29,685 bases of DNA from a virus, in the IMG/VR virus record IMGVR_UViG_3300011115_000810, positions 1 through 29,685 of that record. One strand, 5' to 3'. The notes beneath the pieces were generated by a model that worked only from the letters and a program-made list of their open reading frames with translations, was not told the DNA's origin and did no database searches. The position numbers were made by a program, and so were the translations under genes. Of this stretch, positions 1 through 29,685 are shown piece by piece; within the stretch, counting starts at the first letter, position 1, and each line of letters opens with the position of its first letter.

Positions 1-1
1 C

Positions 2-202
2 CCAAAACCGCAAGAACTTATGCGCTGGCTCATTCTCGGCGCAACGGAAATCGGCGGGATGGTGCTTGACCCTTTTATGGGCAGCGGCACGACGCTGAGA
101 GCAGCGAAGGACTTGAACCGCAAAGCTATCGGCATCGAGATTGAGGAGAAGTATTGCGAGATTGCCGCCCAACGCTTGTCCCAAGAGGTGTTGGCACTAT
201 GA
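2..202 (+). CDS. DNA methyltransferase, C-terminal part (5' end outside window)
   Basis: This is the end of a site-specific DNA methyltransferase (N6-adenine or N4-cytosine class). The frame is open to the left edge and reads KPQELMRW, the usual KP.EL motif, followed by [11 protein letters not shown], the SAM-binding motif I (about residues 22-32 of the visible part), then the [12 protein letters not shown] segment typical of the family C-terminus. The motif order, with motif I near the C-terminus, indicates a beta-class enzyme (CcrM-like or N4-C). The target-recognition part and the catalytic DPPY/SPPY lie outside the window. In a phage it would modify phage DNA to resist host restriction, complementing ArdA at the other edge. 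The family is certain; the target base is unknown. Confidence 0.9.
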
Positions 203-236
203 AGCATGACTACTCGATCCGACTGGTCACTACGAA

Positions 237-605
237 ATGAAATCCATTGTCCTACACCTACCCGAACCACCGTCGGCAAACGTCTACTGGCGGCACAACC
301 GAGGCCGGACGCATCTCTCGGCAGAGGCCAAACGGTATCGGGTGGTAGTAAGTGCGGCCTACTGTGCGCAGCAAGGCACCAAGACCATTGCGTTTCCTGA
401 AGGGCCCGTGGCCCTGGTCTTTGACTGGAAACGTTCTCGCAAATCAGGTGACCTGGATAACCGCTTCAAGCAGGCGCTCGATGCACTGCGTGGAGTGGCC
501 TACACTGATGACAATCAGATTGTGGAAATCCACGCCTATCGCTCAGACGTTGAACCAAAGGGCACTCTCACGCTTACTCTTTCCAACGGGACACTCACCT
601 CGTGA
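237..605 (+). CDS. rusA: RusA-family Holliday junction resolvase
   Basis: This 122-residue endodeoxyribonuclease of the RusA family resolves four-way recombination and replication junctions, probably debranching phage DNA before packaging. The N-terminus (SIVLHLPEPPSANVYWRHN) matches the family start. The three conserved catalytic aspartates are visible at D72 and D74 (GDLDN) and D91 (YTDDNQI), close to the D70/D72/D91 numbering of Escherichia coli RusA, and the basic KRSRK stretch precedes them. The length is normal for the family. It starts 34 bases after the methyltransferase, and its stop overlaps the next start as GTGA. The ribosome binding site is weak. Confidence 0.93.
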   Translation: MKSIVLHLPEPPSANVYWRHNRGRTHLSAEAKRYRVVVSAAYCAQQGTKTIAFPEGPVALVFDWKRSRKSGDLDNRFKQALDALRGVAYTDDNQIVEIHAYRSDVEPKGTLTLTLSNGTLTS

Positions 606-763
606 GATTCATTTTAGACAACACTCGTGAGATCGTCGGCGTTACGACGGTCGCCAGTTCAGCCGGCTACACGATTACCAGCCATGAGTTTCTCGAGCAT
701 CGGGCAAAAGTACTTGTTGCTCGTGTGCTGCACACCGCCAACATTGAGGATGCCATTCCGTGA
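602..763 (+). CDS. Small hypothetical protein
   Basis: This 53-residue reading frame starts with GTG inside the rusA stop codon (GTGA) and ends in another GTGA overlap with the next gene, which argues strongly for a real, translationally coupled gene. The protein begins MRFILDNTREIVGVTTV, followed by a short polar and hydrophobic stretch (EFLEHRAKVLVARVL) that could form one helix. No domain is recognised. It fills exactly the space between rusA and the downstream helix-turn-helix gene. Confidence 0.65.
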   Translation: MRFILDNTREIVGVTTVASSAGYTITSHEFLEHRAKVLVARVLHTANIEDAIP

Positions 764-1206
764 GACGGACACCCGAACGCGACGCAAAAATCATTGCCTA
801 CTACGCCGCGCACAGCATGAAGGAGTGCGCCATAAAGTACGCCACACCCGTCAGCACCGTTCACGACATTCTGACGCAATCGGGGACGCTCATCCGGCCA
901 CAAGGCACCAGGCTTGGGGAGCTTGGGGATGCCCGTCGCGCTATCCGACTCAAAGACTTACTGGAGCCACTACCAACCGCCAAACCATCGGTACTACGAA
1001 AGCCCCAGGAAACACCAATGACAGTGCACTTCCGTACCGCAACGGAGATGGCTCACGCGGCAAACCTTAGGGCCGCTGGCAATGGGGGCAGGAAGTACAC
1101 CAGCGCAGCCAACCAATCAGCCCGAACGGTACCAACAGGACAACACGCGAACCGCCACGGTGGCGGTGCATCTGGGCGCTCGGGACGAATGGCAGCGAGG
1201 GACTAA
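760..1206 (+). CDS. Helix-turn-helix DNA-binding protein
   Basis: This 148-residue protein has a GTG start coupled to the preceding gene. Residues 5-45 (ERDAKIIAYYAAH, then KECAIKYATPVSTVHDILTQ) have the spacing of a resolvase/sigma-like helix-turn-helix: a first helix, a turn, then a recognition helix around PVSTVHDIL. The remaining C-terminal part is Ala/Gly/Arg-rich and probably disordered. It is likely a small phage regulator or transposase-like HTH protein at the end of the early module. The target is unknown. The next small gene begins immediately after its TAA stop. Confidence 0.65.
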   Translation: MRRTPERDAKIIAYYAAHSMKECAIKYATPVSTVHDILTQSGTLIRPQGTRLGELGDARRAIRLKDLLEPLPTAKPSVLRKPQETPMTVHFRTATEMAHAANLRAAGNGGRKYTSAANQSARTVPTGQHANRHGGGASGRSGRMAARD

Positions 1207-1308
1207 GTGAGCCAGGGGAAAGGAAGCAGCCGCCGCCCAACGACGGTTCCGAAGTCCGTAGTGGACGCCAACTATGACCGTATCTTTCCACCCAAGAAGG
1301 CCACATGA
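1207..1308 (+). CDS. Very small phage protein (33 aa)
   Basis: The GTG start directly abuts the previous stop, and the TGA overlaps the next ATG (ATGA). The peptide is basic at the start (KGSSRRPTT) and ends DANYDRIFPPKKAT. A C-terminal NYD.IF followed by lysines recurs in many tiny uncharacterised phage proteins, as I recall the pattern. The function is unknown. Confidence rests on the exact abutment at both ends. Confidence 0.55.
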   Translation: MSQGKGSSRRPTTVPKSVVDANYDRIFPPKKAT

Positions 1309-1706
1309 GCCACTGCCCCTGCCCAACTGGTGACCCCGGCCCCTGCTGCCACTGCGGGAGCAGTGACTGGACGATAGTCACCAAGCACTTCCCGCATCCG
1401 CTGATTGTGTACAAGGGAATCGCGGCAGGCGATTTTGTTGTGCGGTACGATGCCTACCATGCTCACTGCGAGTATGAGGCAAACGAGCAAGGCAAGTTTC
1501 GACGCACTGGCGGGGGACGAATCGTCCCGCAAGACAAAAACACCGTGCGTAATCGTGTAGCCAAGACTGATGAGCGGAGAGCCAAAGTCACAAAGCGACT
1601 GCAGCTGACGCCACGGAAAGTCCCTAGGGCACGGCCACCCAAGCCAGCGCCGCCACTGCGCCAACAAGCACCCATCGTCCCGCCGACAGAACCCGCAGAA
1701 GAATAG
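1305..1706 (+). CDS. Cys/His-rich hypothetical protein
   Basis: This is a 133-residue protein. The first 20 residues hold five cysteines (CPCPTGDPGPCCHCG), followed by H28/H31 and a later HAHCEYE, so an N-terminal zinc-binding fold is plausible. The C-terminal 40 residues are Pro/Lys/Arg-rich (PRKVPRARPPKPAPP) and likely disordered or nucleic-acid binding. It is the last rightward gene before the leftward block, and its last 83 bases overlap the 3' end of the convergent minus-strand gene. The product is not recognised. Confidence 0.7.
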   Translation: MSHCPCPTGDPGPCCHCGSSDWTIVTKHFPHPLIVYKGIAAGDFVVRYDAYHAHCEYEANEQGKFRRTGGGRIVPQDKNTVRNRVAKTDERRAKVTKRLQLTPRKVPRARPPKPAPPLRQQAPIVPPTEPAEE

Positions 1707-2217
1707 GGGGATTTGCACGACGCTCGAGTGCAACCAACGCGGCTGCCTGAGTACGGATCATTGCATCCCTTGCCACCAACGCCGAGTCAGCCAAACCTAT
1801 AGTTCGCTGCAAGGCCGATACGGTCAGCTCGAGTGACTGAATGGCTGAGTCTGACGCCATTCGCTCAGCCTTCACGGTACTAAGCAGCGACTGAAGAACA
1901 GGCCGGAGGGTGTCGGGAAGGGCAGCAAAGATCGAGTCTACCCGCACCACTACAGAGTCTGTCCGTCCCATAGCCCGAACCCGACGCCCCGTAAACACGG
2001 GGACAAGACGGGCTAGGGAATCCGCACGTTGTACCGCATGATGAAAGTCCGCCACCACAGAATCGGCATGAGCCTTTGTGATCGCGATCTGCGATCTTAG
2101 GACCTGCTCGCGTTCCATGTCACGCCCTGCGTGACGCTGCTCCCGTCCATATAGGAACAAGGCAACCACAAGCGCCAGTACCCACCAGAAGATTTGCTTC
2201 GGGATTTCGCGCATCAT
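1624..2217 (-). CDS. Membrane protein with TM-coil-TM layout, spanin-like candidate
   Basis: This 197-residue protein is the last gene of the leftward block. A transmembrane segment (IFWWVLALVVALFLYG) lies at about residues 8-23. It is followed by a charged, heptad-like region of about 145 residues with repeated ADS/DSV/DSL units, then a second hydrophobic segment near the C-terminus (WVLVGAVAALAWVAV). I prefer the ATG at 2217, which has GGTGGA just upstream and overlaps a preceding small frame as ATGA. A longer in-frame start at 2274 exists. An inner-membrane spanin (Rz-like) role is inferred from the coiled coil and late position. No lipobox is seen, and the second TM is atypical for Rz. 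Confidence 0.6.
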   Translation of the reverse strand: MMREIPKQIFWWVLALVVALFLYGREQRHAGRDMEREQVLRSQIAITKAHADSVVADFHHAVQRADSLARLVPVFTGRRVRAMGRTDSVVVRVDSIFAALPDTLRPVLQSLLSTVKAERMASDSAIQSLELTVSALQRTIGLADSALVARDAMIRTQAAALVALERRANPPILLRVLSAGRWVLVGAVAALAWVAVP

Positions 2218-2303
2218 GCGTCCACCGCGACCCATGCCCGGTAGCACCACAATACCCACGGAAGGTACGACCATACCCGCGCACGGGCTGTCATCTTAGG
2301 CAT
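2214..2303 (-). CDS. Possible tiny hydrophobic peptide
   Basis: A 29-residue frame (or 26 from the ATG at 2294) bridges the metalloprotease gene and the membrane gene. It overlaps the upstream TAA at its start and ends in an ATGA overlap with the downstream start. The core WSYLPWVLWCYRAWVAV is strongly hydrophobic and Trp-rich. It could be a real micro-protein next to lysis functions, or only a coupling leader that carries ribosomes to the next gene. Evidence is limited to overlap and hydrophobicity. Confidence 0.3.
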   Translation of the reverse strand: MPKMTARARVWSYLPWVLWCYRAWVAVDA

Positions 2304-2625
2304 CCATAATCCCAAGCTGCCCGCGAAACTCTTGCATCCGAGCCGTGGCGAGCGCATCGCAGAGAGTTTCCACTCCGGCCGGATCGAACAGGTTCTCGAT
2401 TCCTGCGTCCCCCAACGCCGCATGAGTCAGTTCGTGGAACAGCACTCGCCACTGATGCTCCAGCTTGGCGGTTTTGTCAATACGGATCGTGCGCTTGGCC
2501 TCATCCCACTCGCCCCAGCACTCCGTCCCGTCCGTGTGCTTCACCTTCTTCACGCAGCGGACCCTGATTGTCCCACCCGTCCCCCGTACCAGGGTCGGAA
2601 TAGGAGGCCACCAATCCGCGTTCAT
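2296..2625 (-). CDS. Small HExxH zinc metalloprotease-like protein
   Basis: This 109-residue protein carries the zinc-binding and catalytic motif HELTH at residues 64-68 within VLFHELTHAALGDAG. A preceding beta-like region (TIRVRCVKKVKH, then EAKRTIRID) matches small IrrE/SprT-like phage metallopeptidases. A glutamate further on (ETLCDAL) could be the third ligand. The usual role of such phage proteins is unknown; antirepressor cleavage or structural maturation are only possibilities. It starts one base after the upstream TAG, with a GCAGGG ribosome binding site. Confidence 0.75.
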   Translation of the reverse strand: MNADWWPPIPTLVRGTGGTIRVRCVKKVKHTDGTECWGEWDEAKRTIRIDKTAKLEHQWRVLFHELTHAALGDAGIENLFDPAGVETLCDALATARMQEFRGQLGIMDA

Positions 2626-2626
2626 A

Positions 2627-2812
2627 CTAGAACCCTGCGATAAACACTATGAGACGCAGGCCGACGCCAATAGCAACACAAGCAGCTAAGACCGTACCAA
2701 GAATAACTCCCACGGCTCGTGCGTAATCTAGAAAAGTAGCTCGTGCTCGCGGGGTAGGGGGCTGCAGGTTCATTGGGGGAATCTCGATCTTTGGACGGCG
2801 TGGCATAGCCAT
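2627..2812 (-). CDS. Small single-pass membrane protein
   Basis: This 61-residue protein has a polar, Pro-rich N-terminus (PKIEIPPMNLQPPTPRARA) and one hydrophobic C-terminal helix (VGVILGTVLAACVAIGVGLRL). Three in-frame ATGs are clustered. The one at 2812 is best spaced (7 bases) from the AGGAG ribosome binding site, whereas the one at 2818 is only one base away. A proline-rich arm with a C-terminal anchor could suit a small lysis or outer-layer membrane protein, but no family is recognised. Confidence 0.65.
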   Translation of the reverse strand: MAMPRRPKIEIPPMNLQPPTPRARATFLDYARAVGVILGTVLAACVAIGVGLRLIVFIAGF

Positions 2813-2825
2813 GGTCATACTCCTG

Positions 2826-3116
2826 TTAGTTGCAGTTCCATTTCCGCAAAGATAACGCCTTGCGCGTGGGCTTTCCCTTCTCATCCTTCATCGGGCCGGG
2901 CATTCCCGACATCCGTGCACAGAAGGACTTCCGACGCTTTGCTGCCTTGCTATCCGGGTCCAACTTACTTGGCTTTGTCGTGACCGCCATACTCAACTTT
3001 GAGCCAGGGTTCTCGCGACGATAGGACGCAACGCCCTTCTGGTTCAATCCGCCTTCTGGGTTCTTCCCTTCCTTCCGCTTCCACGCACCCGGTCGCTTCC
3101 CGCTAGTCGTTGCCAT
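2826..3116 (-). CDS. DUF6321-like phage protein
   Basis: This 96-residue, very basic protein has the signature of a widespread small phage/virus family: KNPEGGLNQKG at the N-terminus, KRRKSFCARMSGMPG in the middle, and the ending LSLRKWNCN. I recognise the SFCARM..G and LRKWNC motifs as the DUF6321 pattern. No function is established. The basic charge and single conserved cysteines suggest nucleic-acid association. Its start lies inside the end of the upstream zinc-motif gene (14-base overlap). Confidence 0.75.
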   Translation of the reverse strand: MATTSGKRPGAWKRKEGKNPEGGLNQKGVASYRRENPGSKLSMAVTTKPSKLDPDSKAAKRRKSFCARMSGMPGPMKDEKGKPTRKALSLRKWNCN

Positions 3117-3324
3117 CGCTCTGCCCGTTCAGGTGAGGGAGTCGGATGTCTGCATTCCGGATATCGGGCTGCGGGTCGTGCGTGTCGTTTGGGGTCTCCA
3201 TCAGATAGCAATGCCCCATGCAGCTGCCGCAGACGCAGACCCTGCCATCGTCATCTACTCGCTCCCCAGTGGCGTTACAGTGTGGACACGCCACCCGAAG
3301 CGTCCCATCATTCGTCATCGTCAT
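3103..3324 (-). CDS. Small zinc-ribbon-like protein
   Basis: This 73-residue protein has two knuckles, CPHC (residues 13-16) and C.CGSC (about 30-35), with another Cys further on. The pattern resembles a DnaJ-type or rubredoxin-like zinc ribbon. The C-terminal half is polar and acidic. The start ATG overlaps the end of the upstream acidic gene by 17 bases, with AGGA about six bases upstream. The function is unknown; such ribbons are common in accessory phage genes. Confidence 0.65.
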   Translation of the reverse strand: MTMTNDGTLRVACPHCNATGERVDDDGRVCVCGSCMGHCYLMETPNDTHDPQPDIRNADIRLPHLNGQSDGND

Positions 3325-3502
3325 CTTGGTCCTGACTCACAAAGATAGCCTCTAATCGTTCCCGAATAAACCCCACCGTTATTTGGGCAGCTTCGCCCTG
3401 AAGAGCGTCATGCATTAAGCAGTCATCCAGTACCTGATCGACATCGGCCCCAATCTCCTGCCGCACCAGTTCGATCATGTCGTCCAGCTCATCCCGTCTC
3501 AT
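3308..3502 (-). CDS. Small acidic hypothetical protein
   Basis: This 64-residue, strongly acidic protein (MRRDELDDMIELVRQEIGAD, ending DQDDDDE) is predicted to be mostly helical. The start is an ATGA overlap with the upstream HTH gene, preceded by AAGGGAAA. No family is recognised. Its strict coupling to the winged-helix gene suggests a shared function, for example a partner or modulator, but this is inference. Confidence 0.6.
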   Translation of the reverse strand: MRRDELDDMIELVRQEIGADVDQVLDDCLMHDALQGEAAQITVGFIRERLEAIFVSQDQDDDDE

Positions 3503-3756
3503 TTTCCCTTGGTCCCCTTAGTCACACGATAGGCCGGAACCACTGTTCGGCGGCCATCTAGCCCCTCGCGTGGTACCCGTCGACACTCCAGCCGCCCCGC
3601 CTGTTTGAACAACCGAAGGTGGTGGGCAATAGCATTCCGGCACATCCCCGAGGCGTCCCGCATTTCGGTGATCGTCGTGAACCCACCCGGGTCCTTGATT
3701 GATCGCTGCGCTTTACGGATAGCCTCGAGCAGTTCGTTCGTGGTAATACTCACCAT
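3499..3756 (-). CDS. Winged helix-turn-helix protein
   Basis: This is an 85-residue DNA-binding protein. TITEMRDASGMCRNAIAHHL at residues 27-46 fits helix-turn-helix geometry, with the recognition helix around RNAIAHHL. It is followed by LFKQAGRLECRRVP and RTVVPAYRV, the wing of an ArsR/MarR-like fold. The start has GGAGG eight bases upstream and follows the phosphatase stop closely. It could be a phage late regulator or an anti-host transcription factor; the operator is unknown. Confidence 0.7.
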   Translation of the reverse strand: MVSITTNELLEAIRKAQRSIKDPGGFTTITEMRDASGMCRNAIAHHLRLFKQAGRLECRRVPREGLDGRRTVVPAYRVTKGTKGK

Positions 3757-3757
3757 G

Positions 3758-4624
3758 TTAGGGCCTCCAGCCAGGGGAAGGTTTGGGTTTCAGGAAGAAT
3801 GGCTCGACCTCAAACTTGCCGTCACGAACCACAATTGTTAGCGCCCCAATGTCCGCTAGAGTATTGGGTGCAATCTTGTGGACATACGCGGTGGCAAGCT
3901 GCCACGCCCCAGTCTGGATAAGCCGAGTTGGGTACGCGTTATAGGTATCTGCATATCTATGCATATGCGACCGCACGGCAAGGTCTGGGTGCTGCTCGCC
4001 CCGCATATGGGCCTCACTCCAGATCTCAAAGGCCGATGAGTTGACCACGGTCATCTTTGTCCACGGCCTTGTGCCAATCTTGCCATGATGGGCAAAGTCC
4101 ATCTTTACCCCATGGATAGTCGGGACCCACTTCCACCAGCTAGCTGTTCCTGAGTCCAGGTCAGTAATGACAGGCCGTCCATCTTTCTTGAGGCCTGTGG
4201 CAACCCGTTCCTCAAAGGCAGCGGACTGCCCAACGTGTGCCTCAGTGCCCCGAATAAAGGCGAGCGCCGTCGGCTCTAATGCCAAGGGCGCTCGGAGGAC
4301 TTCGTTGAGAACAGCGGCTTGTGCGGTCGGATTCCCTGAGAGGATCTGTGTCGTGTTGTGATGGTTCCCATCAACTGCGTCCCCATTACACACGACCAGC
4401 AAATCCGCCTTGAGCTTATCTCGTCGCTTCTCGACGGACTCCCAGTACTGATGCCACCCATCCCATAGCCACCGCTGGGCTTTACTGTGGGTGTAATGGC
4501 CCCCATCATCAAGGGAAACCTGTGGCGGACAGAGCGCCGTAGTTCCGCCGCAGTGCAAATCGGACACGACCGAGATGACTAACGTATCGGAACCAAACCG
4601 TATTGGAGCAGAACGTTTAGGCAT
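3758..4624 (-). CDS. Calcineurin-like metallophosphoesterase
   Basis: This is a 288-residue metallophosphatase with all core metal-binding motifs in order: SDLH at 21-24, GDAVDGNHH at about 80-88 (GD...GNH), GTEAH at 125-129, AHHG at 177-180 and RSHMHRY at 217-223 (the final H.H). The fold hydrolyses phosphodiester bonds of nucleic acids, nucleotides or phosphoproteins; the substrate here is unknown. It lies between the endolysin and a small regulatory gene cluster. The ATG at 4624 begins 38 bases after the endolysin stop, with no clear ribosome binding site. Confidence 0.85.
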   Translation of the reverse strand: MPKRSAPIRFGSDTLVISVVSDLHCGGTTALCPPQVSLDDGGHYTHSKAQRWLWDGWHQYWESVEKRRDKLKADLLVVCNGDAVDGNHHNTTQILSGNPTAQAAVLNEVLRAPLALEPTALAFIRGTEAHVGQSAAFEERVATGLKKDGRPVITDLDSGTASWWKWVPTIHGVKMDFAHHGKIGTRPWTKMTVVNSSAFEIWSEAHMRGEQHPDLAVRSHMHRYADTYNAYPTRLIQTGAWQLATAYVHKIAPNTLADIGALTIVVRDGKFEVEPFFLKPKPSPGWRP

Positions 4625-4662
4625 GGCACAAGGATAGTGATGAACTGCTAGAGCGCAAGGGG

Positions 4663-5115
4663 TTACTTCGCCCTCAGGACTTTGATGTGATCGCTGATGA
4701 GGCGTGATTTTTTTACGACTCCGTACCCCTCACGCTGGTCGCCAGTCGCGCCGTCCGGTATTCCATTCCCCTCAATAACGTCTAGACGTTTTGGCGTCTT
4801 ACCTACCACAATCCCAATGTGCGCGTACCGCTCGAGCTTCGGGAAGTAGAACACAATCAGGTCACCCAGCGTGGCCTTCTCTGCTGGCAGCAGCTGCCCA
4901 GCATCTACCATGTCTTGGACTCGCGCCGAGCGTCGGTAGTTGCGCGTATCCCCTGACTCCTTGAGACAGCCGTGGACAAACGCCGCACACCAAGCACTTC
5001 CAAGCGGGGAGCCAATCGCGGTCAGCCAGCGGTCTATTTCGGGACCACGGTTGCTGCCCTTCGGCTCCTCTCGGACATATAAGTACTTGTATGCTGCCTC
5101 AACTAGCTTCGGCAT
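4663..5115 (-). CDS. Endolysin, NlpC/P60-CHAP type (TIGR02594-like)
   Basis: This is a 150-residue peptidoglycan hydrolase. The catalytic cysteine is C43 in SAWCAAFVHGCL, the histidine is H99 in YAHIGIVVG and a polar third residue is N117 in EGNG; DLIVFY before the histidine is the usual beta strand. This matches small CHAP/NlpC-P60 phage endolysins cleaving peptide or amide bonds. I chose the ATG at 5115; the frame extends to a TTG at 5148, but the ATG has GGAG upstream. No signal peptide is seen, so a holin is needed for export. It overlaps the upstream membrane gene by 17 bases. Confidence 0.85.
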   Translation of the reverse strand: MPKLVEAAYKYLYVREEPKGSNRGPEIDRWLTAIGSPLGSAWCAAFVHGCLKESGDTRNYRRSARVQDMVDAGQLLPAEKATLGDLIVFYFPKLERYAHIGIVVGKTPKRLDVIEGNGIPDGATGDQREGYGVVKKSRLISDHIKVLRAK

Positions 5116-5422
5116 CCCAATGGGCTCCGTCAGCCCGACGCTGGGCAATCTCGATCTGCGTCTTGTTCGTAATGTCCATCGAGGCGGACCGGAGACCGAC
5201 CCGTTGCAGGAAAGCCAGCAGGACCTTCTTGCCGTAGGCGGTGCAGATACCCAGCGTCAGCACCCAGAAGTCCACCCACGATAGGCCCTCTTCGTGCCAC
5301 AAGACCTCGTGCGCCACAAACACAAAGCAGCTAATCGCCAGCAGTCGGGTCAGGGATAGGCCGCGGAGTCGGTCGTCGAGCGGGGCAACAAACCAGCACA
5401 GGATACTCAGGAACACCTTCAC
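5099..5422 (-). CDS. Small membrane protein, holin candidate
   Basis: This 107-residue protein has two convincing hydrophobic helices (LLAISCFVFVAHEVLW and FWVLTLGICTAYGKKVLLAF) after a weaker N-terminal one (FLSILCWFVAPL), and a polar C-terminal tail. The size, the helix number and the immediate overlap with the endolysin gene suggest a holin. The start is GTG at 5422, overlapping the preceding stop as GTGA. No specific holin family is recognised, and the neighbouring 92-residue protein is an alternative candidate. Confidence 0.6.
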   Translation of the reverse strand: MKVFLSILCWFVAPLDDRLRGLSLTRLLAISCFVFVAHEVLWHEEGLSWVDFWVLTLGICTAYGKKVLLAFLQRVGLRSASMDITNKTQIEIAQRRADGAHWDAEAS

Positions 5423-5697
5423 GGTTCCAGCTTCCCCTCGATGCGAGCAACCTTTTCGCTAGTCATGCGTAACAAATCATGGACGCGAGCAACATCATAC
5501 TGCAGGCCAACCATTTCTTTTTCTAGAGATCCAACGTGCGCCTTCAGCATCCCATAGCTGACCGCAGCGGCAACCATCATTGAAAGCACGGGAATAACAG
5601 CACTAGGAATCGAAAGGCCTATCGGCCCTTGTGCCACCACAGAGGCTCCGCCAGTGAGCGCACCAACTTGAAGAGAGAACAGGATACTCGGGGTCAT
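5419..5697 (-). CDS. Small membrane protein with C-terminal coiled coil
   Basis: This 92-residue protein has a Gly/Ser-rich N-terminus and a transmembrane segment at about residues 30-50 (AVIPVLSMMVAAAVSYGM). It ends in a heptad-like helix (SLEKEMVGLQYDVARVHDLL, then KVARIEGKL). The arrangement recalls small lysis-associated membrane proteins (holin or spanin components). I chose the ATG at 5697, 22 bases after the previous stop. The open frame continues far upstream inside another gene, but that part shows no protein-like features. Confidence 0.6.
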   Translation of the reverse strand: MTPSILFSLQVGALTGGASVVAQGPIGLSIPSAVIPVLSMMVAAAVSYGMLKAHVGSLEKEMVGLQYDVARVHDLLRMTSEKVARIEGKLEP

Positions 5698-5719
5698 TGA
5701 ATCAAAGGAAAATGAGAGA

Positions 5720-8700
5720 CTACCGCACAATAGCTTGTTCAATCGCCTGCCCACGCGGAGTAATCTGCCTGGGGAGTTGTTTCGCAGAAACAGCCTTAAC
5801 ACGTCCGATGACTCGATCCAGTATGTACCCTTGATATCGTGCCCGAATCTGCGTGTCTGGGATCTTCGCAGTATCAACGCTATCTTGTCCAAGAACTTTT
5901 CGAATCTTATCGGTATCCATCTGCCCAATCTTTGCATAGCCGGTTGACTGGATGACAGCTTCCAAGGCTCGCTTGATTCGTGCTCCTGTTTCTTCTTGCC
6001 GCCGCACAAAAGCCGCGTCTGTCTCATTTTTAGATCTAGAGATTGGCTCAATCACCGCATTCGTTCGTTCTAGTTCTGCACGAACCGCATCACTAGCCGT
6101 CAGGTCCCGTTTCACTCCAACGGGGCTAAAAAACTCCCCTATGCCACCCAAATCTCGGGTGACCGGACGCCCAAGAGCATCCATGCGCATGGGCAAGCCT
6201 TTCGAAAGATAGGGTATTTGAGATTGCAGCTTTGCTAGCATCCCTCCGCCCTTTGTATCTCGTACATTTGGATCAACTGCATAGGCGGTACTCCGCATAA
6301 GCGCTGCAGCAGGCACAAGCGACTGTATGGTTCGATCGGCAAACCTTCCCAGTGCCTCTCCGGCACGAGGAGTGCCCGAAGAACCCAGCGCCTCAATCAG
6401 ATCCTTTCCGCCAGAGATCATCGGCAGTTCCATTATAGTCGCGGCAGGTGCCGTAGCCATACCCACTGCTGTCGTCAGGGCGTCGGCATTCCCAGTGCTC
6501 AACTCATGCATGGCGGCCCCGATTGCAATGAGGTTACCAAGAGGCGCAATACGGTTCGCTTGATACCAGGTGCCATCCACCAAAACGCTTCCCTCTTGCT
6601 TGCCATTCAGCTGCCATTGAGCACGAGTGCGTTGGTCGGAAGGGTAAAACCCTGTCGCCTTGCCAGCTTTTGCCAGAAAATAACCAAGGGCAAGCGCGGC
6701 AGATCCAGTCGTAGCCCTCCCAAGTCCCTCAACAACACTTTTTTGGAGCGCATAATCTTGCGTTCCCCGTAGCAGCTTTGTCAGTTCGGCTAATTGCGGC
6801 ACTACGCCAAGCGGACTGTACTCAAGTGTAGTCGTTGCAATGTTGGCTGGTGTTGTGACAAAAGGGAAAATAAGATCTCCCGCCTTCCCTAACGACTTGC
6901 GAACAGCCAATCCTGCCTCTGCCAGCTTTCCCTTATTGCGAAACGTTGCGGTCTCAGCATCAGCGATGGCCCTCACTGACATAATATCAGAAGGCTTTGC
7001 AACGATTTCTTGGACTCGTTGTGCCAGCGCTGACCCAACCCTTCCCTCTGATTGCGCCAGAACACGTGCCTGTTCGGCCAAAGATCGCTGTAATGCCATC
7101 CCGCGAAAAACCGCATCTTCCGCTTCCATTGAGCGAAAAATGTTTTTTGTATAAAGATTTAGAAGAACGCTATCGTAGTTAGTCTCACGAAACGCATCAA
7201 GTTTTCCCGCCCCGCTATAGCCAGAGCGCATAATCTGTTTCGCTTCTTCAAGTCCAGACTTTGCTCCCTCAAAACTTGCCTTGAGTGTCGCAACATCAAA
7301 GTTCTTTGTTCGTATGCCAGTTACCTGGCTTATGAGATTGTCAAAGATTGCGGACGGCGCATCCTTGACCGTCTCCAGCGTAGCCATGGTCGTATTGCCA
7401 GCGATGTTGGCAATATGCGTAGATGGCTTTGTCAGCAATCCTGCCCGAACAAACGTGGTAAACTTCTCCCACGGAGTGTTCTTCTTAATACGTTGTCCAA
7501 GTTCGACAAAAAGATTGACGTTGTGTTCGTCAGCCGCCCTATACACTGCGCTTCGCTCAGCGTCCGAAAGGGGACGCTTGGCAATATCCTGAAGACGTGA
7601 CAACCAGACCAATGGATCCGTAGAATCCAGTGCCGTCATCCGAAGCGCTGCAAGGTCACGCCCCGTCTCAGTCCTTTGTTTGCTAAAGGTGTTCCACAAG
7701 CCGTTGCGCTCGGCGGCAAGCTTATCCCGAAGCAACTCTGCAATCTTTCGGTCCTCGGGTGAGGCAAAATCATTTGTCGCAAGCTTTTTCAAAACATCGG
7801 ATTCGTCCGTCTGCACATTCTTCATGGCAGTCCTGATCCGAAGCAAATCATCACGACCAAGCCGCTGTCCATCTGCGGTCCGCTGGATTACGTCAGCAAC
7901 GTCAACTCCCAAATCCTGTGCGACACGAGCCCTTACCGTTTCATGCGACTCTGGCTCAAGCAAACGGCCAGAAGATTTTCGTAAGGCAATGTCCGTTTCC
8001 CGAATAGCTTGCTCGGTCGTTGCCAACAATCGTTGCTGCGTTGCTGGATCCGATGACAGCGACGCAACATTAATGTAGTTCTCAGGACCAATCTGGCCTG
8101 TGTAGGGGACCTCGCGCGTTACACTCTTTACAGCCTTCTCCACATCCTGCCCTGCTGTTCCTAAAGTTGCAACTGTGGGGGAGACCGGAGCTGATGCTAA
8201 CTCCGTGGTACGAACCACGTTAGGCTCTATCGGCTCGCCTAATGATGCTACACGACTGGTCGCTCCCGTCACATCGTTACGGCGAGAAAGCTTTTGAACA
8301 ATCGCATTAACGTTATCGCTTTTGTTTAACGCTTTGACGCCTGTCCCAAGCAACTCCCCAATCGCTTCAAGCGATCCCATTGTTGCGACAGAAACCAGCG
8401 CACGACCAGTAGGAGTCTGCGCCTGTTCCTGCAAGATTTGCCCAGCTTTTTCAGCGCCAACATAGTTAGCCAACTTGGAGAGCAACGCCGCTTCCGACTG
8501 CTCGGGAGTTCCGCCGACAGCCTCTAGTCCAGCTAATGCCGTTACACCTAATGGTCCACCCATATAAGAAGCAAGGCCATACTTTAGGGCAGTCCCTGAA
8601 GCTTCCGCAACTGACTTTGCAGATTCAAACGTTGGATGAAGCGCAGCGTCTGTTGGGCGAAGGGCGGAAATCCCTTGTTCTGTTAATGCACGAATCGCCT

Positions 8701-9025
8701 CGGGTTGACCCTGATGTCCCCCAAGAAACGCTGGAAGATTGTCTAGGACTCCAGCCAAGTTTGCTGCTGTGCCACCGACTGCTCCGACTACTCCTGCGGC
8801 TGCCCCACGCGATCGTGCACCTGCCATAACGGGGTCAAAGCCGCCGGAACTTCTTCCCTCAATCCTTTTTGTGCTAGAGACAGATTGGGAAGGGACCTTC
8901 ACAATATTATCAAAAGTTTTCTGACGAGATGATCCATTGACGAGATCATCAAAAGGTCCGCCAGATCGCGCTGCGGAACGGATAGCCTGACCTTCATCTG
9001 ATCCAATCAGATCGGAGAATGGCAT
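5720..9025 (-). CDS. Large virion-associated (ejection-type) protein
   Basis: This 1101-residue protein begins MPFSDLIGSDEGQAIRSAAR. It has Gly/Ala-rich amphipathic and hydrophobic stretches (for example VVGAVGGTAANLAGVL) and long helical, Arg/Glu/Gln-rich regions. At about residues 515-545 there is a segment with FVRAGLLTKPSTHIANIAGN; THI.N..GN recurs in very large phage proteins delivered with DNA. Its position as the largest gene downstream of the tail-nozzle block fits an internal or ejection protein, analogous to P22 gp16/gp20 or T7 gp16. No lysozyme or transglycosylase motif is seen. The coding sequence looks less GC-rich than the capsid genes. Confidence 0.75.
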   Translation of the reverse strand: MPFSDLIGSDEGQAIRSAARSGGPFDDLVNGSSRQKTFDNIVKVPSQSVSSTKRIEGRSSGGFDPVMAGARSRGAAAGVVGAVGGTAANLAGVLDNLPAFLGGHQGQPEAIRALTEQGISALRPTDAALHPTFESAKSVAEASGTALKYGLASYMGGPLGVTALAGLEAVGGTPEQSEAALLSKLANYVGAEKAGQILQEQAQTPTGRALVSVATMGSLEAIGELLGTGVKALNKSDNVNAIVQKLSRRNDVTGATSRVASLGEPIEPNVVRTTELASAPVSPTVATLGTAGQDVEKAVKSVTREVPYTGQIGPENYINVASLSSDPATQQRLLATTEQAIRETDIALRKSSGRLLEPESHETVRARVAQDLGVDVADVIQRTADGQRLGRDDLLRIRTAMKNVQTDESDVLKKLATNDFASPEDRKIAELLRDKLAAERNGLWNTFSKQRTETGRDLAALRMTALDSTDPLVWLSRLQDIAKRPLSDAERSAVYRAADEHNVNLFVELGQRIKKNTPWEKFTTFVRAGLLTKPSTHIANIAGNTTMATLETVKDAPSAIFDNLISQVTGIRTKNFDVATLKASFEGAKSGLEEAKQIMRSGYSGAGKLDAFRETNYDSVLLNLYTKNIFRSMEAEDAVFRGMALQRSLAEQARVLAQSEGRVGSALAQRVQEIVAKPSDIMSVRAIADAETATFRNKGKLAEAGLAVRKSLGKAGDLIFPFVTTPANIATTTLEYSPLGVVPQLAELTKLLRGTQDYALQKSVVEGLGRATTGSAALALGYFLAKAGKATGFYPSDQRTRAQWQLNGKQEGSVLVDGTWYQANRIAPLGNLIAIGAAMHELSTGNADALTTAVGMATAPAATIMELPMISGGKDLIEALGSSGTPRAGEALGRFADRTIQSLVPAAALMRSTAYAVDPNVRDTKGGGMLAKLQSQIPYLSKGLPMRMDALGRPVTRDLGGIGEFFSPVGVKRDLTASDAVRAELERTNAVIEPISRSKNETDAAFVRRQEETGARIKRALEAVIQSTGYAKIGQMDTDKIRKVLGQDSVDTAKIPDTQIRARYQGYILDRVIGRVKAVSAKQLPRQITPRGQAIEQAIVR

Positions 9026-9040
9026 AGCAGAGTCTGGTAG

Positions 9041-10192
9041 TTATTTGGAAGGTGACGCAAGTATGCGGAGCCGCTTATTCACCGACTCTACCCGTATTCG
9101 CGTTTCTTCAGGTGTCAACTTCAGTGCCACGATTTTCGCGATCGCTTTACCTGCCTCTTTAGTCAAAGCCGCAATATCTGGTTGCTCAGCAACCCTGTAT
9201 CCTTCCCCTGCTGCTGTTGTAAACGTACTCATATCACGGATCAATCCAGCGGTATACTGATTAACCTGATCTTCAGTTGGCACTACACGCTCGCCCGTGA
9301 GTGGATTGACATATCCTTTCCGAAATGTCGCCGTTACTGCCAGCAGGTTGTCACGTAGCTCGGAAGCGGAGGTTCCACGCGGAGCCGTTGGAAAGAGGGC
9401 AGCATGGGCAGACGGTGCCTTGACCAGTAGCTCGAGCTTCGCCTGTTCCGCGTCCGGCCCCTTGCCCTTCGCCCGTTTCGCCAAGTCCACGATATAGGCG
9501 TTCTCCTTTGTCACCTTCATTCCTTGCCCTCGGATAGACGCAAGGTTTGAGTTCTTTGCAAAAGCAATCGCTTCTTCGTCTGAGACTTCAACGTCCGCCC
9601 CGAGCACACTACGAGCGGTTCCTCGTCCCTCTTCGATCAAGTCCTTGCGGGTCTTAGCATCAACTAAAGCTTGTTTGCTAGCAGCACTTGGGATGGTGTA
9701 ACGGCTGTCACCAAGTTGGACTGAGTTCCGCATGGTTGCGTCCATTGCGGAAAGAGCTGTCTGTTTGTCCTTGAGGATACCCGACAACTGGGCCTGTGGT
9801 TCATACTTTGATGGCAACTCCGCAGAAGCAAGGGCCAGCCCACGCTGCGTTGTTGCAGGCGGTAGGTCTGCCACTGGCGTTGGAACCGAGGACTGGGTAC
9901 CCAAAATGTCCTGAGCCATAGCCATCCCCTTCTGTGTATCTCGCTGTGCCTGTCCACTTACAACGTTCGGGTCAACCGTAGTTGCCCCGAGGTCAAGGAA
10001 ATAGGCTTTGTCTCGCGCAAGTGCAATAGCGTCCTGTCGTTGCTGACGCGCCTCATTCCGAGCATCGTTCTCTTCCTCTCGCCTAAGCCTTTCAGCCACA
10101 AGTGCTTCTGCACGTTGCTTCTGCTTGCTCTCTACATAGCCCCCTGCTCCACCAGCAAGGGCAGCGAGGATGGCACCAAGTCCGTTTGGCAT
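9041..10192 (-). CDS. Ejection/internal virion protein candidate
   Basis: This 383-residue protein begins with a small-residue hydrophobic segment (LGAILAALAGGAGGYVE), followed by a strongly charged helix (KQKQRAEALVAERLRREEEN, then ARNEARQQRQDA). The rest is helical and Ala-rich, with no recognisable enzymatic motif. The combination of a membrane-active N-terminus and long coiled regions, and its place between two other large virion genes, suggests an injected protein that helps DNA cross the envelope. It starts four bases after the previous stop. Confidence 0.65.
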   Translation of the reverse strand: MPNGLGAILAALAGGAGGYVESKQKQRAEALVAERLRREEENDARNEARQQRQDAIALARDKAYFLDLGATTVDPNVVSGQAQRDTQKGMAMAQDILGTQSSVPTPVADLPPATTQRGLALASAELPSKYEPQAQLSGILKDKQTALSAMDATMRNSVQLGDSRYTIPSAASKQALVDAKTRKDLIEEGRGTARSVLGADVEVSDEEAIAFAKNSNLASIRGQGMKVTKENAYIVDLAKRAKGKGPDAEQAKLELLVKAPSAHAALFPTAPRGTSASELRDNLLAVTATFRKGYVNPLTGERVVPTEDQVNQYTAGLIRDMSTFTTAAGEGYRVAEQPDIAALTKEAGKAIAKIVALKLTPEETRIRVESVNKRLRILASPSK

Positions 10193-10196
10193 ATGA

Positions 10197-12050
10197 TTAC
10201 ATTCCGATGAGTTTCTTTTGTTCTGGCGTCAGCTTGTCGTAAAAGCCTGGGCCAAATATCGTTTCAAAAAACTTAGCATAACGAGCCTGTTCCTCTGCCT
10301 GAAGCCGACGTGAATCAAGCGCTCCATTTTGCTGCAGGTTAGCAACACTATAGTTATTGCTCAGGACGCCCTTCACTGCATCAAGGCCACGATTGAGATT
10401 GTTCATCTCCGTCTCAATCCGCATGGCCTCTCCCATTCGACCTTCCGATACCGCGTTTTGGTACTGACTCTGCAGCGAGTTGAAGCGGTTGATTTGCTGA
10501 TTGGCAATATCGTTGTACACGCTCTGCCCAGAGTTCACCGCCTGTTGACGATCGGTGGCCTGGGTGGTGGCCGCTTCACGGAGCAGCCCTGCAGTCAAAT
10601 CAGCCCGGACACGGGCCTGTCGTTCACCCAACGACTCGCCCTGTCGTGCGGCAATCGAGGAAGCCCCGAGTCCACGGTTGGCCATCTGCTCACTGAGTGC
10701 ACGGTTCTCTTGGCCAAACTGAGTGCCCAGGTTGGCTTCAGCCGCATCACGAATCGACGTGAACGCTGCATTGTCATACCGCGACGGATTCTTCAAGGCG
10801 GCCTGTACTGCCGCAATCAGGTCAGCTTGGAGGCCACGGGTTGCCTCTGGTCCCTGTTCTGCCCCTGCCATCGTGGGAGCTTTGATGCCCCCATAGGGCT
10901 GAATGTTCGGTGCACTGATACTGAAGTTCCCACTCGATCGCCCAAGAAACGCGTTGACACGGGCCATGAGCTGCTGGTCTGTAATCGCCAGCTTGGAGTA
11001 GTCTGGGAGTGGAGGAAGAGCATTATTGCCATCGCCACCACCACCGCCACCACCGCCACCGCCGCCACCACCGCCACCACCACCACCACCGCCAGTACCG
11101 GGAGTGGTGGTAGTGTCAGGCATGGGGATGCCAAGGCCATTCAGGAACGTGGCCAATGCCTTGCGTGATGCAATGTAATCGGGATCATTTGCAAACCCGC
11201 CATGCCCAGTTCCCGAATACGTATCGATGAAGTCCTTCTTCTCAAGGTCCGACATCCCAAAAATGGCGTTCAACATTGGGATAGCGGAATAGTTGTCGAG
11301 CATACCGATAGTCCGCGCCGTACTCTGCTGCGACTCTCTGCCACCAAGGGTAGCAGAGGGACTCTTGACCGACTTCTCAAAGGCCTTTTCTGCTACCGTG
11401 TATTTGTCAAGATCGGCTTGCGACTTGAAGACCAGCTCGCCCGTAGTAGCGTCCTGTGATGTAAAGGCGCTATTCATAGCCGCAAATGCAGCATCGCCGT
11501 CACCGCTACCCGCAGATCCCTTATACCCAATCCCGCTAAGACTATTCCCAGAACGAGGCTTGTATCTAAAGGCTCCTGCTGCTGCGGCATCCTTAGCAGC
11601 CTGTTTTTCTTCATCGTCTTTTCTCTTCCGCTCCTGATACTCCTCCTCCGTCTCACCCTCTAGTGGCGTTAGGATAGAAGAAAAGCCTAAGTTACCTCCA
11701 GTCACGTTTTTATTGGCCGTGCCCGGAGTAACTACAGAAGTGTCGATCGGAATCTGGGTAAAGTCTGGCTGCCCCTCATATCCATTGGCTAGTTGGGCAT
11801 TCACACCACTGAGCAGATTGCTTGGGGTGATGACCGATGTAGTTTTTGGGGCAGGACGCGCGATGCCCTGGCTCTGCAGCTGGGCAAAGTTTGGCTGGCC
11901 AGCAACAGGACCCTCCGGAAAGTTGATTGCCGGAGAGCCACCAAAGATGTTGGCTGCGCCAACCTGCCCTTCCTTTTGGGCGTTGCCATCACTCGCCGTC
12001 GTGATGGTCTGCTGCCCAAACAGGGCCTTCTTATACCCGTTCAGTGCCAT
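10197..12050 (-). CDS. Virion structural/ejection protein with polyglycine linker
   Basis: This 617-residue protein contains a run of 20 consecutive glycines at about residues 320-339. The run separates a polar N-terminal half (with EEEYQERKRKDDEEKQAAKD) from a helical C-terminal half rich in Gln/Ala/Arg, for example ANRGLGASSIAARQGESLGE. That C-terminal pattern is common in phage internal proteins of the P22/T7 type. The start overlaps the preceding stop as TAATG. A flexible hinge between two virion-protein domains is inferred; no enzymatic motif is present. Confidence 0.7.
   Translation of the reverse strand: MALNGYKKALFGQQTITTASDGNAQKEGQVGAANIFGGSPAINFPEGPVAGQPNFAQLQSQGIARPAPKTTSVITPSNLLSGVNAQLANGYEGQPDFTQIPIDTSVVTPGTANKNVTGGNLGFSSILTPLEGETEEEYQERKRKDDEEKQAAKDAAAAGAFRYKPRSGNSLSGIGYKGSAGSGDGDAAFAAMNSAFTSQDATTGELVFKSQADLDKYTVAEKAFEKSVKSPSATLGGRESQQSTARTIGMLDNYSAIPMLNAIFGMSDLEKKDFIDTYSGTGHGGFANDPDYIASRKALATFLNGLGIPMPDTTTTPGTGGGGGGGGGGGGGGGGGGGGDGNNALPPLPDYSKLAITDQQLMARVNAFLGRSSGNFSISAPNIQPYGGIKAPTMAGAEQGPEATRGLQADLIAAVQAALKNPSRYDNAAFTSIRDAAEANLGTQFGQENRALSEQMANRGLGASSIAARQGESLGERQARVRADLTAGLLREAATTQATDRQQAVNSGQSVYNDIANQQINRFNSLQSQYQNAVSEGRMGEAMRIETEMNNLNRGLDAVKGVLSNNYSVANLQQNGALDSRRLQAEEQARYAKFFETIFGPGFYDKLTPEQKKLIGM
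11034..11093 (-). repeat. Trinucleotide GGY tract encoding 20 glycines
   Basis: Sixty bases consist of irregularly alternating GGT and GGC codons on the minus strand, with no other codon. The mixture of two codons makes it less slippery than a pure triplet repeat, yet it is a likely site of length change by recombination or replication slippage. It encodes the flexible linker of the 617-residue virion protein. Confidence 0.95.
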
Positions 12051-12973
12051 TAGATGTGCCCCGCAGAGCCCAAGCCCTTCATGACAGAGCCACCAAAGAG
12101 TGTGCTATCCCCACTGCCCATGATGGCTTTCATAAGCTGCTCCCGTACTGGCGACATTTCAGCGTCACGGTTCTGCATAATCATCAAGATGCGCTTCCGG
12201 TCTTCCTCGGAAAGCGTCTGCTGACGATTTGCCCGTGCCTCCTGCCCTCGCTGAATCTCTGCGTTCAGCTCATACCGCCGCCTTTCGTCCCCTTCCTCAG
12301 CAGCCAGTCGGCGGTTGTTATAGTCATTTTGGGTCTGGGTTTGCTGATTACCGCTGTAGGCATCGTACCCTTTTCCAAGAACATTTGCAACAGTTTCAAA
12401 GTTCTTACCCTGACCAAGCCAATCAAACATTCCCATGGGACCACTCCGAATAGAGTTTGAAGCTGCCTGTTTTGTCACAGCATTCGTCACAGCATCCACG
12501 CCAGCATCCCCACCAGCAGCACCCGCACTAGCCGCCCCAAGGGCTCCCTTGACGCTAGAGAGCAACCCTTGCCCACTGCTAGTGAGCAAGGCATTATCAA
12601 TGCCCGTCTTGGCAATGTTTCCAATGTTTGTCCCCTTGCGAACCCCGGCTCCAGCCGCAGCGCCAAGGCCGCCAAGCAAGACACCACCAACCCCACCCGT
12701 CAAAATCCCTGCAATGGGCGCAATGTTCTTTAGGGCATTGCCTACAAAGTTTCGATTGCGATCAACAAGACCGCCAGTACCCCACTGCTGATGCGCGTTA
12801 TCTACCGCTGTTCCTGTAGAGTTTGCCAGCGCATCAGCCTCGTCATGGCTAAGCTTTCGGTTACCCTTATACCACCAGCCGTCAGGGCCAATCGTAGCCC
12901 CCATGGCCTTTGCTTGTGCAGCAGCACGAGGATCGCCCGTTTCGTAGGTACCACGATACGTGCCCTGTGGCAT
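12050..12973 (-). CDS. Ejection/internal virion protein candidate with glycine-zipper region
   Basis: This 307-residue protein has a polar N-terminus containing DGWWYKGNRKLS, then a Gly/Ala-rich hydrophobic region (APIAGILTGGVGGVLLGGLG, then AAAGAGV) at about residues 85-112. Further on come a helical, Arg/Gln/Glu-rich stretch (RRLAAEEGDERRRYELNAEI) and a C-terminus in Met/Gly. Glycine-zipper segments of this type occur in phage proteins that enter membranes during genome delivery. It starts with ATG after GAGGAC and ends in a TAATG overlap. Confidence 0.65.
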   Translation of the reverse strand: MPQGTYRGTYETGDPRAAAQAKAMGATIGPDGWWYKGNRKLSHDEADALANSTGTAVDNAHQQWGTGGLVDRNRNFVGNALKNIAPIAGILTGGVGGVLLGGLGAAAGAGVRKGTNIGNIAKTGIDNALLTSSGQGLLSSVKGALGAASAGAAGGDAGVDAVTNAVTKQAASNSIRSGPMGMFDWLGQGKNFETVANVLGKGYDAYSGNQQTQTQNDYNNRRLAAEEGDERRRYELNAEIQRGQEARANRQQTLSEEDRKRILMIMQNRDAEMSPVREQLMKAIMGSGDSTLFGGSVMKGLGSAGHI

Positions 12974-13273
12974 TTAGTCCTCACTCCGAAAGATGATAAA
13001 GTCAAGCAGCGAGCTTGCTGGTGCTGCCGTTCCAAAGGTGCATGTAAAGCTCGAGGTAGTACGGGCAGTGACCGCGCGGGTGGTGAGCCACGAGGTCGTG
13101 ATATGCACCCCGTAGTTCGTGTCCGATTCCTTTCGAGCCAGTGGGATGACCGCAGTCACCGCCGTAGCCGTCACGGGAATCTTCACCCCACATCCACCTG
13201 ACGTTGCATACCGAAACCGGATGCGCCGAACTTGCTCTTCTTCACGGGCGTTCACTGCCACAGGAGCCGTCAT
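12974..13273 (-). CDS. Small virion-associated hypothetical protein
   Basis: This 99-residue, Thr/Ser/Ala-rich and beta-predicted protein (VTATAVTAVIPLARKE, then WLTTRAVTARTTSSF) lies between the nozzle gene and the ejection proteins. Its start overlaps the nozzle stop as TAATG. The composition and location suggest a minor structural component, for example a tail or neck accessory protein. No family is recognised. Confidence 0.6.
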   Translation of the reverse strand: MTAPVAVNAREEEQVRRIRFRYATSGGCGVKIPVTATAVTAVIPLARKESDTNYGVHITTSWLTTRAVTARTTSSFTCTFGTAAPASSLLDFIIFRSED

Positions 13274-14841
13274 TAGGTACCCCCTCGACGGCCCATGGCA
13301 AATGCTTGCACTTCGGCCCGTGAATACAGGGCGTCGGCTTCGCCTGAATCCACGATCGTCAAGTCAATCCACTCCCCACGGTCAGCCAATGGGACACGAA
13401 AGACTGCCGCGTTGGTCACTGCAAGGCTCGTTGCATCAATGGCATAGCTGCCGCTGCCCGACTGGGTGACCCATTCCACCGATACGTCATCCGTACCACG
13501 GGGGTCCATCAGGAGATAGCCCCAGCGATAGGCCTTCTCGTTCATAGGGTCGCCAGCAAAGAATCGGTGTGGCTGGACACTCATGATGAATGAGGTACCA
13601 CCCGTGTAGTTCACGGTGAGGTTGTCGAGATATGCCCCGTCTGCATCACAGAGCGTGACCCACCCGCTCGCATCGCCACGCAGAATGAGGAACCGTCCCT
13701 CATTGTCCTCGGACTCAAAGTGGCAAGTGGTTGCTGGGGAGAGATAGCCAGCATCCCACGGACCCGACCAGGCATTGAGTCGGTAGTTGTAAACCATGAT
13801 CCCAACATCCGGGACAAACCACCGGATCTCATGGTAGTTACGGGCATGAACTCCACGAACTCCCGCAACCGTATCCCCATCCCAGCCGCGCACAATACTA
13901 TCGATCGGAGCGGAAATAGATTCAGGCGGGGTATGCTCACTCACCCGATAGAACCCGTTTGTGCCAAGGAAATACACCTGACCAGACACTTCAACGATGG
14001 AGAAGGCATTGGTTGTGCCGACTTCACTCGTGATACCCGTCGCACCAGCAGCAATCGCAATATCATCCTGAGTAAAGCCCGTCCAACGTGAGATGCCGCT
14101 GCGGTGGAAGATCATCAGGCTCGATCCACTGACCGCAAGGCCCGTAGTCACCTGATCGCCAAAGGTACGGATGATGGCTTCCCCACCACCACTCGCGCCG
14201 ACCCCCAGTGTATCTCCGTCGTTCAGCTCAGAGTAGTACACACTCTGGTTCGTTCCCGTCACCCCAAAGAGGCGCTGGTTATAGACGGCAATCTGCGTGA
14301 CGCTTGGGGTGCTTGCGAGGTTCAGCTCGAGTGTCGTCCCGTCCCATCGGTTGAGCGGCCCACCATCTGCGATATACATACACTCGGTATCCGCAGGAGC
14401 CGTGTACAGGAAGCTCGCAAAGTCTGGAGTGCCCGTGGTGGCAAGGCCATTCCCTTGGGAAACGAACGGGGTGACGGTCGACTCAGAGAACAGCGTCAGG
14501 CTGTCTTCTGTCGTGAGTTCGTCCCCAGTACTCGTGGAAAAGCTGAACAGGGTCGACGGCGACGAGAATCCCGACGCATAGAGGTATCCATCCTGGACTA
14601 CCATGATCTTCGAGTTGGTTACTCGATACCAGGTGGCCCCATTCTGAATAGCTTGGCCGCCGCCGAGCGCAGCCAGCGTCAGCTGGACAGTTCCTAGCCG
14701 CTTGCCTGCTCCGCCAAACTCCGAAAGGCGCACATTCGTCGCCTCCCGCACCTGATTAGGCTGCATCTGCGATGGGTCAGCCGTGACATTGAGGCCACCG
14801 CCGAACGACGGCTGCGCGTCAAGGACGACTTCGCGGCCCAC
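13273..14841 (-). CDS. Tail nozzle/stabilisation protein (P22 gp10-like)
   Basis: This is a 522-residue, beta-rich protein. The N-terminus PSFGGGLNVTADPSQMQPNQ, then REATNVRLSEFGGAGKRLGT, is the hallmark of phage nozzle or stabilisation proteins that begin with a GG.N....P....NQ..EA.N. Repeated short beta units follow (YLYASG, MIFHRSGISRWTGF, QVYFLGTNGFYRVSE), consistent with a beta-propeller. It would form the distal tube closing the portal channel below the adaptor. The start is GTG at 14841 right after the adaptor stop, with GGAG upstream. Confidence 0.8.
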   Translation of the reverse strand: MGREVVLDAQPSFGGGLNVTADPSQMQPNQVREATNVRLSEFGGAGKRLGTVQLTLAALGGGQAIQNGATWYRVTNSKIMVVQDGYLYASGFSSPSTLFSFSTSTGDELTTEDSLTLFSESTVTPFVSQGNGLATTGTPDFASFLYTAPADTECMYIADGGPLNRWDGTTLELNLASTPSVTQIAVYNQRLFGVTGTNQSVYYSELNDGDTLGVGASGGGEAIIRTFGDQVTTGLAVSGSSLMIFHRSGISRWTGFTQDDIAIAAGATGITSEVGTTNAFSIVEVSGQVYFLGTNGFYRVSEHTPPESISAPIDSIVRGWDGDTVAGVRGVHARNYHEIRWFVPDVGIMVYNYRLNAWSGPWDAGYLSPATTCHFESEDNEGRFLILRGDASGWVTLCDADGAYLDNLTVNYTGGTSFIMSVQPHRFFAGDPMNEKAYRWGYLLMDPRGTDDVSVEWVTQSGSGSYAIDATSLAVTNAAVFRVPLADRGEWIDLTIVDSGEADALYSRAEVQAFAMGRRGGT

Positions 14842-15531
14842 TTAAGCTCCCGCCCATTCGTGGGCGTTGTCCGGATAGTCGAGCAGCGTCGGCGTGACCG
14901 TCTGCCGACGAATATCGTCGAGCAGAATACGACGGGACTCACTCGCCAGCCCACGCAATACCGATGCCGCTTCCGGTTCTGCTCCACCCTTCAGCAACAG
15001 CGTGGCTGCCGCTTCATAGCAGAGGAGCAGGTGTGATGCCACTGGGAAGTTGATTGTACTGGCTCCCGATGCCAAGCTCGACAGCGAGGTAGGCTTGTAG
15101 TTCACCACCACCGTCAGCGTCAGACCAGACTGCACAGGCAAGACCTGAATCGCGTCCAGACCTGCCCGATAGTACAGCCGAGGCCGGAGGTACACGGCAC
15201 TCGTCGTCGTTGCTAACGGAACATGACGGAACTGCGTCTCCCCGTACAACTGCGACCCATCGTTCATCGACAGGATGCGATAGTAGTTCTTCTGATTATC
15301 TCCGCTGCCCGTATTGAGGTCAACGGTGTCCACAACGCCACTCGCGTCAGTCGTGACCGACACGCTATTGAACGTGTAGTACGGCGTCGCGTTCAGGAAG
15401 TTTGACCACTCATTATCGTAGCTCTCATTGAGGACCGACAGGATCAGCGCGTCGGTCCATCGTGTCGAACCCGCCGCATCCATAAACTGACGTGTCGCTG
15501 CAATCAGTTCGTCCCGTGTCGCGTTGGCCAT
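14842..15531 (-). CDS. Head-to-tail adaptor / tail tubular protein A-like
   Basis: This 229-residue protein is helical at the N-terminus (TRDELIAATRQFMDA, then TDALILSVLNESYDNEWSNF). It then has a beta-rich middle with YYRILSMNDGSQLYG and a helical C-terminal part (LLLCYEAAATLLLKGGAEPE) of small adaptor proteins such as T7 gp11 and P22 gp4. It sits directly upstream of the nozzle gene, the usual gene order for short-tailed phages. It starts with ATG after GAGGG. Assignment is by architecture and order. Confidence 0.7.
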   Translation of the reverse strand: MANATRDELIAATRQFMDAAGSTRWTDALILSVLNESYDNEWSNFLNATPYYTFNSVSVTTDASGVVDTVDLNTGSGDNQKNYYRILSMNDGSQLYGETQFRHVPLATTTSAVYLRPRLYYRAGLDAIQVLPVQSGLTLTVVVNYKPTSLSSLASGASTINFPVASHLLLCYEAAATLLLKGGAEPEAASVLRGLASESRRILLDDIRRQTVTPTLLDYPDNAHEWAGA

Positions 15532-15540
15532 CGTGCCCTC

Positions 15541-15993
15541 TTAGCTGATCGTCTTGTGGAGCGTACGCTTGCCCTTCTTTGCCACACGGTCATCCCCAAT
15601 GGGCGAACCAGAGCCCAGCACGGCCTGCAGGGCTTCATCCACCTGTGCCGCTGGAAGCACCTCTGTGTTATACCGACTTACATGTGCCAGTAAGTCCCGC
15701 GTCGAATCTTCCGTCGCCGTGCGAAGAAAGCGTTCGAGGTAGTTCGGAGCCTGATCAATCGGACAGTCCAAAGGCAGCCAGCCCAAAATGCTGTAGCTAG
15801 CCCCACCCCCAATCTCCTGCCGCTGCACCATACCCCAACGTCGATCATTCTCTGGCCATGCCATGGTAACCATCCAATGGGCAGGCGTCCCGATGTTGAA
15901 CTTCAAATCCAACCCCGGATGCACCGCCTGCAACCGCCGCCGAATCTCCGGCGACGGTTCAGGGGTTCCGGCGCTATTCAAAAGCAGCGCCAT
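15541..15993 (-). CDS. Hypothetical protein in neck gene block
   Basis: This 150-residue protein contains PEIRRRLQAVHPGLDLKFN and a following WMVTMAWPENDRRW stretch, with a helical C-terminus ending in a basic KKGKRTLHK tail. No enzymatic motif is seen. I chose the ATG at 15993, two codons inside a TTG-started frame that would begin directly after the upstream stop. Its place between the capsid-associated gene and the adaptor suggests a virion-assembly role. The function is unknown. Confidence 0.6.
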   Translation of the reverse strand: MALLLNSAGTPEPSPEIRRRLQAVHPGLDLKFNIGTPAHWMVTMAWPENDRRWGMVQRQEIGGGASYSILGWLPLDCPIDQAPNYLERFLRTATEDSTRDLLAHVSRYNTEVLPAAQVDEALQAVLGSGSPIGDDRVAKKGKRTLHKTIS

Positions 15994-15999
15994 ATTCAA

Positions 16000-16428
16000 C
16001 TACTGCCTAACCAACAGTTCCACGTTCACCGTCACATCGTCCGGTTGCACCGACACAACGCCCGTCGTCACAATCGTCACTCGAAGACTGTCCGCCGTGG
16101 TCAGCGTTCGCTGAGCCTCAGTGGTGGTCGTCAGGAACGCAAACTGCAACGGCGTGTTTGCCGTCTGCGTGTTGATGTTGAGCGAACTCGTGAGGACGAC
16201 CACCGTTGCGCCCGTTACTTTGGAGATGGTTGCTACGCACGAGGTAGCCGCCGTTGGAAACGTCTGTGCACAAAGCGAAGCGCGGTTGATGATAGCGGTG
16301 GCGGGGAAGCCACCAAAGCTATGCGTCGCTGTACCAGCTGCCAGCGTTCCTGTATTCAGCCGATTGCCGAAGGCAACAGGCAGTGTACCAAAACGTCCTG
16401 GCTGTGGAGCAAAGTTATTCAAGGGCAT
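16000..16428 (-). CDS. Capsid-associated (decoration/fibre) protein candidate
   Basis: This 142-residue, Thr/Ala/Val-rich, beta-predicted protein (MPLNNFAPQPGRFGTLPVAF, later TTGVVSVQPDDVTVNVELL) immediately follows the major capsid gene. Small beta-rich genes in this position are often head decoration or minor capsid proteins; that is inference from order and composition. It has GGAG upstream of the ATG and is separated from the capsid gene by a 59-base gap that carries a stable hairpin. Confidence 0.55.
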   Translation of the reverse strand: MPLNNFAPQPGRFGTLPVAFGNRLNTGTLAAGTATHSFGGFPATAIINRASLCAQTFPTAATSCVATISKVTGATVVVLTSSLNINTQTANTPLQFAFLTTTTEAQRTLTTADSLRVTIVTTGVVSVQPDDVTVNVELLVRQ

Positions 16429-16449
16429 TGAGAGTCTCCGACGTGTGGA

Positions 16450-16467
16450 GGGTAGGTTGCCCTACCC
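16450..16467 (-). terminator. Stable 7-bp hairpin with GNRA loop after the capsid gene
   Basis: On the minus strand the transcript can form GGGTAGG-GCAA-CCTACCC, a perfect 7-bp stem closed by a GCAA (GNRA) tetraloop, just after the capsid stop codon. There is no U-run after it, so it is not a classical intrinsic terminator. It could attenuate read-through, protect the 3' end of the capsid message or be a processing site. The fold is seen in the sequence; the role is inferred. Confidence 0.5.
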
Positions 16468-16487
16468 CCCACGTTCGTCAGCAAAGG

Positions 16488-17801
16488 TTAGACAACGTGC
16501 GTGTAACGCGCCGTGTCGGTGTAGCCCGTGATCGAGCCATGCGAGTTCCGCTGCAGGCAGGCCAGATTGCCATACCAGCCATAGGAGGTCTCGAAGGCAT
16601 CACGGCCCTGCGTCCAACGCCACGGGCCTGCACCTTCAAACTCCACAAAGCCCCAGTCCTTCGCGTCCACCCACGACAGCGACGGAATGTGCAGCAGGTA
16701 GATCGTACCAGCCGGTACATAATAATCCTGCACCAGCGGGATACCACAGACGCTAACGGCCTTGTAGCCACCCTTGATCGTCGTGGAGAACTCAGCCGAA
16801 TCAAACCGGCGCTGACCAACCATCGACTCGATCAGCTTCTTGCCGATACCAGGCGTGGTCATGAGCAGGAAGTCCTGCGGACGCAGCATCGCGTCCTTAC
16901 CAGAACGGCCAGAGATACGCTGGATCAGATCCCAGATATCGCTTTCCGTCGGCTGGCTGGCGTCCGGCGTGTCCGTACCAGCCACCATGCGGACGGCATC
17001 CCAGATACCATACGTCGCCTGCGAGATGCTATGCAGCGAGGCATAGCTGCCACCACGGTTCGTGATGTTGATGAGACCATTCATCGCGCCATTATAGGAC
17101 GTATCTGATGCCGTGGCCTTCACAATCTTGTCGGCGGCAGCCATACCCACAATCGCCGTTCCCAGCGTCAGCGTCGAGTTATCGCCGGACACCGAAATCG
17201 CCGTCACCGCCGAACGCCCAAGCACGGCATCCGACGCCGAGGTATCCAGCACGGCGATATAATCACCGATCGACACCAGCAACGAGCCCTGTCCAGCCGA
17301 CGCCACGCCATACGGCGAGGTCACGACAATCACCGTCGTGGAGGTCACCGAGCCGACCAGCGCCACGATGCCGTCCGTCTTGTTATGCAACGCCTGCTGC
17401 ATGAGCAGGGTGGAGGCTTCCTTGATTTCTTCCATCGTCTTCTTGGCAATCGTCTGGAACGCGGCATCCTTCGACTGCGTACCGACAAACGCCAAGCCGT
17501 CAATCTGACGGGTGGTGTACGCCCGAACGACACCGACATTGCCCTGTACTTCCTGCGCCGTCGTATCCGGCGGGAAGTAACCTGCCGCAGAGAACGTCGC
17601 GCCGGCCGGACGGCCAACGACGACATCGAAAAACACATTGTTCCCGCCCCAACGCATGTTGCGCGGGCCGCCCGCCTTGCCCTTGTTCAGCTGGGCAAGC
17701 AGCGGCGTGACGAGGTTCTGCACCTTCTCCCGGAACTGCGAATACACATTCTTCAGCAGACCGGTAAGTTCGGTATCGGTAATAACTGTGGGTGCTGGCA
17801 T
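16488..17801 (-). CDS. Major capsid protein (HK97-fold)
   Basis: This 437-residue protein is the shell subunit. Typical capsid features include the N-terminal helix TELTGLLKNVYSQFREKVQN, the E-loop-like beta region after it (GGNNVFFDVVVGRPAGATFS) and the IKEASTLLMQQALHNKTDGI helix. The C-terminal part has SVCGIPLVQDYYVPAGTIYL before a Trp-rich end (WGFVEFEGAGPWRWTQGRDA), as in podovirus and siphovirus HK97-fold capsids. It follows the scaffold gene, with AGGAA upstream of its ATG. The length is within the family range, and no separate protease domain is fused. The call is confident from gene order plus these sequences. Confidence 0.85.
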   Translation of the reverse strand: MPAPTVITDTELTGLLKNVYSQFREKVQNLVTPLLAQLNKGKAGGPRNMRWGGNNVFFDVVVGRPAGATFSAAGYFPPDTTAQEVQGNVGVVRAYTTRQIDGLAFVGTQSKDAAFQTIAKKTMEEIKEASTLLMQQALHNKTDGIVALVGSVTSTTVIVVTSPYGVASAGQGSLLVSIGDYIAVLDTSASDAVLGRSAVTAISVSGDNSTLTLGTAIVGMAAADKIVKATASDTSYNGAMNGLINITNRGGSYASLHSISQATYGIWDAVRMVAGTDTPDASQPTESDIWDLIQRISGRSGKDAMLRPQDFLLMTTPGIGKKLIESMVGQRRFDSAEFSTTIKGGYKAVSVCGIPLVQDYYVPAGTIYLLHIPSLSWVDAKDWGFVEFEGAGPWRWTQGRDAFETSYGWYGNLACLQRNSHGSITGYTDTARYTHVV

Positions 17802-17826
17802 TTTCTGGTGTTCCTAAACCAAAGGG

Positions 17827-18861
17827 TTATCGAAGCTCTGCCAGAACGTAGGACATCGCGGATTCCACCGCATCGTCCACCGAACTGTGAGGCTTCGGTT
17901 TCTTCGCCTCATGCGAAGAAGTCGTCATACCACGAGCGCCGGGCTTCAGAATCTTCCCGACTTCTCGCTTGGCCTTCTGTGCCGCCACCTGTGCGGCCTC
18001 TACCTGCTTGTTCGCGGACGCCGACGCCTGATTGATACGGGCCGTGCGGGTCTGATTGATCCGCTGCGCCCACGGCGTCAGTTCTTCGATGATGTAGGTC
18101 CGCAGCGTGTCGTAATGCTTCGCGGGGACCATCCCATTCTCCATCAGCGGCATCGCCGCTGTGGCGAGATAGGCACCGAGTTCATCGTCCGACACTTCGG
18201 GTAACGCTTGCGTAATCGCCTGCAATGATGGGAGGATTTCCGCACTGTAGAAACGCTCGGCTCGAACCCGGGCTGCGGCGTTGGTCTTTTCATTACGGAG
18301 ACTGTTGTTCTCGTCAATCAACTGCTGATTCCGCACTTCAGGCGTGTTGGCCTGTTCGTAGCGGTCTCGTGCGGCAAGGTATACGTCCTCATTGCCTAAC
18401 AACTGCTGAAGCTGTGACTCCCGTGTGTCAATGACGGACTGCATTTCGGCAATCCGGTCTGACGTGTCCTGCTCACGGGCGGCGTCACGCTCATAGTTGT
18501 ACACGCCCATCTGGGCGAGCTTGACGACTTGATCGAGTCGGTCGACCCGCATCTTGCCATTAGCCTTGTACTCCACCTGCAACGCCGGAGCTTCGATTTC
18601 TCCCGTGCTGTCGTAGAGGGCGAACGTGGATACGGCATCTGCTCCAATCGCTGGGATTGCCACATATCCACTAGGGAGTGGGGCATCAACAGGCTCTGGG
18701 GCAGGGACGTCGGGTGACTCAGATACTGGGACAGCTTCCTCAGCGAGTGCATCGAGGTCGGGCTCAACTATTGGGGGTGCCTCTTCAGGCAACATCCCCT
18801 CAAGTGAGGCGTTCGCGGCATCGTTGAGAGCAGTCGAAATATCTACTACAGACTCGGGCAT
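17827..18861 (-). CDS. Scaffolding protein
   Basis: This 344-residue, highly charged and mostly helical protein lies between portal and capsid. The first 70 residues are acidic and Pro/Ala-rich (disordered), followed by a long coiled coil (REQDTSDRIAEMQSVIDTRE, then SQLQQLL) and a basic Lys/Arg-rich C-terminus (KREVGKILKPGARG). The basic end normally contacts the capsid protein in scaffolds of this sort. The ATG has an AAGGAG ribosome binding site. The role is procapsid assembly; it is presumably expelled or degraded on maturation. Confidence 0.8.
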   Translation of the reverse strand: MPESVVDISTALNDAANASLEGMLPEEAPPIVEPDLDALAEEAVPVSESPDVPAPEPVDAPLPSGYVAIPAIGADAVSTFALYDSTGEIEAPALQVEYKANGKMRVDRLDQVVKLAQMGVYNYERDAAREQDTSDRIAEMQSVIDTRESQLQQLLGNEDVYLAARDRYEQANTPEVRNQQLIDENNSLRNEKTNAAARVRAERFYSAEILPSLQAITQALPEVSDDELGAYLATAAMPLMENGMVPAKHYDTLRTYIIEELTPWAQRINQTRTARINQASASANKQVEAAQVAAQKAKREVGKILKPGARGMTTSSHEAKKPKPHSSVDDAVESAMSYVLAELR

Positions 18862-18871
18862 ACTGGGCTCC

Positions 18872-21097
18872 TTACTGCGGCGTCATAGCTTCTAGCTGCC
18901 GTGCGGCCTGCTCAGCATCGGGGGTGCCAGCCAACGACTGAATCATCGTCGGCGCGACCCCAATGGGCGGGTTCGTACTGCCTAGAGGCATTTGACTCGG
19001 TGAGAGCGCGGGAACACTTGCGGTGGCCCCCGCAGAACCTTGGCCTTCTCCGGCACCGCCAGTCGGCGCTCCGGGCATAGGCCCACCCTGTTTTTGTGCT
19101 GCTTGATTCGCCAACTGGATCCACCGCGCATTGGCGTTGGCGATCACGGTTGGGTCCAGATCATCCTGCAACAGAATGTCCCGCTCGAGCACATCTTGGT
19201 GAATGGACTCGTTGTCCTGCCACCGCATTTCAGGCACGGCCAACCCTTGCCGAATGGCGTCCGTGACCCGCTTGGCTCGTGCTTCCTGATCTTCGTCTGG
19301 GCTCGAGATATCCCGAGCCACGGCGAACTGCTGGCGGCGGCGGTACTCCTTCACGTCAATAATCCCTGCCTGCAGCCAGTTGTCCAACAGGTAAAGCCGG
19401 AAGGCCATAGGCATTGGCATCATGGTAGCCGCCTCAACCTTCACATTGAGTGCGCCATCGAGGTCTTTCCCTGTCACAGCTCGGGCAAGGTCAGGACGAC
19501 CGGCCCCAACCGCACCAAGTGCACGGGGCATGTCATATCCCCATGCCATCATCGCCAGGCAAACCTTGGCCCAGTCCGTATAGGCCTGAGCCAGCGCCTG
19601 AACCGGCGGAGCAAAGACCCGCTCCAGCTGCTCACGGCTTGCAATGATGGCTCGGCCTGACTCACCGGTAATCTGGCCACGGCTTACTGAGTTATAGCCA
19701 GAGGCATCCTCAAAGGCCTGCTTCTCGAGGGCAAGGGCTTCCTTGACGTCCGTCCCAACCGAGAATCCACTGACCGGCTGGATGGAATCGCTCATAGCGC
19801 CAGCACCACGAACCTCAATCATCGAGGTGACGCCGCCCAGGAACGTTTCAGTCGAGATGGTATTCGGACGGGTCAGGAACCGGCCACCGGCATTGACCCG
19901 GATGTTCTCAATCCACTTGGATAGCAGGGCATTGATCCGCATCTGGTGATCTATCCACTGTTCCATCACCGGACGCGGGAAATAGCTTGGATCGCTGGAC
20001 CCATCCCGCACGGGGATCACGGGGATCGAGCCAAACAGCAACTCCGTTGGCCCAAAGACCGCCGTGCTGCCCACAATCACGATCTGCAGCCCACCGGGAA
20101 GGATATCGGGCTGTGGTGCAACGTAAAGTGTAAAGCGTTCGGTTGTTTCCTGGTCACGCAGACGGTCCCCTTCACCAACTACTGTCTGGGATAGCACCCA
20201 TGCGCCCATTCCGGACTCGCCAGTGGTGGCCGTCTGGTATCCCTGGGCCAGTTCCTGGTTTGAGGCCTGCAATCCTGTGATGCCGTAGCGGTACGCCGCT
20301 TCAGACGAGGGAATCACCTCTCGAATCAGCACCCACGACGGAGCACGGGTCGCCGTTGCGTCAGGCGACACCCGCACCTGCTCCACGCGGAGGGTCTGAA
20401 TGTTGATATCACCCAGCGGGGCCTGTTCTCCAGCCTTATTTCCTAGGCGATCGTCCCACGGGCCGCGATCTGCGTCCCAATAGGTGTGCCAAAAGGCCAC
20501 GCCGTCCGTCTGCGCCCAGTAGGACGCCTCGCGGGACATGCGGTCCATCTGCAACTGGTCGTACTGGTACTCACACGCGAGCTGTTGGGCCTGCGCCTTC
20601 CGCTTATCCTCGGGATCCGAGGTCATTGGCTGGATAGCAAAGCCCGGTCGCTGGTCCATCATCACCTGCAAGCGCTGATCGAGCGCTTTGTTGATCAAGT
20701 TGTACACAATCCGCGCCGATTCCCGGGGACGGAGGGGCTCACGCCACGGACCAAGCCCATTCGCGCTCACCCACTGCTGTCCACCACGGAACAACCGGTT
20801 CCGTTCCACCAAATGCAGGTGCATCGAGACCGCACCACGGCGACTGCCCCACAGACTCCGGACCCAATCCGCCCATGCACTGTCTTCAGGCTGGACATCT
20901 TCCCCAAACGTCAGGGGGCACTGGTCTCCCAGCAGGGCCTTGAGCAACGCCGTGCGCTGCTCTTCCTCTGACCGCCCATCATCCTGCGGTGGGTTGGGCA
21001 TGGTCTGGTCGTTTGCGGAGGTTGGGGAAGTCGCCCCACCAGACAGGGCTTCATCCACCATCGCCTGCATCGTCGCTTCATCGAACGGTAGCGTCAC
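18872..21097 (-). CDS. Portal protein
   Basis: This 741-residue protein forms the dodecameric ring at the packaging vertex. Its core shows portal-type features: RNRLFRGGQQW, RESARIVYNLINKALDQRL (the alpha-helical wing), WAQTDGVAFWHTYWDADRG, and the C-terminal helical part with QLERVFAPPVQALAQAYTDW. The length fits P22-type portals. The first 40 residues are Gly/Ser/Thr-rich. It starts with GTG overlapping the stop of the preceding gene (GTGA), which shows translational coupling to a small gene. The scaffold gene follows after 10 bases. Confidence 0.85.
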   Translation of the reverse strand: MTLPFDEATMQAMVDEALSGGATSPTSANDQTMPNPPQDDGRSEEEQRTALLKALLGDQCPLTFGEDVQPEDSAWADWVRSLWGSRRGAVSMHLHLVERNRLFRGGQQWVSANGLGPWREPLRPRESARIVYNLINKALDQRLQVMMDQRPGFAIQPMTSDPEDKRKAQAQQLACEYQYDQLQMDRMSREASYWAQTDGVAFWHTYWDADRGPWDDRLGNKAGEQAPLGDINIQTLRVEQVRVSPDATATRAPSWVLIREVIPSSEAAYRYGITGLQASNQELAQGYQTATTGESGMGAWVLSQTVVGEGDRLRDQETTERFTLYVAPQPDILPGGLQIVIVGSTAVFGPTELLFGSIPVIPVRDGSSDPSYFPRPVMEQWIDHQMRINALLSKWIENIRVNAGGRFLTRPNTISTETFLGGVTSMIEVRGAGAMSDSIQPVSGFSVGTDVKEALALEKQAFEDASGYNSVSRGQITGESGRAIIASREQLERVFAPPVQALAQAYTDWAKVCLAMMAWGYDMPRALGAVGAGRPDLARAVTGKDLDGALNVKVEAATMMPMPMAFRLYLLDNWLQAGIIDVKEYRRRQQFAVARDISSPDEDQEARAKRVTDAIRQGLAVPEMRWQDNESIHQDVLERDILLQDDLDPTVIANANARWIQLANQAAQKQGGPMPGAPTGGAGEGQGSAGATASVPALSPSQMPLGSTNPPIGVAPTMIQSLAGTPDAEQAARQLEAMTPQ

Positions 21098-21360
21098 GAC
21101 ATGACTCCAATCCCAAGGGCGCGACGGGTCTTATTCCAGTCTTGACCGACGCTCAGGTACTTCTCTCGTGCGACCTGAAGATGCTCGTCCTGCGCCCACG
21201 GTTCCGACTGTTCCGACGCCCACGCAATAATGTCGTCCGGTAGAACAACCTGCGCTGGCGTCGCCTTCCCTAGCGGGACAGGTGCAAAGCGTTCGGCAAT
21301 CGGCGCAAAGCGCCAGATAGCATACGCAAAGACCGCTGGCCAGAGAATCTGTCCAATCAC
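21094..21360 (-). CDS. Small protein with N-terminal hydrophobic helix
   Basis: This 88-residue protein starts with GTG overlapping the upstream stop (GTGA). Residues 1-20 (MIGQILWPAVFAYAIWRFAP) form a probable membrane or packed helix. The remainder is polar, with a helix DDIIAWASEQSEPWAQDEHL and a basic C-terminus. It is strictly coupled at both ends, to a helical gene upstream and to the portal gene downstream. No family is recognised; a role in the virion vertex is possible. Confidence 0.65.
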   Translation of the reverse strand: MIGQILWPAVFAYAIWRFAPIAERFAPVPLGKATPAQVVLPDDIIAWASEQSEPWAQDEHLQVAREKYLSVGQDWNKTRRALGIGVMS

Positions 21361-21989
21361 AGTGCGCCCGCCAGCAACGGGTCGGGCTCAATCGGCGCAA
21401 TGCGGAAATCATATATCCGCTTCACGGTTTGCAGCGGACCCAAGACGTTGATGACTTCCGACTGCGACGAGCCGGGGGTCAGGGTCGCCTTCCGGTTTTC
21501 CAGTTCCAACATCAAGCTATGTGCCTGATGTGTGTTCGGGCTGGTCGTGTCGAACAAGCCATTGTCCAGCTCACCCTTCAGCTGGCTCCACATCTTGATT
21601 TCACGTACTCGGTCACGGGCCACCTGCTCCATCGAGGCCTGTCCCCATTCCGCTTCGTCCAAGTCCACCTTCGCTTCGGCAGCATCCAGTGGGTCAGCCG
21701 AGTCCACGATCTTTGCCGCCAGCCGTTCCCGCTTGATGGCGTTCCGGCGCATGTCAAACGACAGCGAAACCAGATTGTCCAGCATCACGGTCTGCTCCCG
21801 AACACACTGCCAGTACTTGCTGGCGTTCGTCGGATGTGAGCCGTCATTGAGCACCGAGATACGGGCTTCCGTATCGGTACGGAATACTTGCCGCTTGGTC
21901 CACGCATCACGGAGCTCGTCCGCCAGATGCAGGACAGCCTGACGGTCGAGGTCATTCAGGACCGCAAGGGCTGGGGCAAGATCGTTCAC
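21357..21989 (-). CDS. Helical hypothetical protein upstream of portal
   Basis: This 210-residue, mainly helical protein contains NASKYWQCVREQTVMLDNLV, then SLSFDMRRNAIKRERL and KMWSQLKGELD, with a C-terminal MLELENRKAT region. Proteins with a KYW..VREQ..M..NL pattern occur in several phages as unannotated conserved genes next to portal or terminase. No catalytic motif is visible. GTGA overlaps occur at both ends, so it is part of a four-gene coupled group with portal. Confidence 0.65.
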   Translation of the reverse strand: MNDLAPALAVLNDLDRQAVLHLADELRDAWTKRQVFRTDTEARISVLNDGSHPTNASKYWQCVREQTVMLDNLVSLSFDMRRNAIKRERLAAKIVDSADPLDAAEAKVDLDEAEWGQASMEQVARDRVREIKMWSQLKGELDNGLFDTTSPNTHQAHSLMLELENRKATLTPGSSQSEVINVLGPLQTVKRIYDFRIAPIEPDPLLAGAL

Positions 21990-22240
21990 GGCAGCACCGG
22001 CACGACAACAGGCTTGCCTTCACGATCTACTTTCCCTTCACACGCCGCATCAACCAACGCCTGTGCAGCCGTCTTCGTGCTCGTTGCAAGGTCGTTCCGT
22101 ACAATCCACGCGGTTGCTGCCGCCGAGCCATCCACAACCCACACATCGGCAGGGAAGCCCTCGACCTCAAACGCTTCGCGGTCAGGATGGGTGATAAAGC
22201 CAATGCCCGTGTTTGAGCCGATCGCATACTGGTTTGCCAT
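21986..22240 (-). CDS. Small hypothetical protein after fibre genes
   Basis: This 84-residue protein begins MANQYAIGSNTGIGFITHPD, has WVVDGSAAATAWIVRNDLAT in the middle and a C-terminus ending VVVPVLP. It is beta-rich and compact, without charged clusters or membrane segments. It follows the tail-fibre cluster and is coupled by GTGA to the helical gene downstream. Not recognised; a fibre or neck accessory role is only a guess. Confidence 0.6.
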   Translation of the reverse strand: MANQYAIGSNTGIGFITHPDREAFEVEGFPADVWVVDGSAAATAWIVRNDLATSTKTAAQALVDAACEGKVDREGKPVVVPVLP

Positions 22241-22243
22241 AAG

Positions 22244-23575
22244 TTAGGTCTGGGTGAAGGTGACAATAACTGCCGATGGAGTATTGAATGTTTCTGCAGT
22301 AGCAACAGCGACTGTAGCGTTATTCCCGAGCCCAACCATAACACTAGTAGATGAACTACCTCCGCTCATACCATTAGAGCGCACAGCATTAAGGCTCGCA
22401 GCAGCTGCCCACGAGGAGCCATTATATGTTTGAGTTGTTCCAATAACCGATCCAGTGGAACCACCAGCGGCCATAATCGATGACGTTGTTCCGGATGTGT
22501 TTATGTTGTAGGCACCAACCGCCAAGGCTGGTCCGGTTGCCCACGTTGACCCGTTGAATGTTTCAAATGCCGTAATAGTCCCAGAAGACGTGCCAACATA
22601 ATAGCCAGCAGAAACTGTCCCTCCTCCACGCGCTGATTCCCCAGAACCGCCAACAATAAGGCCCTGCGCCGTCCACGCCGAACCATTCCATGTATGCGTC
22701 GTCCGTGTAGTATAGTACCCCGCTGTTATGCCCGCTGAAGTTGCAGAGGAGCCAAAAGCACCGCCACCCACATGAGCAGCGGTAAGATTCGTAATCCCCG
22801 TCCATGTTGTTCCGTTAAAGGAAAAACACCGCGTGGTGTAACCGTATACCGGCCCATCACCAGACATGGACAGCGCAGACGTTGTTGTCCCGGCAACCCC
22901 ATTTCCATTAGTTGTATCAGTATAGGCAGTGGTCAGTGACCATGACGACCCATTAAAAATATCACAAGTGCCTACAAATGCAGCCCCGGTATATCCCGCG
23001 ACAGCGAGTGCAGCAGTTTTTGTCCCACACCCGCCGACTCCTTGGCGAGCCGTAGAGGAACTACCTTGCGTTGTCCAAGAGCCAAGATTTGCACAACCCT
23101 TAAACAGATTCGTGGTTGTGTTATACCAGACATCACCCTTTGTTGGTGAGGCAGGGTCAGACGCAAGTGACTGAAAGCTTGCAGCGGTACCAAGAATACC
23201 CGTTAGTGAAGCCCCACTACCCGTGAACGCCGTAGCCTTCAGTGTCCCACTTACATCAAGTAGCGTTGTTGGCGTTGCCGTACCAATGCCAACACGGTTC
23301 GTGGTAGCGTTGACAAAGACAAGCGCAGCGTCCGTTGTGCCCTTGATACGCAGGTCGACGGCAGCTTGAGCCGCGTTGATTGGCAGGGTTGCACCAGACG
23401 GCACTATGTCAGTTGTGACATATGCCCCAGCGATTCCCCGAACACCAGCGGCAAAGATTGCTGCCGTCGCTTTTTGCGTGACAGGCGTACCGCTAGGGTC
23501 ATGCTCAATCGGGAGCAGGTCATCCGCCGTAATAGCTGACGCTGCTGGCAGCGCACTAATCTGAATCGTGGACAT
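22244..23575 (-). CDS. Tail fibre/adhesin with Kelch-like repeats (paralogue 1)
   Basis: This 443-residue protein has three parts. Residues 1-55 are an N-terminal cap shared with two neighbouring genes (ISALPAASAITADDLLPIEH). Residues 60-160 are a common phage-fibre segment with VGIGTATPTTLLDVSGTLKA, GSGASLTG and GDVWYNTTTNLFKG. From about residue 165 on there are repeated units of the form YNG/FNGSTW-x-x plus a Gly/Ser-rich strand, as in a Kelch-type beta-propeller. The protein likely binds the cell surface. The coding sequence looks less GC-rich than the third paralogue, which suggests separate origins or fast divergence. Confidence 0.75.
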   Translation of the reverse strand: MSTIQISALPAASAITADDLLPIEHDPSGTPVTQKATAAIFAAGVRGIAGAYVTTDIVPSGATLPINAAQAAVDLRIKGTTDAALVFVNATTNRVGIGTATPTTLLDVSGTLKATAFTGSGASLTGILGTAASFQSLASDPASPTKGDVWYNTTTNLFKGCANLGSWTTQGSSSTARQGVGGCGTKTAALAVAGYTGAAFVGTCDIFNGSSWSLTTAYTDTTNGNGVAGTTTSALSMSGDGPVYGYTTRCFSFNGTTWTGITNLTAAHVGGGAFGSSATSAGITAGYYTTRTTHTWNGSAWTAQGLIVGGSGESARGGGTVSAGYYVGTSSGTITAFETFNGSTWATGPALAVGAYNINTSGTTSSIMAAGGSTGSVIGTTQTYNGSSWAAAASLNAVRSNGMSGGSSSTSVMVGLGNNATVAVATAETFNTPSAVIVTFTQT

Positions 23576-23578
23576 GGA

Positions 23579-24100
23579 TTAGGCTACCGTGAAGGTTTTG
23601 GTCGCGCCGTTTTGACGGCACTTGAACGTATCGCTCGTGCTGTTGTACCACACGTCGCCGTTGACCAGTGTAGTAGGGTCCGTGGCAACAGTACGAAATG
23701 CAGTACTCGTAGTTCCTAGGCCTGTCAACGATGCACCACTCCCAGCAAACAGCGTGGCGTTCACCGTGCCCGTGACATCCAGCTTCTGTGTTGGGGTCGC
23801 CGTTGCAATACCTACCTTATCCAATCCTGCATCAACAAAGAACAGGTTTGCGGATGTCGTACCAGCAATACGAGTATCGCTGTCTGCTAGTGCGGTATTG
23901 ATAATAAGTGATGCGCCAGAGCCGGTAATCGCTGATGCGGTCGTCGCGCCCGTCAAGGGCCGGGAATAGGTCGCCACTTGGGTGACCGTGGCCTTCTGGT
24001 CTTGCAGTGCGCCAGCACCGATGTCGGTCACCACAATGGTGAGGTCGGCGGCATCCGCGGTGGTCGCCGCTGGTAGGGCGCTAATCTTTGTGGTGGCCAT
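23579..24100 (-). CDS. Truncated tail-fibre paralogue 2
   Basis: This 173-residue protein has the same layout as the first 160 residues of its two neighbours: TKISALPAATTADAADLTIV, then VGIATATPTQKLDVTGTVNA, GSGASLTGLG and GDVWYNSTSDTFKC. It ends with KTFTVA and lacks the Kelch-like part. The ending resembles the final SKTFTVS of the third gene, as if the receptor-binding repeats were deleted or never acquired. It may serve as a connector or a recombination partner. The ATG at 24100 is preferred to upstream starts because homology begins there. Confidence 0.75.
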   Translation of the reverse strand: MATTKISALPAATTADAADLTIVVTDIGAGALQDQKATVTQVATYSRPLTGATTASAITGSGASLIINTALADSDTRIAGTTSANLFFVDAGLDKVGIATATPTQKLDVTGTVNATLFAGSGASLTGLGTTSTAFRTVATDPTTLVNGDVWYNSTSDTFKCRQNGATKTFTVA

Positions 24101-24105
24101 CGGGG

Positions 24106-25457
24106 CTAGCTCACGGTAAAGGTTTTGCTTGTCGAGGCAAGGCTCAGGATTTCCGTGCTGCCATAGACGGTGGTGGTGGAGGAGCCGCCAGCCACCAGCA
24201 CGGACGTACTGGATGGACCGCCAACGGCCCCGCCATGACGACCGGTTCCCATCGCGGCCCCTGCGGACCATGTGGTGCCATTGTAGGCCTCGGTCTCGGT
24301 GCGTCCGACGCCCCCGCCCGTCTGCCCGCCGCAGCCAATCGCCGCGGTCAACGTGCCGGCACCAGTGGCCAGCCCAACGGCGGTTGCCCGCGAGGCAATA
24401 GCGACCCACGCCCCACCGGTATAGGCATACATGCTCGTGCTGTTGTAGTTATTCGTCATCACGCCATCGCTTGCCGACGCGCCCGTTCCCCCGACCTGTT
24501 CGCCATTGACGGGATGCGCCGAGGCAGACGACCACGTGGACCCATTGAAGGTTTCTACGGTATTCGTGGTCGTGGTCGTATACCCGGAGAATACCCTCGC
24601 GCTCGTTTGTGTCCCGAACATCCCCGCCGAATTGCGACCCGCGAGAATCTGCGAGCCCGTCGTGGCCCATGACGTGCCATTGTATAGCTCGCTATTCGGG
24701 CTGGCCCCGGTGTAGGGACTTCCAAACACGACGGTTCCGCCCGTGGCGAGCGCGGCGGTGGCCGTCCCGCAGCCGTTCCCGCTATCTCGAAGGGTGGCCG
24801 GTATCCCTCCGGCGGCCCACGTGGTCCCGTTCCACCCATCACTCGTCAACAGCATCACCGATGCCGAGCTCCGCCCCCCAACCGCGATGGCCGCCGAGAC
24901 GGTCCCCGCTGAACTACTCTGTGCCCGGACCGTGGTCATGGTCGCTGACGCGGCAAATGCACCCAACGGGTTGGTGGACTGGCCCCTGAACGTATTGGTC
25001 GTCGAGTTATACCAGCAGTTCGCATCGACAGGCGTTGCGGGATTCCCCGCCACCGTGAGGAACGCGGATGTGGCAATCGTCGGCAAGCTCGTCAACGCCG
25101 AGCCATCACCACTGAACAACGTCGCCGTCACCGTCCCCACCACCTGCAACGCGACCGTTGGTGTTGCGGTGTTGATGCCAACGCGGTTGTTGCCAGCGTC
25201 CGTGAACAGCAGGTTGACCATCCCCGTGCTCGACACCACTACATCCTTGTCGGCTTGTGCGGTGTTGATGGTCAACGCCCCACCAGAGCCGTCAAGGGTG
25301 GTTGCGGTCAGTGCCCCACCCGCGCTCCGAATATATGCATCGTCCCCGTTGCTTTCTGCGTGGCGGGCGTTCCTGCGGGATCATTTACAATCGGGAACAA
25401 CGTCGCCGCCACGACACTCGTTGCGGCGGGAAGTTGTGGAATCGTTTTTGTCGCCAT
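24106..25457 (-). CDS. Tail fibre/adhesin with Kelch-like repeats (paralogue 3), needs -1 frameshift
   Basis: The N-terminal cap MATKTIPQLPAATSVVAATL, then FPIVNDPAGTPATQKATG, starts at ATG 25457 but runs into TGA at 25308-25310. The continuation (DDAYIRSAGGALTATTLDGS, then GGALTINTAQADKD and VGINTATPTVALQVVGTVTA) lies in the -1 frame and is open to 24106. Joining them at the GGGG run at 25344-25347 restores alignment with paralogues 1 and 2, giving about 435 residues with a Kelch-like C-terminal half (SELYNGTSWATTG, VETFNGSTWSSA). Causes could be programmed frameshifting, a natural mutation or a sequencing indel. The gene is notably GC-rich. Confidence 0.65.
25341..25350 (-). other. Likely frameshift point in fibre paralogue 3
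   Basis: On the minus strand the local bases AACGGGGACG contain a G4 run. In the zero frame the codons are ACG GGG ACG; slipping one base back keeps a GGG codon and continues as GAC GAT GCA. This is where homology to the two neighbouring fibres switches frame. A canonical X XXY YYZ slippery heptamer is absent. Confidence 0.5.
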
Positions 25458-25612
25458 TACGTCTGCTCCGCCGTCAGATAGGCAAGACTAGTCGAGACAA
25501 TAAAAAGGTCGCCCGTCACGAGTTCCAGTTCCAACGGAACGGAAACCGGCGGCAGTGGATCGTTCGCTGCGGCACGGCGTCTCCGGCGAGCCCCCGTCGC
25601 GGCAACGTCCAT
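25457..25612 (-). CDS. Small hypothetical protein between fibre genes
   Basis: This 51-residue frame starts with ATG overlapping the upstream TGA (TGATG) and ends with TAA overlapping the fibre ATG (TAATG). The exact junctions at both ends support a real gene. The N-terminus is strongly basic (GARRRRRAAAN). It is followed by a Pro/Val/Leu stretch and DLFIVSTSLAYLTAEQT, a pattern similar to short phage proteins that end in a beta strand and helix. No family is recognised. Confidence 0.6.
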   Translation of the reverse strand: MDVAATGARRRRRAAANDPLPPVSVPLELELVTGDLFIVSTSLAYLTAEQT

Positions 25613-25932
25613 CAGCCGGGGTTCGCGACTAGCGTGGTGACAATCGTGCCGCTGACGTAGGTACTAATCCGGGCGCGGAACTGCGAGATGCCGACCACGT
25701 TAGCAAAGAAAATCCCGCCCGTCGTGGTGGTCGTCGCCTGCGTCGCGCTGGCCACTGGCGTGATGTAGTGCGCTACCCAGTTCGTGTCATCCACGGTGGC
25801 CTCGAACGTCACCGTCGCGGACGTAATGCCCGTGATCTGGATGCCGACGCCGCCGTTCGTGAAATGCCGAAACGCGATCGTCGTGCTGCCTGTCGCGGTC
25901 TGCGTCGCAGAGACTTTATTTTTGTAGTTCAT
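25612..25932 (-). CDS. Small beta-rich structural protein candidate
   Basis: This 106-residue, Thr/Val/Ile-rich and beta-predicted protein contains GVGIQITGITSATVTFEATV, then DDTNWVAHYITPV and GISQFRARISTYVSGTIV. This arrangement (strands plus W and FRARIS..SG) resembles Ig-like or jelly-roll accessory proteins found next to fibre genes. It starts in an ATGA overlap with the Cys-rich gene upstream and ends in TGATG. A virion-surface role is inferred. Confidence 0.6.
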   Translation of the reverse strand: MNYKNKVSATQTATGSTTIAFRHFTNGGVGIQITGITSATVTFEATVDDTNWVAHYITPVASATQATTTTTGGIFFANVVGISQFRARISTYVSGTIVTTLVANPG

Positions 25933-26225
25933 GCCTTTGCCTCATCCTGGCGTTCATCCTGCGGCGGCTTCTTCTCCATCACCGGATACTCGTCCGTCGC
26001 ATCCGGCTTGGCGTCCGCCGGATCATACTTGTTTCCACAGTTCTCACAGGTGCATTCGTCGCAGGGCTCCTGCTCGTCCCGCTCTTCATCCTGCATGTCG
26101 TCCATTGGCTTCTTGTCCGACTTGGCTTCCGATGGGGCATGTTTGGCTTCTCCGCCAATCACAATCGCAATCGTCGGGCCCTTCCGTTTGAACGCCGCTT
26201 TCCGCACTGCATCAGGTGGCAACAT
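25929..26225 (-). CDS. Cys-rich acidic/basic hypothetical protein
   Basis: This is a 98-residue protein. The N-terminal half is basic with KRKGPTIAIVIGGEAKH; the second half is highly acidic around a compact knuckle, CDECTCENCGNKYD (four cysteines, C..C.C..C), that probably binds zinc. I chose the ATG at 26225 because AAGGA lies just upstream; the frame extends to 26291 inside terL. It sits between terL and the fibre-associated genes. The function is unknown. Confidence 0.6.
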   Translation of the reverse strand: MLPPDAVRKAAFKRKGPTIAIVIGGEAKHAPSEAKSDKKPMDDMQDEERDEQEPCDECTCENCGNKYDPADAKPDATDEYPVMEKKPPQDERQDEAKA

Positions 26226-26253
26226 ATCCAGTTCCTTGCAAGAGTGACCTACG

Positions 26254-27579
26254 TTACCACGAGACCGGCAACTGCGCTTCTGGTGCCCCAAAAAAGTGTA
26301 GCGGGTTCACTTGACTCGCGTCAGCCCCCGCAAAGACTAACTGGGTCGGGTCATCGCCTACTGGCCCGTCAGTCAGTAACTCGACCGGCACGGCCCCTTG
26401 TACGCGGTCCCAGCCATACAGCGCAAGAGCCAGTGCCATCACACCATCGTCATGCAAACTGGGTGGGGCTTCGTACCGCACCCCTGTATTGGTGAAGTGA
26501 AACTCAAAGCTTTCCAGCTCGCCAATCAGCCAGCCGTCCGGGATGGTCAACTCCCCACCTTGGAACGCGGCGATCAGCCGCTGCATCAAGCGGAGCTTTG
26601 ACGGCTGGGTAAAAATGTGGGGGGTGACCGTGACGCCCAATACCTGCAGGTCGGCCACGATCGCATCGCCAACGCCAGTTGCATCGGCTACTAGCGGGAC
26701 TTCGCCCACCTGCATCCGGATCCGTTCCTTGGTCTCGGCCCACGGCAACTGGAAGCGGTCGAGCGAACAGACGCGGCGGTGGCTGTCCAAGCCAATCAAC
26801 ACCGTGAAGTCCAGCGACCGCGCCAAGTCCACGCCATAGACGACGGGCTTGCGCCCACTCATCGGGCCAATCGCGCTTCGCACCTTATCCACGCCAAAGG
26901 GGTTCGCGCCATCGTCGGCAGGGATGCCCTCAAACTCTTGCGCAAAGACCAGCGGCGGCAGCTCTTGCTTGGCCGCCTCAATCTCACTGGCGGGGATAAA
27001 TGGATTCTCTCCGGTCGCCGCACGGAAGCTCTGCCAGTCGGGGCTGCTGCCGTCCATGCCGCGCTGGAACATCTGCACAAAGGCATGACGGCGGCCCTTC
27101 GGCGTTCCCATGATCAGGGCTCGGCCTCCCAAATCGACCAGCGTCGGGCGGATAGCGGCCTGCCACACCGCGGTCAAGTCCTTGGCAATCCCCGCCTCAT
27201 CCAGCACGACCAGTGCATACTTCCGGCCTCGGGCCGGATCTGGCGTATCGAGTGTCCAGACCTCAATCACCCCACCGGTCAGCAGCTCGAGCCGCTTGTC
27301 CTGCTCCGAGACTCGGGCGGTGATCGGTCCCAAGCGTTCCAGGATTTCCCGCCACGCTTCGAGCGCCAGCTTGTAGGACGGCGAGAACCACCCGACCGGC
27401 TGGCCAGCAATCGCCGCATCCAACGCCAGTCGCATCCCCAGCGCGGTCTTCCCAAAGCGCCGTCCACACATGACCACCCGAAACCGTGCCCCATGGTCAG
27501 CAATCGTACGCTGCCCAGCATGGAGCTTTGCCAACGTCACCGTGACCATTGCTGGCCGTTGTTTCGTATGACCGCGCAT
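26254..27579 (-). CDS. terL: Terminase large subunit (ATPase-nuclease)
   Basis: This 441-residue DNA-packaging motor and headful or end-cleavage nuclease has Walker A GRRFGKT at 39-45, Walker B LVVLDE at 123-128, and the coupling motif GTP at 158-160. The RNase H-like nuclease centre has acidic residues D251 (GVDLARSLD), D299/D305 (ADATGVGD) and D377/D378 (HDDGVMALALA). The length and motif order are normal, with no truncation. The start ATG at 27579 has AGGGG upstream. It partners with the small terminase 50 bases upstream and docks on the portal. Confidence 0.95.
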   Translation of the reverse strand: MRGHTKQRPAMVTVTLAKLHAGQRTIADHGARFRVVMCGRRFGKTALGMRLALDAAIAGQPVGWFSPSYKLALEAWREILERLGPITARVSEQDKRLELLTGGVIEVWTLDTPDPARGRKYALVVLDEAGIAKDLTAVWQAAIRPTLVDLGGRALIMGTPKGRRHAFVQMFQRGMDGSSPDWQSFRAATGENPFIPASEIEAAKQELPPLVFAQEFEGIPADDGANPFGVDKVRSAIGPMSGRKPVVYGVDLARSLDFTVLIGLDSHRRVCSLDRFQLPWAETKERIRMQVGEVPLVADATGVGDAIVADLQVLGVTVTPHIFTQPSKLRLMQRLIAAFQGGELTIPDGWLIGELESFEFHFTNTGVRYEAPPSLHDDGVMALALALYGWDRVQGAVPVELLTDGPVGDDPTQLVFAGADASQVNPLHFFGAPEAQLPVSW

Positions 27580-27585
27580 CTGTGC

Positions 27586-27598
27586 CCCTAATATAACC
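27586..27598 (-). promoter_or_regulatory. Shared AT-rich leader element before terL
   Basis: On the minus strand the sequence GGTTATATTAGGG ends about 7 bases before the terL ATG. The same element, differing at one position, precedes terS at 28121-28133. It contains TATATT, a fair -10-like hexamer, and a GGG that could act as a ribosome binding site. It is either a promoter element or a common translational leader. Confidence 0.4.
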
Positions 27599-27629
27599 TA
27601 TCGGGCCGCAGAACGCCAGCGAGGGGCCT

Positions 27630-28118
27630 TTACTCCCCCTCTGGCTCGGCCTCCACATGTTCCACGTGGAACACTCCAGATGGCAGGGTGGTCATTGGGG
27701 CAGCTAAAACCGCGTGGGCCATCGCTTGGATGGCCGGGGCGCGGTCCTCCTCCAGCACCTTCACCGAGATCGTCTGCGACCCCTGATGCTCCACCACCTG
27801 CTTGTCCCCGTAGTCCTGTGGAGCTGCCTTGCTCGAGGCCCACTTCAGCGTATCCACGGTTAGCCGGTCCACCATCACGGTATCGTTCACCGAGTCCCGC
27901 GCAATCTGGATGGCCTCTTCTGCTAAGGCATTGCCCATCAGGACCCGTGCCCGTCGGTACCGCATGTATAGGTCCTCGTCGTCCGCCATCCAGCCCCGGA
28001 CCGCACCCGCAGACCGCCGCAGGGTCCGGCACGTGTCCGCGACGGTTCGCCCTTCCGCTAATCCCGCTAAGACCGCCTCAACCACCGAGGCCCGTTCCGA
28101 TGCGTCAACTTTCGCCAT
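27630..28118 (-). CDS. terS: Terminase small subunit
   Basis: This 162-residue DNA-recognition subunit of the packaging machine has an N-terminal helix-turn-helix region (about residues 12-45, AVLAGLAEGRTVADTCRTLR, then RSAGAVRGWM). It is followed by RARVLMGNALAEEAIQIARD and VDTLKWASSKAAPQDYGDKQ, the conserved oligomerisation core typical of phage TerS with this fold. The C-terminal 25 residues (from about 138) look poorly conserved and encode FHVEHV, the codons of which form a perfect parS palindrome. I prefer ATG 28118; an in-frame GTG at 28178 would add a Lys-rich 20-residue extension. Confidence 0.85.
   Translation of the reverse strand: MAKVDASERASVVEAVLAGLAEGRTVADTCRTLRRSAGAVRGWMADDEDLYMRYRRARVLMGNALAEEAIQIARDSVNDTVMVDRLTVDTLKWASSKAAPQDYGDKQVVEHQGSQTISVKVLEEDRAPAIQAMAHAVLAAPMTTLPSGVFHVEHVEAEPEGE
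27658..27673. promoter_or_regulatory. Perfect chromosomal-type parS (ParB-binding) palindrome
   Basis: The sequence TGTTCCACGTGGAACA is a perfect 16-bp inverted repeat identical to the consensus parS centromere used by chromosomal ParB (Spo0J) in many bacteria. It lies within the terS coding region, covering residues 150-155 (FHVEHV), 79 bases before terL. No parA, parB or noc gene is visible in the window. Other CACGTG cores in the window lack the outer TGTTC/GAACA arms. The match is exact; the function in this phage is inferred. Confidence 0.8.
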
Positions 28119-28120
28119 AC

Positions 28121-28133
28121 CCGTAATATAACC
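28121..28133 (-). promoter_or_regulatory. Shared AT-rich leader element before terS
   Basis: On the minus strand GGTTATATTACGG lies immediately upstream of the preferred terS ATG. It matches the terL element in 12 of 13 positions. TATATT followed by six bases and ATG is the spacing expected for a leaderless transcript driven from a -10 box, but a clear -35 is not visible upstream, only A-tracts. Confidence 0.4.
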
Positions 28134-28240
28134 GTTTGTTTTTTTTCTGCTGGGTTTTTCTTTTTTTTTCCCAGACACCCCTGCCTATTCCGTCCGGACA
28201 CTACGGGGAAGGCAAGACACCACCACAGCTGCTGCCGCTA

Positions 28241-28281
28241 GGGCACTTAGGGCACCGCAAAGGGCACTGTGATTAGTGCCC
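28241..28281. repeat. GGGCAC repeat cluster with 7-bp hairpin
   Basis: GGGCAC occurs at 28241, 28250 and 28262 in direct orientation, and its complement AGTGCCC at 28275-28281 gives an inverted copy. The last direct copy and the inverted copy form GGGCACT-GTGATT-AGTGCCC, a perfect 7-bp stem with a 6-base loop. This could be a repressor operator or iteron set upstream of terS. The structure is seen; the role is inferred. Confidence 0.6.
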
Positions 28282-28296
28282 CTCCCGCCTTGGGTA

Positions 28297-28704
28297 TCAC
28301 AATGTAACATCGACCTCTCCGCTGGCTCCCGACCGTGTGGGGGTGGTAGAGGGATGCGAGCGGGGTGCGGCGGGGTAGGGGGGTGGGGTGGTGCGAGCGC
28401 CCACGCGCTCCCGCGCCTTCCGCCTGCGCTCGGCGCTCCCGTCACGCGGTAGCCGCCCAACGTCACGCCGGAACCGTCCACGCGCTCCATAGAACGCGCA
28501 CACGCGAGACCGCGACCGTGTGGCCGTGGGGTGCGCCCTTCTTCCGGCCCTACCGCCCGGGCGCGACCGCCTGGCCGCCCTTCTTCCGGTTCCGCGTTGC
28601 CTGGTGGCCTGGGTCGTCCTGGCGCTTGTGTGTTGTTCTCCTTGCGGATTGCCAGCTTGGCCAAATGGCAGGGGGTGGAAATGGGGTAGGGTTGCTGATG
28701 CCAT
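28297..28704 (-). CDS. Possible leftward basic ORF, probably not a gene
   Basis: A 135-residue frame begins with ATG behind a strong AAGGGGGG ribosome binding-like sequence and ends at TGA before terS. The product is dominated by Arg, Gly, Ala and Pro (for example GRRAARRSRPGGRAGRRAHP), uses many AGG/AGA/CGG codons unlike the neighbouring genes, and shows no fold. I consider it more likely a by-product of the GC-rich control region. It is listed because the ribosome binding site is good and the gap is otherwise empty. Confidence 0.15.
   Translation of the reverse strand: MASATLPHFHPLPFGQAGNPQGEQHTSARTTQATRQRGTGRRAARRSRPGGRAGRRAHPTATRSRSRVCAFYGARGRFRRDVGRLPRDGSAERRRKARERVGARTTPPPYPAAPRSHPSTTPTRSGASGEVDVTL
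28362..28388 (+). other. G-quadruplex-prone sequence
   Basis: On the plus strand four G-runs of at least four bases occur within 27 bases: GGGG, six bases, GGGG, two bases, G6, one base, GGGG. Further G-runs lie just upstream (28339-28353). The pattern satisfies the common G4 rule with short loops. It lies about 330 bases upstream of the ardA promoter. Confidence 0.6.
28512..28589. repeat. Imperfect direct repeat in control region
   Basis: Two units share GCGACCG, then TGGCCG, then CGCCCTTCTTCCGG: the first at 28512-28547 and the second at 28563-28589, the second shorter by about nine bases between the blocks. The 14-base block is identical in both (28534-28547 and 28576-28589). The meaning is unknown; this could be a protein-binding array or a duplication. 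Confidence 0.55.
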
Positions 28705-28714
28705 TGTACCCCCC

Positions 28715-28743
28715 TTGACAACGTTCGCACTGTGCGTTAGCGT
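28715..28743 (+). promoter_or_regulatory. Sigma-70-type early promoter for ardA
   Basis: A perfect -35 box TTGACA (28715-28720) is followed by an ideal 17-base spacer and a -10-like TAGCGT (28738-28743) that keeps the key first TA and last T. Transcription would start near 28750, about 27 bases before the ardA ATG. It is the only well-spaced consensus-like promoter I found in the window and reads into the early genes. Confidence 0.6.
28726..28736. promoter_or_regulatory. Palindromic operator candidate inside the early promoter
   Basis: CGCAC-T-GTGCG, a perfect 5-bp inverted repeat with one central base, lies within the spacer between -35 and -10. A repressor bound there would block RNA polymerase. 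No repressor gene is identified in the window; the HTH proteins at 760-1206 and 3499-3756 are possible candidates. Confidence 0.4.
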
Positions 28744-28776
28744 ACATTCCACTCACCAGTACACGGAGATAGGAAA

Positions 28777-29274
28777 ATGACAACCGCTACCGATACCCCC
28801 CGCGTTTATGTCGCCTGTTTGGCAAGCTACAACGATGGAAAACTATTCGGAAAATGGATAGACGTACCGAACGACGCGGACGTATTACGAGCCGAAATTA
28901 CCGCAATGCTCGCCGCCTCTCCGTCGCCATACGCCGACGAATGGGCAATCCACGACACGGACGGCATCCAAGTAACGGGCGAAAATCCTGACCTGGAGAA
29001 ACTGTGTGAGGTCGCCGCGAGCATTACACAGCACGGCTATGACGCATGGACGGCTTACACCGAATGTGTCGGCGTGGATTATGCCACGGCGGACGGCTTC
29101 ACGGAAAGCTATCAAGGCCACTACGACGGCGGCATGTTAGAGTTTGCCGAACAGTTTTTCCGCGAGTGCCACGAAATCCCGCAAGCGCTAGAGTTTCACA
29201 TAGACTGGCACTCGGTCGCCAGAGAATACGGCTACGATTTTTTCGAAGAAGAAGGGCACGTGTTTAGCCGCTAG
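28777..29274 (+). CDS. ardA: Antirestriction protein ArdA
   Basis: This 165-residue, highly acidic protein mimics bent B-form DNA and blocks type I restriction-modification enzymes. Family signatures are PRVYVACLASYNDGKLFGKW, the following IDVPNDADVLRAEITAML, the central DEWAIHDTDG and the acidic C-terminal part EYGYDFFEEEGHVF. The length is the family's usual 165-170 residues. It is the first gene behind the strong early promoter, with GGAG and AGGAAA ahead of the ATG, which fits expression right after DNA entry. It pairs functionally with the methyltransferase at the other end of the rightward module. Confidence 0.93.
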   Translation: MTTATDTPRVYVACLASYNDGKLFGKWIDVPNDADVLRAEITAMLAASPSPYADEWAIHDTDGIQVTGENPDLEKLCEVAASITQHGYDAWTAYTECVGVDYATADGFTESYQGHYDGGMLEFAEQFFRECHEIPQALEFHIDWHSVAREYGYDFFEEEGHVFSR

Positions 29275-29281
29275 TTCCCCT

Positions 29282-29310
29282 ACCCACTCACCGAGAGGTA
29301 AGACGCATGA
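29282..29310 (+). repeat. Early-gene leader repeat, copy A
   Basis: ACCCACTCACCGAGAGGTAA followed by GACGCATGA spans the ribosome binding site and start codon of the 72-residue gene. It is nearly identical to copy B at 29553-29580 (one inserted base, one substitution). The ardA leader at 28748-28780 shares the CCACTCACC part and a GGAG/AGG site. Confidence 0.7.
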
Positions 29311-29525
29311 CCGCTACCGTACACGTAGGGCCGAACGGCGGCACCGAATACCGCTTGTGGACTAGCGCCAGTACCTTCCGCATCGTCGGTAAGTTCACGG
29401 CACTTCCGTGGATGACCGACGACGAAAAGAGCAAGGCGGCTGGCATGGAAAACGCTCGCAAGGCCAGCAGAAAGGCAGAGGCCGAACGCCAGTCCGCGTG
29501 GCGCAATCTAATGCGTGGCGGCTGA
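29307..29525 (+). CDS. Small early hypothetical protein
   Basis: This 72-residue protein with a short beta-like start (TATVHVGPNGGTEYRLWTSA) and a charged helical end (ENARKASRKAEAERQSAWRN) lies in the early operon after ardA. Its start carries the repeated leader with GAGAGG. Early phage genes of this size often interfere with host functions, but nothing in the sequence reveals the target. Not recognised. Confidence 0.65.
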   Translation: MTATVHVGPNGGTEYRLWTSASTFRIVGKFTALPWMTDDEKSKAAGMENARKASRKAEAERQSAWRNLMRGG

Positions 29526-29552
29526 AATCACTTCGCTTACCCCCGCACGACC

Positions 29553-29580
29553 ACCCACTACCGAGAGGTAACACGCATGA
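29553..29580 (+). repeat. Early-gene leader repeat, copy B
   Basis: ACCCACTACCGAGAGGTAAC followed by ACGCATGA precedes and includes the start of the third early gene. The near-identity to copy A over 28 bases outside coding constraint indicates a selected shared translation or regulatory element. Confidence 0.7.
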
Positions 29581-29685
29581 CGCCCCGCACACCAAACACC
29601 CGCCCCACTGATGCCGAACTGGTGGCAATGCTCCGAAAAGCTGCCGAGCTAATCGTAACGCTATCGCCTAAGGATATACGCAAGA
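29577..29685 (+). CDS. Early gene start, cut by window edge
   Basis: An open frame of 36 codons starts at ATG 29577 behind the repeated GAGAGG leader and continues past the right edge. The visible part begins MTPRTPNTRPTDAELVAMLR and continues with an amphipathic helix (AAELIVTLSPKDIRK). No domain can be named from this fragment. The shared leader and position make it a probable member of the early operon with ardA. Confidence 0.6.
   Translation, partial: MTPRTPNTRPTDAELVAMLRKAAELIVTLSPKDIRK

Follow-up and report, generated by a model that had tools for sequence, protein, structure and literature searches.

Why would a phage carry, inside the gene for its terminase small subunit, a perfect copy of a bacterial chromosomal centromere? 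ParB-parS is a near-universal chromosome segregation system of bacteria. The window, that is, the whole stretch of DNA analysed here, is an IMG/VR viral contig of 29,685 bases, and its parS palindrome lies among the following features.

27630 to 28118, minus strand: terS, terminase small subunit (Sf6-type), 162 amino acids from ATG (phrog_1482, E=8.9e-21; PF20901)
26254 to 27579, minus strand: terL, terminase large subunit (PHROG 2, phrog_2, E=2e-33)
27658 to 27673, no strand assigned: perfect chromosomal-type parS palindrome TGTTCCACGTGGAACA, 16/16 in four lineages
27656 to 27676, minus strand: longest stretch of terS without variation among all four lineages (21 nt), enclosing the palindrome

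The chromosomal parS consensus, TGTTYCACGTGRAACA, is said to go back to work by Livny and colleagues in 2007, and the 16-bp palindrome agrees with it at 16 of 16 positions. It is also identical to parS2 and parS3 of Pseudomonas aeruginosa, perfect forms that are best bound by the ParB of that species (PMC4368675). No second parS-like site occurs in the window within 3 mismatches of TGTTCCACGTGGAACA, and 100 shuffles of the window gave a mean of 0.13 matches even at 3 mismatches. Simple arithmetic on the base composition (GC 0.577) predicts about 6e-6 exact copies per window. The initial annotation had claimed a perfect chromosomal parS at this position and a chance expectation far below one copy in 30 kb, and both statements hold. 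The identity to parS is exact. As the site lies on a phage record and not beside the oriC or parAB of a chromosome, it is parS in sequence, and presumably in action, without being a chromosomal centromere.

Within terS, which starts with the ATG at 28118 and stops at 27630, the palindrome occupies the 3′ end and is read as V-F-H-V-E-H (residues 149-154 of 162). The terL gene begins 78 bp downstream, at 27579, and the site stands at the head of the structural operon, which runs on the minus strand. Just upstream of the terL and terS starts are the only two copies in the window of the 10-mer GGTTATATTA (minus strand, 27589-27598 and 28124-28133), which may serve the phage as a promoter or as a leader element. 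Elsewhere in the window, positions 28777-29274 hold a gene for an ArdA-type antirestriction protein, and 22244-25275 hold paralogous tail-fibre-like genes with repeated motifs, in regions that are variable among relatives. An RNA hairpin was considered for the palindrome and rejected, the folding of the region being ordinary (z = -1.21).

A TerL-based search of viral contigs yielded 69 relatives. Of these, the four with 92-98% TerL identity have all retained the 16-mer, at an unchanged position within terS. Counted with the window they amount to four separate lineages, since one terS is common to two of the records; the four are mutually related and are all those with the clade's terS in the collections searched. 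In the four-lineage alignment, every motif codon (6/6) has an invariant third position; the figure for the remainder of terS is 64/148, and for the 25 codons directly upstream of the motif just 2/25. This is the pattern of conservation by selection on the DNA sequence, on four lineages only. Random synonymous codons in close relatives had been named in advance as the outcome that would speak against a selected site; instead, every motif codon is kept in the four lineages. The C-terminal tail of TerS, initially described as unconserved, varies on either side of the motif, but the six motif residues themselves are invariant. In the 98% relative (L122), a gene that the window lacks separates terS from terL.

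L194:5540-5935: Dam-type adenine methyltransferase gene of about 390 nt, between terS and terL

The palindrome of L122 is intact despite this insertion, at about 490 bp from terL as against 78 bp in the window, so spacing to terL is not the conserved feature.

Beyond the close clade the site disappears. None of about 30 TerS proteins from the wider family (42-55% identity) has the FHVEH tail, and no intact site occurs in the family's whole records, six of which measure 38-41 kb; a degenerate match, at 2 mismatches, is present in two records. Further portal-based loci outside the clade have no site within one mismatch, and scans with a TerS profile and with portal returned no additional clade members with terS. 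The sole relative in the genome collections, a contig in a Verrucomicrobia MAG with 70% TerL identity, also lacks the site. As the wider family has neither peptide nor palindrome, the site is a trait of one clade and is not required by this kind of phage in general. Loss of both in relatives had likewise been named as a point against the parS reading; it is true of the distant ones, where it shows clade-specificity, while the close clade keeps both.

The phage does not appear to supply a ParB of its own. ParB_N (PF02195) was absent from the window (G000) and from relatives G001-G004, and was found in only 1 of 37 records tested. The canonical ParB family TIGR00180 gave a match in one of 50 IMG/VR records, below the cut-off. 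Among complete cultured phage genomes with the site, ParB_N is present in 2/18 and absent from 16/18. The 41 scanned proteins of the window and G001 include no integrase, repressor, ParA or ParB family, and the phage therefore looks lytic, with about 38 kb covered out of the roughly 40 kb of the genome (the window and G001 overlap, and family genomes measure 38-41 kb). The observation that no parA or parB is visible in the window is thus borne out. The suggestion that the phage encodes its own ParB elsewhere is disfavoured, with PF02195 and TIGR00180 negative and the window and G001 together covering most of that genome.

Exact parS copies are found in many other viruses. The exact 16-mer occurs at no fewer than 120 loci, at least, among IMG/VR viral contigs, whereas two composition-matched control palindromes occur at 0 and 1. 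A search of 50,697 phage records with N-flanked 16-mers found the C variant in 58 (a complete list) and the T variant, TGTTTCACGTGAAACA, in 286; both counts are swollen by numerous near-identical isolates, and some of the Listeria records resemble host DNA. The control palindrome TTGTCCACGTGGACAA was found in none of the 50,697 records, and the other control gave no match over the palindrome; by arithmetic, a uniform model predicts about 0.5 occurrences of any one 16-mer in 2.3 Gb. Independent parS-bearing lineages are far fewer than records, yet clearly more than 10, and parS is strongly over-represented in phages relative to the control palindromes.

The C variant is found mostly in Pseudomonas phages (17 records), other Gram-negative phages and microviruses, and the T variant in phages of Listeria, Microbacterium, Arthrobacter, Gordonia, Bacillus and Lactobacillus. 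The variants agree with the parS forms of the respective host groups, and there is a loose tendency for the site variant to match the host group. The complete C-variant list contains no Escherichia or Salmonella phages. E. coli has neither ParB nor a parS-like sequence (PMC8367383). An exception is the RaK2-like phages of Klebsiella, with an exact parS inside a baseplate wedge gene; Klebsiella is not known to have a chromosomal ParB.

Among these other phages, copies of the palindrome occur between genes as well as inside them, where each of the three reading frames is used. In 12/16 records the distance to TerL exceeds 1.3 kb, and in 4/16 it is within 1.3 kb, at most a mild excess near TerL. 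With these positions and the insertion in L122, the link to packaging that was originally proposed is not supported. Several phages have more than one copy. For instance, a 5.9-kb inovirus (L216, PQ006149.1) has six exact TGTTTCACGTGAAACA sites, and its sister record lists five. In Bacillus phage vB_BcoS-136, four exact parS stand between annotated genes in a single 1-kb stretch (L210:4001-5006), and a Xenohaliotis phage has three exact copies. No near-miss sites were seen in the stretches read of these three multi-copy phages. In the T5-like Vibrio phage phi 3, parS sites lie in the terminal repeat (L218:821 and 2934), a region that in T5-like phages is expected to enter the cell first.

Taken together, these observations make it probable that the palindrome is a selected, host-type parS, serving as a loading site for host ParB that makes the phage genome a competing centromere. 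The CTPase clamp of host chromosomal ParB would load at the terS site, and clamps would then slide over the adjoining phage DNA, turning each phage genome into a rival of the host centromere. The likeliest benefit is that captured host ParB, ParA and SMC would position or organise the replicating phage DNA; concurrently, multiplying phage copies would pull ParB off the host origin. We infer every step from ParB binding onward, binding included, from sequence comparison. Of the parS interpretation in the initial annotation, exact consensus identity and codon-level conservation stand, while a phage-made ParB is disfavoured and a connection to packaging is not supported.

On balance, and by a narrower judgement, the same may apply broadly: a chromosomal parS of the host group's own type, carried without a phage ParB, would constitute a strategy that is widespread among phages and has yet to be described. 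In tailed phages, microviruses and inoviruses alike, host ParB clamps would be loaded on the viral DNA, and ParA and SMC, recruited via ParB, would place, organise or protect that DNA or else disable host segregation. The literature searched contains no description of a phage-borne chromosomal parS, with preprints and most subscription journals outside its scope. Because close relatives keep the site and many viruses without ParB carry it, the data suggest that phages commonly borrow or divert the host chromosome-segregation machinery. If true, a host could be taken over through a 16-bp centromere copy with no phage protein needed, and host segregation and SMC loading would be affected during infection. 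Cultured phages with the site found here include Pseudomonas putida phage KoPa-4, Bacillus subtilis phage Chedec 11 and Gordonia phage Woes, whose hosts have known ParB systems.

A variant of this explanation places the benefit differently: the site would mainly titrate host ParB. Phage sites would outnumber the few parS of the host and strip its origin complex, and segregation, SMC loading or division checkpoints would fail. This is a tentative possibility, consistent with the perfect, high-affinity form of the site and with a genome in which the absence of integrase, ParA and ParB families makes a partitioned prophage not obvious. It also has a parallel in the integrative element SGI1, whose replication multiplies its parS-like sites and destabilises its IncC helper plasmid (PMC10954446). 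A single site per phage genome would, however, be a weak sink early in infection, and the clusters of four to six sites and the terminal-repeat sites in other phages hint that the DNA acted on is that of the phage itself.

The position of the site at the head of the late operon, between terS and terL, also invites a timing switch, in which ParB would spread over terS-terL and damp late or packaging genes at low copy until replication diluted it and lifted the block. P. aeruginosa ParB does repress genes flanking parS, yet in most species few genes respond to silencing by chromosomal ParB (review PMC7022226). With the distance to terL so variable between the window and L122, and the site mostly far from TerL in other phages, such a switch is unlikely here, and the same two findings speak against late-operon silencing as the site's general function.

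Headful phages often have their pac site within or beside terS, and a palindrome bound by terminase could happen to equal parS. That prospect is slim: the perfect match to parS would have to be accidental, the identical 16-mer occurs in unrelated phages away from terminase genes, and it is missing from family members whose TerS and TerL are related. Equally hard to credit is a constraint on the protein, in which the TerS tail would require FHVEH, for example to contact TerL, with the palindrome as a by-product. The invariance of six residues amid a variable flanking tail fits that proposal, but the synonymous positions are invariant too, the peptide is missing from the related TerS proteins, and other phages carry the palindrome in whatever frame or between genes. 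Chance or another non-functional origin, which could appeal to there being just one site in one genome, is very improbable given the negligible expectation, retention in four lineages and enrichment across phages over controls.

A host-ParB loading site, the reading preferred here, can be set against known ParB-parS systems. The chromosomal ParABS system of P. aeruginosa offers the same 16-bp perfect palindrome in parS2 and parS3; unlike chromosomal parS, the phage site lies within a coding gene, in single copy, with no parAB nearby and off the chromosomal origin. The phage-plasmids P1, N15 and cyanophage Mic1 (PMC7156551) also have a ParB-type centromere on a phage genome. However, they encode their own ParA and ParB together with a dedicated, unrelated parS, whereas neither a phage ParB nor, among the 41 proteins scanned, a phage ParA was found here. 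SGI1 is closer, as a mobile element that has the site but no parB, the combination also found in this phage. Its parS-like sites bind the ParB of an IncC plasmid, another replicon, and thereby stabilise SGI1 and expel the plasmid (PMC10954446). SGI1, however, is an integrative element that mimics a plasmid parS, whereas here a chromosome-type site is carried by a phage whose use of ParB we infer. Finally, in engineered lambda-parS reporters, phage DNA is loaded with ParB both when injected and when replicating, and foci form (PMC13190303). Those reporters are artificial, with ParB supplied in trans, whereas the parS of the window phage is natural.
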